Positions 1-64,000 of a stretch of 64,000 bases of DNA are shown here, piece by piece. Each line of letters begins with the position of its first letter. The stretch's first letter is position 1. This DNA is from Nemania diffusa. Its lineage: Eukaryota > Ascomycota > Sordariomycetes > Xylariales > Xylariaceae. A model generated the notes under the pieces. It did not search any database. It worked only from the letters and a program-made list of their open reading frames with translations, and was not told the origin of the DNA. The position numbers and the translations under genes are program-made. The DNA is taken from contig JBBPUQ010000006.1 of assembly GCA_038501195.1 (NCBI GenBank), forward strand, positions 3,844,001 to 3,908,000, in the 5' to 3' direction.

Positions 1-2552
1 AGAATTTAGACGGCCTAGGTTGATAGGCCTTGCGCAAAGCTTGTACCACCGTGATTACAAAAGTACAAGTATTGAAACCAAATATAGTACGGCTTCTCTA
101 ACCCGCGCAGTCACTTCGAATTCGGCATTATTAATAAGCCCACCTGCTGAACATGTGATATTAACTAGCAGGTCAAATAAACGACCTCTCATGAATGTCC
201 ATTATATCGGACTAGAGAGCTTCCCAGTTTCGTGCGACTAAAATCACTGCAGTAAATTTATGCGGCAATGTCTACCCTGTGACTATATATCCGAAAGAGT
301 GTGATATAATAATAATAACGTGTAGAGAGGTTATCTCCCAGAAGACTTGTAAGTTGTAACAGTAGCGTAAAGGCAAGGGAAGAATAAAGAATGGCGCGGA
401 GTAGTAGGTACAGATTCGATACGCTAAATGACGCGGGGTCGCTACCCAGTTAACCTAGAATTATATTAGCAAACGCGCAATCATGAAGGCTACGATCAGA
501 GTTATGGCGTGCATGTAATATATATGAGAAGCGTTGGGTGTGAGGTGGGGAATTGGCGGAGCTTGGATGGAACTATAAAAACAATGAACAGCCTCAAAGT
601 CTAAGGGATTGTCTTCTACAAAAGCTAGACATATCAACGTATAGAATCAAATATTGTTTCCGATTCATTGTAGGAAAGCTATTTGTTAGGCGAAATTCAG
701 GATTGTGTGACAATAATAGACAATATTCGGACAACAGCTAGACTACAAAACTACCAAGTTATTTACTCACAATATCAATCAATAGTCATCGAGGATAGGT
801 TAGCTGAGAGGTCTAAGTTTACTAAAACAATTAATTTCATTATCAATCTTAAGGTCGTGCGTTCTTATACTTATCGTAGCTTAATTTTTGTCCTGATTTT
901 TCCTACTGTTCTGGTTCATTAAGTCCTGCTATGCACTATCAACTGTAAATCTGTTAGTTTGAAATGTATGTTGTATATATATATGTGCCTGGTTATATCT
1001 ATTTTATGTTTTATTTCTGTCTTGCTGTAATTATATTTAAACTTAATTATGGGATGCTAAATAGAAATTATAACACTCAAGTTTTGTTAAGAATTAAAGT
1101 TGTTATATATGGTCTTGAAGAATGAGGAAAGATTGAGGCTACTTCAACGTGTACTTACCAGTTACTTCTCTCTCTTACCTCATGTTGGAGTCAGGTAACA
1201 CAACGGGTTACAATGAGCAGGTTAAATGGCACAGATATATATATATATATACAAGAGATGTCAGTCTGGGTCTAGCATAGAGTCATGATTTCAGAAAACC
1301 TTGGGTAAGGACGAAGTCTAAGATAAGTGAAAACGGCTATAGACGAAATTTAACTTAGCTGGAACTTTGAATTTCATACTGGCAATATCTTGCTGAATAT
1401 AAGAGTATGAATTTGGAAACAACATTTTTAAGAGCTTGAGAGTGCAACTTCTCATTTCCAATGCCTACAATTCAAGTGGCCCAAGTCCTCCATCAGATTT
1501 ATACGAATGCCAGATTAGTACTTAGTTGGGTGGGTGGTATTTAGTAAATCCTTGGTGTCATATGTACACCTTTTACGTTAGTTCTATATCACCAACCTGC
1601 CTTGCTCTCCTATTCTCTTCAAGGCCCAAGTTCCTAAACTAGGCGGTTACGTTCCGAGAGCAAGTCCGGAAACAGACAACCACCGCCCTCTATAAAGCCT
1701 ACGAGGCATCGAAATTGTTAGTTTTTAGACTCTATAAAATTGAATGAGAGCATGAAGCTGGCTCCTAAGTATTTGGATTGGCTAGCGAGTTGTAGGGTAT
1801 TCAAAACAGGAAGGAGAGATTTCCTAATTGGGCTCATACTATTACCGGAATGTGGCTCAGCTGAATTGCTCTGTCAATGTGGCTTGTTAGGTTATTGTAG
1901 ATAGCGCAGCTAACCTAATTTAGAAAGGCTAACTATCTTTGGACGCTTGCATGGATGCTTGTAACCCTTTTTCTTTAATGATTTCAGCTTGGCTCGTGCT
2001 ACTCGACAAGCCGGTCGATAGGTAGCTCTATTTATTTTCTGTCGTCACCAGTGCACGACACCGATCCCGACAGTGACACCGACACCTGATCAGGCTGCGG
2101 TCCGCTGCACATTTCACTCCGGAGCGACATCAAAATTGACTTGATCGCTGCTTTCCTTCGCTTTCCTTTCCTTTGCTATTGTCGCTTCGTTATTCTCTTT
2201 GTCCTCTTTCCCGTAACACACATAGGCACCTATGCTATGCTAAGCCTGAGCTGGCCAGTGCAAACTTGAACACTATCCACAGAGAATAGCTGCTTGGTTC
2301 TTCCACGTAGCTAACCTAGACTGCAGCTACCCAAGCTACCTGCCTACCTACATATCTAACTATCCACCACTCCCACCACTCCCATCCCACCACCCTATTC
2401 CCACTACTTACTCTAAATTATACCTACCCCTACCCCTCTTCCTTGTGTTTGTACATCTCTTCTTGTGCCCTCTGCTTTTCTATAGTTATAAATTGCTGTC
2501 GCTATGACTCCCTGATCTGGTCTTAGCCTTATCCCTTAACCTAGCAAACGCC
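1..2552. other. gene-free AT-rich stretch and Lunapark upstream region
   Basis: I see no ORF here with a recognisable protein or plausible exon structure. The first 1.9 kb is AT-rich with short TA runs (for example near 1240). From about 2040 the composition becomes pyrimidine-rich, with C/T tracts and ACCTACC repeats near 2330-2450. That is typical of a fungal promoter and 5' UTR, and it leads into the Lunapark-family gene. Confidence 0.6.
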
Positions 2553-3851
2553 ATGGTGTCCCTTTGGCCCTGGAAGGTAGGCTCAAGCTCGAGCACCCGC
2601 CAACGCGGAGAGACTAGCCCAGTTGCTGATAATATTGTGTTGGAATAGGGCGATGACTTTTCCCCGGCCGAGTTCGAGAAGACCCTCGCTACCCTCTCGA
2701 CCAAGATCACCAATACCCAAGCCCAGTTGGAGCGGGTGCGCAACAACTCTCGCCGCATCAAACTCCTGTGGACCCTCTATCTCGCCTTCGCATACCTCGT
2801 CTACGCCATCGTCTTGACCCTGGTGGTAGGATGGCAGAACCTAGGTCCCTGGGAATGGACCGGCATGTCTGGAGGGCCCGTGCTGTAAGATCGATCGTCA
2901 CCTTGTTCACTCGTGGTAGAATGTATACAGTGTTGACCTCGAGCTAGTATTTATGTTGTCCGCGCAGCTGCAAACGCATACTTCACTTTCCGTCTTGAAA
3001 CTCTTGAGAAGCGCCTCAAGGACCGACAAGCAGACCGTTCCACAGCCATTCAGAAGCTCAAGGACGCTACCAAATATGACTCGACTCTCGAGCTGCTCGA
3101 GAAATATGGGGGACCGTCTGAGAAACGTAACAAGGCCCAAAAACACAAAGATGGTAGCGAGGGAGCACCGACACAAGACAACGATGGCTCGAAAAAGAAA
3201 CATCGCCAGAGCATCGATTCCAGCCACCTCACAGGGAGAACGCACCTTTTCCCGCCGCCCACCGCCAACATTCAAAGACCATCAACCGCTTCGGGCATAC
3301 CTACGAACCGGCAGAGCCAGTTTTCCGGCTCCCGCCTCGAGTCCATCCCAGCATCACCACCACCCCAGCCTATCGAAGAGTTCGCTCCCAACGCGGGACC
3401 CCTCCCACCAACCTACAACCAGTACGAACCAAATACCGGCCCCCCTCGTTGGTATGACCGTATTTTGGACCTCATGATGGGCGAGGACGAAACAGCGCCC
3501 AAGAATCGCATTGTTTTAATATGCAAAAAATGCCGACTTGTGAACGGCCAAGCACCCCCAGGCGTTAGAAATGTAGCTGAGCTCGGGGCTTGGAAATGTA
3601 TGGGCTGTGGAACTACTAATGGCGAGATGGATGAAGGCAAGAAGATTATCCAAGAGGTTCTGAGCAGCAAGGTGGCACCTCGTGAAGAGAGTAGTAGGAG
3701 CACGGACGAAAGAGAGACCGATCGGTCAAGCGATATAGTTAAGGTCGAAGAAGAGGGCGACGATAACACGCAAAGTGAGACAGAAACGAGGCGGAGCATG
3801 CAGGAGTTTCGAGCCAAGAGACGTGATAAAAAGTCACAAATGGTTCCATGA
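2553..3851 (+). CDS. LNP1: Lunapark-family ER junction protein (3 exons)
   Basis: Lunapark proteins stabilise three-way junctions of the tubular endoplasmic reticulum. Exons are 2553-2576, 2649-2884 and 2948-3851, giving 387 residues; both introns are GT-AG (72 and 63 bp). The start sits in a good context (gccATGG) and gives MVSLWPWK, spliced to GDDFSPAEFEKTL. Residues about 10-40 form a coiled segment, followed by a hydrophobic segment (LLWTLYLAFAYLVYAIVL). A second hydrophobic stretch (GGPVLIYVVRAAANAYF) spans the intron 2 junction, then another coiled region (LETLEKRLKDRQAD). The C-terminal half holds the diagnostic zinc ribbon: ICKKCRLVNGQAPPG, then WKCMGCGTTNG, two CxxC pairs. The tail is charged and low-complexity. 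Two membrane segments plus zinc ribbon is the family architecture. Identification is firm; the role is taken from the family. Confidence 0.93.
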
Positions 3852-5188
3852 ATTAGGATTGTTGTTACAGTCGCATCCAGTTTACAACATATTTATTTTC
3901 ATATTCAGCATGATTTGGCCATGTATACCGTCGTATAAAGGAAGAGAAAAAAAAGCTTGACATCAGCCCACTACTTCAACTTCCACAAACTCCTAATCAC
4001 CTAACTGTCTACCATAGCAAAAGTTGCCAAGCAGTAGGAGGGGGACAGAGTTAATTTAACTTGATGATAGGATGGAGGGAGATTTCTAGACTCTATGATC
4101 ACAGTGTCCAGGTAAGCAGTTAGTAAGTAGCCCCTGATACCTGATCGCTTGCTCTCTACTCATACTTAAATCCTACGTTGCGATGTACGTTCAATTTAGA
4201 AAGAGTCCTCACCATATCCAAACCCCTATCTAATTATTGCTTAAGGTTGACTAGTGTGCAAAGACCAAGGCGCGAAAGGCGTAACCTCGGAGCTTGAAAT
4301 AAAGCTCTTTTACTCTGCCAAGCCTGCAATATTGCCGTTCTTATTAGCATGGTATGAGGTTCCTAGGATGTTTTCATTACATGTCATTGTCGCAAGAGAA
4401 CCGGCGTTGATACGCTACGCTTTCAGACTCGCTCAGGCAAAAGTGAGAAGACGAGGTGCTCTGTCTTTAGTTGTGGTCTGGAAGCGATTTGCAGGTACGA
4501 TAAGTTTGACGTCCTTACGTATAAAAAAACACCCTGCCATGAAGCCAAGCCAAGCCATCTGACAGGCTAATAATGCTCCGAGGGTCGGTTGGCAACCTGA
4601 GTAATAGCTTACTTAATCTCGCTCCCTCGCCGTATCATCCTCGGGCCCGAAGCGGCCTCACGCCTTCTCCATTGAACCTAGTTCGCATATAGCAGCCGGT
4701 GGGGGATGGCACGATTCTAGAGGGTGTTGTTGCACCCGCCGACGTCCCGATCGGGCAGCAGGAGGACCCAGACCGCGATGTCGTTGAGACCGGCGGGATG
4801 GGTGTTTGCTGGGGCCGTGGAGCGCATTGTAACGTCGCCTTCGGTGGTCACTTTGACGTATGCGGGTTTGCGGCGCTACCTCCTTTTTTCTCTGTTTGGT
4901 TTCCTGGGCATTCAACCTAAGTGCGGGATATTTAGGAGCGAACTGGATTGTCGCGGTTATATGATAATCGCGAAAATCGTGAATTGCTCGAAGAGGAAAA
5001 TGAGAATGCAAAGAAGAACACTTCACATACGATCTAGCTACCACGATGGAGTGGGAAGGATTAAGTAAGGAGATTACCGTGCCTGGGGGCACAAGGGGTG
5101 GAGAATGGCGTCTTTATTATTGTTATTAAAGAAGGCCATTTGCTCATGGGATTATGGAACTCGTACAACCAGCTCTCTGTACCTCGCC
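3852..5188. other. intergenic, no gene recognised
   Basis: Open frames here (4254-4562 plus, 4658-5092 minus) are short, low-complexity or antisense, with no domain and no supporting splice structure. The segment just before 5189 is probably the promoter and leader of the secreted protein gene. Confidence 0.5.
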
Positions 5189-6467
5189 ATGGCACCCAAG
5201 GCTACCACCTCGTCCCTCCTCCTGCTCCTCGCCGCCTTCTCCGGGACCGGCTTTGCTGCGCCGGACCTCTGCCCGGCGCTCGACGCGATCGGCCACGCGC
5301 AGCGCCAAACGTGGGTCTTCAGCGGCCTCGACTGGACGCTGACGCAGATCTCGAGCGGGAAGACATGGCCGCCGCCGACCAACGACTTTGACGAGAGCAG
5401 CGTGGCCTTCGCGCTGCAGAGTGACTTCAACGGTGCCCCGGTGCGCTGCGAAGCGGCCGGCAAGGAGTTCTCAGAGGAGTACCTGCGCCAGCTCGCGGGC
5501 GCGGCCCCGACGTATAATTGGTACGAGTGCGAGGGTGATAGCGCGGATGTCAAGACGGAGTTTAAGATGGTGTGGTGGAATACGCATACTGTCAATATTA
5601 GACAGACGTGGACGTGTCCGACGACGGGGTGAGTTACCTAACACCCCTTTTCATGCTTTTTCTCCTACTCTCCTACCTACCTAGTCGAATCAGGGCGAAA
5701 CCAAGAACATAGGCAGACAGACAGCCCTAACATCGCATTCTAGCCGTCCTATGCGCGCCACAGGCACCCTTACTATGAGCGACTTCACCTGCGTCTTCGA
5801 CTCACAGTCCCGGCGAACCTCCTGCGTGTCCCGATCAGGCTCGCAGCTCCCCTTCACCGCGACCACCGTGGAGGTGCTGCCGGCGCCGACGCGGCAGTGC
5901 GCCGCGGCGTCCGAGGCGACGCCGGACTTCAGCGTGCGCAACTTCGCGTGGGTGACGCGCACCACGACCTTCGGCTTGGACCCGGGCTACTCCAACATGA
6001 CCTTCCACCTCGTCAACGAGGCCCTCGATTACTCGCCCCGCATGACCTGCACCGAGCCCGCGCTGCACGGGCCCTCGGGCGGCGTGTACGTCACGCCGTA
6101 CAAGTGCGATGTCTTCGAGGCCAATGAAGAGGACGTGCCGGTTACGAGGTTTGATTGGGTGCTTGATAGCAAGTCGCTGCTGCGCGTTAATCAGACTTGG
6201 TACTGTGATGATGCGGCCGTTCAGGGGTAAGAATCTCACCCATATCTTCTAAGGGCAAAGCCCCGGACATGAAAGTGGTGTAGCTAATCTTTTTTTCTTC
6301 TCCTTTTTAGAACGCGGTTCCAGAGTATTGGCGAACTAGACCTGAACCCGCTGTTTAGTTGCTCGACAAAGTCGAATAATTATACTATTGCTGGCGGTGT
6401 CTTTGTCGAGACCTTCAAGACTTGCGTTACGGAGTCGGATTTTGAAATCCAGGGGACGCTGCACTAG
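5189..6467 (+). CDS. secreted protein with a duplicated cysteine-containing domain (3 exons)
   Basis: Not assigned to a named family. Exons 5189-5628, 5744-6226 and 6311-6467 join in frame to 359 residues. I start at 5189 (cgccATGG) because it gives a clean signal peptide, MAPKATTSSLLLLLAAFSG with cleavage near GFA-AP; an upstream ATG at 5105 is in frame but would bury it. The mature protein looks like two related modules. The first ends VKTEFKMVWWNTHTVNIRQTWTC. The second ends VTRFDWVLDSKSLLRVNQTWYC. Each has an upstream strand-like stretch (VAFALQSDF / MTFHLVNEA) and a C near its middle. A third short exon supplies a final Cys-containing strand pair (FSCSTKS, TFKTCVTES). Both introns interrupt a Gly codon in phase 2 just after a module, consistent with exon-wise duplication. 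GC-rich third positions match the neighbouring cutinase. Likely an extracellular beta-rich protein; effector-like function is possible but unproven. Confidence 0.75.
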
Positions 6468-6863
6468 AACATATTAATCCTACCTAGGTATCTTTGACGA
6501 TTTGCGAGGTACTACTTGGGAATAAGCCGGGAATGGAAAAGACAGAATGGTATACTTAGGCTGCCAAAGCATCGCCATCTGGGTTTGGATTTGACCTCAT
6601 GTACCTACTTAGACTCAGCAGTGAAGTAATCTACGTCAAGATATAGCTACGGCATATACTCTTGTAGGGATTCTCCAATAAACCCTTACAAGCCTCCGGT
6701 GGGGTTCAATACGACGAGATGATGTGATTAAATGGACGTTAGTTTCTCATATTCAATCGGTATAAGGTATATACATTCGTCATTCATCATCCCAAGCACC
6801 ATTCCTTGTATCCCCAATTTTCCCACCGAAACTCCGCGCCCCAGCACTAACCCGCCAGCCCCT

Positions 6864-7568
6864 CTAAACCTTACTCGCAATGAAGCTCACCGCCGTCGGC
6901 GCGAGGTCGTCATAGTCATAGTGGGCATCAGTCACAATCAAAGTGCCCTCGCACACAAGATCCCCATCATGGCACAGTATCAGCGTCCTCGCCGCCGCAA
7001 TGCCCGGGATCACGCCGCCGTCCTGCTTCTTGTGCGTGTCCCCAAACGTCACGGCCGCGGCGATCCGCGCCTGCACGCCCGCCGTGAGCAGCTTGGCCGC
7101 GGCGTGCACGAGCGCCGCGCCCTGGCTGTACCCGGAGATCACGAGGCGCGAGGTCGCGCACTGCGCGGCGGCCTGCGAGATGAGCGCCGCGAAGCTCGCC
7201 GCGTCGTCGGGGTCGCAGCCCTCGGGGCGCAGGTTATCCAGCAGGCTCGCCGGGTACGCCAGCCCCTGCGCCGCGACGACGAGGTCGCCGCCTAGCCTCG
7301 CCTTGAGCTGGTCGATGGTCTGCGGGCCGGGCGAGCTGCCTATGTTGCCGTCCTGCGTGCTGCCGCGCGCGTAGAGGAAGATCACGGGGCGGCACCCGCC
7401 GTCGAGGAACTCGTTGGCTGTGGTGCCGATGGCGGAGGAGGAGGCGGCGGCGGCGGAGGTGGTGCCCGTCTTGAGCTTTGCGATCATGTCCTCTGAGAGG
7501 TCGAAGGTCATGGGGACGGCGGAGGCGAGGGCTAGGAGAGCCGTGGAGAGGAGGAGTGAGGCCTTCAT
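6864..7568 (-). CDS. cutinase (secreted serine esterase)
   Basis: Cutinases hydrolyse plant cutin polyester and short-chain esters outside the cell. The single-exon 234-residue protein matches family size. A signal peptide occupies residues 1-17 (MKASLLLSTALLALASA). The alpha/beta-hydrolase core starts at GGCRPVIFLYARGSTQDGN (about 57-75). The nucleophile is Ser148 in GYSQGAA. The acid is Asp203 in CHDGDLVCEG, between two Cys as in cutinases. The base is His216 in DAHYDY, so the catalytic triad is complete. Four conserved cysteines (59, 137, 199, 206) can form the two expected disulfides; Cys118 is extra. A Ser/Ala/Thr-rich pro-region lies between the signal peptide and the core. The gene converges with the upstream secreted-protein gene, leaving about 400 bp between them. 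Confidence 0.95.
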   Translation of the reverse strand: MKASLLLSTALLALASAVPMTFDLSEDMIAKLKTGTTSAAAASSSAIGTTANEFLDGGCRPVIFLYARGSTQDGNIGSSPGPQTIDQLKARLGGDLVVAAQGLAYPASLLDNLRPEGCDPDDAASFAALISQAAAQCATSRLVISGYSQGAALVHAAAKLLTAGVQARIAAAVTFGDTHKKQDGGVIPGIAAARTLILCHDGDLVCEGTLIVTDAHYDYDDLAPTAVSFIASKV

Positions 7569-7745
7569 CTTGGCTTGTCTGGGGACGGGTAGAAGGGATG
7601 AGGGGGGGAAGAGGAAGGAGAAGGGTGGGCAGGCAAGAGATGAGCTGGGAATATGTAGTCGAGACGACCCGCTTGAAGTGACCGCGTGGCTGAGAATTGC
7701 CTTGCTTGAAGATGCAATGTTTCAGGGCAGAGCAGGATACGGCTC

Positions 7746-7756
7746 CCTATATACAT
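7746..7756 (-). promoter_or_regulatory. possible TATA element of the cutinase gene
   Basis: Read on the minus strand this is GTATATAGGG, about 180 bp upstream of the cutinase start codon, with the intervening sequence rich in pyrimidines. Spacing leaves room for a leader. This is motif and position only. Confidence 0.3.
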
Positions 7757-8990
7757 ACTGCCTTCCCCGCTGCCAATCTCAAGTCCAATACCTCCCTGAA
7801 CCCATCCCTTCTAGAAGACAGGGGCTAATGCATACAGAAGACTTAGCAAAGGCTTGACCTGCCCGTTATTGCCCATTCCACCGGAGAAATGGGCCACTGA
7901 GAATGCCATCCTCAGTCTTCTCTTCGAGTTCTCGCGCGCTTACGTGAACACGTGCAGGTGCCGGAATCCAACCACCGTCCGTCCTCGCGGGCCAGACGCA
8001 GCCAGCTAGGTTGGAGTAGCTCTTGGCAAGGTTGGGGAAATCGGTGCTTAGCCTGTGTGCCTTGGTAAGAACCTTGTTGCGACTAACTAGAAGAAACCAT
8101 GACGGACGATGGGCCGGCTACGAATACAGTAGGTACTGAATAGGGAAATATGGCGAATGAGGGTTGGGAATACCTATCGTGAAAGCCCGACAGAATTATG
8201 AGATGGTTCAAAAGAAAAACCTCTCGCAACTACCAATGGTTTCGGCACGGGAACCAGATAAAACGTGTTTAATTAATGTACCTCATTCAATAATACGACT
8301 TCGCTTACGTGGTCGTAATGGCTTATGGTCGTTGATCAAATATCGAACTTCTAACCTGGCTCTTGGTAGATGTTTTTTCTCCGCACCGGCGCTGGTCGCC
8401 GAGTGGCAGGCCTGTCTCAAAAGGGGTAACAGATCGCCGTGGAACCCACCGCGGCCCAATGTCTTGCCTCGATGCTCCTGCGACGAAGCTAGCTACACCC
8501 ACCAGGTGTGATATTCCGTGGTGATCACGATATTAGCTAGGGAAATGTTGACGACAGAAACTGAGCTGAAGGGAGTCTTGGCCTTGGCATTTCTGACGAT
8601 CACTTCCTCTTCAATGGCGTGGGTCGGTACCAAGGGCGACTAATGGATCACGTTAGATAATTACGCTCGCCGAGCGAAATGAATTAAACGGTTCCAGTGG
8701 GGTTTAAATCGAGCCGGAAATGGCCTGTGTTCGTGTCACGCTTTTTCGACGGCGAGTGCGAGTAGCAGACAGAGATTGTAAGAGTTTTCGGCGTTACCAA
8801 CTCGTGTAAGCCACTTTTCTATTTATTAACCTATACGACCCAAAACAATTCACGTAACCTAGTCATCCCGATCATCTTAGTCATCGTGATATGGGAATCG
8901 CAATAGAAAACTCCCTCCAGAAGAGAGTATCTTTACAGGCATTGTGGGAGGGCTCGTCCTTTTTCCCTTATACTTCCCAATAGGGCTTGG
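7757..8990. other. intergenic, no gene recognised
   Basis: The distal cutinase promoter and the 3' flank of ADE1. The only long frame (8164-8511) has a non-ATG start and no recognisable content. Confidence 0.5.
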
Positions 8991-10789
8991 TTACTTTTCT
9001 ATCTTAGCCAGGGCCTGGTCCAAGGTCTCTCCAGTAAGACGCTGAAAAGCATCGAGATACTTGGCACTGGTTTGGGCCCTAAAAGGAGTTAGGAGTCAGA
9101 ATCCTCACTCAAAATATTCGATCCGATACTAAAGGGCCTCGGGGACATGCGGCAGCGCCTAGCATGTAGAAGAAAACACTGCGCTAGACGGAAGATAATT
9201 GAACTCGGGATACTTACTGTACATCTGCCGTCATCTATAGTCAAAGTTAGTACACAATCTCGTCAGACTGTATGGAATTGATGGAACCTTACCGAGACAT
9301 TCTCTTTCCCCTTGAGGCCTTGGGATGTCAGCCAATCACGTAGGTATTGCTCTAGGACGGAGTGAATTAGTAACGAAATTACTATCTCGGTAGTCTCCAT
9401 CTTACTGTCGAAGCTCTTTTGATCCCGACCCGGAGCGTAGTCTGCGGCTGGCCAGAATCTTGAACTATCCGGAGTCCTAAATCGCACATCAGGCATATCA
9501 GCATGCCGCTCATCAATTAATCCATTTAGGCCTTAGGGGAAACTACTAACAGAACTTCGTCGATCAACACAACCTCGTCCCGCTCTTCATCGAGACCTAT
9601 GTCGGATGTTAGTATCTCATGAGATGTCTCGCGTCTCTGCTAGGTATCTGACGAACCGAATTCGAACTTCGTGTCCGCGACAATAATTCCTCTTTCGAGC
9701 TACATTAAATACCAGTTAGTTAATCTTGTCGAATATACATGGTAATTGGCTATTAACGCACAAAGTGGCTAAGAACTACTTAAACATCCGGTAGGATGTT
9801 GGGATATGCAAGGCACGTTCTGAAGCCGAAAAAAAGTGGGAGAGGTACTTACAGCATAGGCGTGCGCCGCCTTGTAAATTGATAGAGCGAGGTTTTCGAT
9901 CTTATCAGCGTACTTGTCGCCTACGATCTTCCTCGCTTCGTCGGGTGATATCTACTCGGAATTGGGGGTTAGTATCTGGTGTAGAGAACGATACGCCCAC
10001 ACACTCTAAGGCACCCGTAGTACCACCGAGCTCTAAACAAGTCGAAGACGGGAATGAAAACACTAGAATACGCACATTCTCATCCTTCTCTCCAAGAGGT
10101 GCTTTTGCTATAGCGGAAGTGATTAGCAATTATTATAAGGACGGGTGAGATTTAGAGGGACGGCAATAGCTTACTGGATGGCGTGTAAATAGGGCCACCA
10201 GGGAATGCCTGGCATTGCTCTAGTCCGCTTGGCTGAGGCAGACCGTGCACCGTTCCCGTCTTCTTATACTCGGCCCACGAGCTACCGGTAATGTAACCGC
10301 GGACTAGTACAGCGATTGTTAGTGGAAAGTATGGCGATGGAAACATTCGTAGGTATCAGACCTATAGCCTCGACTGGAAAGACGCGATATTTGTTAACGA
10401 TCATCGAGCGACCGCGGAGTCGCTGCCGATCTTCAGGGCTAATGTCCAGCGTAGGAGGAATGTTAAGCGAGAGCAAATGATGCTTCAATCCCGGGACATG
10501 CTCTGGCAGGACCGTATTGAGCCAGTGGTTGGTGAGTAGAGTGAGGACTGAGCCCTTGTCCTGCACTCCATTTTCCAGGATCACATCGTATGCAGAGATA
10601 CGATCCGAGGTAGCTAGGAGGAGTGTGGAGTCACTGGCCTCGTAGATTTCTCTCACTTTGCCCTGCGGATGAGTCAGCGTCAATGCATAGACAGATAAAT
10701 CCTCAACAGGGAGGTCGAAAGTATGAACTAACCTGGGCGACTAAGGGCAAAGACTTGAGGCCAATCGAGGTGACTATGGAGGTTGCCAT
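8991..10789 (-). CDS. ADE1: phosphoribosylaminoimidazole-succinocarboxamide synthase (SAICAR synthetase), 11 exons
   Basis: Catalyses ATP-dependent ligation of aspartate to CAIR in de novo purine synthesis. Read on the minus strand the exons are 10733-10789, 10362-10662, 10175-10303, 10076-10107, 9853-9951, 9657-9699, 9551-9596, 9406-9476, 9293-9351, 9218-9234 and 8991-9078. They total 942 nt and encode 313 residues, the normal length (yeast Ade1 is about 306). All phases close. Family landmarks appear in order: [52 protein letters not shown], the TPSTKA..GEKDEN block, [21 protein letters not shown] and SFDKQYLRDWL. Ten introns of 54-139 bp interrupt it; several have clear CTAAC branch sites. 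Donors of introns 2 (GTCTGA) and 6 (GTTCGT) are weak. The start ATG gives [19 protein letters not shown] before the first intron. The gene looks intact despite its fragmentation. Confidence 0.96.
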
Positions 10790-11576
10790 CTCGAAACTAT
10801 CTCCGGTTGCGGAGAATATATCAGATGGAGGGGTGATGGAGGGGTTATTTATGCAGTGAACCGATGATGAATTTGTTGCGTAGTGCTTAACTAGGTAGAG
10901 TGTTTAATGTACTTATGCTACCAACATTTCAAGAAACATCTAGCTGGAATAGATGCCGAAATATAGGAATAATCCTATAAAAAGGCGAATCTAATGGGTG
11001 TAGAGCTAAATTTTCTATTTTATTCACCACAGTCAATAACCAACGCGACATATTTGAGCCCGTGTCCCGCTAAATCTAGGTATCAACCGTGTTCAACCGT
11101 GCCGGTGGGTGTGGCTACCCCAGCAAGGTGCATAAGCTAGCGGCACAGACCACCCAAGTGCCGCGAACTCTATCCTCAGCTCATGGACTCTAATAACTAC
11201 CTAGGTACCTAAATAAGTCCTTATATCCTGCAAGACAAGTAGTAATAATCAAACTTACATTATACGGCCACTTAGGTGTTATTTAATTAAACAGGAGGGG
11301 ATTAAAAATTACAAACATGGTACCTATGTTTGACAGCCAGACACCGTGTAGAGTAGATTCTAACTCCTGGTCTTAGACATATATGGGATAACTCAATAAG
11401 CCTTTCTTTATTGCATACCTAGGTACCCCCTTCAACGGTGTGTCTTCGCAAGAGTATGCTGACTCCTGAGCCGAGCAATATGCACGTTCTCATCTAGAGG
11501 CTCACCAACCTGGCTGCCTAGAAACTTATTCTTACCAGTCACTACTATCACCGTACAAGCGGCGCTAGTCCATATA
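10790..11576. other. divergent intergenic region, no gene recognised
   Basis: Lies between the divergent ADE1 and HET-domain genes and should contain both promoters. AT-rich with short CTAGGTA-like repeats; no coding sequence seen. Confidence 0.45.
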
Positions 11577-13483
11577 ATGGTGTGTCCAATCTGCAGCATA
11601 AGACCACTACATGATGTACTGTCTGGGCTGAAAGTCGAGGGGTTTGACTCCGCAACTTGGTTCAAAATTGATAAAGACGAAATCTTGCGCAAGGCTTCCC
11701 AAGGAGGACTATGTGACCTATGCTATCCTATTGCAGAAGATGCCAGAAGTAGCCCTTATCAGTTTTATGAAGTGCGATTTGAAATCAGGGTTGCCATCGA
11801 GGCTGCTCGGTCATTTTGGCGACTAATCATTCACGGCAAAGAATGGTTGGTTTATGACGACCCTAGTATGTAGCGAATAATTGCAAATTTCTGTTTCGGA
11901 ATTAGCTCATATCTTCATAAATAGTCCATCTTATCGAGAGAGATCCAATGAGTAGTAAGGCGTTCGGTCACGTCCTGGGGTGGATAGCACATTGTAACCA
12001 GAATCACACAGAGTGTCACAAGAAGCAGCCAGACTTCATGCCATCTAGGCTCCTGGATGTCGGTGACTCTGAATCTCATGCTGTTCGAATCGTATCAGGC
12101 CCGAGCCAGAGAGGCAATTACGTGGCCTTGAGCCACTGTTGGGGTGCTTCGCAACCTCTCAGCACAACTACGACCACGTTGCCAAGCTTCCAGGTTTCTA
12201 TCAACACTAAACAACTCCCTAGCAATTTCTCAGACGCCATCGAGGTAACTCGTCGCTTAGGTATTCGGTATCTCTGGATCGATTCACTCTGTATTATTCA
12301 GGATGACCCGAAAGACTGGGCGCGTGAGGCCGCCACTATGGCACAGGTATATAGCAATGCAGAGATCACAGTTATTGCCTCGCGGTCATCTTGCTGCACA
12401 GATGGGTTTCTCTCATTGCGGACAACGGAAAAAGTTGTCGAAAGAGAAGAATTGACGGCTACGGGAGGAAAGCAAACACTATACCTCAGTAATAGGAGGT
12501 ACGGTTGGGGACACCCAACCCACTTCATTAAGCAGGATCCGCTATCCAATCGTGCGTGGACATTACAAGAGCGATGGCTCTCTCGGCGAACGATCATGTT
12601 CTCACAAGACCAAATCGTATGGGAGTGTAAAGAGATGACTGCCAGCGAGCATGACCCTCATAGGTATGTGCCTCGGTTGACTGCTGAACTAAACTGGAAA
12701 GATCTCGTCGAATCATATACGAGCCGCGCCATCACGTATGAGAAAGACACTCTCCCCGCGATCGCAGGTATTGCAAGGACAATCGGCGAGCACACTGGCC
12801 ATACTTACTGCGCCGGGGTCTGGGTTGAGAACTTGTCTAGTCTACTTTGGCGCCCGTCCAGCGGCGGGCCCATTACGTCAAGAGGCCCGAGGATGGAATA
12901 CATTGCGCCGACGTTTTCTTGGGCGGCTTTGGAAGGCCCAGTGTCATTCTTGACTACGCGATGGGAATATATTTGGCTGGTTAAGTACATCTCGCATGGG
13001 CAAGAACGCCGTGAGGCGACGACTGACTCGTATGGAGCTGTGAAAGGTGCGTGGCTAAAGCTGCGTGGCCCTCTCATTAGAGTGACTCGTGCGGAGCACC
13101 GTGATCTTAAAGATGGCCGCAACTCTATCGATATGGAGATCCATCTGGAAGGCGGAAGTAACTATGTAATTCAAGGCACAGACGACATGGACAAATCACG
13201 CACACCTTACAGGAACCTCGACGATGCCAACATGTTTCTCCTCCCTATTGCTTCCGAGGAAACATCAGGCAGCCCACCTCGGTTCTTACAAGGATTATAT
13301 TGTATGGTGCTTTCTCGAGTATCAAGTGGTAGTGGTCTACCTAGATTTCGTCGGATAGGATTGTCTGGCACTTTTCCAGAGCAGCTTACACCAACGGGGG
13401 ATAAAGTAAGCGGTAGGAATATCCTTCATCTATTTCTGGATGAGTTGGAGCGCCAGAAACCTGAGGATGTCGTGTTGATATAA
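11577..13483 (+). CDS. HET-domain (heterokaryon incompatibility) protein, 2 exons
   Basis: HET-domain proteins act in allorecognition and regulated cell death in filamentous ascomycetes. Exons 11577-11865 and 11925-13483 join across a 59-bp GTATGT...TAG intron to give 615 residues. Residues 1-96 hold two CxxC pairs (CPIC near the start and CDLCYPI), the small Cys-rich lead-in common before HET domains. The HET core begins YVALSHCWG (about 162-170). It continues with RRLGIRYLWIDSLCIIQ, DDPKDWAREAATMAQVYSNA, then RAWTLQERWLSRRTIMF and IVWECKE. The C-terminal third is variable, as usual. The CxxC exon shows that the ATG at 11948 is not the true start. The gene is complete, in contrast to the HET remnant at about 16 kb. 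Confidence 0.92.
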
Positions 13484-14035
13484 AGAATAGGACTCGAAAT
13501 AGCTATGATGTTAGGGACCTCTCTGGCTACTTGAGCGACGTCAGCCGGAAGGGGGGATTTGTGAGAACAACAGTATCCAATATATCTACTCTTATGCCCC
13601 CTCCAATTAACATCACCCCTTGAGATGCGATATGACCGGACTTAGAAGCTTATTGCCAAGCTTACCTGATTTTACATTAGTATTAGTATTAGTATACTAA
13701 TACTATTAGTATAGCCTTATACTAAACTAGATTAACTAATTACTAAGTGCCTTAAGCAGACGTTTGCCAGCATTATGGACTATAACTCGCCGCTTGGGGT
13801 TTGTAGGATCTTGAGAGTTGGTGATTTGCATTGCATATGATGTGACACTTGGGCATGATGTGATGATGCTAGCCTTCATGCAAACAAATCCATCCCAATC
13901 AGTTATATTGGCTGCTTATAAGAATAAGTCTGACCAATTCATGTGGCCTTATAAAATACGAGCGGTGGTGGCTGCTCCCTGGGCCGCCCGCCATGGGCTA
14001 ATTACTCTTCATTCTGTTCCCTTTCGCTTCTAGAA
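13484..14035. other. intergenic, AT-rich
   Basis: Contains the AT palindrome listed separately. A frame at 13818-14033 starts with TTG and has no recognisable content. The last 100 bp are pyrimidine-rich and probably form the leader of the oxygenase-like gene. Confidence 0.4.
13684..13705. repeat. 22-bp perfect AT palindrome
   Basis: The sequence reads identically on both strands around a central GTATAC and is flanked by further TATTAGTA units. It could form a small cruciform or transcript hairpin. Confidence 0.5.
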
Positions 14036-15189
14036 ATGTTCTCCAGAACTTTTCGCTTCCCACTAAGAGCCTCATTATGGCGCTACGAACGTCAAGCTAG
14101 ACTTGGGGGCCGGAATAGCTTCCATGAAGCTGTTGTAGCCAGGCGTGCCACCGATAATACATCTACTTGTACTATCGACACTATCGATCCGAGTAAGCTT
14201 TGGACGAAGACCCGGCCTTTCGAACATGTGCCTTGGCTATCGCCTCGTGAGACAGAAGGGACTGTTCGCTTCCTTGGTCCAACCAAGGACAGCCAACCAG
14301 CAAGTCTTAATTTTAAGAAGGGAGAAGAACACCAGACCAACTTCGGCCCCAGCCTAGAGAAGAAGGTCAATGTCACGGATTTGCGTTACATGAAGCCGCC
14401 GACGACGCTGGCCTTTGAGGGCATTGAGTGGGTATATGCCCCGTCCGTGCTATCTGAAGACAAGTTGCTCGCACCTGACAAGGACGCCGTCGAGGCCTTT
14501 ATTCGAGGGCAATACTTTGAGGAGTGCGCCCAACTTGTTAAGAACAGGACGGGCGCAGCCAGGTCAATTACATACAACTATCACCATCAGCAGATTAAAG
14601 AGGTATTATTGATCTTATCTATTTCCACTCATCATATACCCCTTTTCTTCCCTTAGTCGAGCACTAATGGCTTATAACTTCAACACAGGATACCAACCTT
14701 ACCGACCCTTACAAATTCTCGTCCAAGCCACTCCCTAATTTTCACATGGACAACGACGCCACGACCGCTGAGGTAAACTTGCGACGCGTTCTCGGAGACG
14801 AGGAGGCGGAACATTGGCTTTCCAATCGCTGGGGTATTATCAACGTGTGGCGGCCTGTCGGAGACGTGGTGCGACAGTGGCCACTTGCTCTGGTTGACTC
14901 GAGTGGCCTTCGCCCTTCCGATATAGCCCCTATCTATACTCGCAACAACTACAAGACGCACTTCACCGCACTGAAGTACTCTCAGAAACTGCGCTTCTAT
15001 TACGTCAGTAATCTGGCACCCGATGAAGCCCTTCTCTTTGTCGATTTTCTCTCGGGGGGTAAGAATGCGGCTAGTCTTGCCCCTCACCTCGGCATAGCAC
15101 ATGGTGCTTTCGAAGACCACGGGGCTCCGGAGATCGTACCGAAGCGTCGATCAGTAGAGGTGCGTTGCCTAGTACTGTATGATGATTGA
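14036..15189 (+). CDS. AsaB/GA4-desaturase-like 2-oxoglutarate oxygenase family protein (2 exons)
   Basis: Resembles the fungal family annotated as CmcJ/AsaB or gibberellin GA4 desaturase, Fe(II)/2OG-dependent hydroxylases or desaturases often found in secondary-metabolite loci. Exons 14036-14602 and 14689-15189 join in frame to 355 residues. Landmarks: TTLAFEGIEWVYAP..., ARSITYNYHHQQ, NFHMDNDATTAEVNLRRVLGDEEAEHWL, INVWRPVGDVVRQWPLALVDS, LRFYYVSNLAPDEALLF and C-terminal RRSVEVRCLVLYDD. His208 and Asp210 in FHMD fit the HxD metal pair. The distal His is probably in LAPHLGIAHG. The N-terminus (SRTFRFPLRASLWRYERQ) is basic and Arg-rich and might be a targeting sequence. Substrate unknown. The ATG follows an in-frame stop closely upstream. 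Confidence 0.75.
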
Positions 15190-15829
15190 TAAGAAGTTTG
15201 ACTATGGCTATGTCCCTGGTTGAGGGGAACTATGATTGAATCTGTGTGTTCCGATCACGCCAGTGAAGAAACACAACTCAATGTAGTCCAAATTGCATAA
15301 TGCCTAAACATTGTGAACTTCTATTTTATCTTGAATATGGTGGTATAACGGTAGTTCCAGTACAATGAATGAATTTGTCTGTAATAGCTCAGAGATAGCT
15401 TGCAAATGCTCTGAACATATATTCTATGGGCTGATGATTTCGAATGTCTGGACAGTGTCTGGATCATAATAGGGGGCAAAAATATTCATGGTCTCCTTAC
15501 TTCCACCAACGGTATGTTGGGAATGCAGACCCACAGGATGTGGTCCTTGTGGGAGAGCTGATGGAGACGTGACATCGGCCATTACTGAAATAGCAAAGAC
15601 CAAGAGTGAAGAGGCCCTTATATTGAGTAATAGGACTTGGTAGAGTTTAGTTTAATGTTATAGGAAGTAGAGGCGGCTAAAGGCGAGTCTTAGAACAGGA
15701 ATTGAGTAGATCCTTTGCGGCATTGATGTGTTGACCTTCTCATTCTCGATGAAGACCTGGGATACTTATACTTTGACAAGCATCACAGGGTCTACCGAGT
15801 CTTGTATTGGCTCTTGTGGATAGAGGACT
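15190..15829. other. intergenic or decayed sequence
   Basis: No intact gene. The 3' part reads on, with stops, in the same frame as the HET remnant downstream, so it may be eroded HET coding sequence; I cannot show this from similarity alone. Confidence 0.35.
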
Positions 15830-16468
15830 GTGCCACTATCAAAGTCGAAGGTAGCACCAGCACATCAACTGCGGCGCACTATTAAAATCCACAACCGCCC
15901 CAGCATTTCATATAACCGAACACTTCGCCTGAGGGCGAAAGTCGAGGGATCATCTTTGCCGATGCATGCTTACGAGCTGAAAGAGACCGAGGCTTCGAAC
16001 ACTCTCTTTTCGGCTTGTGGGCCTTGTCTTGAATCTCATAATCGCTTCCAACACGCTCAGATGATGACGGTATCTGGATACATGGTGGACGCCGTGGTAA
16101 GCGTTGTTGATAGATCTGTTCCGGGGCTGGCTGAAGTCATGAACCGAGTGCATGAGGAAGTGGAATCGTTTAATTTGATTATTATCGCAGCCCCAGACAG
16201 GACCAAGCTGCAGAAGTTCAATTCGTTGCAGGTATTCTCGATTGGACGTTAACTTGCATGGACAGAAAAAGGATACCTTTCTCTAGTGAACAAAGACACG
16301 CAGGTTGGAGACAAGATCATGTTGTGCAAGGGAAGCCGGCTTCCCTTGGTAATAAGGGCAGCTGCTCAGCCAGGTCAATGGACCGTACTTGGTGGTTGCT
16401 ATACTCATGGGATCATGCACGGAGAAGGCTGGGACGAGAGCCAGTGTGTTGATTTAGACATAGTTTAG
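15830..16468 (+). pseudogene. remnant of the C-terminal part of a HET-domain-type protein
   Basis: The segment from about 16263 encodes TEKGYLSLVNKDTQVGDKIM, then LCKGSRLPLVIRAA and VLGGCYTHGIMHGEGW, ending at a stop at 16466. That is the characteristic tail of many HET proteins (xTxxGyxGlgP..qxGDxv.ll.G...P.vLR...YvhGiM.GEa). Upstream in the same frame, 15830-16249 encodes MMTVSGYMVDAVVSVVDRS, similar to the pre-tail region, followed by an in-frame TAA at 16250-16252. Another in-frame TAG lies at 15821. No ATG-initiated HET core is present. A CAA-to-TAA change would explain the 16250 stop. Possibly a truncated relic of a gene related to the HET gene at 11.6 kb. Confidence 0.7.
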
Positions 16469-17025
16469 GCTGTAGCCCTTTGTCACATGAATCAGGCATT
16501 TTCGTGTTTGACGGGAACATCGTATGAGTCTCGCCGAGTGCTAGCGGGCATTACTATGGTTCTGATATGAGACGACTTTGTGTCGTTGAGGACCCAACGG
16601 AGAGGAGAGATAACAAAGCACAAACCGCTACCCTGTGCTGGAGGCTTCTATGGTCATATGCTGAGTTGACAAATTGTGAAATCAAGTAGTGCGCAAGAGC
16701 TGACGAGACAACAGCAGGCTCTGATCATGAGTCAATCCACAAAGCTTCCTGCGAGCGAGTCGTGGGACCCATCGTCTTAGCACCCCCGCAGCTGCGAGAG
16801 GTCAATGTTGATCGGTGTCTTACTTCATATAAAGTTACCATTAATATAGATCGACGCACGACTGCCCGGTTCTGGAAGTCTCGATATGGCGACCGATAGC
16901 CTGGTTTACGGGCATACCGGACACGGGCGCGCTCTTCAGAGAGGACGCAATTGTTAATTATCAGCAGCTCATTTAGCAAGGTAGATGGAAGACTCATCTT
17001 ATCTCAATTCACAATCTAGGAACCA
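16469..17025. other. intergenic, no gene recognised
   Basis: No coding signal beyond an unsupported 90-residue minus-strand frame. This is the 3' flank of the HNH gene and of the HET remnant. Confidence 0.4.
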
Positions 17026-18282
17026 CTATCTTGTGTCCCAAGGAGTTATGATATCTTCTGGAGACGGCAAGGGATCGTAAGCTATGCGAGTCTCGGGAGG
17101 CGTGGACAGCCCTTTCACTCTCTTTTTGCAGGGCTTGTCTTTACTTAGAGTTCTCTTCCTCCGTAACGCTCGGCTCGCATCTTCCGGCCACCCATTAACC
17201 GCAACGTTTCGTTGCCACTGGTAAATCCCGGCCATCCAGTCTCGATCTTCCTGGTAGTCAACTTCATCGTCCTGCTCATCCTGGGCCGAACTAGATAAGA
17301 GAGGAGTGGCGGAATTAGTCGGGCGTTTCTTAGGGCTCGAACTTCTAGTGCCGTCGCCACCGTATCTATTGTCCAACTCCCGCCCACCTAAGTCTTGAAT
17401 ATCCCTACCATCCCCGGAACGTACGACAACACGGCGGGTCATTGCAGTGTCTACAATAAAGGGCTTAATGAGGGTCATGCAAGCCCACGCAAAACGGGCA
17501 AACAAAAACTCAGGTGGAACGTGCGCAAGACCTATAACTGGCAGGTTGTGGAAGTCCTCGGCGAAATCCTCAGCAGCTACACCAGCAGCTAGGTTGTGAA
17601 TGTTTGTCTTATTATTTCTAAAGACGTTAACGACGAAGATGTTGTTCTTAGGGGCAAATACGAAGGTGCGGCTATCGAAAACGAAATAGATATCACGGCG
17701 TAAAGCAATAATGTTGTCTTCACCGTTGATGCTCATAGAAATGGTATTCGCTCCCATTCCTTCTCTGTGGTACCAATCAAGCTCGGCGGAGGGAATCACA
17801 TGGGAGCGATTCAGACTATAATGACGGCCCGATACTGCACAGCGATCTTGTCTTCCTTGCTCTTGCCTTGTTGCGTTCAACCAAGGTTCTGGGACGTTGT
17901 CGTGCGGGAACTGCCAATCGCGGAAACTGGGGACGACGGGGTACGGGAGACTATCGTTGGGCGCATCGTTACTGTTGGGTACGATGAAATAGTATCGGTC
18001 GTTGGTCAGGATATCATCAAAACTGTGCGGGACTTTATTCCCACCATCAGTGGTGGAGGAAAGGAAACCGTTGAACGCATTGTTGGAGATGATTTGGCAC
18101 ATGGCAAGAGCGGTACCATGGTGCACGCCACCGTCGTCGTGTCGTGGTAACCGAAACAGAACATTGTGCCTATCAGGGTAGTTCGGATGGCAGAATGAGA
18201 TATTTGAGCATCTTTTCCCAGCTGCATCTCTGCGCGGGAGATCATTGCGCTCGCGAATGGTGAGTGGCGTAATGGAGGCCAT
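17026..18282 (-). CDS. fungal HNH-nuclease-domain protein
   Basis: The single-exon protein has 418 residues from the ATG at 18282; the frame stays open 46 codons further upstream, but that part is less protein-like. The HNH_2-type core lies at about 148-215: CAVSG (148-152), SHVIPSAELDW (HVIP at 161-164), DNIIALRRDIYFVFD (Asn190 to Asp203) and TFVFAPKNN. This C..SG / HxIP / N.i.LR.D.H..FD pattern defines a large expanded family in filamentous ascomycetes. The canonical later His position reads Tyr (DIYFVFD), so nuclease activity is uncertain. Residues 290-418 are charged and disordered, with Lys/Arg clusters (SSSPKKRP, RRKRTLSKDKPCKKRVK) suggesting nuclear localisation. Biological role of the family is unknown. 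It sits beside the transposon-rich block beginning at 18.5 kb. Confidence 0.82.
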   Translation of the reverse strand: MASITPLTIRERNDLPRRDAAGKRCSNISFCHPNYPDRHNVLFRLPRHDDGGVHHGTALAMCQIISNNAFNGFLSSTTDGGNKVPHSFDDILTNDRYYFIVPNSNDAPNDSLPYPVVPSFRDWQFPHDNVPEPWLNATRQEQGRQDRCAVSGRHYSLNRSHVIPSAELDWYHREGMGANTISMSINGEDNIIALRRDIYFVFDSRTFVFAPKNNIFVVNVFRNNKTNIHNLAAGVAAEDFAEDFHNLPVIGLAHVPPEFLFARFAWACMTLIKPFIVDTAMTRRVVVRSGDGRDIQDLGGRELDNRYGGDGTRSSSPKKRPTNSATPLLSSSAQDEQDDEVDYQEDRDWMAGIYQWQRNVAVNGWPEDASRALRRKRTLSKDKPCKKRVKGLSTPPETRIAYDPLPSPEDIITPWDTR

Positions 18283-18553
18283 GTTTGTCGATGTCAAGCT
18301 TACCTCTGTACTACATAGGTAGGTAGGTAAGTTGGACTCCGGGGTACATAAGGTAGCGGGGCGAACAATAATAACAATTCCCCGCGAGCGGTGCCGCCAA
18401 CCAATCAGGTTATCTCGCACTAGACCCCATTTAACATGACAACTTCCTCGGACACAGAAGATATGTGGAGATTTGCATATATGCTCTTTAATTTAAAAGA
18501 ATTATTTAACAGATTATTTTAGCTAAGCGTTTAAATAAGGGTTTAACTTATTA

Positions 18554-18617
18554 AACCTATAAGTTTATTGAAGCGCTTGCTAAGCACCTATGGGTGCTTG
18601 GCGGGCGCCTATAGGTT
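18554..18617. repeat. 64-bp imperfect hairpin
   Basis: The outer arms AACCTATA and TATAGGTT enclose an inner stem, GCGCTTGCTAAGCACC pairing with GGTGCTTGGCGGGCGC around a 4-nt loop. Mismatches are all of C-to-T type on the left arm, consistent with RIP of a once perfect inverted repeat. It lies 35 bp outside the hAT-like element. Confidence 0.55.
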
Positions 18618-18827
18618 GGGTTTTGTCAAAGCCTATATTACTTACTATCTCCAGCGCTACCCACAGGTAAAGTCAGTCAAATAAACGGCTTTTGACGTGT
18701 TTTACCTTGATTGATCGCAAAAAAACGCGTGTTTGACTGACTTGCTAGAATCTATTGACTAGATTGATAAGTTAATTGACCAAGTAATTCAAGTAATGTA
18801 CGTAAAGGGTACAGATTGTAAAAAGCA

Positions 18828-18905
18828 AGGTAGGTAGGTAGGTGTAGGTAGGTGTAGGTAGGTGTAGGTAGGTAAGTAGGTAGGTGAGTAGGTAGGGTGG
18901 TAGGA
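18828..18905. repeat. GTAGGT/GTAGGTGTAGGT minisatellite
   Basis: About a dozen head-to-tail GTAGGT-type units, several with a GT insertion giving a 10-mer period. It lies inside the hAT-like element; a looser version (GTAAGTGGCTAG units) recurs at about 19310-19430. Confidence 0.8.
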
Positions 18906-18910
18906 GTTGG

Positions 18911-18993
18911 GCAGTGTGGATGATGTGACTACTAATCGGGGTTAGGTTCGATTCCTAACAGCGCTAAGTGGTCTTCGCTTTTTAGCTCATCTG
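18911..18993 (+). repeat. 83-bp repeat copy 1, tRNA-arm-like
   Basis: Direct repeat with 19225-19307, identical in length. It contains a perfect T-arm-like hairpin (stem TTAGG/CCTAA, loop TTCGATT; GGTTCGATTCC is a textbook B box). It ends in TTTAGCTCATCTGG, a good A-box/D-arm sequence. The arms are in swapped order relative to a normal tRNA gene. This is the less mutated copy. Confidence 0.7.
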
Positions 18994-19224
18994 GTAGCGC
19001 TGTTAGCTCGAATTTAAGCTTTTGTTGAAACATCAGCTAAGTAATTTATCTGCTAAGTAATTTTAAGGCTACCGGTTTGATTTAGCTACTAAGTAATCTA
19101 AAGATATGTTTGTAAGTTTTAAGTAATAAGTCGCAGTATATAATAATACTTTAAGCTAGCTAAATAAGACAAAAAAAGCTATAAAAGAGCTAGGGGCGGC
19201 TCTTGTTAATAAAGGACAAATTGT

Positions 19225-19307
19225 GCAGTATAAATAATATAACTACTAATCGGGGTTAGGTTCGATTTTTAACAGCGCTAAGTGGTCTTCGCCTTTTAGC
19301 TCATCTG
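19225..19307 (+). repeat. 83-bp repeat copy 2, transition-mutated
   Basis: Aligns without gaps to 18911-18993 with nine differences, all transitions. Eight of the nine are G-to-A or C-to-T in this copy, six of them within 20 bp. This is the signature expected of repeat-induced point mutation. Confidence 0.75.
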
Positions 19308-19678
19308 TAGGTAGGGTGGTTGGTAGGTAAAGTGGTAGAATGTAGGCTAGGTAGATGTAAGTGGCTAAGTCAGTGGCTAGGTAAGTGGCTAGGTAAGTGG
19401 CTTGGTAAGTGGCTGTGTACGTGGCTGAATTAAAAACAAGGTGCCACCTAGCTTACCTAGGAAAAGAAGGCTTCTTTTTATTAAAAAAAACAACAAAAAA
19501 TATTTTAAAAAAATAAGAAAATTAATTAGAAGTAATTAACAAGTAACAAGTCAGGTAAAAAATTATTACTTTACCTGCAATCAATTTTAAACCGATTATT
19601 TGGACTAGATTGGGTCAATTAATTGACAGTCAGTCAAAGTATTACTTTACCTGTGGGTAGCGCTGACTATCTCTACTA

Positions 19679-19864
19679 TCCCTTTAGAGACCCCCTCGGC
19701 ATAGCGACTTAAAAGTGGGATAGGCGGGGCCGAGCTTTACTTGCATACACCCAATAAAACTATTATCCGAGCAAGATTTCATACTCTTATTGGGCATATA
19801 TAAATAAAATTCGGCCCCACTATGCAACTTTTAAGTCACTATGCCGAGGGGGTCTCTAAAGGGA
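19679..19864. mobile_element. MITE copy 1 (TA-flanked, TCCCTTT termini)
   Basis: 186 bp, flanked by TA on both sides. A 38-bp terminal inverted repeat begins TCCCTTTAGAGACCC; the two arms differ at one base (C/T). The internal core (CACCCAATAAAACT, TTATCCGAGC, ACTCTTATTGGG) is shared with the copy at 25491, in opposite orientation. TA duplication with these termini fits a Tc1/mariner- or PIF-type non-autonomous element. It begins 5 bp beyond the hAT-like element's target duplication. Confidence 0.85.
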
Positions 19865-22665
19865 TATAAGTGCAGCATTATAAAAAAGACCGTCACCATA
19901 TAAGCTACAGAGAACTTTAACGTAAATTACATGTGTCCTTGACTTGCGCGCTAGCCTCCTGTTCTTTTGGTAGATAATTAGTATCTCTAGCTAGCTGCAA
20001 ACTTAATTGTTTACGAAGTGAGAATATAGCTACTAAAGCTACTATGTATATAAGGAGATAGTGAACAGCTAGCCACGTTTATAGTGCTTTAACAGAGGCT
20101 AGGACTAACTGCTATGCAGTTTAGACCCTAGACGTGAAAGACAATCTATCTATCCATCCATAGGGAAAATTCGAAATTTCTCTGTGCCGCTTAGTCTCCT
20201 CGAGGTCAACTGGTGATGAAATCATTGAAGAGTTCTCTAAATTGACTAGTGGTCCGCCTCCCTATAGAATCTCCATTTGTCTAAAGCCGTACAACAACTC
20301 CATTTTATTAGGATTATACTACAGCTAAAAGTCTATCGTAGTATAAGACTGTGTATCAATTATTAAGCGGTGAAATAAACCTTACGGTCTGTAAACTAGT
20401 CCAGTAAGTAAGGGCTGAATTCTCTTTGTTTCGTTAAGAAATATACTTGAATAGTTGGGTGGAATAAAGCTGAACCTATGCTGATCAAACGTTGGAAACA
20501 AGATAAGATGTGTCAACTATTCGCATTTCTAGCTCTGCATTCTAGTTTAGAGGTGCAATTGCCGTGAAATAGTTTCTATTACTCCGAGTGTTAATAGATA
20601 TTGCTACATGTGTCATAGAACAGAACTGCAGCTCACATTATTTAGCATCTTCAACGAACCTTTAAATGAACTTTCTACTTTTGATTTCCTGGATCTCTAA
20701 ATATTCATAATGCCCCGGCTCTACGCCACTGGCGACCCCAAAAACTATTATCATTAACTATGCAAGAAAGGATATTTTGTCGGGCAAAATGTAAGATGCT
20801 ATTGTATTATAATTCGAGTGATAGGACGTGTAGGTTGCACTATTAAGGAAAGACTATTTTACGTCGCAACTTACAGTTAATTATACGTAGCTTACGGCTA
20901 GGACCATAGTATTGTCGTGATAATTGGTTTACCAATGCAACATAAGCCATTGTACCCAATTCTAAGTATAACGGGTAATATCTTTAGACTTTCAAGGAAC
21001 GCCTGGGCAAATGTCGTGCGTCGCGTTTATGATAAAATAAGAGGAATAAAACCGAGCGACAGGGAAAAAGAATCCTTTATTCGGATGACATGTAGGTAGG
21101 CATTATACTCCGCCGACGTATTTTCTCGAATTAGGTAATTGCCTTTTTAGATAATATTAGGCACATGCGAGTACTTAGTTGCTGATGTAATCATTAGCCC
21201 TCAGTACCTTACACTGCTTCATGCGGAAGGATGAGGTCTTATTTAAGGTCATTGGATTGAATGGTGGAAGGAATCCTATTGGTCGCGATTTACGAGCGTA
21301 TAAATAGGTACTTATACGATGAAGAGGGTGTTGATATGGAAAACTCCGTGTCCTGGACTAATCAAGCAATGAGGTTTTTTTATTTGATCTATTCGTTTTT
21401 GTTGATGAATTGAACGACCCATTTTCTCGATAAGAATAGGTAAGTAGTGCCTAATTAGACCGGTTCCCTGCCCTTCTAGGCGCTTTCTAAGAATCCGAAT
21501 CCTTGCTAATTCCGCTTCGGGGCTGGCAGGATCAGACTGGTTTGATGGAATAAGTAGATTAGAATTCCGTATATGGAGCTTTATTTGAATTGACAGGTTC
21601 AGCGATCACCCCCGGCGCCATGCATTTCTGCGGCACGGAATTCTAGGGCCAAGGCGAGCGAAACAATATGATTCATGATGAAGACACTGTTTTCTCAATA
21701 CTATTCTAGAGCCTTTGTCTTAGCTCCGGGGGCTCTTAAAATACTCTGCCTAGCGGAATCTATGGCGCATACAGAATAGTATCTACACGCTATGCCATCC
21801 GACGTCTTGGCAAATGACCTAAGGCTAGGGCTGCAACTATTATTAGGTAAAAATCTCGATAACCCAGGTTCTACGATCTTCCCGGGGTGAGCCAAGCATG
21901 CACCCTCTTTAGGATTACATACTGTACCTACATTCTGCTCTCGTGCGCACACCTCGCCGCACCGGTCCGCACCCAGTCGGTATGCAGCCCTGTATTGACA
22001 CAATACGTTAGGATTTGACGACGGGACTTGCCAGATGATATAGTATTCATTTTTACTGTTGCTATTCAGACGATTTATCCGAGCGAGCGATACTAGGGAT
22101 CCGGCACCGAAATATCGCCATTCAGCACCCCCTCACGCCACTAATGGCAGCCTAGGACCGGCTAAGTCGTCTACCCACGATCTCATCGTACAGTATCAAG
22201 CTTGCTCAACCTTCCATACTATACTAGCAGTCCCAGCATGGCGTCCAATTTAGAACAGTATCACAAATACTTGATCAGCTGATTCATACTTGTTAGCCAT
22301 CGTGTAAATCTAAGAGACCGACCACGCCGGTATCTTCCTTTTGCAGCTCGTAAAGGAGCAAACCTGGCCCTGCGCAAATGAAATAAGTGTTCCTATGAAG
22401 CTTTATACCGCACGAACCATGAACAGTTCTATCCGAATGATGCAGATTGTACAGTATGCTTAGCGACCTAGCATCCAGACCTCAATCATAGCTTCAATCT
22501 CTGCAAGCAAGAAAAGCTATTTAAGTTGAAGCTAAACCGTTTCATTGAGTATTATCAGCTCAAGTCCAGCAGCCTCGATAAATCCAAGTTACATTTTATA
22601 AGCCCTCAAGACCACCGCCATATTATTCGAATTTAATTCCATCATCTACGAGATCTACAAACACC
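19865..22665. other. gene desert
   Basis: AT-rich; frames at 20917-21099, 21701-22003 and 22059-22253 are short and lack recognisable content. Probably old repeats eroded beyond recognition, plus the promoter of the FAD monooxygenase in the last few hundred bases. Confidence 0.5.
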
Positions 22666-24015
22666 ATGAGTGGCTCTCCTTCGACAATTCGGGTCGCAAT
22701 TGTGGGCGGGGGGATAGCTTCAGCGGCTCTCTTGCGAGGACTCCTGAGACACTCACACATTGCCGCCGACATATACGAATCACAGCCATCATTTAAAGCA
22801 GAAGGTCATAATATTACCTTGACATCTGCAGCCGAAGAAATTTTAGTCAAATTAGACCCCTCTTTAGATGACTGTCTCAGTCGAGCAGAGGCAGTCTATA
22901 CTGTCACCGACACCAGAATCGCCGCCGGCCCATATGCAGGGCAGCTCGTCGAATCACCACCAGAGCAAGAGTACAGAGAAAGAATGGTTGATCCCCAGAA
23001 GTTATTGGATGAGCTACTGAGAGGGACACCGCCACGTATGATCCACGCGAGCTCGCGAATCGCTTCTATCACCGAAATATCGCCTGGAGGCGGTGTAATG
23101 ATGACCTTTGTGGGTGGAACACAGAAGAAGTACGATATCGTCGTGGGTGCGGATGGCGTCCATGGCATTACCCGAGAATTCGTCCTTGGCCCCGACGATC
23201 CGGCCTTGCGGCCACAGCACACCGGGGTCTGGAGACTTTCTATCAAGGTCCCCTACAAAAAGGCACTAGATGCCATGGGGTCTGAATTCCTCGACCCACG
23301 CCGGCCCTGCCAGACCTCGTGGATCGGCGACGGGACCTACCTACAACATGACTTCATGGGTCCTGATAAAGACGTCAATATCAGTGCCTACGCCATCAAT
23401 AGCGAATATTCTACGGACGCGTGGGCGAGCTTGCTAACGCCGGAGGAATTTGGCGCTGTTTTTGCGAGCATCCCACTATCGGTTTGTCGGGGCATGATAA
23501 GTGTGAGTATTACACAGAAATTCAAAACTCTCTCATTCTTGTCTGCGTGGATGCTAATACAAATTTTCTAGTTAATACAAAGTCTATATACAGTCCAAAT
23601 AGCTGGCATTTCGTATTTGCAACACAAACCAGCGCGGACCTACGTCACGAACAATGCAGCGTTGATAGACGATGCTGCCCATTCCATATTAGCCGTACGT
23701 GGGGTGAATGCGCTTATCGGATTGGAAGAAGCGTATATACTTAGTATGTTACTAAGCAGAGCATCATCCAAGGCAGCAATCCCAGCAGCATTGCAAGCCT
23801 TCGATCATGTCTGTCGACCCAGGGCTGAAGAAGCCGTGCGGCATACGATTCAGTGTGGACTAGTCACTATTGGGAGGGATCAGCAAGTCGGCCTTGATCC
23901 TTACCTCATGGGCCCTCGGCTTCAGTACCATTGGCAGGTTCTTAAGGAATCGAAAATTGAGGCGCAGCAAGCAGCTGCCATTCATCTAATGGATCAGTTG
24001 CTGATGCAACACTGA
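22666..24015 (+). CDS. FAD-dependent monooxygenase (salicylate-hydroxylase-like, 2 exons)
   Basis: Class A flavin monooxygenases hydroxylate aromatic or polyketide substrates using NAD(P)H and O2. Exons 22666-23502 and 23572-24015 join across a 69-bp GTGAGT...TAG intron to give 426 residues, a normal length. The Rossmann start is VAIVGGGIASAALLRGLL, with the third Gly of GxGxxG replaced by Ser. The middle motif YDIVVGADGVHGITRE (DG motif) is intact. The second FAD motif, normally GDAAH, reads LIDDAAHSILAVRGVNALIG: Gly is Asp and the usual P.GGQG loop is altered. A C-terminal helix follows (QVLKESKIEAQQAAAIHL). Altered FAD-contact residues raise the possibility of weak or lost activity, though the frame is fully open. 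Lies about 1 kb upstream of a SnoaL-like gene in the same orientation. Confidence 0.85.
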
Positions 24016-24997
24016 AACATCATATGATATACCTAGCTCAAAGTATACCTCATCATGATTCTGCAGGTAGGAGTCTGGTCAGGACGGATTACGGTGGCAT
24101 GTTTTTTACGGACTTCTATTTATAGACGGCGCGTATAGAGTTGGTATCGCACGAGCATACTTGCATATTTGGGGCATTCTGGGTACAGTTCTTAAGGTTT
24201 ACTTCTCCCCTTTACATAGTTTATGTTCATCGATATAGTATTCAGATTATATTTGGCATTTGCGTTTGTTGTTGTATAAAAGTGCTATGCACTTAGCACA
24301 ACCTAACAATAAGAAGAAATATGCATCTGCCACTAGTATTTAGGGAAGTCGATAGCTTTACAACGACGGTACTAGGCGATAAAGTCGCAGCGAGGGCGCT
24401 TCTAGACCCCCAAGAGTATTACCACCCTCGCCTAATAACACCTATGTAGGATCCGCATATCCGAACAGAGTTGTCCATTTATCAATAAAGTTGAGCTTTG
24501 ACCCTATACTGAGATCTAGCTTCTACCTATCTCCACTCCGAACCAACGCTCCTGACACACAGGCTTTGTGTCCTTGAACGATAATACATCGAATCCGTAA
24601 GCTATTATTCGAGATAGCTTTCTAATCCACTATAGAGCGGCTAATATATTTTTATAGAATTCCTGGAAGGGGAATTCTCAACAAGATACAACGGCAGCGA
24701 CGGGGATCTACTGCTCAGTAAATGAAGAAAGTCACGCTACTCTCTAAGTAATAGTAAATACAAAACATGTGGACATGTAATCAGAGATAATTCAGCACAC
24801 TTTCTATTAAGTCGGTAGCAAACATCTGTGAAAGACCGCTTATATAATTATTTCCCCAACGGAGTTCCGGAATCCGGGGACCTGAGTTGAAGCTAAAAAG
24901 GGGATTAACTATTATCTCCCAGCCGGCATTCATTTAAATATAATCAGTGTATTAAAACCACTAGGATTTTAATATCCTGATTAATATTGTGGCCGCA
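24016..24997. other. intergenic, no gene recognised
   Basis: AT-rich, no coding frame. Probably the 3' end of the monooxygenase gene and the promoter of the SnoaL-like gene. Confidence 0.45.
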
Positions 24998-25438
24998 ATG
25001 GATTCGTCGGATGGGGCAACAACAAAAGGAGCCCGTGACTTCAAAGATACAGCACAGCTTCTACGCTACCTCTATGCCGATCTTTCGCGACTATCACAAG
25101 TGGCTTCTCCCGATATAATTTTGCACCGCTTCAACGACCCCTCTACCCCTCTTCAGGGTATCGCAGCTGCACAGGCGCACGAAGAAGCCCTCATTGCCGC
25201 GACAGGAGGCACCCTAGTCATGGATATTGAATCGATTGCGGCGAACCCACACTTTGGCGCTGTGCTTGGGTTTTTACGAGGACAGAGCCCGGGTCTAGAT
25301 GATCTAGTCGTGCCATTTTGCGGCCTCTGGCGATTCGTGGACGGGAAGCCAATTGAACATTGGGAGAACACAGCCGGAAATTCTCAGGAGATTGCAAGTT
25401 GGTTGATGGCTGCAAGAGCGGGAAACGCGTTGAGGTGA
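24998..25438 (+). CDS. SnoaL-like / NTF2-fold protein
   Basis: A single-exon protein of 146 residues. The first ATG (24998, MDSSDGATTK) is the likely start. The pattern QLLRYLYADLSRLSQVASPDIILHRFND, GIAAAQAHEEALIAATGGTLVMDIESIAAN, FGAVLGFLRG then VVPFCGLWRFVDGKPIEHWENTA follows the SnoaL_2 cone fold. The terminal 'FxGlwrf.dGKi.EHWe' is the most diagnostic part. Such proteins act as cyclases, hydroxylases or isomerases in metabolite pathways, or are of unknown function. It is 1 kb downstream of the FAD monooxygenase and upstream of an M20 relic, which fits a metabolic neighbourhood. A MITE begins 53 bp past its stop. Confidence 0.72.
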   Translation: MDSSDGATTKGARDFKDTAQLLRYLYADLSRLSQVASPDIILHRFNDPSTPLQGIAAAQAHEEALIAATGGTLVMDIESIAANPHFGAVLGFLRGQSPGLDDLVVPFCGLWRFVDGKPIEHWENTAGNSQEIASWLMAARAGNALR

Positions 25439-25490
25439 TCATAAAGTGTGTCACATAAACAGGAATTCGAAGTAAAGAAATAAGAGGCTA

Positions 25491-25675
25491 TCCCTTTGAG
25501 TGCTGAATCGGCACAGTAACTTCAAAGTGGAATAACGGGGCCGATCTCAAGGATGAATATACCTAATAAGAGTATAAACAAGGCTCGGATAACAGTTTTA
25601 TTGGGTGTAAACTCATCTAGATCGGCCCCGTTATTCCACTTTGAAGTTACTGTGCCGATTCAACACTCAAAGGGA
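25491..25675. mobile_element. MITE copy 2 (TA-flanked, TCCCTTT termini)
   Basis: 185 bp with flanking TA. The 55-bp terminal inverted repeats begin TCCCTTTGAGTG, with 54 of 55 positions matching; the single mismatch is C/T. Internal core ACCTAATAAGAGTATA, GCTCGGATAA, TTTTATTGGGTG is shared with the other copies. It lies in the 3' flank of the SnoaL-like gene. The near-perfect arms suggest a recent insertion or a well-preserved foldback. Confidence 0.88.
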
Positions 25676-26317
25676 TACTGTGTGGCCGCGAGAAATAATA
25701 TTATGTCATACCGAGGTGGTAAATATACATATGCAGTGTGTGCACGTAGATGGGGCAAGTCGCCTCCTGAACGTAAGCAATCCAACACTTACCCTATAGT
25801 ATCTACACCAACGGGAGAATCATGTCATCGTCGGGTCAACAATGATAAAAGCCACTCTTTCCACAAGAAACAATAAGACGGGACTCTCGCCAATAAGCTC
25901 GTAAGGACAGTTATTTAATATAACACATCTAGTTATAATCAAGTCCACCCAGTCGTCTGTTTACTTGTGAGTTGTGACATATTACTTTATGGTCTTCTAC
26001 GCGAAACACATATACATCCCTTGCCAAGCCATTTCCCTACACATATAGTACAACCTCGGTAGTCCTTGCTTTATACGAAGCGCATAGAGAGCCAGCCTTT
26101 GCTTTGCCTCGCGGCTGCTACTATTCTCTTGATGTCTACGCATGTATTAATAGCAAGGGAAGCCGAACGAACGATCGGATGACATGGCTTGCGACTCACA
26201 CATTGAGAAGGCGGCAGTCGATACTCAGCCGAGCTAGTCAGTTCCACTGAACCCCCCCATTCTGTTATTATTAATACTCACTATTAATGTCACCAGCAGA
26301 CGCTATCACTGCCCAGC
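25676..26317. other. intergenic, no gene recognised
   Basis: No coding signal; frames here start at non-ATG codons. Holds the presumed promoter of the M20 relic. Confidence 0.4.
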
Positions 26318-27619
26318 ATGGCGATTCAATCCGGGCAAACCCCCTCATTCGAGAAACTGCGTGCCATCTTCGAGGAATCATTCCCCTCCTCGGGGACGTA
26401 CAGCCGTCTGTACCAAATCTTCCATGAGCTCCCCGACCTACTAGGCCAGGAAGAACTCACCTCCTCCATCGTTGCTCGGAACCTCGAGTCTCTCGGCTTT
26501 GACGTGGAGTCCCATGTAGGGGGGTATGGCGTTTTTGGCATCCTGGCCAACGGGGAGGGGAGGACTGTCTTACTTCGCTCGGAATTGGACGCCCTACCAA
26601 TGGCAGAGGAAACCGGACTCCCCTACGCTAGCAAAGAAATGCAGGTCGATGTCGACGGCATGAATAAGCCTGTCATGCATGGTTGCGGCCAAGACATGAA
26701 TATGGCCAGCCTGCTAGGTGCCGCACACCTGCTAGGCAAGATAAGGGATAAGTGGACTGGCACCTTGATCTGCTTGTTCCAACCCAACGCGGAGCGGCTG
26801 CTGGGCGCCCGCGCTATGATTGATGATGGGCTCTTTCGAAAGATCCCGACGCCTGACATCATCCTGGGTCAGCACGCCGTCCCTACCAGGGCTGGTACCA
26901 TCAGCACCAGACCAGGCCACATCCTCGGCTTTCTAGATTCGTTGGATGTGCGTGTGTACGGCAAGGGTACGCATTCATCGACACCTGAGCTAGGCATCAA
27001 CCCTATCCTGATAGCCAGCTGCATCATTTCGCGCCTGCAAACGGTTGTTTCCCGAGAGATTGACGTTAAATAGCCCTGCACTATCGCTTGCGGCTACTTC
27101 CACACTGGAACAGATGCCAGCATTATCCCGGACTTTGCCGATTTCAAGGTAGACATCCGCTCATTTGACCAAGATATCCAAAATACGGCCACCCAGGCAG
27201 CTAGGCGCATCATCGTGGAAGAATGCCAAGCCACCAACTCCCTCAAGAGCCCGCGGATCACGATTTCTACTAGCTGCCCTCCCGTCGACAACGACGCCGA
27301 GGCGACAGCCAAGTTCACAAAGGCCTTACATGATTTCTATGGCACGGACGCCCCGGACAAGATCATCGAGATGGATCTTGCCATAACTGCGGACGATTTC
27401 GTCTTTCTGGCACACCCACCTGACAAGAAACCGATACCTTACATTTACTGGAACTACGGTGTTACCCCAAGAGACGAGTACGATGTAGCTGAACAAAACG
27501 GCACACTTCGGGATTTGCCATTTAACCACAAATCCAAGTTTGCGGCCGAGATAGAACCGTCCCTGCGAGCTGGTATCGAGGGGTTGGCTATCGCGTCAGT
27601 TTTGTTCTTTGGTTCCTGA
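26318..27619 (+). pseudogene. M20-family amidohydrolase, interrupted by one in-frame stop
   Basis: M20D proteins are metal-dependent amidohydrolases or carboxypeptidases. Reading from the ATG at 26318 gives about 433 codons, full family length, broken by TAG at codon 252 (27071-27073). The same frame continues with clear family sequence (CGYFHTGTDASIIPDFADFKVDIRSFD, then TADDFVFLA and PFNHKSKFA). Landmarks before the stop are HELPDLLGQEE, VLLRSELDALPMAEETGLPY, GQHAVPTRAGTIS and HSSTPELGINPI. Metal and catalytic residues are also altered. The usual CGHDMH reads CGQDMN, and the usual QPAEE reads QPNAER. So the protein would probably be inactive even if the stop were read through. A CAG-to-TAG transition would explain the stop. 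It may be a decayed member of the neighbouring metabolic group, or a pseudoenzyme later inactivated. Confidence 0.85.
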
Positions 27620-29318
27620 GCGATTAGGGGTAATGAACCAACTTCAATATGTTTACGCTGTCTAACTTGCATAGTACTTGATGATTATATGGTTGCTATT
27701 ATTGGCCTTTACGATGACATATATCATTACTGGTGTTCTCGAAGATCTGTTGAAAATTGCTGTAGAACGTGCTTATGCGTAAACCAGTCGAGATATGGAC
27801 CTTAAAACCAGCTTCTAATTTGATTTTTAAGAAGTACTTGTTAAACTTGAAAGTAAATATCATAACATTTTAAGTTTTGTTGCCAAAAAAAGCCTTAAAA
27901 TTTAATTATGAAAGAATATTGATATTAATAATTAGTGGTTTTTACCTGGGTAATAATAGTTTAATTCCGGGTCCGAATAGTTTCACCTATTGCCACTGCT
28001 TCCCCTCCTTTCATATTGCCTTTTAAACCTCCGCAGAAAGTCTCATGCCTGTATGCCATATATTGTGGTTCAACTCCGTGAATCGGCTAAGTTTGTAACA
28101 GTAGGCTCACATATTTGGCTTTTCTCCAACAATATTGTTGTATCTGGCCGGATCGATAATAGAACTATCGGTTTCTCCACCCAATCGTGTCAGGTAATAA
28201 AGTAACCAGACTCTATAGGGTGGTTATATCTATGGATTTGGCTATATATAAGGGACCTTCGACCCTCCTTATAGATCTAGAAGGTTAGGAATCAATGAAT
28301 CTATCGATTGAGCCCTATAGTACAACCTACTACACCCTTCTACCTAGCTGCTACGGGGCTTCTATTCACTCTGTGACTTCTACCTCTGACAAATCGCCCG
28401 GTCGCCAAATCTCATTTTAAACGAGCTAGTCCTTCATTAGCATTTAGTGGGCGGGTAACTTACGAGGCTACTGCTTGAGCTCCCCGATGATTCTTAGTGA
28501 GGATAGAATGGCCATAGGTTTGCCCACCATACCCTGACCAGCCGTTGTTAGAACTGAGCGATATTCCAAAGTTGCCAGATTCACTAGGGTTGGTTTTCCT
28601 TGGTATGATAGCCCCTACTTACCAAAGTTCTCTGGACTGTCGAATCTAAGGGGACTTTGGCTCCAACGAGGGCATAGGAACCAGCTGTGTTATTTATGGT
28701 GTCCTTGGTGGCGATCTAGCTCATAATCATTTGTCATTATTTTGTGTGGACCTAAGCTAGAAGGAAGTTCGAAGCTCTAGTCATTGTGACTATGGAATAA
28801 ATATGGTAAGAAAAAAAGACAATTAAGCATACTATATCTTTAATCAAGATAGGAGTTCTATAGAGAGGTTTAAATATATTAGCAGAGGTTGGTATATGCT
28901 CTACTTGATCTACAATCTACCCACGCACCGCACCTCTGGATCGCTCATCGTCAAGGGTAGATGCGATACCTACTCAAGGCATCGGGGCTGATTTCAGTGA
29001 CCAGACTTATTACGTCACTAACTTCCTGAATTCCAGATATATAGGTCTAGTAAACATAATTAGCGGGATGATTAGCCCCACCAGCTAGGTCTCTAAGCCA
29101 AGGGAAAGGCTAAAAACCCTCCCACTACTTTGTAAACCACTCCCTTCGTGTGAGGTAGAAAAGTGAGGTGATGAGGGCAAAGCCCTCGTGTCAAAGTCGC
29201 GGCGAAGGGACCCCCTTTTATAAGGAGGACACCTTGCTGGGGCTCGTGCCCTGAATAATGTAAGACAACCCAAGAAAAGTCCGCCAACTCTATATACCTA
29301 GGTCATTACTGGTACAAG
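27620..29318. other. gene desert, AT-rich
   Basis: Long A/T runs around 27830-27920 and no coding frame. A GC-richer patch at about 29090-29290 has short overlapping frames but no recognisable protein; it may be a fragment of a dispersed repeat not repeated in this window. Confidence 0.45.
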
Positions 29319-30836
29319 TCACGCAGCCCCTATTTCGAGATCCTCGATGCTCTCTGAAAGCCATGAAACTCTACCTACGTTGCCCTTGACAAGAGTACCG
29401 ATATCAACTAGGCAGGATTTCGCATGCACCATTAATCCCCAATAGTGAATGTCGTTTAAGATACTTAACAGGAGCATAACACTGCTAGCATCAGAACAGT
29501 CCCCAAACTTCATTTGAAACATTGTACAGCCACTCCAGGTATCGTAGGTCTTCGGTACAATATACCAGAGTTCCCACTCTGCTCCTATAAATGTAATACT
29601 ATAGTGCCGTAATTGGTTCTTGTGATCCTCTGGCCAGTCGCTAGCCATGTTCAGCTTTCGAAGCGCTTTATGTTTTAGATGCCAACGATTATATAGAGCT
29701 ATAGCCGAAGCAATAGCAACTTGGTTGGTGGCTGTCTGAGGGGTTTCTAAGTATTTCTTAAACTCGATCGTAAGATACGGGCAGCATGCGCGATTCTGCA
29801 CAACAGAGACAAACTTCCTAACGTCGTGGCGGATATTGAGCGGGAAAGCTCGGAGCGAGATATAGTATGCGCAGTCCGGGCGAATGTCCCATTCATACTG
29901 CTTCTCGGACGAAGTAAGCCGTGTCGGAACCTTCCACGTATCAAGTGTGGGCTTCTGCACAAGCTGTATTGTGCGCACTGGGGCCATGGGCATCTCGGAT
30001 GGTTCCACTATCTTTGGGTACCGGCGTTCGTCAAGGAGCATCTCCTGTAGAGCAAATGCCGCAAATTCAGCTTCGTTGCAAAGGAATTCTTTCATAGCGC
30101 AGAATTCTTCTTGGATCCGCTTGGCATGTTCGTTGTTAGGCGCCACCCATATATTGAGGGCAAACTTCTTTTTGTAGACATTGAAGCGCTCTATACGGTC
30201 ATTGGGTAGCTTGGAAAGAGAAAAGTGATCGTAGAAGCTTTGAGTTACACTTCGTCTCTCGATCGTAATTCCATATGGTGTTAGAACTGTTGTTTCGAAG
30301 TCCAGGTCGGAGATCTTAGCGGTTCTGGATGTTGATGTCGATGTTGAAGCAAGTGTGCCCGTTACGGAGGGTGCTTCCTTCCTACCCCTTCCTTTCGGGA
30401 TCTCTGTTTCGGCCCCGTATGCCATGACACTTTTCCACAGCTGTGTGATATACTCAGGGTCCGCGGTAGCAACGTCAGAGCAGTACTTGTGTGAAGCCGA
30501 AGTACGACGAAGACGCGATTTTGATCGCGATGACCAAGATGAAGACGAAGATGGCGAATTGGATGGCATAAATGACTTCGATGCCCGCAAGCGAGCAACC
30601 GAGTTAGCGGTCGGATAAGTGTAGTGAGGGAGGGTCCGTGTTTCGCAGCATGTTGGAGGCTGCTTGCTGCGGGGTCGCTGAAGCTGTTTCTGCTGCCTTC
30701 TACTATCATTGATGGCTCCAGACATACGATAACAAGCCCTGTCCGATGCGCGTTGGGCGCCATCAAGCGTATGTGTATGTGATAGCGCCGCTGACATTGT
30801 TGCGCTGGGCGTGATGGCGTAGTTTGGGGATACCAT
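29319..30836 (-). CDS. fungal protein with a PD-(D/E)XK-nuclease-like domain
   Basis: A single-exon protein of 505 residues. Residues 1-175 are low-complexity and basic (Ser/Arg/Thr-rich), probably disordered. From about 180 a folded domain follows. It contains RPDCAYYISLRAF (Pro320-Asp321) and, 37 residues on, CPYLTIEFKKYLETP (Glu358-Phe-Lys360). It then continues TATNQVAIASAIALYNRWHLKHKAL. The spaced PD and ExK with the following NQxA helix match the PD-(D/E)XK-like domain in a large set of uncharacterised fungal proteins (I think of the DUF7924 type). The catalytic triad looks complete. The C-terminal part alternates hydrophobic strands (ITFIGAEWELWYIVPKTYD). No substrate can be named. The start codon is the first ATG; Met14 is an alternative. 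Confidence 0.7.
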   Translation of the reverse strand: MVSPNYAITPSATMSAALSHTHTLDGAQRASDRACYRMSGAINDSRRQQKQLQRPRSKQPPTCCETRTLPHYTYPTANSVARLRASKSFMPSNSPSSSSSWSSRSKSRLRRTSASHKYCSDVATADPEYITQLWKSVMAYGAETEIPKGRGRKEAPSVTGTLASTSTSTSRTAKISDLDFETTVLTPYGITIERRSVTQSFYDHFSLSKLPNDRIERFNVYKKKFALNIWVAPNNEHAKRIQEEFCAMKEFLCNEAEFAAFALQEMLLDERRYPKIVEPSEMPMAPVRTIQLVQKPTLDTWKVPTRLTSSEKQYEWDIRPDCAYYISLRAFPLNIRHDVRKFVSVVQNRACCPYLTIEFKKYLETPQTATNQVAIASAIALYNRWHLKHKALRKLNMASDWPEDHKNQLRHYSITFIGAEWELWYIVPKTYDTWSGCTMFQMKFGDCSDASSVMLLLSILNDIHYWGLMVHAKSCLVDIGTLVKGNVGRVSWLSESIEDLEIGAA

Positions 30837-31130
30837 AGAGTAGATAGCCTGGTCGACTATACTGAGGGTGTTGTGTTGGAGAAGTAGAGGATAATTAATT
30901 ATTGAAGAAATAAATTATTGAAAAAAATAAGCAGATATTGATGGTATTATGGACAAAGTACCAGTACTGCATGAATACGTTGAGGCAGTATCACTACTCC
31001 TAATTAGGACACAGGTAAACAAATAACTCCAGGTAAGGTCTGCGAGACTAGATACGTTACAGCCCAATATCCTGCATCTATGTACCTACCTACATCTAAT
31101 TACCTACATAAGGTACCTTTTCAGCTCCGC
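30837..31130. other. promoter region of the PD-(D/E)XK-like gene
   Basis: AT-rich with ACCTACC-type runs near 31083-31115. No gene seen. Confidence 0.35.
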
Positions 31131-31241
31131 GACTTGCAAGTGTAGTAACGGGGTTTCTTGCACCCAATAAAACAATAACATTTGTCTCGGATAATACTTT
31201 ATATAGAAACCCCGTTACTCCACTTAAAGGTCACGGAGCGG
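31131..31241. mobile_element. MITE copy 3, diverged
   Basis: An imperfect inverted repeat: CAGCTCCGCGACTTGCAAGT and GTAGTAACGGGGTTTC on the left, GAAACCCCGTTACTCCACTT and CACGGAGCGG on the right. The middle shares GCACCCAATAAAAC and CTCGGATAATAC with copies 1, 2 and 4. The TCCCTTT outer termini and TA flanks are not recognisable, so the exact ends are uncertain. Confidence 0.65.
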
Positions 31242-32497
31242 AAACGCCACTCTCTTTTTTCGAGATGATAATACCCCCCTACCCCCTCAGCATTACTACC
31301 ACTATCACCGCTAATTTTGAAGCTTGAAATCGTTATTCTAAAGCGGCTGAAGTGATCTTTCTACCGTTTTAGCTATTTTAAAGCTCTAGCTGTAACAATC
31401 TGCTATATCTCACAGTGAGTAAGGGATAGAGGGTGTGGTGGCTTCGTGTTCTTAAGAATAAGAGCTAAGCTTAGATTAAAGAGTGAGGTAAGGAAAGACT
31501 CGATACAGAGGATGATTATCAAGGCTATATAGTATTCCCTCCCTTCATCCAAATAACCGTTACTCTGTTACTCTTTTGCTCCACGGAGCTGCGTATCATG
31601 TTTAGGTCGCACTAGGCCTTTTCAGCAGCTTGGACTTCAACATAAAACAGCATTTGGTTTACTTCAACAGCAGTTTCTAGAACTCTACATCAGCAATTAC
31701 TTTATGTCACGGAAAAGCGACGTCGTTAATCTATGATTGAACTAACGGTATATAAGGGCTCTACGCGACATTCTTTTACAAAGTAACGGGACTATATAAT
31801 TAGCTACCTCTTAACTATTAGAGATGTCACGGTCCCATATATAAGACCTGCAAACGGTCAAGGTTCCCACCTTGACAACATTCTACTTTTAGTTGTGTCG
31901 TAGTTCAGCATTGCAGTTCTGTTCTGTGACAAGACAACTTTTAATTTTAACTATACTGGTTTTAAATTAGAAATGGCTCTGGCAGGCTATTCTCACGACC
32001 ACTAGATTAGTAGTTGGACCGGTGGCGATTTTATTTAACTTTTCAGGGTTTTTTTTCCTATTCGTTATTTCCCTGATCAACCCTTTTTTATTTCACGAAC
32101 TTGGTTGATTAGGTATCTACCTACGCTCTCAGATGGAAAATCAGGCAAGGATCACCCAAGTGGGCGTTCAGTCGCATCCAAGTCCAAATGCCCTTCTCAA
32201 TTACCAGGTAGGCAGAGTAAGGAGCTAGCTTGTATGTATGCGTAAGTGCCTACCTATTTAGTCACCAGATGACGTGATAGCACCTGACACAAAAAGCATA
32301 CTTAACGAATTCCTATCTCGTAGCCCAAGAGCTCTCCGACAACGTCCCCATGCTAGCGATCATACATTGGCGAACTGTCCACGCGAGTTTATCTTGACTA
32401 CACCATTGTTCTACGACATAATAAGACCGTCTTCGACTTTCTGATAAAATCCCTAATAGGCCCATAAAAGCGTTGAGTCTAAAAAGAAAAAGCCGGC
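31242..32497. other. gene desert
   Basis: AT-rich with no credible coding frame (32313-32507 minus is short and unsupported). Confidence 0.45.
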
Positions 32498-32647
32498 GAT
32501 GCAGCAATTATAATACGTGGAATAACAGGGCGGCTTGCACAGTTGTATACACCTAATAAGAGTATATATAATACTCGGATAATAGGTTTACTGGGTGGAA
32601 ATAAGCGTGTGAGTAGCCTCGTTATTCCACTCTTAAGTTACTGTGTC
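32498..32647. mobile_element. MITE copy 4, diverged
   Basis: ACGTGGAATAACAGGGCGG on the left and CCTCGTTATTCCACTCTTAA on the right form the inner inverted repeat. The core ACACCTAATAAGAGTATA, ACTCGGATAATAGG, TTTACTGGGTGG matches copy 2 in the same orientation. Right arm continues AAGTTACTGTG as in copy 2. The outer termini are eroded. Its right end touches the open frame of the fragment at 32727. Confidence 0.7.
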
Positions 32648-32726
32648 AAACCTCTCTATACCACACCTAACCCCCGACCGAACCGACAACATTAGCTCAT
32701 TCAAGAGTAGAGTTACCAATCAATCC

Positions 32727-33164
32727 ATGCTAGGCGACACGGAAATAGCCATCATTTTAACAAAAGATAGCAAAGATTTGATGGTCACCGTTTTGGACCA
32801 AGAAATGCTTGACAACAAAGACGAAGACGTCGATCAATTAGTTCCTTTTGGCCGGAAGCTCCATGGCCGGTCCTTGCAATTCCAAACCGAATATCGCCCA
32901 GCGATGAGGTATCTTTACTTTAACTTCGCCATGAATATATTGCGCCGCCAGAGATACGCTGTTGATGGATGGTGGAGAGACCGTGTTGAATATGCCGGCA
33001 TTCCTTTTTTTCCCACGCCCGGAAAGTGGATAAAAGAGACAACACTAAGAAAACTTGCCATCCGAATAGGTCACTTACCTGAGGAAGAGGCTAGAAGCTT
33101 TGTGGGAAAGGACGGATCCGGAGGAAGCGAGGAGGGCGTGGGTGACGAGGAGAAGAGGAGTTAA
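32727..33164 (+). pseudogene. short ORF, possibly the 3' remnant of an HNH-family-type gene
   Basis: 145 residues from the first ATG; the frame is open back to 32643, inside the MITE. I do not recognise it with confidence. LVPFGRKLHGRSLQFQTEYRPAMRYLYFNFAMNILRRQRY resembles the segment after the HNH core in fungal HNH proteins (compare PPEFLFARFAWACMTLI in the gene at 17.0 kb). If so, the nuclease core upstream is missing. The C-terminus is Gly/Glu/Lys-rich. The frame abuts a MITE, consistent with a gene truncated at an insertion. It could instead be an intact small gene. Confidence 0.4.
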
Positions 33165-34533
33165 TAACATCGTGTCTACAACACGCTTATCGAAACTAAA
33201 ATTGGTAGCCTGCTTAGAAACTAGCAGGACATGGATCAAGGTAACTTTCCGCAAAAGCATTTAAGCATGGTTTATGCCTTCGTGATGACTCAACAGCACA
33301 CTTTAACCAAAATGTCCTGAGTTAAGTGTACATAGGTCAGATATTTCTTATTAAGACTTCTATGCCAGTTCTGAGTTCTACATTAACAGAGTTATATCAT
33401 ATATTCTATTTGCAGGATTTTTAATGTTCGCATAATCGTTTCACTTGCTACCTTTTACTTTTTTGGTTTGTTTTAACCTGGAAAGAATTTTAGACCCTTG
33501 TGGACACAGTGAATAAGCACTACACACTGCACCAAACTTTCCCATTCGCTTAATTTAAAAATACATCTGCGACCCCGAGACCCATTATTTCCTGCCTTTT
33601 CAACCAAGTCGTATCAATATCCATGGGTGGACAAGTACACGGGTGCCATCCCACTATCATTTCATACGCTCAACCTAGGGCGAGCGTTCTGTTGCCATCA
33701 TGGTGGTCACTCTCGGTCTCTCGCATCCCTGGCATGCCACTAGATAGCATTTCACTTTATTTTTATTTTACTTCTTTTCTGTTTCAGGAGTTTCTTTGCC
33801 ACATCTCTTGATAATCTAGTTTTCGACTTGTATCTATCCATCTAACTTATAGCGTTTTCCCTGCTCATAGTAGAGGGAACTACTATCAACTCTTGTAGAG
33901 AAACATATATACCTTGAACACATTTAGTTACCTCTTCTCGACATAGAAATTTACCTTACACTTTCTAGTTTACTTTGCATAGCCTTGTAAATCTAAGTTA
34001 CAAGTGGATAGACTCAGTGAATAATATGATCTAGATGAGAATTAGAAATGTCAAATAACATAAAAGTGATCGTTGACAAATTTCACTGCTATGCTGAACT
34101 TTCTCAATCCTAACGCTACATTCACACCGTTAGATTCTTTAAGTCACCTTTGGGGGCTAGATCTATATATTAAAGTAAGCTAAATAATGGAGTAGCCAGC
34201 ATCCACATAGTAACTCAAGCCTTGGGAGATAGACGATTGCCTACACTTCCTGAAGTTAGAATTAAGTAGGAAAACCAATGGTTAAATTGAATAAAACGAG
34301 TGTAAAGTAAGTGTTACGTGCTATCCCTTCTCGTGTTCTTCTTTTCTTTTTCTTTCACTTAATGAGTTTGCCTTATAACCCCCTTTTTAGTACCTTTCTG
34401 TAGCTGAAAAGCTCAGAGATTATCAACCTTTGGACCCGTCACAGACGACTGCATTAGTCCAACCCGAAATGGCGAGTCAAGCAAATACAAAACTTTCTGC
34501 TCTCTTTCAGACTTCCCTCTTTTCCTAGTCGTC
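33165..34533. other. intergenic, no gene recognised
   Basis: AT-rich, no coding frame with recognisable content; includes the 3' flank of the SesA-type gene. Confidence 0.45.
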
Positions 34534-35640
34534 CTACTTCTGGCTTCTGGTACGCCTTCCATGGGGTTTGGTATATCCACTCGCAGATGTAGACTGAGTA
34601 CTAGTGGACGACGAGGAAGGTTGATTGGCGAAATTGATATTATTGCCAATTTTATTCGCAATTATCCTATTGCCATCACCTGTCCACTTCCACATTGGCA
34701 TTTCTCTGGTTGACGGATATCCATTGAAATTGCTGCCAACCTGACATTCCACGCTTCCTTTAGGAGGCTCTATTAGATTATTGCTTCCAGTGAAGACAAA
34801 GCCATGACCAGAATTGTCATATGGAGTGACTTCTAGGCTTTCCTCTCCGGTAGGGTCGTCAATGTCAGGTTGGTGCTTGTGCTGAGAGGCACCTTGTAGG
34901 TGAGCTGCTGCGGAGATGCCTTTAGTCTGTATGGCCATCATATGTCCTTGCTGTCTGTGGTCCCGCGTGTAATCCAGAGTGTCAGTAGCTTCGTCTGTAG
35001 GGAAGGCTCGCTCTCCTACAAATGGACTAGAACCAGAACTAAAGTTCGATCGCCTATGGTTCGTCACAGTCTCTAGAGCAATAAACTTAGTACTATATCA
35101 AGGGAAGAAAAACAGTAACCGTAAGATTTATAATCTATAAAACATGAATGCGGAAGCCAACTACTTACTTGTATACCCATATTGGACCTGAATCTGCTGT
35201 TTATTCATTTTCTCTAGAATCTCCTCTAGGGTACGCCCTTGAGTTGCGGAAAGGTATAGGATAAGGTTATTCTTGGCGCGCTCAAGGTTATTTAGTCCTT
35301 CAATGATCTTGCTCTCGGTCTTGATAATACTTGGAACATTCCAGAGACGAAGGTAGACTTTTATTCTAAAGCGATTGCGGACCTTGGCCAAAAGGTTGTC
35401 TAATTCATGAAGGTGTTTGTGCACAATTAACAGTAGCACTTGTAAAGTGTCTAGTGTCAATGGCTGGGAGGATCTTATAAGGTGTAGTATAGCTAGCAGA
35501 GATTCCAATTCGGTGATTCTCTGAAAGGCCCGTGGTAATCCCTTTTTTGCCTCGTCATGGATGCGGTGAATGGTCTTGATGATTGATGCAGCAATCGTTA
35601 CGAGCTGGACGATGCTAGCTACAACACCGAGAGCCTCCAT
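34534..35640 (-). CDS. SesA/HeLo-like domain protein with C-terminal amyloid-like motif repeats (2 exons)
   Basis: Exons 35169-35640 and 34534-35072 join across a 96-bp GTAAGT...TAG intron to give 336 residues. The all-helical N-terminal domain (1 to about 145) begins MEALGVVASIVQLVTIAASI. It continues with a helix around ITELESLLAILHLI and ends with LNNLERAKNNLILYLSATQ. This is the pattern of SesA/HeLo-like domains found at N-termini of fungal NLRs and death effectors. No NACHT or NB-ARC follows. Residues 160-245 are polar and disordered. Two related motifs follow: FTGSNNLIEPPKGSVECQVG with SNFN (about 251-275), and KWTGDGNRIIANKIGNNINF (about 286-305), then a Ser/Thr-rich and basic tail. 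Both share [FW]TG[SD].N[LR]I ... [QK][VI]G.N. The layout (death-type domain plus C-terminal prion-like repeats) is that of HET-s/HELLP-like executioners. Its divergent neighbour carries a third copy of the motif. Function is inferred. Confidence 0.8.
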
Positions 35641-36531
35641 ATTTGTAATAACATTCTTTTATCTTACAATAATTGATCAGTGTGGTAATAGAGAGTGAGG
35701 GGGGTCAGGGATAATCCCGAGGACTTATCTTGCCACCCTCGGGACTAGCCCCTTCATAACCGCCATATGCGACGTAATCACGAGCCGCAAGAATACTGTC
35801 GTCTTGGCCCCAACCACTACTGTATTTTGCTACACCAATGGGCCGATGAGAAATGTGAGGGAATTGGTGGGCACGGTTTCAAGGAAAGCTGCACAAACAA
35901 GACAGAAGCCCATCATTGGAGCCTTGCATCGTCGCCATAATCAAAATATGCACCAAGTAGGCTGCCCAGCAGATGCAGGGGCTGCAAACTCCGCGCCACC
36001 CCCAGATATCCCATACGGCTATTTATAAATAGTAGGCAACTTAGAGCCGATGAAGATTTTCAAAGATTTTCTCAGGCTTCAGAAATCTCGAAATCAAAAC
36101 AATAAGTAGATTTTAGTGTTGAGAACCTGCTTACCTCGCTATCTCAGCTAGCCCCCAGAGGGTGTATGAAGAATAAATAGAAAAGCACATCGCGGACTTG
36201 CACACCTAATTTAGAAGTAACAGGGTAAATTATAATGACATCCCAGTCCACGGATGCCAGCTGACATTACACTTGAATTCGCCAAGGTTATGTGTACAAG
36301 GCTGGGTGCTACCTTAGGCGTAGCTACCTTCATGTCGAAAAGGCCACGGCATTAGCATTTCTCCCATCAACCCAACGAAGGCCCGGCGTGTTGTAATTCC
36401 CATTTCCAGCTTTCCAACACACGTATTACTTCACTTTGGCTCGCACCTTACCCCTTCGTATGTACGACATATATCGATTCACTCCATTGAGATAGTTTTC
36501 TCTGACATTCTCGCTACGCCGAGTAGGCACT
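35641..36531. promoter_or_regulatory. divergent intergenic region between the motif-sharing genes
   Basis: An 891-bp spacer between start codons, containing no gene I can support. If the two genes act together it would carry a bidirectional promoter; no specific binding site is evident by eye. Confidence 0.35.
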
Positions 36532-37827
36532 ATGATGCAGTCTGGTCCCGCAAGGGTCCATCATATATCAGGCAATCACATTCAGAGCAAACAGGTCGGG
36601 GACAACAATGAATATGGCAACCGTAACACCAACAGTCTCTACTTCAACATATGTTCTTGCACGCCGCGGAGGCCTAAATCTGTATCGAGTACCTCATCAA
36701 CTGAAAGGCCCGAGTCAGCTAAGAAGAGGCCCATTAAGGCCATCGTTATTACCGTCTCTGCTGTCTTGCTCATAGCGCTGGTAATCACTTTACCATTGCT
36801 GGCGGCGTATCACAAATTACCTCCCAATGATGGAATGGGCCAGTAAGTGGACTCGGGCCATACATCAGGAACCTTTAATTCCAAGGCCATAGATTAATGA
36901 CCCGTTTTTACCAGCGACCAATCGGATACAGTATTGCAATCATCGGCTTCGGGATCTAGAAGCTATAGTATTGTTACAACTCCGACGGCGACGACCTCGA
37001 ATAGCATGGCTTGGGCCGAGTCATCACTCACGTCTTCAGAGTCGTCATCCGCGCCTCCTGAGCCGTCATCCACGCCTCCCCAGTTGTCGTCCACATCTCC
37101 CAAGGCACCATCCACATCTTCCAAAGCACCATCCACGTCTTCCGCCGTCTCGCCCCAGAGAAGTGATACGAGTAAAGCAAGCTCATTGAGTGTTACGGAT
37201 ATGCCGCAAACGAGTAGTACATCTCCGACCAACGACTCCGTCCACCTTGTGAATTGTGTGGGCTCTGAGTTTTACTCCGTCGTTGTGGTATGTTTTATGT
37301 CTCTGAGGAGCTTATAATTGTTTCAATTCATACTAAATGTAATCTCTTCTACGTATAGTATTGTGCTGAAGATACCGATTGCGATTTCGAACCATCTTCG
37401 TCGAACTATATCCAAGTTACTTCTGGTGGTGAGTATTATCATTGGGAGCAACAGGACCAGTCTGCCACTTTCCCAACTGCTGTGACGTTCAATTGGAGCA
37501 TCAATAGCACCGGAGGCTCTTCTCCCAACTACAGTCCTCAAGGGTAAGCGTTATTTGCACATTTCATCCTCGTTTGACTTTCCGATGGACTTTCACTAAA
37601 GCTGCCGTTAAATTTCTCTCGGTGGAATAATTAGTACTATTTGCCCGTAGTACAAGTTGTTCCTTATCCTTACTTTTCGCAGTTACAAGAACCATAGCAT
37701 CTAACAAGGAAACAGGGTTGGTAGTAACGGCTATAAGACGTTTACATGTTATAAAGATGATTACCGCTTGATGTACAATGACAATCAAGGCAACCAATGC
37801 GAAAGTGTTTATTATTGTATTATATAA
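36532..37827 (+). CDS. predicted single-pass membrane protein with N-terminal amyloid-like motif and Cys-rich ectodomain (4 exons)
   Basis: Exons 36532-36842, 36915-37287, 37359-37543 and 37716-37827 join in frame to 326 residues. Residues 13-28 (SGNHIQSKQVGDNNEY) match the motif repeated in the divergent neighbour. The KQVGDNN core also resembles a RHIM core ([VI]Q[VI]GxxN). Then come CSC, a Ser/Thr/Arg linker and KKRPIK directly before the helix AIVITVSAVLLIALVITLPL (70-89). Positive charges on that side predict N-in, C-out topology. Residues about 105-215 are a Ser/Thr/Pro stalk with SSTSSKAPS-type repeats, likely O-glycosylated. The ectodomain has six cysteines (218, 230, 236, 301, 318, 324), ending CESVYYC. 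I chose the last acceptor at 37715 because it restores YKTFTCYKDDYRLM and the final Cys pair; other acceptors end the protein early. No homologous family is known to me. Receptor function is inference. Confidence 0.75.
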
Positions 37828-38687
37828 TTTAAAGGTACATTCTGCATTTCATTAGAGAGTTTCACCCCTGGCCTTAACTGCGGCTTCGTTTTAGAATCTA
37901 TATTAAACGGATATATCTGGAATAGAATTCGTAGCAATAACTGTATCAACAACCCACTGTATTTTACCGCAAACTAAATAGAGCTTGCCATGTCCCATAC
38001 TCCTAGCGAAGTCTGCGAAGTGGTGTGTAGCGCCCCTCGCCCGTGTTAAACAGAATTAATCGATCAATCGATGGCCTTGCCATTCAGCACTAATATCTCT
38101 CCATCATCAACTACAACGAATTGCTCAAGGAAGTTGTCACCCGTACTGGCAAGCTCGCCCTCAACACCCCCAGCCCCAAGATAGAACTAGACCAAATCCT
38201 GCTCTTTTGACATCATACCGCTATCGGGGCATGTTAACAAAAGAAATGGCAGCTCAATATATCCGTTCAATTGGAAAGGTTGTACAAGGAAAAAGGCCTC
38301 TCATCTTAACAAAATGCTCAACTCTCGCTTCTACACTAGATTGACCCTTTCGGGATTTTCAACTATTTTCAGAACCGAAGGAACACCAAAGGCGACCATG
38401 TACCTCGAGCACTATACTTACGGAAGACCGAGATATATGCAAAATACCCCTTGCACGACCTAAGGGGAAGAAAGCTTTATAAAAACTCCTCATCGACTTC
38501 ACAAAAGCCACAGAACTCCTCCCGCTTAGTAGATTAAGGTATAATACCTATCCAACCTATAGAAATACTGTTTCTTGATCAGGCTACCTATGAGTGCTCA
38601 TCTCAATAGTACCTCAGTTGAGATAACTAGCCAGGCTAGTTATAGTGCTTTCATGGCCCTTTCTTGCCAGAGATCTCCTTGATTAAC
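37828..38687. other. intergenic, no gene recognised
   Basis: No frame with recognisable content; includes the 3' flanks of two convergent genes. Confidence 0.45.
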
Positions 38688-39579
38688 TCACAATATCACA
38701 GGCTGTGTAGGCACTGAGCTTGTATCCTTGACCTCCCGTAATCCCAACCAAGCAAACACTGATTCTGGGTGTTCGGGGTAACCAGGAATCTCAACCGTAG
38801 ATGATTCCTCGAAGCCCAGCGATGAAAAGAAGATCTCTCCCATCGGTGCACCTGCTACGCCGACGCCAACATGATCCAATTCTGAAAGAGCCAGAAACCA
38901 CTTTGTCGTGGCGGAGGCGTGTCCTTTTCGCCAATATGCTGGATGGGTCGCCATCATGTCGATCACGAAATGGTGTTTGAAAGTTCTGAAAATTAGAATT
39001 AAGGCTATTTCAAAGCGGCCAATAAACTCACTCGACTTCTTTCGGATACAACACCTTAGACACATTCTCAGCAGCTGTTTGATTCATGTCCCTTCTATTT
39101 ACTGGATCATCGGGCAGTTCGATCCCCTCATCTAACGTCAAATTAGCCTCGCATTTGGGACCATAACAGGTGAGCAACAGACCTTCAGGCTGGAATTGTC
39201 CGCGACGGCTCGACTCTGGCAGCAGCGAGAACGCCGCCACCGAAACGACAGCTTTCCCGTTCCTCAGACTTTCATCTGGAATCTGGTCCCCAAATTGGGG
39301 GTACACTTTGGCGAGGGCGTCGTATACCTGCCGTGATTCGTTTGGGTCAAGGGTGTCCTCTGCCACTAGAACGACAGAGTCAGGATTTAGAATGGCTTGC
39401 CGGAAGGAATCGCGGTAGCTTGAGAGCGTATCAAGAGGATACTGCTCGTGGCAAGGCCTTTGATATTTGAACCAGGAGGAATGGTAGAAAGAAGCAGCAG
39501 CAACGACTCCGATTCGGGGGATGTCAGCTAGTTTGGCCAGCCGAACGGTCCCGGAGAATGGGGGAGTAGGCGGAAACAT
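38688..39579 (-). CDS. GNAT-family N-acetyltransferase (2 exons)
   Basis: GNAT enzymes transfer acetyl from acetyl-CoA to amines. Exons 39032-39579 and 38688-38985 join across a 46-bp GTGAGT...CAG intron to give 281 residues. It opens TVRLAKLADIPRIGVVAAASFYHS, the usual first strand and helix. The acetyl-CoA region in exon 2 reads HFVIDMMATHPAYWRKGHASATTKWFLALSELDHVGVGVAGAP (motif A: V..th..ywrkGhas), with FFSSLGFEES as the final strand-helix. I chose the ATG at 39579 (MFPPTPPFSG), which fits family starts. In-frame ATGs at 39642 and 39678 would add 21 or 33 less typical residues. Substrate unknown. Confidence 0.82.
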
Positions 39580-40210
39580 GATGATATCTTTAGTGTTAGA
39601 ATAGTGTTCTACCTGGTTGAGCACACGGGGGTTTTTAGTCATAGTAAATACAGACAGGAGGCCATGGAGGCACGTCATGATGCATATTCTACCTTTTGGT
39701 TATTCCCCGCTCTAAGGCGCCCAACAGCGTTGCCTCCAGTGAGACATATATCCTTAGCTAGCTATTCTATTTCGTCAACTACAGTAATTACCGAGAGGCG
39801 GTGGCTGGGGTGAGGGGGTCAGTCTGGAGGTTAGATTGTAGCACATAATAAACATAATATCTGCTGCCTCCTGTTTAAGGTCATCTCCGGAAGAACACGA
39901 AAGAAGCCATGGCGCATTTATTATACTACATCATGTCAATTAGTTATATCACATATCCGGCTTGAAAGATATCTCTCTCTAGATATACACGTATTAATAG
40001 TTTTACTGCCACAGAGGGTACTAGTGTCAATATTGATAATCAAGAGAGACTTTTAAATAGAGAACAATTCTTTACATGGGGGAAGTATAGTATTTCATTT
40101 CTATATGAGCACTGAACACAATGTAAAACATGGGCTAAAACACAAAACGCCACCGGTCTACTTACGCGCCATCTATGATCTCATCGCAAGACAACATAGA
40201 AGGAAGGTAC
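39580..40210. other. intergenic, no gene recognised
   Basis: Promoter of the acetyltransferase and 3' flank of the next minus-strand gene. AT-rich, no coding signal. Confidence 0.4.
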
Positions 40211-41743
40211 TTAATCAGTCTTCTGTCTCTTCTGCGAGGGCTCTTCATCTCCATCCTCATCCTCATCATCATACGAGCGTCGCTTCAACGACGTCTCTTG
40301 TTTCGTGAACTCGGGATAATTCGACGGCGTCGCGGGAGAAAAGAGATCAGTCTCCGGCGACGCAGCAGTAAAAAACGGGCTCTCGTCGGTAAGGGCGGAC
40401 GTCTCGGCGGGTTGAGTTTCGGGCGAGCCGACGAGGCTCAGGCCGGGGATAGTCAACTCATGCTCCCCCATGGGCGCAACTGGGGCGTTGTACACGCTGT
40501 CCGTGTTGATCTCTGGCGAGCCCGGCGTGACGGAAGGGGTGGGCGGCGAGCTGGCGGGAGGCTGCCGCCGTGCTTCGGCATTATCGGATAGCGGGTGGTC
40601 GTGCTCGCCGATGATGAGGGGGACCGTGTGCGTGGGCGACTGGAAGACCTCCCACTTCTCGTCGCTCTCGATGGGGCTGCTGCGGACGTGGACGAGGTTC
40701 TTGGGGTCATAATTGGAGTCCTCGCTGGGCACCTCGAGGGCCATCCGGACTTGATAGCCCGACATCTCGATGCACTGGTAGGCGCAGGCCGCCATGAGGT
40801 TCTGGCGGTACGCGGCGAAGTTATAGTGCTCTTCAAATGGCGCCCATAGGAACTCGTCGGTATCGCTAGGGCTACCGTGGTCTCGGCGCCATTGAAGGGT
40901 CTTGAGACGGCGGAGGAACTCGCGCGAGACGGCGTAGGCGATCAAGCCGCTCTTCCATTGGCAGCCTGGAAAGTCAGAGGGGATGTCTTCGACGGCGAGG
41001 TTTCGCATGGTAACTCCCGCGGACAGCTCGATGCAGCCTTCGGCGAGGATGGAGCTGAGCCGGCTGTGGACCAAATCTCGACGATGCTCTCGGCCTTGCG
41101 GCAGGGGGTCGACGATTGTCAGGTCGGTGACTTCCCTATCAACATATGCCTCAGGATTACTCGAATCCAGGTCCGATTTCCGTCCCATCCTTGCGATGAT
41201 GATGACCCAATTGCCATCAATTTCGACTGGCAAGAGGAGAAACTCTCGCCGTCTCATTTTGCTGAACATATAATGCAGACTTAAGCCGCCCGAATAATCA
41301 TCGTCATCATCGTCGTCATCGACATCCTCGACGAGGGGCCGCTTGCCGATTTTCAGTAGCGTGTCTTGGAACACGGCTTCATCATGCGGAAAGAGATCAA
41401 TATGGTCGACTGCGGGCGTGGAAACCATTTCATTGACAAGCTGTCTCTGCTCCCAGAATAGTCCATTTCGGAGCGAGAGGGACTCGATAGGTCGGTCTCG
41501 TTCAATCTGCAGCATGTACATCGAGTCGGCCATGGAGCTGACCCGCTGGACCGACTCCTTCACCTCGCCGCTCAGCGGTTTATGCCATCCGAACTTGATG
41601 TAAGGAGAGCTGATGAGGCGAGCAGCAGCAGTTGGCTGTCCTCGTTTTTGGTTCGGGTTCGGGGTCTTCCGTATTCTCTTACCGGCCGACTTTTTCTCTG
41701 TCGTCTTCGTTGCCTTCACCTGATTATCTTTAGAAGGAGCCAT
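40211..41743 (-). CDS. uncharacterised protein with Ulp1/C48-protease-like core
   Basis: A single-exon protein of 510 residues from ATG 41743 (two codons after another ATG). The N-terminus is basic (SKDNQVKATKTTEKKSAGKRIRK), resembling a nuclear localisation signal. An acidic run (DVDDDDDDDD) lies at about 141-149. The folded middle runs FLLLPVEIDGNWVIIIARMG (166-187), DLTIVDPLP (207-215), RRDLVHSRLSSILAEGCIEL and FPGCQWKSGLIAYAVSREFL (259-278). The order strand-NW-strand, DP, then Q/C-W-SG followed by a helix resembles Ulp1/SENP cysteine proteases (HW, D, Q..DCG). At the His position there is Asn178, so activity is doubtful. The C-terminal 130 residues are Pro/Ser/Thr-rich with a terminal acidic/basic patch (SQKRQKTD). 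Family assignment is tentative. Confidence 0.6.
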   Translation of the reverse strand: MAPSKDNQVKATKTTEKKSAGKRIRKTPNPNQKRGQPTAAARLISSPYIKFGWHKPLSGEVKESVQRVSSMADSMYMLQIERDRPIESLSLRNGLFWEQRQLVNEMVSTPAVDHIDLFPHDEAVFQDTLLKIGKRPLVEDVDDDDDDDDYSGGLSLHYMFSKMRRREFLLLPVEIDGNWVIIIARMGRKSDLDSSNPEAYVDREVTDLTIVDPLPQGREHRRDLVHSRLSSILAEGCIELSAGVTMRNLAVEDIPSDFPGCQWKSGLIAYAVSREFLRRLKTLQWRRDHGSPSDTDEFLWAPFEEHYNFAAYRQNLMAACAYQCIEMSGYQVRMALEVPSEDSNYDPKNLVHVRSSPIESDEKWEVFQSPTHTVPLIIGEHDHPLSDNAEARRQPPASSPPTPSVTPGSPEINTDSVYNAPVAPMGEHELTIPGLSLVGSPETQPAETSALTDESPFFTAASPETDLFSPATPSNYPEFTKQETSLKRRSYDDEDEDGDEEPSQKRQKTD

Positions 41744-43318
41744 TTTCAATGTAGATGCTGTTTGCGCTGGGATGAATGTTCGGTGTTTGTGCTGCTGTTG
41801 TGATGCGTATGAGTTCTGCTCCTTTTAACAAGATTGGATTTGCCAACCGCCCGTCCTCGAGTTTATAAACACCTCGAAACAAGACCACAGCATGTTGTCA
41901 AGGGTCTTGTTCGAACCTTGTTGAATGGCATTGATCAACGTGAGAAAGGCATCTCGTTTCACTACACATCAACAACATAGTTTCAGCAGTAAAACCAGTG
42001 CTTTGTTCTGGAACTCGACCTTTGGTGGAGACGAAAGCATCGATGAGACACTGAATGAGAGAGCCGACGCAAAGGATGGCCTCGACAAAGCAAAGGCATT
42101 CATGTAAACAGTATAATGACTCATTGTTCGTGCCTCCCTTCATATTATCCTCGATAGAAAATCCCTGTACTTGATGTATATGACGAGAATAATATCATCT
42201 TTAGGCTTATTAGTAGCGGTGCTGGCGCTTCAATAAGGGTTGTAAGTCAAGAGGTCGTTTCTCAGGCCTAGGATATTGGCCTGAGTCCTCGCACCGCTCG
42301 TCCGAAGCATTGGGGCGACATTAGGTTTGACGGGTGTCATCGGAGACTATGATAGTCTCGTCTAAAGTACTCAGTTGCGGTTTCCAGGTCTATATCTAAC
42401 GAGCAGATCAGCATCTAAGATTATACACGACACTCCGTCCCTTCAGACTTCAGGTTTAAGTTGGGGTCTGCAGCGAGCCAGCAGCAAGTCAGCGTAATTG
42501 AGTTTCCTTCAGCCTGTGACAAAACTGTACTTATGTAGCTTATGTATTGATCTTGTGGCTGATCTTGTCAACAAGATGGTTGTTACTTGGGCCTAACATA
42601 AATGCAGAGAAATGTAGAAGGGTATAGTAAATTTTTATTCCATATAAGTGATCGTAATGATGAGGATCCTTCAATGTCTCAATTACCCCGCGGTTATCAA
42701 GTTACCTACGTATATTAGTATCTGCCATATATGTAATTATACAGTAGGTACACTTATCTTAGGTATTTATCTAACATATCGGCGCTTTTTTCCTTTTTCC
42801 TTTCCTCCCAACTTCCTGTCGTAACCCCTGGTGACGAGCCGTGATTAAGACCAAGGATGCAGTAAATAGCATCCGACGTCGTTGTTAGACGAACTCGCTT
42901 AGCGCTAGTCCCTGCTCTCTTTACATATACTTAGGTATTTCGGGACCCGCGCGCCCAGGGGTCGCACAGTGTAAATAGTATCAATATGAATACGAGGGCC
43001 TATACGTATGTAGCGTACAGCACTATCAGATCGCTAACTCGGCCATTGAGCCTTACCCGGCGGCCGGGTTGGGCTCTTTAGGGGTAAATCTGTAGGCTTC
43101 TGGGCTTTCGCATGGGTGATGTCACCTCATCCTACTTATTCCCCTAATGATTTAATTTAATATACTTATCTTCACTCTCTACCTTGAATAGCTGCGTACA
43201 CTATCTAGCTAGATTGGCGTTGGTATCTTCTTGCATATCCTATCTAATCGCCTCGCCGATGTGTTGATCGCGCTTCAATCCAGCGACCGTGCCAGGCGCC
43301 CATCCCATCGTCACCGTC
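41744..43318. other. intergenic, no gene recognised
   Basis: Short frames (41898-42143 minus, 41925-42107 plus) overlap antisense and lack recognisable content. 42600-43200 is AT-rich and leads into the DUF3431 promoter. Confidence 0.45.
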
Positions 43319-44534
43319 ATGGTCACCTCGCTACGAGGGCCTCGGAGATTGCTCCTCGCGACATTCCTCGTGACGACTCTGTTCCTGATCCTCGCGCTGC
43401 GGCACCGCGAATACATCCTCGGCCCGCCGACGTCCGTAGAGCTAGACACATTCGCGCCCGATGACAGCGAAACCGCAGTATCGGGGCCTCCCCTTGAGCC
43501 TGGAGATCCAGAGCAAGGGCTAGAGAAAGAGCAAGGAGAACAAGAAAAGGAACATGATCTAGAACCAGAGCCAGAGCCAGCGCCAGAGACCCCCGACATC
43601 GAGCTCGAGCTCGTAGTCGCGAGCGTGAAAGCCGAGAACACGTCCTGGATCCCCGCCCTGCTGCCAGACTGGCACACCAACATCTACGTAGCCGACGACC
43701 CCTCGGCGCCGCTCACCGTGCCGAAGAACAAGGGCCGCGAGGCCATGGTGTACCTGACCTACATAATCGATCGCTACGACACGCTCCCGCAGAACGTGCT
43801 CTTCGCGCACGCCTCGCGCTTCGCCTGGCACAACGACGACCCCGACTACGACGCCCTGCCCACCCTCCTCCACTTCCGGCTGCCGCACCTCCGGACCGCC
43901 GGCTACGTCAACCTGCGCTGCGTCTGGGTCATCGGCTGCCCCGGCGAGATCCGGCCCGCCGCCGACGAGGCGCTCGCGCCCGGGCCCGACGCGGGGCCCG
44001 ACGACAAGCTGCTCGCCAAGCATGTGTATAAGCAGGCGTTCGAGGAGCTGCTGCCTGAGATCCCGGTGCCGGAGCTCGTGGCGGTGAGCTGCTGCTCGCA
44101 GTTTGGCGTCACGCGCGAGACGGTAAGGAGCAGGCCGAGGGAGGATTATGTGCGGTATCGCGAGTGGCTTCTCGCGACGCCGCTCGAGGATGCGCTGAAT
44201 GGACGGGTGTTTGAGTTTGCGTGGCATAGTGAGTAGATTTCCTTTTGCGTGTCTGCCACACACATATATATATATATGAAGTGTGTGTGTGCGTGAGAGA
44301 GAGAGAGAGTTTAAACTAACCGCCTTCGTCCATCTAGTCATCTTCGGCAAGGAGGCCGTCCATTGTCCCTCGGCGGCAGAGTGCTACTGCAACGTCTTCG
44401 GCCTCTGCGACATCCCCTGCGAGGACGGTTCTTGCACCGACCGGTACACCCTCCCGGCGTACTCCACGCTCCCTAAAGGCTGGCCTCTTGTTGGCTGGGA
44501 CGAGGAGGCTAGAAACTTCTCTGGGCCGCTGTAG
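43319..44534 (+). CDS. DUF3431 family type II membrane protein (2 exons)
   Basis: Exons 43319-44228 and 44338-44534 join in frame to 368 residues. The start is the ATG at 43319 (MVTSLRGPRRLLLATFLV); an upstream in-frame GTG is not used. Residues about 10-27 form a signal anchor after a basic N-terminus. A Glu/Pro-rich linker follows (LEPEPEPAPETPDIELE). The DUF3431 core then shows: ELVVASVKAENTSWIPALL, NIYVADDP, LTVPKNKGREAMVYLTYIID, NVLFAHASRFAWHND, GYVNLRCVWVIGCP, VAVSCCSQFGVTRETVRSRP, and FEFAWHIIFGKEAVHCPSA across the splice. It ends CYCNVFGLC. The family occurs in fungi, often with glycan-related genes, but has no established reaction. The 109-bp intron contains a CA/TA/GT/GA microsatellite (about 44261-44310). 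Confidence 0.9.
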
Positions 44535-46180
44535 TCCTCAGCGCCAGTAAGGACTAGACAGTATCAGATAATGTATTCGGTATGTAAGGCGTATGATATT
44601 AACACCAACTATAGGTAGCGTTGGAAAAGGTGGGATATGCTCTGGCTTGGTTCAACGACGAAAGTGTATGGCACGGCTTATTGGATAAAGCATGTATTAG
44701 GCGTTTGAGGGTTGAAGTTTGAACTGGAAAACTTGACTTGGATAGTCACAGTCTTGGAAAAGATATAATACATACCTGTATCATTATTAAGTGTAATATT
44801 TGAAATGGCCAAACACTCTGGGAAACCAATGAACTAGTTGCATTACATGTTTATCTACCACAGCATTATCATTTCTCATGAGCTCGAAGGATCTAGGTCA
44901 GCCCATATTATCGATGTAAGCCGAGCAAAATTGCATAAAAAGTCCACCAGGCAAAGTGTCTCACTTAAATTCGACTTATTGACATATTCATCTTATCCAG
45001 TTAATTAGTCTACCATCACCACCATCCCGCAAAGCCACCATCTGCTCAATGCCCAGCATACTCACCCATACCAAACCAAACCAACCCGTTCAAAATCCCA
45101 AAATCCCCTAACCATCAAATTCCAATCTAGCAAAGCAAAACCCAAACCCGCACTTACAGACCAGTCCCAGTCCCGCAGCGTCAACAGTGTACGTAGCCAA
45201 GTAAGTAAGTAAATAGTCTCGCAGTCCACCGCGCCAGCGCCAGCGCCAACGCCAACACCCGCGCACCGCCACCGCATTAGGAAGGTCGCATTACCACAGC
45301 GCCGGGACCCAGGATGCAAAACACCCTTCCCCAAGAGCGAACAATCACATATATAAACCATGTCCATCCATCCCATCCCAGATCCAAACGCTCGGACAAC
45401 GGCTCCCACATCTCTGCCTTCCTCCCGGTAAAGGAACGTCAACCTAGCCACTCTACCTCCCCGGGTTCCCGCGCAGCCAAACCGTATCACTCACGATATG
45501 TGCAACAAATATTCTACGTATGCAGCAGCTATATGCAGCATGTGCGCTTTGACATCGCTCGGCGGCGGAAAGTGTTTCAGCAGCCACCACCTTATTTCCA
45601 AAATGCGACTCTCATCAGGCCAGAAGGGCGAGATAGACAGATAGGTCGGGGGAAAGGCACCAATCACGTCGCGGAGGCGTTGTCGGGAGTCCTAGATAGG
45701 CTGCGACGCTATCATGATTATCGAGGCCGGCGCTATAGCCTACCTCCCTACTAAGACCCCGTCCCCCTCCATTCCCTCCCTAGGGTCCGGCTTCGTTCGA
45801 CTACTTAACCTCTGTAAGTTGCCTGCTGAGAACGCAGATAGGAACGGATGCCGGGAGTGGAAGTATGCAAATGAATCTAATTGTCTTCCATTACCTCACA
45901 GTTATTGTCGTGTAAGAGCCTATGCTAACATGATACAAAGAGCAAGAGCCAGCCCTCAAACTGTTCCCGGGTGCTCTCAAAGTGATTCGATCGACGCCCC
46001 CCTTGACACCATCACCCCGTCTATACTATTTTAATCGTTCGCATGACCCCGACCCCCCAGCAAGCAAGCAAACAAACAAGCCTAGCTAATCATTGAATGG
46101 AGTTGATACCTTCTGTCTATACCTTTTCGCCATCCTGTCCGTCCTCTATCCATCTCCTTTATTCATGTCTGTTCACTTCG
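44535..46180. other. intergenic, no gene recognised
   Basis: GC-varied. Frames at 45062-45490 (minus) and 45314-45754 (plus) overlap each other on opposite strands and are low-complexity. I see no exon-like structure. Confidence 0.5.
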
Positions 46181-47619
46181 TTATTTCTTCATTTCAAAAC
46201 TTCCCACGCTGTATAGCTCGAATTGTATCCTCGAGGGCGCGACACCGTTCTTCTGCAGGTGGCTCCCTATCTCGTTCATAAACTTCTCGGGTCCACAGAC
46301 GTAGTACTGTGCCAGGCTGCTGTACAGCCACAAGTCCTCCCAATCGAGACCGCAGAAGTCTTCCTGGAAGCGGGACGTCAGCGAGATGACGTCGCCGTCA
46401 GCAAGTCGAGAGCGGAAGAATTTGACGCGGACGTTAGGGTCCGTCTTGGCAATCTTCTCGACTCGCTCGCGGAAGGGCGCATCGTGGCGCGACGCCTGGA
46501 TCCAGGAGATCGGTCTGCCATTACCCTGCTCTGAGACCACCTTCAACATGGGGTACAGAGGGGCCGCACCCGCGCCCGCAGAGATGAGGACGACAGGGCT
46601 GGTATTGGGGTCCTCGGCGTCGAGGAAGAACTCGCCGGCGGGGTGGGTCAACTCGACAGCACCGCCCACCTCAAAATCATCGATGAGGGTATTGGACACG
46701 AGGCCCGGCCTGTGCGGGCGCACACTGCCAATGCTACTATCAGATGCACTGCTCGCAGCGGACGAGATCGGAGGGCCGTCGTCTAGGTTTCCGAATTGTC
46801 GTGGATCGTGCTTTGCGTCTTCACTAGCTCCGATATCCCGCTTGACGGTGATACGGTAGCTGTCGGGGCGTGGGGCATCGCTGAGGGAGTACTGACGCAG
46901 CTGACGGTACTTGTGTCCCTTGACCTTTAGGCGAATGGTGACATACTGGCCCGGTTTGAAGGAGGGCAGTGGCTTTCCGTCGACTGGCGCAAGGGTGAAT
47001 GAAACGATGTCGCCCTCGATCGTCTCCGACGTCTTCTTAGAGATGGTGAAGGGGCGCCAATCCGGCCAGTTTGCGAATTCCTTGTATATGATTGCTTCGC
47101 GGCCCGTGAGCACTACGACAGAGCAGGTCAGTCACACATGAGTGAATCGATCGCTGTCACTTCAGGTAAAGAACAGAGACCAGAGACCAACAGGTCAGAG
47201 GGGGCAGGGAGGGGGTTCTTACTCTTGGCCATCAGCCAGTAGGCCTTGGTCCAGGCGGTATTGACCTCAGGGGTCATGGCAGGGCCGAGCACGGCGGAAA
47301 AGGCGCGGATCAGGTACTTGGCGACGATCTCGTAGTGTTCGGGGTGGATGGAGAGCGAGGCATGTTTCTGAGCCACTCGCTCGAGCTTGGGGGTCAGCTC
47401 ACTGATGTTGACGATGTTGGAAGCAAAGGCCAGGATCAGGGCAGTCAGTGCGCGAGGCTGTCTGCCGGTGTGCATGTTGACGCTGTTGAAGTAGTTGTTG
47501 AGCTCGGGGTGGTCGCGCAACATGCTCTTGTAGAAGACGGTGGAGATGTGCTCGCCATGCTGCCGCAGAGCCGGGATGGTCTCGTTGACCAGCTCGGCTT
47601 CCCGCCGTGTCAGGGCCAT
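46181..47619 (-). CDS. FHB1: flavohemoglobin (nitric oxide dioxygenase), 2 exons
   Basis: Oxidises nitric oxide to nitrate using O2, heme, FAD and NAD(P)H. Exons 47223-47619 and 46181-47112 join across a 110-bp intron to give 442 residues. I start at MALTRREAELV; the upstream in-frame extension is Pro/Thr/Ser-rich and probably leader. Globin domain residues match the family: Tyr30 (B10), Gln54 (E7) and proximal His86 in VAQKHASLSI. The linker LTGREAIIYKEFANWPDWRPF is split by the intron. The FAD domain has RQLRQYSLSDAP. An insertion rich in Ser/Ala (about 245-280, ISSAASSASDSSIGSVRPHRPG) interrupts the usual FAD-domain loop before GLVSNTL. The NAD(P) domain has ISAGAGAAPLYPMLK and AQYYVCGPEKFM. 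No mitochondrial signal is evident. Confidence 0.95.
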
Positions 47620-50600
47620 GGAGGCGGGTGGCGTTCTATTGTGCTCGGTGGATGCTCGACTAGTGGTCGATGATTGATCCGAGGGCGTTGGTGTTTGTGC
47701 CTCTTGGAGAGGGGGATTGATCGATGGGTGGGTGGAGGGAGTCCCGACCATTTGGTGCAATTACAAGCAGTCTGGCAGCGGGGACGGGACTTATCTACAT
47801 ATATAGTAGATAGGTCGGTGAGTAGAGACACGGGCAAGTAAGCTAAGTAAGTAAGTACCTAGGTAAGTGGATAGGTAGGTAGGCCAGGTATCTAGGTAAG
47901 TGGACGTGGACGTAGGTAGACGTGGACGAGGTGGGATGAATTGGAGTCGAGATGGGTTGAATTGGGCCGGGCTTGGATTTGGATTTGAATTTTGGGCATC
48001 TAGCATCTATGTAGAGATATGTAGGCAGGCAGGTAGAATGTACGTAGATAGATAAATAAATAAAAGGGTACACACAAGTCGAACCTTGTATGACGAATCT
48101 ACTATGAAAATATGACAGCTGCTACTCCCCAATTTTTTTTATCCTTCCTTCTGTGTATTTTTTTTCTGGTTGTGCCTTCCGAGATCGTGATTACATATAT
48201 TCTAGAATGTAAAACTTAAAAAAATTAATGCTTCCCCATGTAATTACCGACATAGCGTTTTGCCCAGCTGCAGGGTTTGGTCATGGGGATGTGAATGGCC
48301 TGATGTAACGGCTATCTGGCATGATATCGGCTTGTTCTGTCCGGGGGTTGCTCGTTCTGGTGCCTCACCTTTTTGCCCGTCACGTAGGCTAGCCCATGAG
48401 GTAGTTGGACCCGAACTAGAGGTGCACTATAGAGTACATGCCATGTATAGTACCTGTGTACGGTCCTGTCCATGCACGCACATGCACGGGGTGAGAATAC
48501 TATTGAGACGATGACGCTATTTCAGGAACCCACGATTCGACGAGGCGGGAGGAACCGGCCTTCCCTTAGCTGTGTTACCTATTTAACAGCCACTATCACT
48601 CACTGTACCTACGGCTTACAGCCCACCTAGAGCCTGCTTTACGGTGCTCAGGTGCTGTAAGATGCCCTATATAATGACCTACATGCATGCACTTTACCTA
48701 CACTGTGGACGTAAGAAACGTGATAATAAAAGAAGCAACAGACAGGCCATCATCACCACCATGATGTCTTGATCATCTGCCAAATAGCCATTTCAACCTG
48801 TTTATTTCTTGTCTATAAATAACATGCATCAGGTAGTATTCAGTGTAAGTATGCTTGTGGCAAGTTTGTAATGCCTCTTTTGAGTGTAGAATAGAAGAAG
48901 GTGAAGAGATATATAGGTTAGATGTTAATGAAGTTTAAACACGAGGTATACCTAAGGCACTAACATATAGGCACTCTTAGCACTTAGGTACCTACATTAC
49001 CGCCACTACCTAACGCTAGGTACTTACCTCCAAACGACACTACACGACACTACTTACACTACAGAATACATGCTTAACCTAGGTATCTCCACCTCCAAAT
49101 ACTAACAGTACGTCAAAGGTACCACGTACCTAGGTTCCGGTATACCCAGTGCAGCCAGGGCAGAATAACGGCGGTGACCAGGGATCATTATCCGGACTTC
49201 TAGTCTGGGTACTCGAGTTACATCACGAACAGAAACCGCCAACATTCCAGGTGTGAAGGTGTGTGACACCCGGAAAACCCGGGAAATGGTTTCCCAATAA
49301 GGATCATGTTCGCAGCACGGTGGGTCGAGGGTGAATGCATTCACGTAGTATTTTATCCATTAACCTCTGCGCCCTCCCTGCCTATATCGCAGGTGCTCTA
49401 TATCACCGAAGAAACATACATATAGCACCAGTACCGCCCGTATGTAAGTGAGGGAAAGAGGGAGCGGTAAACGTCTACCTGCGCATATTACTTCGGTTCG
49501 AACAAGCAATACGGCTTATTCCGCGGCCCACGGCAAGATGCAGGGACTTCGGAAGATATGGATCCAATCAGGGCCCCCGCGGTGATTATCTAGATCAAAC
49601 CGGATATCTTCGTACGATATCAAAATGAGTGAGGGCCTAGTCAATCTAGATATGTAGATGGCGGGGAGGAGAGTTATACAACAGTCTTGGTACCACAAGA
49701 TCCTAGCAATTACGTAGTAGGGATGAATAGTAGTAATGAGGTAAGGACGTAGACGAAACTCCGCACATCGCTGTGAGTCCCTCGTGAGTCCCTTGTGAGC
49801 TCTTCGTGAGAGGGTTCCCCATTTATTAGTCGAGGTACAACAGCTGCAACACGCTTGGAACTTACGCCCTCGCTAAGTCTCCCTGTCTAATATGCCGGTT
49901 GTATAGCGCCTATTATAGGTGCTTAGTACGAGATGCTATGATGACAAGCGCATAGCTGATTTTTATTGCCGAGGTGTCCAAGAATTTATGTATAGCCTCG
50001 TTCATATCTTTTCTCCCTACGATATGCGCATGCACATATACCTACTGTAATGTCGTATTTTAGTGTTCAAAAGAGTACGAACTGGTGGGAACTGAAGTGC
50101 TCGGCTCGCTTAACCTTACCTAGAACACACCCGTTAGCACGAGACCAATTAGCCATAGCGCCCGCCCATCAAAATGAAGATTACGTACCTAGGCGGTTCC
50201 TGGGGGCTAGCATTACACTAGGTCGGTTGGTGCCGTAGGGGAATTTAATCCCTAACGATCTGCCTCCACGGGATCCCTTAACACTTAACACGGCCTACCT
50301 ATATCCTATATCACCACTCCAGTAATTTAGCACGGTAAGATGCACGGAACAGCACAGAGAGTACCTACATACACATACAATCTTATATGTGCTTAGTGAG
50401 GGTCGAGCCACAAAAAACCGAGGATGTCGCTTATCTCGCGGGATTAACCCTGCACTTACATTACATTATATGGCGTCGGCAAGGATCGAGCGCAGTTAGG
50501 GATTCGCGCGCCGCCGCAGACTGGTATTACCGACTGCGCCCGCTGCGAAATTGATCAACTATCGCGTGACGAGAAGGAGGAGAGCGAAGACAAAAGGCCA

Positions 50601-50967
50601 TCGTGACCGGCGGTTCTCCCGTGTGCACATACATTACTCCTACTCATTACTACTGGTGGATTATACCGAAGGCAAAAGGCGTGCGCAATACTGAATCCAG
50701 CATGTTCTTCCGACCAATCTAGAAAAATCCATGATGTGCAACCTGGACACGTGGCCGCAGATCCAGGTGACGGAAATAGGTAAGTGTACCTAGATGGTGA
50801 AATCTGGGTAATGCGTAGTGTGTTCTGTGTAGATCCACACCCGCCCGACAAAGAGGGGAAGAAGGCGAAAGGGAAAAAAAAAAAAAAATTTCGGGCAAAA
50901 ATCGGGAATGAGGAAAACGGAAGGCAACATTATTCCCAGATGTAAAATAAAAAAATCGCAAAATGAA
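47620..50967. other. long gene-poor stretch
   Basis: Upstream of the flavohemoglobin lie AAGTAAGTACCTAGG-type and GTAGGT-type repeats (47840-47960, 48020-48060). Beyond 48.2 kb I see no coding frame with recognisable content. A homopurine A run (50873-50887) precedes the tRNA. Confidence 0.5.
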
Positions 50968-51039
50968 TAGCTAGCGATTGTTTCGATCAATCGACCTCCG
51001 GGTTATGAGCCCGGCGCTCTTCCACTGAGCTAGCTAGCT
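50968..51039 (-). tRNA. tRNA-iMet(CAU): initiator tRNA-Met (CAU)
   Basis: 72 nt. On the minus strand, acceptor AGCTAGC pairs with GCTAGCT plus discriminator A. The D arm is GCTCAGTGGAAGAGC. The anticodon stem CCGGG/CCCGG holds loop CTCATAA, anticodon CAT. The variable region is AGGTC. The T arm is GATTG-ATCGAAA-CAATC. The A1:U72 pair, three G:C pairs in the anticodon stem, and AUCG replacing TTCG in the T loop are hallmarks of the eukaryotic cytosolic initiator tRNA. No intron. A T/A-rich tract follows its 3' end on the minus strand and could serve as a Pol III terminator. Confidence 0.95.
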
Positions 51040-51567
51040 TGTTTATGTTTGCCAGTTGTTATTGGGTTCATAGCTTAATCTTGATCTTAAATGTCGCATC
51101 GTTTAGGTTCTCTACTTCCCACCAGATAAGAATACGAGTCACACTGCTGCCATAACTGGATCACAGATCTAGGTACGGACTACTTACCCTGCAGTTAGTG
51201 TTTCATCCGTTTTATAAGAGGTAACTAGGACTTTCTTTTCTCGAGAAAATAAAAATGATTATTAAAGTCCCGAAAACACGGGTAGGAAAGTCCTAGGGAT
51301 TCCTAGCGTCGGTAGCCATGAGGATAGGTACTTTTTTGTGACACAAATGATCCGCCTTAATCTCGAAAGAAAATCCTCGGGGACCCGCGGATCTGGTCGA
51401 AGGACTGCAGCATGTAGGCTGCCCGAAATAGACGAGATTATGAGACATCCCTATACCAACTATGATGTGACGGGGGAGTGCGGTGAGGAGCAGTCGTGCC
51501 AGATGTGGTGTTGTCTGTGGCTTGGCGGCGTAGGCGGTCACCATACATAAGCTTTTCTGTGCCTATG

Positions 51568-51684
51568 TCAGCCAACATAACTGCAGATACCCCGGTTCAA
51601 GATCTAATCAATCTTTTCGAAACTCTAGCTCCTTTGGTGTTAGGTATACTCTTCGGACTGTTGGGGGCATTCTTCATATTGTGA
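51568..51684 (+). CDS. possible small hydrophobic peptide ORF (38 aa)
   Basis: ATG-initiated, MSANITADTPVQDLINLFE then TLAPLVLGILFGLLGAFFIL, stop. A short amphipathic head and one predicted membrane helix. No family recognised. It could be a tail-anchored micropeptide, the last exon of a missed gene, or chance. Confidence 0.25.
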   Translation, partial: SANITADTPVQDLINLFETLAPLVLGILFGLLGAFFIL

Positions 51685-53109
51685 TGACACCTGAAACTTA
51701 GCATGTGAGGAAACCAGATGACCTACGCGTCCAGGGCGGTTACCTGTAGAAATTAAGATGAGAGTGAGAAATACGAGCTGTTTTTCATGTTAGTTTCGGA
51801 AATAAAATCTATAAATTAACACTCGAGAGAATAAAGTCATGAATGCACCATTGCTCCGGCCGTTGGACATCCCCCACTTGTAAATCTCCGAGTCCGAATA
51901 GATCAGACGAAGTTGTGACTTAAGCTGACAGAGAAAAAAGTGACCAGATTGTTTCATGAAGAATTTACCAAGTTTAGATTCTGAGTAATGTACTACACTG
52001 GCGTACATGAGCACGTCATCGGAATGTTTCGTTTCGGGCATTTTTAATAAAGAAAGCTCAGCCCTATGATGTATTGTTGTTTGAGTAAGCATCATATCTG
52101 TACAACTCCGAGACAGTCTAACACCTCTATAATGCTAAAGAGGATAGTCGTGTAACAACTAGTATATTTCAATTGCCTTCTTCTAGTAGTACACCAATAG
52201 CGCATCATGAAATTGTGCCGAATAAGGATAAGCTGATAGTTAAGAAACATCTCATGCTTGTGTACCATTCAATCACGACGCTCTCCAGGGAACTAACCAT
52301 TGGATTTAATTGCTAAAATAATGCAAAGAGCTAATTCTTATCATACGCGTGTCGTGACACCTATTCTTCATCATTCCCCATGAATACTTCGTGTCAAAGC
52401 AGGCAGCCTCGGTTAGTATATTGGGGTTGGTGGCCAGAGATCGTGCCATACCGAGCCGCGTACACTAATCGTCTCACGATATCCAACTCAGCTCGTTAGT
52501 AACGGATATATATGGATCCCTGAAACTAGAGTTTCAATGAAAGGTTCATTGGGGAAATGGCCGCCTCTGGTGCTTTATGACTATGAAGGTAAAGTCGTCC
52601 GACAAAGTACGATCATGAAGATAGGGATCGCTTAGGGACGAATGGATGGAATACGAGTAGTATATATCGCGTAGATTAATTATGATGTGCCTATGTCTTA
52701 GAGAGGTACTGTTGTTTGTGTTTCATGAGGACTTATAATAACCCATTTATGTTTCGTTTATTCCTTACGTAGTAAGATGATCGATATGGACTACCCATTG
52801 GCTAGGACAACAATAACCTTCGAATTAAAGTCAGAGCTGGAAAAGTTGAATATTAGAAGAATGTACCTTAAAATAGGTTCCACGTCATCAGAGCAGGCAG
52901 AACTTTAACAAGCGCAGTCTGATTTAGGCAGCCTTTTAATGTAACTAAGTGTTCAAGTAAGACGAACGGTAGACGAACACTCTCCAACCAGACAACAAAA
53001 AGAGAGTAAGTTTAGCCATACTCGATGAAGAAGAAAAAAAAGGTATCTTTGTCTAAAGTCTAAAATCTATCTATCATCTATCATCCACAACCCCGCTACA
53101 ATATGCGGT
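51685..53109. other. intergenic, no gene recognised
   Basis: AT-rich; only short unsupported frames (51790-52095 minus). Includes the 3' flank of the arylsulfotransferase gene. Confidence 0.45.
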
Positions 53110-55272
53110 CTAGTCATGGTATACAGGCTCCAATTCGTGCGCCTTAGCACCGCCCCAATCCCTCCACCACCTCATCGCCGGATACCGCTCATATACCCCG
53201 CTATCTCCCTCTCCCTCTCCTCTTATACCCGCTTCCCTCACAGCTAGTGCCCTGGCCACCCGCTCGCGACATACCGCGGCAGCGCGCGCGACTAGGTCGT
53301 ACCCGCGCGTCGAGTTCCCCCATACGGCCCGGCGCCCCCTCTTCCGGACCACGAGCACAAAGATGCCCATCGCTACGACGGCGAGCACGATGCTCCAGAC
53401 CAGGACGTCGTGCACCCAGTCGCTCCCGGCGTTGCCGACGTGGCGGTCGATGATCTGCGAGTGCATCATCACGTTCCCGGCCCCGTCAAGCGCCGCCACG
53501 CGCAGGTAGCGCGGCATATCCTCCGTGACATCCAGCGCCGTCTCGAACGCCGCCTTGGGGACATCATCCAAGTCCACGAAGCCATCATTCTCCCCCTCCC
53601 CCTCCCCCTCCCCCTCTCCCACCTCTCCCCCATGCGACTGCAAACCCTCCCACTCCGCCCCCTGCAAAACCCACCTCCTAACCTCCGTCGCCCCATTCCA
53701 CGAGACATACACCCTCCCCTCCCCCCTCCCAAAGTGCGCCGCGGGCCCCTCCCTCGGCCTCCCGACCCACCGCCCCGCCTTCTCGGCGCGGTAGCTGTTC
53801 ACGAGCCCCCAGCGCGCCGCCACCCAGGGCGCGAGCTCGACGGCGCACAGCACCTCGGCGCTGGAGGCCGCGAACTCGGTGATGAAGGGCAGCCAGCCGT
53901 AGCCGAGGACCACGCGGTCGGCGAGCACCTGCATGGACCCCTGCGAGGCGGCGCGGCGCCCCGGGTGCGCGGGGTCCGCGTAGGCGCGCACGAGGGAGGC
54001 GGTCTTGGAGTGCGTGTCGAGGCGTATGAGGAGGCCGCGCGTTTGCGCGTGTGGGGAGGGGAGGCCGGCGCGCTCGGAGGCTGCGTTGTCGAAGATGCTG
54101 AGGAGGAGATGCGGGGCGTCTGCGGGTGCGGTTGTGTCGGCGTCGGCGTCGGTGTGTGCGCGCACGTGGTGCTGGTACATGAAGTCGGTGGCCCTGCCGT
54201 CCGAGACATCGGTGAAATCACCCCCGTCACGACCCCCTAGCGTCCAGAGTATCGTGCCATCGCGGTCGATGCATAGGATAGTCGACGTGTGCCGCGCTGA
54301 GAGGATGTAGTTCCCTTGCCCGTCCTCGTCGATACTATTAAGATGGAAGAAGTCGAACGCCGTCTCAGGCGTCGTGCCATCGTCCTCCCCCGCGAACGCC
54401 CTCACCGTCGCGTTCAGCGGGACATGCGCCGCAGCGCTCCACTCGAACAACAGCGCGCCGGTGTCGACATCGATCTCCTGTACCAGGCAGTCGAGCGCCC
54501 AGCCCCGGCTCGGGCCGCCGACGGCGCTCAGGTCCGCCGGGATGGGGTTATACACCGTCGTCAGCGCCGTGCCGCGGTCCGTGAGGTGGAACTCGTGGAG
54601 GTCGCCCTTGAGCCCCTCGCCGGCGGCCTCGAACTTGCGGAAGAGCTCGTAGGACGCGTCGAGCATGTAGTACGTGCCGCGCCCGTAGCCGTGCGCGCTG
54701 CCGTCGGGGTTCGACCAGAAGGTGAGGTAGTCCTCGCCCCGGTAGCGCTGGACCTGGAAGTTGAACACGACGCCGTACGAGTCGTCGGCCCACACGAGGT
54801 CGCCCCTGGCGTCGAAGATGGCCGGGCCGGGGTCCGGGACTATCTTCCCCTTCGGCGCGATGAGGTAGTAACCGTCGCTGCATTTCTCCTCGTCCCATCG
54901 GGGGAAGTTCAGCAGCGGTGGAGTGAGGTCAGACGACTTGAAACTCGTCGTGGGATATACTGTTGTGAGTTAGTCGTCGTGTTAGTCGCCTTTGCTAACC
55001 TTTCGATTTTTCGGTTGGGTGGTGGTTGTCAGGGGTAAATTGCTACGACAAGGGGCGAGCAAGCTGCGAGATAGGTACAGTGGTAGGCAGATGAAACGAA
55101 ACCAAACGCAAGCGACAAGAAGCTGCAGACACGAAGTATGGAACAGAACTCGGGACTCACAGCCGTAAAACCCCCATTCATACAGATACGAAGAGCTGAA
55201 GACGTCATATGCCCCGGCCTCGCCATTGAAGGCGACTATAGTAAGTAGCAGCCATTGTATTATACGTATCAT
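53110..55272 (-). CDS. arylsulfotransferase-family (ASST-like) type I membrane protein (2 exons)
   Basis: Exons 55161-55272 and 53110-54959 join across a 201-bp GTGAGT...CAG intron to give 653 residues. Exon 1 encodes the signal peptide MIRIIQWLLLTIVAFNGEAG and the lead WGFYG. Exon 2 continues LYPTTSFKSSDLTPPLLNFP. The Arylsulfotran_2 beta-propeller pattern follows: LIAPKGKIVPDPGPAIFDARGDLVWADD, LTFWSNPDG, HEFHLTDRGTALTTVYNP, DCLVQEIDVDTGALLFEW, FDFFHLNSIDEDGQGNYILSARHTSTILCIDRDGTILWTLGG, ATDFMYQHHVRAH and GYGWLPFITEF. A Gly/Glu repeat (GEVGEGEGEGEGEND) loops out near 430. Near the C-terminus a membrane helix (VLVWSIVLAVVAMGIFVLVV) is followed by a basic stop-transfer and a cytosolic tail. 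Fungal members are widespread; their sulfotransfer activity is assumed, not shown. The high-GC antisense frames are artefacts of this gene. Confidence 0.88.
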
Positions 55273-56426
55273 GATTTAAAAACATAGGACATAGATATGA
55301 AGCAATGAGCGACGAGAATAAATAAATAACCAGATAAATAAAGAGATGGAGCAGTCACTACGAGCAGAGACTTCACGATGTATAAGAGACTATGTCGCAA
55401 ACAACTTCCGTCTGGATAAATATGACGAGAGTCAGATAAAAGATGATATGCTCGGCAGCCACGCGGCGAATGAGAGAGATCAGCGTCGTTTTTTCATTAT
55501 TGCCGGGATTCGCCCAGACCACTGTCCCCTATTTCACACACAGTAAACGGCTACTCAGAGCCAAGCAGAGAAGAAGGTAGGTAGGTAATGCCAACCACAT
55601 ACCACCACTTGGAAATATTGGCATAAACCCCCTCTCTCTCCACATAGCAGGTCCGTAGCAGGCGCGGCAAGGCTAGGCGAAGCGGTACGGTTGGGTGCAC
55701 ACATACTGTATCGACTACCTACTGTAAGTAGCTCGACGACTAACACGCCGGGGAACGGGATTGCTCGAGTCGAATTCCCCGCTACAGAGTCGTCCGCTTG
55801 GTTGTGTCGAGCGCGAGTTATGCCATATTCCGAGGCTGTGCTCAGAGGACTTACGTATGTAGGTGGAAAACGCTGGATGGGGTCTTTGCACAAGTCATGG
55901 TAGCCCCCTTTGCGCTCTGGGGCCGCGTAGTTGGTGTGCCGTTGGTGTTGCTGCTAGCTCTCGATCGCCGCATGGTTAGGACGCTTGGGTGCGTACGTGT
56001 ACGCGGAACCGCGCGGGCACTGGTGACGGGTACCGGGTCGTCATGTCGCCGCCAATGCCATGTGGAATTTTATGACGAATTGAGCCCATCCTAGCCAATT
56101 TTTTTCCCCAATTACCTACCTATCTCGGTAGGTGAATCTTAAGTCGATCTTCAATACGTGTATAGGTACAGGAGTACATGCCTACATAGCAAACCCCGGT
56201 GGGGGCAGTAAGCAATTAATTAACGGTTGATCGATAATTGAGAATCTTCAACGCGTTGAAAAAATATAAAGACGTGAAAGAACATTGAAAAATGTAGAGG
56301 CGTGAAATAACATGGGCAAAAATAAACGGTTTGAATATTTTAAACGTCAGAAAAGTTTGCGACGTTGAAAATTGTAAGCGTTGAAGAAATTATAAGCGTT
56401 GAAACAGCGTTGAAAACTACCGCTTT
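55273..56426. other. intergenic, no gene recognised
   Basis: No convincing coding sequence. From about 56230 onward there are repeated GCGTTGAAA-type words (see findings). Confidence 0.45.
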
Positions 56427-57034
56427 GCAAAAATTCGCCTCGGTTACTTGGAGAGGACATTCTGCTATTTGGAGAGGACTCTAAACCCGATTCGGTAGCC
56501 ACGCCACTAAAGCTCTGACTCTACACCTATTTTGAGTGAGAACTGGAGCATTGTGCAGCAAGTCTCCATATTTTCCAAAAAGAAATTTAAACATACAGTC
56601 AAAACAACCATTATTTAAAAACCAGCAGTTAGAGTGGCTACCAGTGGTGGTAAGCGCCACCTAAGCCACAGTGATAGCTTAACAAGCCACAATACAAGCC
56701 ACATATGCCACAGTTTCGGCTTACCAAGCCATAATAAAAGCTACCTAAGCCATAGTTAGTGCATCTAGTTTTAAGACCTAATCTAGACTTAAAAATACCT
56801 TAGTTTTGGCAAAACAATGCTAACAAAGTCTTGTACCTACAGGTAACTACCTGACTTGACTGTTGTTTTTTCAAACGCCCAGTCACTTCCGATCGATGTT
56901 CCACTTCTCTATCAAAATAGGTGGGGATCAGAGCACTAGGGGGAATTACCTAAGAAGGGACTTTGCCGAATTAGGTTTAGAGTCCTCTCCAAATAGCAGA
57001 ATGTCCTCTCCAAGTAACCGAGGCGGCAAAAATT
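56427..57034. mobile_element. MULE-like non-autonomous element, 52-bp perfect TIRs, 9-bp target duplication
   Basis: The element is 56436-57025 (590 bp). Terminal inverted repeats 56436-56487 and 56974-57025 begin CGCCTCGGTTACTTGGAGAG and are identical over 52 bp. The 9-bp direct repeat GCAAAAATT flanks it at 56427-56435 and 57026-57034. Long TIRs plus a 9-bp duplication are the hallmarks of Mutator-like elements. No transposase frame. The interior carries a degenerate AAGCCACA/CTAAGCCA array (about 56640-56760). Each TIR also has an internal TTGGAGAGGAC duplication. The perfect TIRs suggest recent insertion. Confidence 0.9.
56640..56765. repeat. degenerate AAGCCAC/TAAGCCA tandem array inside the MULE-like element
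   Basis: About ten AGCCA-cored units spaced 9-16 bp with variable joins (CTAAGCCACAG, CAAGCCACAA, ATGCCACAG, CCAAGCCATAA). Subterminal short repeats of this kind may be transposase contact sites. Confidence 0.5.
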
Positions 57035-60000
57035 TAAGTTATGTACTTACCTATGTACCTACCAGGTACATGTAGGTAAGCTACCTATATAAGTACTTCT
57101 GTACTATGAGTGTTTTTTTGTACGATTAATATTTTACTACGGTTATTATTGAAAATATAGCACGGAGTGGAATTGAACTGTATATATTATTATCTAAGTT
57201 ATTTAGATTGACTATTCTATAGAAATCAAAGCTATTGCGCTTATTTGAATTGAAGTAGGTGAACGAAGCTATCGCGACTTCCGACGATGAGGCGGCCTGT
57301 GTGGCTGTATGGCTGTATGGACCTGAGGTATTGACTTGTAGCCAGCGATCGCAAGCGTTGAAAGATTATAAGCGCTGAAACTTGTTTTAACGATTTAAAT
57401 ATTTAACGCTAATATTTTTTATATTTATACTTACTAATTTAAACGATTGATCAATAGTTTACTGCGGTAAGTTTGCTACGGTATGTAGCAAAGGAGATCT
57501 GATAACCCGATACCGAGAATCCTAGTCCCCCTCGGCACAGCACCGGCATCGTGATCCTTGCTGTCTACTTACAAGTAGGTTAAGTAGTCAGCATAAGGTT
57601 CTGGATAATATCTGACCTACTATACCGGCACCTACCTCCTCCGGCTTACTTATATCTGTTGCTCGTATTGATAAAACAAGCCCAAGCCATGTGGCTGTCC
57701 TCTCTTTCTGACCTCATACATATACTACGCTGGACGCGCCCGAGACTCAGCATTCCATACCTACCTGTACAGTATGCACATTCGAGCTACTGTAAGGCGT
57801 TAACGACCAATCAATCGACCAAAGCCCATGACATCCCACCATCGGACGATCTACCCGGCAGAGCGTGTTTTGGTTATCGTGACATTGCGACATGGCTCAA
57901 CTTGTGACTTTGTCGCATGGGGCCTTCTTGGCAAGCGACCGCGGTACCGCGAAAAAAGGGAGCGAACCCGAGTGAGGCTTAGCAAAGTTCAGTACAGTAC
58001 TTTGCAGGATCCGAACCCCCATCCCTTAATCCCCATTGAGGTTACTCGCCTACGTGCCCACATACATTGTATGCAGGACCGTAAACCCTTAAACACCACG
58101 AGCAGAGGCCGTCCCATCGCAACACTCGATTCCTTTCCCATCTCAATCGTACATGCCATCATGCCATCCATAACCCAACAAAGCGCCTAGCCGCTGCTGG
58201 CTGATGTACGCCTCCCAAATCCTACCTGTATGTGCTGTGTAAGCAGCATTGTGCCCAACACCCAATCCCGCGTGCGACTCTGCTCAGTAATTACTGCGTA
58301 GATAAGTACTCGCCACACACGATTCCCCGCCCAGCCACGACTAGGTAATCTTCCCTCGAACGTCTAGACGCTACGGCGGCGGTATGATTGTCCCGCCGTG
58401 ACGGAGACGCAGGGCGAGCGAGCAAACAAAAACCAGACTGACAGGCAGGCAAACAGCGCGCCCGAAACAGCAAGGCGAGACGAAGCAGATGTAACCATCA
58501 CCAGTACGTGCACCTCTACTAGTCACACATCACATTACCCACATTCAACCACTCGACGACAAGAGGCCACCCCCTCCTCTTCCTCTTCCTCCTTCCAGGT
58601 CAAACCAGACCAGATCAGACCAGACCCGACCAGATCATTCATGTACATAGTAAGTCTGCGTAGTGTATGTATGATGCGTAGGTATGTATGTATGCATGTA
58701 ATTGAGTAAGTAAATAAGCAAGTCAGTAAGTAAATGTACAGTACCCATCCAACCAGTGGCCTGGCTACGTATGTATGTACGCAGTATGTGCCCCTCCTAC
58801 CTATTCCGAGCGTCCATACCTACATACATACAGTACCTACAGTAGCCCATCCCACAAAACACCCCCCAGCCAGTCCCGTTTCAGGTGCCGAGCGAACACA
58901 CCCCAGCACTGCCCACGATAAAAAAACCACAGGTAGGTAGCGCGCAATAAGGGTCCTGCCTCCCTCCACTGCGTCCTGGACACGAGAAACAAACGTGACC
59001 TGGAGCCCGTCTTCGAAACCGCCAAGAATGAACTAAGAAACCGGCGAACGGCCTGTGCTGATTCTGATTCGGATGGTGATTCTGTGTCGTCCCTGGACTA
59101 GTTCCAGTCTACACAGGTGGGTAGGTGGTGAGTGAGTGGGTAGGCAGACAGAGCAGATTTTTACTGTAAGTGAGAAGAAAAAAGAGCTTCGAATATATTT
59201 GAATTAAAAGGTACTGTATGATGTATGTTGCTCAGTAATTTATTTCGTGCGTAGCAGCGCTTTGATAGGTCATAATGATAGACGTATAGATATGGATATG
59301 GGATGTTCCTTGCGTGGATTGACCCATTTGGCATCTCACTATCTCTACTTGACTTGAAGGACTACTGTAGGTACCTCCTCCTTAGCTCGAAAAAAACCGG
59401 TACTTGTCATATAGGCCCAGGGTAACGAACTAAGACGAAGGCTCTAAAATACCGAATACCAAATACTAGTCCGAACCCCTTTCAGTGACGTTCTTCGGCA
59501 AATGTGTGCTGACTCTCTCTGAGCCCAAGGACCGTCATAGTTCATAGCATGCGTAGAAACCATCTAGTTATTCGGATCCAATTGTATTGATCAAGCTAAA
59601 GTGCATATCCAATCCCAAGGATATCAAAATTATAAGGCATCTGTAGACGCTAAATTCAGTGCCTATGTGCTGCATTCCAACAGATAGTTTGTTCTTGATA
59701 CATCCATCCATCCATCCATCCAATTCAGTTCACCATTACCACTGCTTCTCATGCCATGCTATCTCATGCCACTTCGTCTCTCTATATATAAACATTATGC
59801 AATACCAGCCGAGTTCTGTTCTGATGCAAAAGGGGCGTTTTCCTACAATCCTCGGTGCATATATGTTCGTTTCCCCTTTTCCCCCCTCTCTCCCTAGATC
59901 GGGGCCCGGCGTTGTCGTCTTTTTTAACACAAGAGGCGGAAAACGCACAAAAAATATTTATACAATCGCATCGCTGCCCCCCAATTCGTAGCATCATCAT

Positions 60001-60052
60001 TAGTCCTACATAGGCCAAAGCCTATCACTTCCTCCTATCGTATTGTGCCATG
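57035..60052. other. gene-poor stretch
   Basis: 57340-57440 repeats the GCGTTGAAA words seen before the MULE-like element. 58400-59000 is GC-richer with CCAGACCAGACC and TATGTATG repeats; 59700-59722 is a short CATC microsatellite. Frames here have no recognisable content. Confidence 0.5.
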
Positions 60053-61798
60053 TCATGTGCCCGGGGCCCCGGAGAAATGGCCTAGATCTTCCCAGCTCAT
60101 CGGGAATCCCGGCGCCGCAAACGCCGTCATTTCTGGCTGCTGATGTTGATGCTGATGCTGTTGTTGTTGTGGGTGCGGTTGCTGTTGTTGCTGTTGGTGA
60201 TCGCTCCCGATAAGCGTGCTAGCAAAGCTCTGCCAGTCTTCTGTCATAAAATTGACTTCGGGGAGGAAACTCTGAGTTTGTGGATCTGGGCCCAAATGGT
60301 GTGCCTCGGGGAATGGAGGGAAGTCGACGGCCATAGGCGAAACAGGGTCCAATGGCGGAGGAGGCAGGGCTTTATCTGCGTATGTACTAGAATGTGTTGA
60401 TATGGGGGTGAGTGAAGGGTGGGTGTGGGCATGGGCAGGCGTGTTTGGAGTAGGCATGTAACTAGGATAAACGTTGTTTGTAGAACCTAATTGTTGGTGC
60501 GGTTGTGCTGATGACGAGGGTAATGTCATAGAGGGGACGGGTGTAAGCGTCGCCTTGGGAGAATGTGACTCGAAGGGATTTGCACTAGAAGCTGCCCGCC
60601 GCAATGCCTTGTTTGCTTTCACTATGGCTGATGTAGATGTAGATCGTCGAGGTTCTCGCGTCGCGACGCGCGAGACAGATTGCCGATGCGAGCCATTGCT
60701 CGTGGCGGTTGACGGCGGGATAGAATCGGTACTGGGGGCCGGGCTTGATGACGGCGACTTAGGCCGTAAGACAACGTGTACACATGTCTCAGCCAACTGC
60801 ACTATCTTCTTCGCGCTCTCCTTGGAGCCATCGAAGAACTCGAGGTGATCCTGCAACTGACCCGGGTTTTCGTTCTCGACAAATCCGTGCGCCCTACCTG
60901 TCGATTCCGGTGACCACCCGAACATAGGCTGGCGATCATTGAATCGGTTGTGCTTGCTCGCGACCAGCGCCTTCCAGGCCTCGATGATCCCGTGTTGGTG
61001 AAGTAGGCCATAGATCACGTTCGAATGTGACCAGTCCTGCTTCGTCATACCGTTTTCGAAATGTGTCGCCACGTGGTCGATGTGTCGCTCGAATTGGCCG
61101 TGGAGCGCTGCGCAAAATCCGCAGCCGTATGCCCTCCTCTTCCTCATCGGCCTCATGACCATCTCGGCATGCGGGCACGTCTGGCATCCATGGGCTGATT
61201 TGTGGTGCTGGTTAAAGGTGTTAGGGCCCCAGAAGCTCTGATTGCAGCTGTCGCAAGGATATTTGCGCGACCGGTCGTGGAATTCCTCTTCGTGCCGCTT
61301 CCAGTCGAACTTGCGCTTGAAAGTCTTGTTGCAGGACGTGCACCAAAACTTAGACTCGCTCGCGGGGTTCGTCGTAGAGGAGACGGAACTACGCACCGAG
61401 GTCGCCGAGAAGCAGCTGTCACGACTCGAACTACTGGAAACTGTTGAAATAGACGATCTATACTGTGGCGGAGGTTTGAACGCGGCATTCATGTCGTGAT
61501 AGCTGAAGTTTTGCAGGCCAGATGCTGGGTTAACACGGTCAATGGGATTGCTATCATCCCTAGTCAAGGAGAAGCTCATACCATCAGGCGTCACGGGTGT
61601 CACGGGCGTCATGTGCTGGTGCTGGGGCTGCTGGGTCTGCTGGGTCTGCTGGGATTGCTGGGGTTGTTGTTGTTGTTGTTGCTGCTGCTGAGTCTCTTCG
61701 TTCAATAAAGCTAATAAATCATCGCGACTCAGACCAGCCTGCTTCAGGGCTTCGAGCTGCTGCCGCGCCTGAGCTAATATCCTCGACGGATCGTCCAT
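60053..61798 (-). CDS. C2H2 zinc-finger transcription factor
   Basis: A single-exon protein of 581 residues, presumed nuclear DNA-binding regulator. The N-terminus has a short helix (ILAQARQQLEALKQAG) and a poly-Gln tract (37-45, then Q-rich to 62). Two C2H2 fingers: FWCTSCNKTFKRKFDWKRHEEEFH (C153, C156, H169, H174) and YPCDSCNQSFWGPNTFNQHHKSAH (C182, C185, H198 or H199, H203). A Cys/His cluster follows (GCQTCPH, YGCGFCAALHGQFERHIDHVATHF), resembling a third atypical finger. Residues about 240-330 (DWSHSNVIYGLLHQHGIIEAWKALV) match the helical region after the fingers in this fungal group. The C-terminal half is Ser/Pro/Thr-rich and ends in a second Q/H-rich tract (about 536-560), typical of activation regions. 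The trinucleotide tracts are likely length-polymorphic. Confidence 0.9.
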   Translation of the reverse strand: MDDPSRILAQARQQLEALKQAGLSRDDLLALLNEETQQQQQQQQQPQQSQQTQQTQQPQHQHMTPVTPVTPDGMSFSLTRDDSNPIDRVNPASGLQNFSYHDMNAAFKPPPQYRSSISTVSSSSSRDSCFSATSVRSSVSSTTNPASESKFWCTSCNKTFKRKFDWKRHEEEFHDRSRKYPCDSCNQSFWGPNTFNQHHKSAHGCQTCPHAEMVMRPMRKRRAYGCGFCAALHGQFERHIDHVATHFENGMTKQDWSHSNVIYGLLHQHGIIEAWKALVASKHNRFNDRQPMFGWSPESTGRAHGFVENENPGQLQDHLEFFDGSKESAKKIVQLAETCVHVVLRPKSPSSSPAPSTDSIPPSTATSNGSHRQSVSRVATREPRRSTSTSAIVKANKALRRAASSANPFESHSPKATLTPVPSMTLPSSSAQPHQQLGSTNNVYPSYMPTPNTPAHAHTHPSLTPISTHSSTYADKALPPPPLDPVSPMAVDFPPFPEAHHLGPDPQTQSFLPEVNFMTEDWQSFASTLIGSDHQQQQQQPHPQQQQHQHQHQQPEMTAFAAPGFPMSWEDLGHFSGAPGT

Positions 61799-63481
61799 CT
61801 CGCCTACCTGGCTGCATGCACTTTTGGGGGTTGGTGGCTACTAGTGGTTCTCGCTCGACGAGAGGGAAGAAGGGAAAGGGAGACGTAAGGAAAAGGGAGG
61901 TTGAAGATAGAACAACAGTGACTGGTTTAACGAGAGACGGCGAGCAGGAGGACAATGTGTAAAGCGTGTGGCCGCTGGGCTTGATCGGCAAATGGCAGCA
62001 GAACCAGGTCGGAGGATCAAGGCCAAGCGCGCAAAGGCGGCTGTTGTTGGGTGATATATCTTGTTACTCCATGTTTCGTTTGTGTCGTTCGGACCGGGGG
62101 TTCGTGGAATACCTGGCTGCGAAACCGTCGCTACAATGACCGCTACCACCTAAGTAGGTACTGTATTGATGGCATGTACTGTACAGAGTCCCCCGGCTCC
62201 TACATATCGTGCTGGTGGTGCTGCAGCATGGCTTGCTGACATGGCTTGTTTATTGGGCGCGCAAGGCGTAACGGTTCGTTTGCTACCTCCTCGCAGCGCT
62301 GCTCGGGACCCCTGAATGGCCTAGGCGATCCCCACGTCCAAGTGCGCGCCCTCGCGCTGCGTCTAGGTACTCGGGAGGCAGGTAGACTACTTAATCGACC
62401 CTCCTCTACAGAATACCTTAGCAGCCCGTAGGTACTGTACGTACACTAGGCAGTGATATCCCTGCCGACTAGCCAGGATCCTCAAGGGCGAGCTAAACCC
62501 CTTTCTGCCCTCCTCGATCGCTGGTGGGCTCAACCTGAAACAGTCCAGGAGATCCGCCGCGCTCATCAGCACACGATTGATTCCGCTTTGGCGTTTCGAA
62601 ACACGCCCGATGGGGGGTTGCAGCCGCCAATGAGCATCGCACCTCCGGCCAGCGATCAGTTAAATTTAGTCGGAATCGCCTGGGCCCTTCCTCCTCTCCT
62701 CCTCCCCTCCTCTGCCCTCCGCCTCTTTGCTGACAAGGCTGTTTTGTCCGACTTGTTTCAAGATATCCCGGGGGTCGCTGCAGTTGTCATTGGCCGGGCG
62801 TTTATAACGAACGATGCCCAAGATGCCTTGAGGTCTAAGTTTTTCTATTATTTTACTCGTTTCTGTTTCTTTGCATTACTATAGAGTCATACTCACCCTC
62901 CACTTGCTCCGGCAACCCCGGACGCCATGGTAGGAAGTGTGACGTTATGATGTGCTCACGTATTAATAGCCGTCGCGGCAGTTCCCAACGGACTGGCGAG
63001 ATTCCTATAACTATTCGCGCCTGCCCGTGTTGCACAAGCGCGCTACTTTCTTATGTCAGGGAGTTCGGTATGCTAGACGCTCGTCAGGCCATTCCAGGGA
63101 TGCCCCTTTGACTACATAATTCCCTTCGGTTCGAGTTTCAATAGTCGAAATGGGTGCCAGTACTGTAATATCGACAGTGTCACCACAGCCTCATCAAGAC
63201 ATTCTAAATAATATGGCCTAAACCTGGATGCCCGTAGACAATCGAAGCCTCTCAGTAAATTTGATTATTTAACCGTCGACGAAGGTATTACCCGTTACCA
63301 CCATGTCTATTCCCAGGGGTATCTTACGCTAACTCCTGCCGAATCCAGTCCGGAAAAGGGCAAATTGAGACCGCTCCATGTTCTAGTTGCTCAGTCCCAG
63401 ATGTCCTGAGGTAGTCAGTCGACAGCGAGCTTACAAGAAATCCAATGGGGCTATAATGTGGAGAGCCCGGCCTACTCCTAA
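61799..63481. other. divergent promoter region, no gene recognised
   Basis: The first few hundred bases are the C2H2 gene's upstream region. A plus-strand frame at 62453-62884 starts with GTG and has no recognisable content. No other coding signal. Confidence 0.45.
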
Positions 63482-64000
63482 CTACAGCAAGGCAAATCCG
63501 GCTTCTTCAAGCTGAGGACCTTCCGGAAGCATCGGTCGGCCCTGCATGGGAAAAGGCCAAAACAGAGGATTTTCGGCCATATTACTAGTGACCGCGTCGT
63601 GTGCCGTAACCGCCGATGGGCTTGTTTGTCCATCAGGATTGACTCGTTTCCCTATGATGACACCCTCCGCCCTTCCTACGCCACTTTGCTCAGCACGCGG
63701 GCTAGAAGTAGCGCGTTGTCGCTTTCGATCAGGCCAACTAGAAATAAAGTCTTTCGTGGAGACATCAGGCACAAAGAAATTGAGGCTGTTGGTTGAGGAC
63801 CTGATTAGTTTATCAACTTCCTCCTGGACGGCTTTATGGGGAACGTCGACGTCAATATTCCACTTCTTAGCTAAAAAGCGCAAGATATTGAGGGCCTGCT
63901 CTGCGAAATGGTGACAAGGCGCCATCTCTGCCAAGTCAGCAATTCCCTGTTTGATGGCAGCCGTGACCTTGGGACTGAGCTTCATTGTTGATGAACCTGA
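63482..64000 (-). CDS. C-terminal end of a probable fungal transcription factor (partial)
   Basis: Runs off the right edge. The frame is open from the stop at 63482 through an internal Met (63985) to the window end, so the true start lies outside. The visible part reads KLSPKVTAAIKQGIADLAEMAPCHHFAEQALNILRFLAKKWNIDVD. Helices like this, with AxCHxFAxxAlxILRyLAxKW, are typical near the C-terminus of Zn2Cys6 fungal-specific transcription factors. A disordered Ser/Arg/Pro segment and FWPFPMQGRPMLPE follow. Identification rests on this segment only; the DNA-binding domain is not in the window. Confidence 0.6.
   Translation of the reverse strand, partial: SGSSTMKLSPKVTAAIKQGIADLAEMAPCHHFAEQALNILRFLAKKWNIDVDVPHKAVQEEVDKLIRSSTNSLNFFVPDVSTKDFISSWPDRKRQRATSSPRAEQSGVGRAEGVIIGKRVNPDGQTSPSAVTAHDAVTSNMAENPLFWPFPMQGRPMLPEGPQLEEAGFALL

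Follow-up and report, generated by a model that had tools for sequence, protein, structure and literature searches.

Described systems and the Nemania gene pair

In the fungal systems HELLP/PNT1 and HET-S/NWD2, adjacent genes encode a helical HeLo-related effector with a C-terminal motif and an NLR which, according to PMC7885112, carries the matching motif at its N-terminus. PP and RHIM motifs are described there as having a common core, G-(I,V)-Q-(I,V)-G. The gene pair characterized here lies in a window of 64,000 nucleotides from Nemania diffusa (the whole stretch of DNA that was analysed) and resembles these systems in gene adjacency, type of effector and motif placement. In contrast to them, its partner is a predicted membrane protein and not an NLR, its motif is recognised by neither the PP nor the HET-s model, and the similarity between the partners is much weaker. 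With the sigma cluster (SesA/SesB/Het-eN) the pair has in common an effector domain of SesA type and a motif rich in Asn and Gly, but the three genome matches of the sigma model all lie on contig C1 and miss the pair's locus.

The closest working analogue is Drosophila PGRP-LC/IMD with its cryptic RHIM. PGRP-LC is oriented as a type II membrane protein. It combines an extracellular recognition domain, which has secreted paralogues, with a cytosolic amyloid-type motif that, according to PMC9496462, lacks the conserved Gln of the RHIM. The Nemania receptor is predicted to be built alike, but no PGRP domain was found in it (Pfam, E<=10), its motif is not a RHIM by model, and its partner is a HeLo-like protein instead of a death-domain adaptor. 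For fungi, NLR-independent signalling amyloids were called an open question in a 2021 review, which warns that past searches have been biased toward NLR/executor architectures (PMC7889193). A literature search, with most subscription papers and preprints outside its coverage, found no fungal membrane-sensor design of such kind.

Both proteins and the motifs quoted in the first-pass annotation are present in the sequence, and the divergent gene pair is real: an effector gene on the minus strand and a receptor gene on the plus strand are oppositely oriented neighbours, with gene models confirmed in the sequence of the window. The effector (336 aa) is encoded by two exons and the receptor (326 aa) by four, and 4/4 introns of the pair have GT..AG ends. 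The features are as follows.

35169..35640, minus strand: effector exon 1 (gene model; relative P0004 aligned across the whole effector)
35203-35640, minus strand: effector residues 1-146, SesA/HeLo-like domain by profile comparison
34534..35072, minus strand: effector exon 2, a linker of low complexity and the tail that bears the motif (gene model)
34723..34800, minus strand: R1, proposed repeat 1, FVFTGSNNLIEPPKGSVECQVGSNFN, without similarity to the receptor motif
34624..34692, minus strand: R2, repeat 2, WKWTGDGNRIIANKIGNNINFAN, the portion matching the receptor motif
35641..36531, no strand: intergenic region, 891 bases separating both start codons
36532..36842, plus strand: receptor exon 1, encoding the cytosolic part and the predicted helix (gene model; relative P0010 spans the exon)
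36568..36633, plus strand: receptor cytosolic motif SGNHIQSKQVGDNNEYGNRNTN (sequence)
36739..36807, plus strand: predicted membrane helix of the receptor (Kyte-Doolittle)
36915..37287, plus strand: receptor exon 2, encoding the Ser/Thr stalk and the first part of the ectodomain (gene model)
37359..37543, plus strand: receptor exon 3, ectodomain (gene model)
37716..37827, plus strand: receptor exon 4, last part of the ectodomain

Receptor exon 4 was doubtful at first, because the annotations of two relatives end at SPQG. The possibility that this exon is not real was rejected, since it is present in the Nemania relative P0008, whose annotation begins at the stalk, and in a secreted-type paralogue on contig C5.

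Relatives of both proteins were found in three other named Xylariales species. The partners lie on contigs of equal size (25,793, 317,352 and 624,479 bases) in all three of the named species in which both were found, and in U. deusta the locus numbers of the pair are consecutive. As to whether orthologues lack the motif, the answer differs between the partners: P0001, P0002 and P0010 all retain the receptor motif, whereas R2 of the effector is eroded in the Xylaria and Nemania relatives and absent from P0007. R2 is not better conserved than the linker (0.437 vs 0.429), nor is the receptor motif better conserved than the ectodomain (0.82 vs 0.84).

The motif likeness between the partners

An ungapped match of 15 positions had been proposed to join the receptor to the effector tail. 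This alignment of the receptor motif with R2 (GNHIQSKQVGDNNEY / GNRIIANKIGNNINF) is there in the sequence, and within the 1583 ORFs of the window each is the best match of the other, self-matches aside. Of the two proposed effector repeats, R2 alone carries this match; a likeness of R1 to the receptor motif was not confirmed (p 0.27). R1 resembles R2 itself only at p 0.07, and the score of the effector tail without R2 against the receptor was reached by 1076 and 1094 of 2000 permutations.

Such a match might be a chance likeness of Asn/Gly-rich stretches, with the adjacency arising from a shared promoter or from co-inherited self-recognition genes and the membrane protein serving an unrelated function at the cell surface. 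When receptor residues 1-67 were aligned with gaps to the effector tail and compared with 5000 shuffles, the score of the window pair was reached by 130 and 144 shuffles; the result was not significant in Ustulina (526 and 428/5000) or in Xylaria (565 and 619/5000), where the best alignment lies elsewhere than the motif. Taken one species at a time, the motif match of the joint three-species test likewise falls short of significance in both Ustulina and Xylaria. Coincidence is also favoured by the erosion of R2 in relatives, by two chance frames among 4504 ORFs whose match to R2 is closer than that of the receptor, and by the shortest motif segment tested (p 0.109). It is opposed by the ungapped three-species test, in which the best segment is the motif pair and its score is reached by only 12 and 10 of 5000 column permutations, and by the co-occurrence on one contig that is kept in three species. 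We consider coincidence rather unlikely and prefer to see in the receptor motif and R2 a weak asparagine/glycine-rich likeness that appears to lie above permutation chance.

In this genome the PP and HET-s pairs score 72 and 66 (0/2000 each), compared with 35 for receptor and effector. Swapped receptor and effector partners match equally well, and therefore partner-specific co-evolution is not seen. Searches with the whole proteins or with the receptor motif found no other motif bearers in the genome, and a DNA pattern for the motif codons gave no useful signal, with 22 occurrences against 17 expected.

The first-pass annotation had labelled the motif as PP/RHIM-type. Neither Ses_B (PF17046, the PP model) nor RHIM (PF12721) matched either protein or any of six short pieces at E<=10, and HET-s_218-289 (PF11558) and NACHT_sigma (PF17106) had no match in the pair or the six pieces. 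In the genome, Ses_B found a PP pair on contig C7 alone, HET-s one locus on contig C3, under the model cut-off, and RHIM three sub-threshold matches, none of them at the pair's locus. The PP/RHIM core is incomplete in the pair, with its second half alone present as SKQVG in the receptor, ECQVG in R1 and, without the Q, NKIG in R2. The label is unsupported, because all four Pfam motif models miss the pair while three of them find separate systems elsewhere in the genome; the comparison of the motifs with PP, sigma, HET-s/HRAM and RHIM models that had been suggested gave no match at the pair. We also compared the receptor motif, R1 and R2 with the PP, HET-s and sigma motifs of this genome and with two paralogue tails. 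The lowest p value (0.025, receptor vs HET-s r2) is attributed to chance, because 27 comparisons were made.

The effector domain and the receptor

The assignment of the effector to the SesA type stood in profile comparison but missed the Pfam cut-offs. Against the SesA/HeLo-like domains of this genome the N-terminal domain aligned over 131 columns (hhalign prob 97.8, E=1e-12), and against one SesA-like domain alone with E=5e-6; the profile score of 79.4 compares with a maximum of 18.0 in 50 column shuffles, and the reversed profile gave E=0.018. Direct profile matches to the clear sigma SesA and HELLP domains were not significant (E=0.2 for the two together). With 14.4 and 14.3 bits the effector is below the curated cut-offs of PF17107 and PF17111 (26.3 and 27.2), as are its relatives P0003, P0004, P0005 and P0007. 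By profile similarity over its whole helical length, the effector domain belongs to the wider SesA/HeLo-like group. The AlphaFold2 model of this domain (five relatives) was poor, with a mean pLDDT of 38.8; Foldseek gave no usable match, and a PDB profile search one chance match.

Two paralogous effectors, L022 and L025, bear tails of their own. Local alignment found no partner for them within the surrounding 9.9 kb of each, and when the genome was searched for the L025 tail, that tail alone was returned. Such short-motif genome searches are insensitive: this one missed the visibly similar tail of L022.

In the receptor, the membrane helix with a basic N side, the Ser/Thr stalk and the six ectodomain cysteines described earlier are all present. 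The stretch KKRPIK precedes the single hydrophobic helix AIVITVSAVLLIALVITLPLLAA, whose Kyte-Doolittle 21-residue mean is 2.82 compared with 0.93 for the next separate stretch. The receptor is predicted to be a type II membrane protein with a cytosolic, motif-bearing N-terminus, presumably in this orientation in the membrane. Its ectodomain is homologous to 11 database proteins with secreted-type N-termini, and the C5 gene of the same genome is a secreted-type paralogue of the ectodomain with matching introns. Four N-linked sequons lie at receptor residues 210-285. One PDB line for this paralogue names PGRP, at chance level (E 0.48). A fold search with the ectodomain gave beta-barrel matches, all weak (Alt a 1/dirigent-like proteins were compared), and PDB sequence searches returned chance-level lines alone. 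No NACHT or NB-ARC match was found in the receptor (Pfam), so that the partner is not an NLR.

Proposed mechanism and alternative explanations

We tentatively propose, with a nearly even chance of being right, that the divergent pair is a cell-death module of two components, a membrane sensor that would act by motif templating and the SesA/HeLo-like effector on which it would act. The secreted-protein-like ectodomain would sense an extracellular cue and the receptor would then cluster; its cytosolic Asn/Gly-rich motif would recruit the effector and convert R2 by amyloid-type templating, and the converted effector would permeabilise the membrane. We infer all of these steps, from the orientation in the membrane and the sensing of a ligand to clustering, contact between the motifs, templating of amyloid type and the killing of the cell. 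Because the partners share a weak Asn/Gly-rich motif, an outside signal would likely switch on the effector without an intracellular NLR. The earlier idea of a membrane sensor replacing the NLR draws on the paired genes, the predicted type II topology and the motif placement, but is weakened by the poor motif match; that a membrane sensor stands where an NLR would be expected is still the best reading of the pair, with a putative role for amyloid. It is possible, if somewhat unlikely, that fungi have cell-surface receptors signalling by prion-like templating. The type II receptor would then directly seed a motif of a new class in an executioner related to HeLo and MLKL, as an NLR-free counterpart of PGRP-LC coupled without intermediates to a killer of the necroptosis type. 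It would consist of a cytosolic motif and helix, encoded in one exon, joined to an ectodomain of a secreted family, and its own secreted paralogue might be the trigger.

The membrane protein might instead be a brake or anchor that holds the effector inactive by ordinary motif binding, its loss or modification freeing the killer without any amyloid. The three-species co-occurrence and the common 15-residue motif would suit any direct partnership, the motif matches none of the amyloid motif models tried, and in the fly a membrane relative described as lacking the cytosolic motif restrains PGRP-LC (PMC9496462). However, a C-terminal effector motif facing an N-terminal partner motif is the layout of known activating pairs, and the literature search turned up no earlier case of a HeLo guard of this kind in fungi; we regard a brake as unlikely. 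It is very improbable that an unlinked NLR with a matching motif activates the effector, the membrane protein being a side branch or bystander: signalling between non-adjacent effector and NLR genes has been suspected before (PMC9815663) and the insensitivity of short-motif searches would suit it, but the genome searches with whole proteins and receptor motif gave no other bearer, and NACHT/NB-ARC had no match in the 20 scanned of the 54 window ORFs of at least 140 codons or in the pair itself.

The membrane-sensor reading makes these two genes a concrete candidate for such a pathway: they have orthologues, and they join a sensor predicted to span the membrane to an executioner of a known class. 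Should the reading be true, fungi would be able to start regulated cell death from the cell surface, much as in the PGRP-LC pathway of flies, and the secreted paralogue would be a starting point for a ligand hunt.

Gene models and occurrence of the pair

The genome of Nemania diffusa comprises 55.6 Mb in 16 contigs, with the window at C6:3844001-3908000. The genes for the effector, which has a SesA/HeLo-like N-terminal domain and a tail with two proposed repeats (R1 and R2), and for the receptor, a predicted type II membrane protein, are arranged head to head with a gap of 891 bases, and all four introns of the two genes have GT..AG ends:

35640-35169, 35072-34534, minus strand: effector gene exons, 336 residues
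36532-36842, 36915-37287, 37359-37543, 37716-37827, plus strand: receptor gene exons, 326 residues

Both gene models are supported, since database relatives (P0001-P0008 and P0010) match them. The effector relatives P0003-P0007 show 48-86% identity within the matched part, the receptor relatives P0001 and P0002 show 66 and 59% identity, and the receptor model is also backed by P0008 and by P0010 (exon 1 only). The annotation of P0003 is without part of the effector domain, P0007 terminates ahead of R2, and in P0006 (188 aa) the effector domain is fused straight to R2, without linker and R1, a layout reflecting alternative splicing or an annotation error. P0001 and P0002 are annotated to stop at SPQG, an end that would drop receptor exon 4. 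Nemania P0008 reads on through this exon, and a secreted-type gene on contig C5 has two introns identical in position and phase to those of the receptor, plus a counterpart of exon 4; because both contain it, exon 4 and the six ectodomain cysteines stand, and a spurious exon 4 is ruled out.

For both proteins, the closest named relatives come from Ustulina deusta, Xylaria bambusicola and Nemania sp. FL0031, all Xylariaceae (Xylariales). In all three named species having both partners, these are located on equal-sized contigs: U. deusta (25,793 bases; consecutive locus numbers 569035 and 569036), X. bambusicola (317,352 bases) and Nemania sp. FL0031 (624,479 bases; the annotation of P0008 begins in the stalk and so does not cover motif and helix). 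This points to one shared contig in each species and to a distance of less than 26 kb in U. deusta. No receptor was found for P0007, the second effector relative of X. bambusicola (contig 199,209). The intergenic region includes a stretch of about 140 bases (36057-36209) with 13 further copies of 71-80% identity on eight contigs and no match in Rfam, probably an old dispersed element inside the bidirectional promoter.

Receptor helix and ectodomain

A single stretch of the receptor is hydrophobic (residues 70-92; mean over 21 residues 2.82, next-best 0.93), in agreement with the single membrane helix noted earlier, and the N-terminus of the receptor is predicted to be cytosolic because the basic stretch KKRPIK precedes this segment. 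Homology to the ectodomain is seen in 11 database proteins (P0009, P0011-P0020) and in the C5 gene; by name, nine of the 11 come from genera of Xylariales type or carry such a label, and one is from Thyridium, of a different order. Judged from sequence, ten of the 11 carry a hydrophobic signal-like stretch at the N-terminus, in the eleventh an extension precedes this stretch, and a KR site lies downstream of it. Since the homologues have secreted-type N-termini, the receptor ectodomain is expected to be extracellular. The receptor gene looks like a fusion, with exon 1 supplying motif and helix. An AlphaFold2 model of P0008 (14 sequences) gave an all-beta domain with mean pLDDT 72.4 and weak fold matches only. 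The C5 gene (L021, 4446-5027), a secreted-type paralogue of the ectodomain with intron positions and phases as in the receptor, might encode a ligand or decoy.

Effector domain and motif match

The effector scored below threshold in Pfam (PigL_N E 0.026, SesA 0.044); the PigL_N model is called HeLo-like in PMC9815663. Profile comparison with six SesA/HeLo-like domains of the genome gave probability 97.8 and E=1e-12 over 131 columns (reversed profile E=0.018; maximum of 50 column shuffles 18.0 versus 79.4), and four of these rows used singly gave E 4e-8 to 6e-6. One of the four, L024, matches Pfam SesA (E=1.8e-4) and adjoins a frame in which a by-eye reading shows a GLGGVGKT P-loop. Against the clear domains of the sigma SesA and HELLP types, profile comparison gave no match for the effector domain, either jointly (E 0.2) or singly (0.049, 0.41). 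By these profiles the domain clearly joins the SesA/HeLo-like group, linked via intermediates; the effector structure model was of too poor quality for use. The paralogous effectors L022 and L025 (contigs C3 and C4) have a related N-terminal domain, with a weak MLKL_N match in L022 (E 0.025), and tails with repeats of their own (IDVSGDRSDIGH / KIRVSGNDSKIGH; KIDVEGSDNIFG / DIRIRGSNSFFG), possibly further motif classes; no partners were found for these tails.

The proposed match between receptor motif and R2 stood in part. Gapped local alignment of the first 67 receptor residues with the effector tail recovered it in the window pair (score reached by 130 and 144 of 5000 shuffles), but the other two species singly were not significant (526 and 428; 565 and 619 of 5000), and the top-scoring Xylaria alignment falls outside the motif. 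In the ungapped three-species test, receptor motif versus R2 was the best segment, with 12 and 10 of 5000 permutations scoring as high, counts that are not clean probabilities because the compared species are related. Per 2000 permutations, single species gave 11 and 3 (window), 227 and 216 (Ustulina) and 375 and 417 (Xylaria); segment lengths fixed at 12, 15, 18 and 21 gave p 0.109, 0.021, 0.006 and 0.001. Swapped partners matched equally well (7 of 2000, twice), so no partner-specific co-evolution is seen, and the effector tail without R2 left no match to the receptor motif (1076 and 1094 of 2000). In a set of 1583 window ORFs, receptor motif and R2 each had the other as best non-self match, by a small margin (42 vs 37; 38 vs 36). 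Among 4504 ORFs from 216,081 bases, excluding eight loci that repeat the pair, R2 was the top match of the receptor motif (42 vs 39) and two chance matches to R2 (48, 46) outscored the receptor motif. Conservation over four species was 0.437 for R2, 0.429 for the linker and 0.494 for R1; in the receptor it was 0.82 for the motif versus 0.84 for the ectodomain. The likeness of receptor motif and R2 is weak.

The genome holds PP, HET-s-like and sigma-type loci together, which serve as useful positive controls. The PP model identifies on C7 (L029) a HeLo-like effector (PigL_N E 2e-18) head to head with a P-loop and repeat frame; the HET-s model, below its own cut-off, a HET-s-like gene on C3 (L030) adjoining a P-loop/repeat frame; and the sigma model three matches on C1 (L033-L035), one inside a SesA protein (E 7e-39). 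The NLR identity of such frames is a by-eye reading. The motif test gave scores of 72 and 66 for the PP and HET-s pairs (0 of 2000 permutations). Searched genome-wide, none of the three models recognises the window pair, and the assignment to the PP type is not supported, as the PP model recognises the C7 pair and misses this one.

Proposed mechanism and precedents

Most likely, an extracellular cue would cluster the receptor and align its cytosolic motifs, which would template the assembly of R2; this assembly would free the HeLo-like N-terminus into the membrane, leading to cell death. Every dynamic step is inferred from HET-S/NWD2 and HELLP/PNT1 (PMC7885112, PMC9815663) and from PGRP-LC (PMC9496462); what the sequences show is limited to anatomy, co-occurrence, homologies and a weak motif match. 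According to PMC9496462, the PGRP-LC motif is a 'cryptic' RHIM without the conserved Gln, and signalling is restrained by a membrane relative and tuned by secreted relatives; a non-standard cytosolic motif and secreted relatives occur there too. Motif-coupled receptor and executioner are already known as a kind. For a membrane receptor replacing the NLR, no described fungal case was found in the literature searched, and the motif has no match to any model tried.

Elsewhere in the window, a HET-domain (heterokaryon incompatibility) gene lies about 21 kb from the pair (11921-13480; Pfam E 1.5e-34). Adjoining minus-strand frames with globin and oxidoreductase NAD-binding domains (47131-47760 and 46184-47131) are likely a single flavohaemoglobin-type gene.
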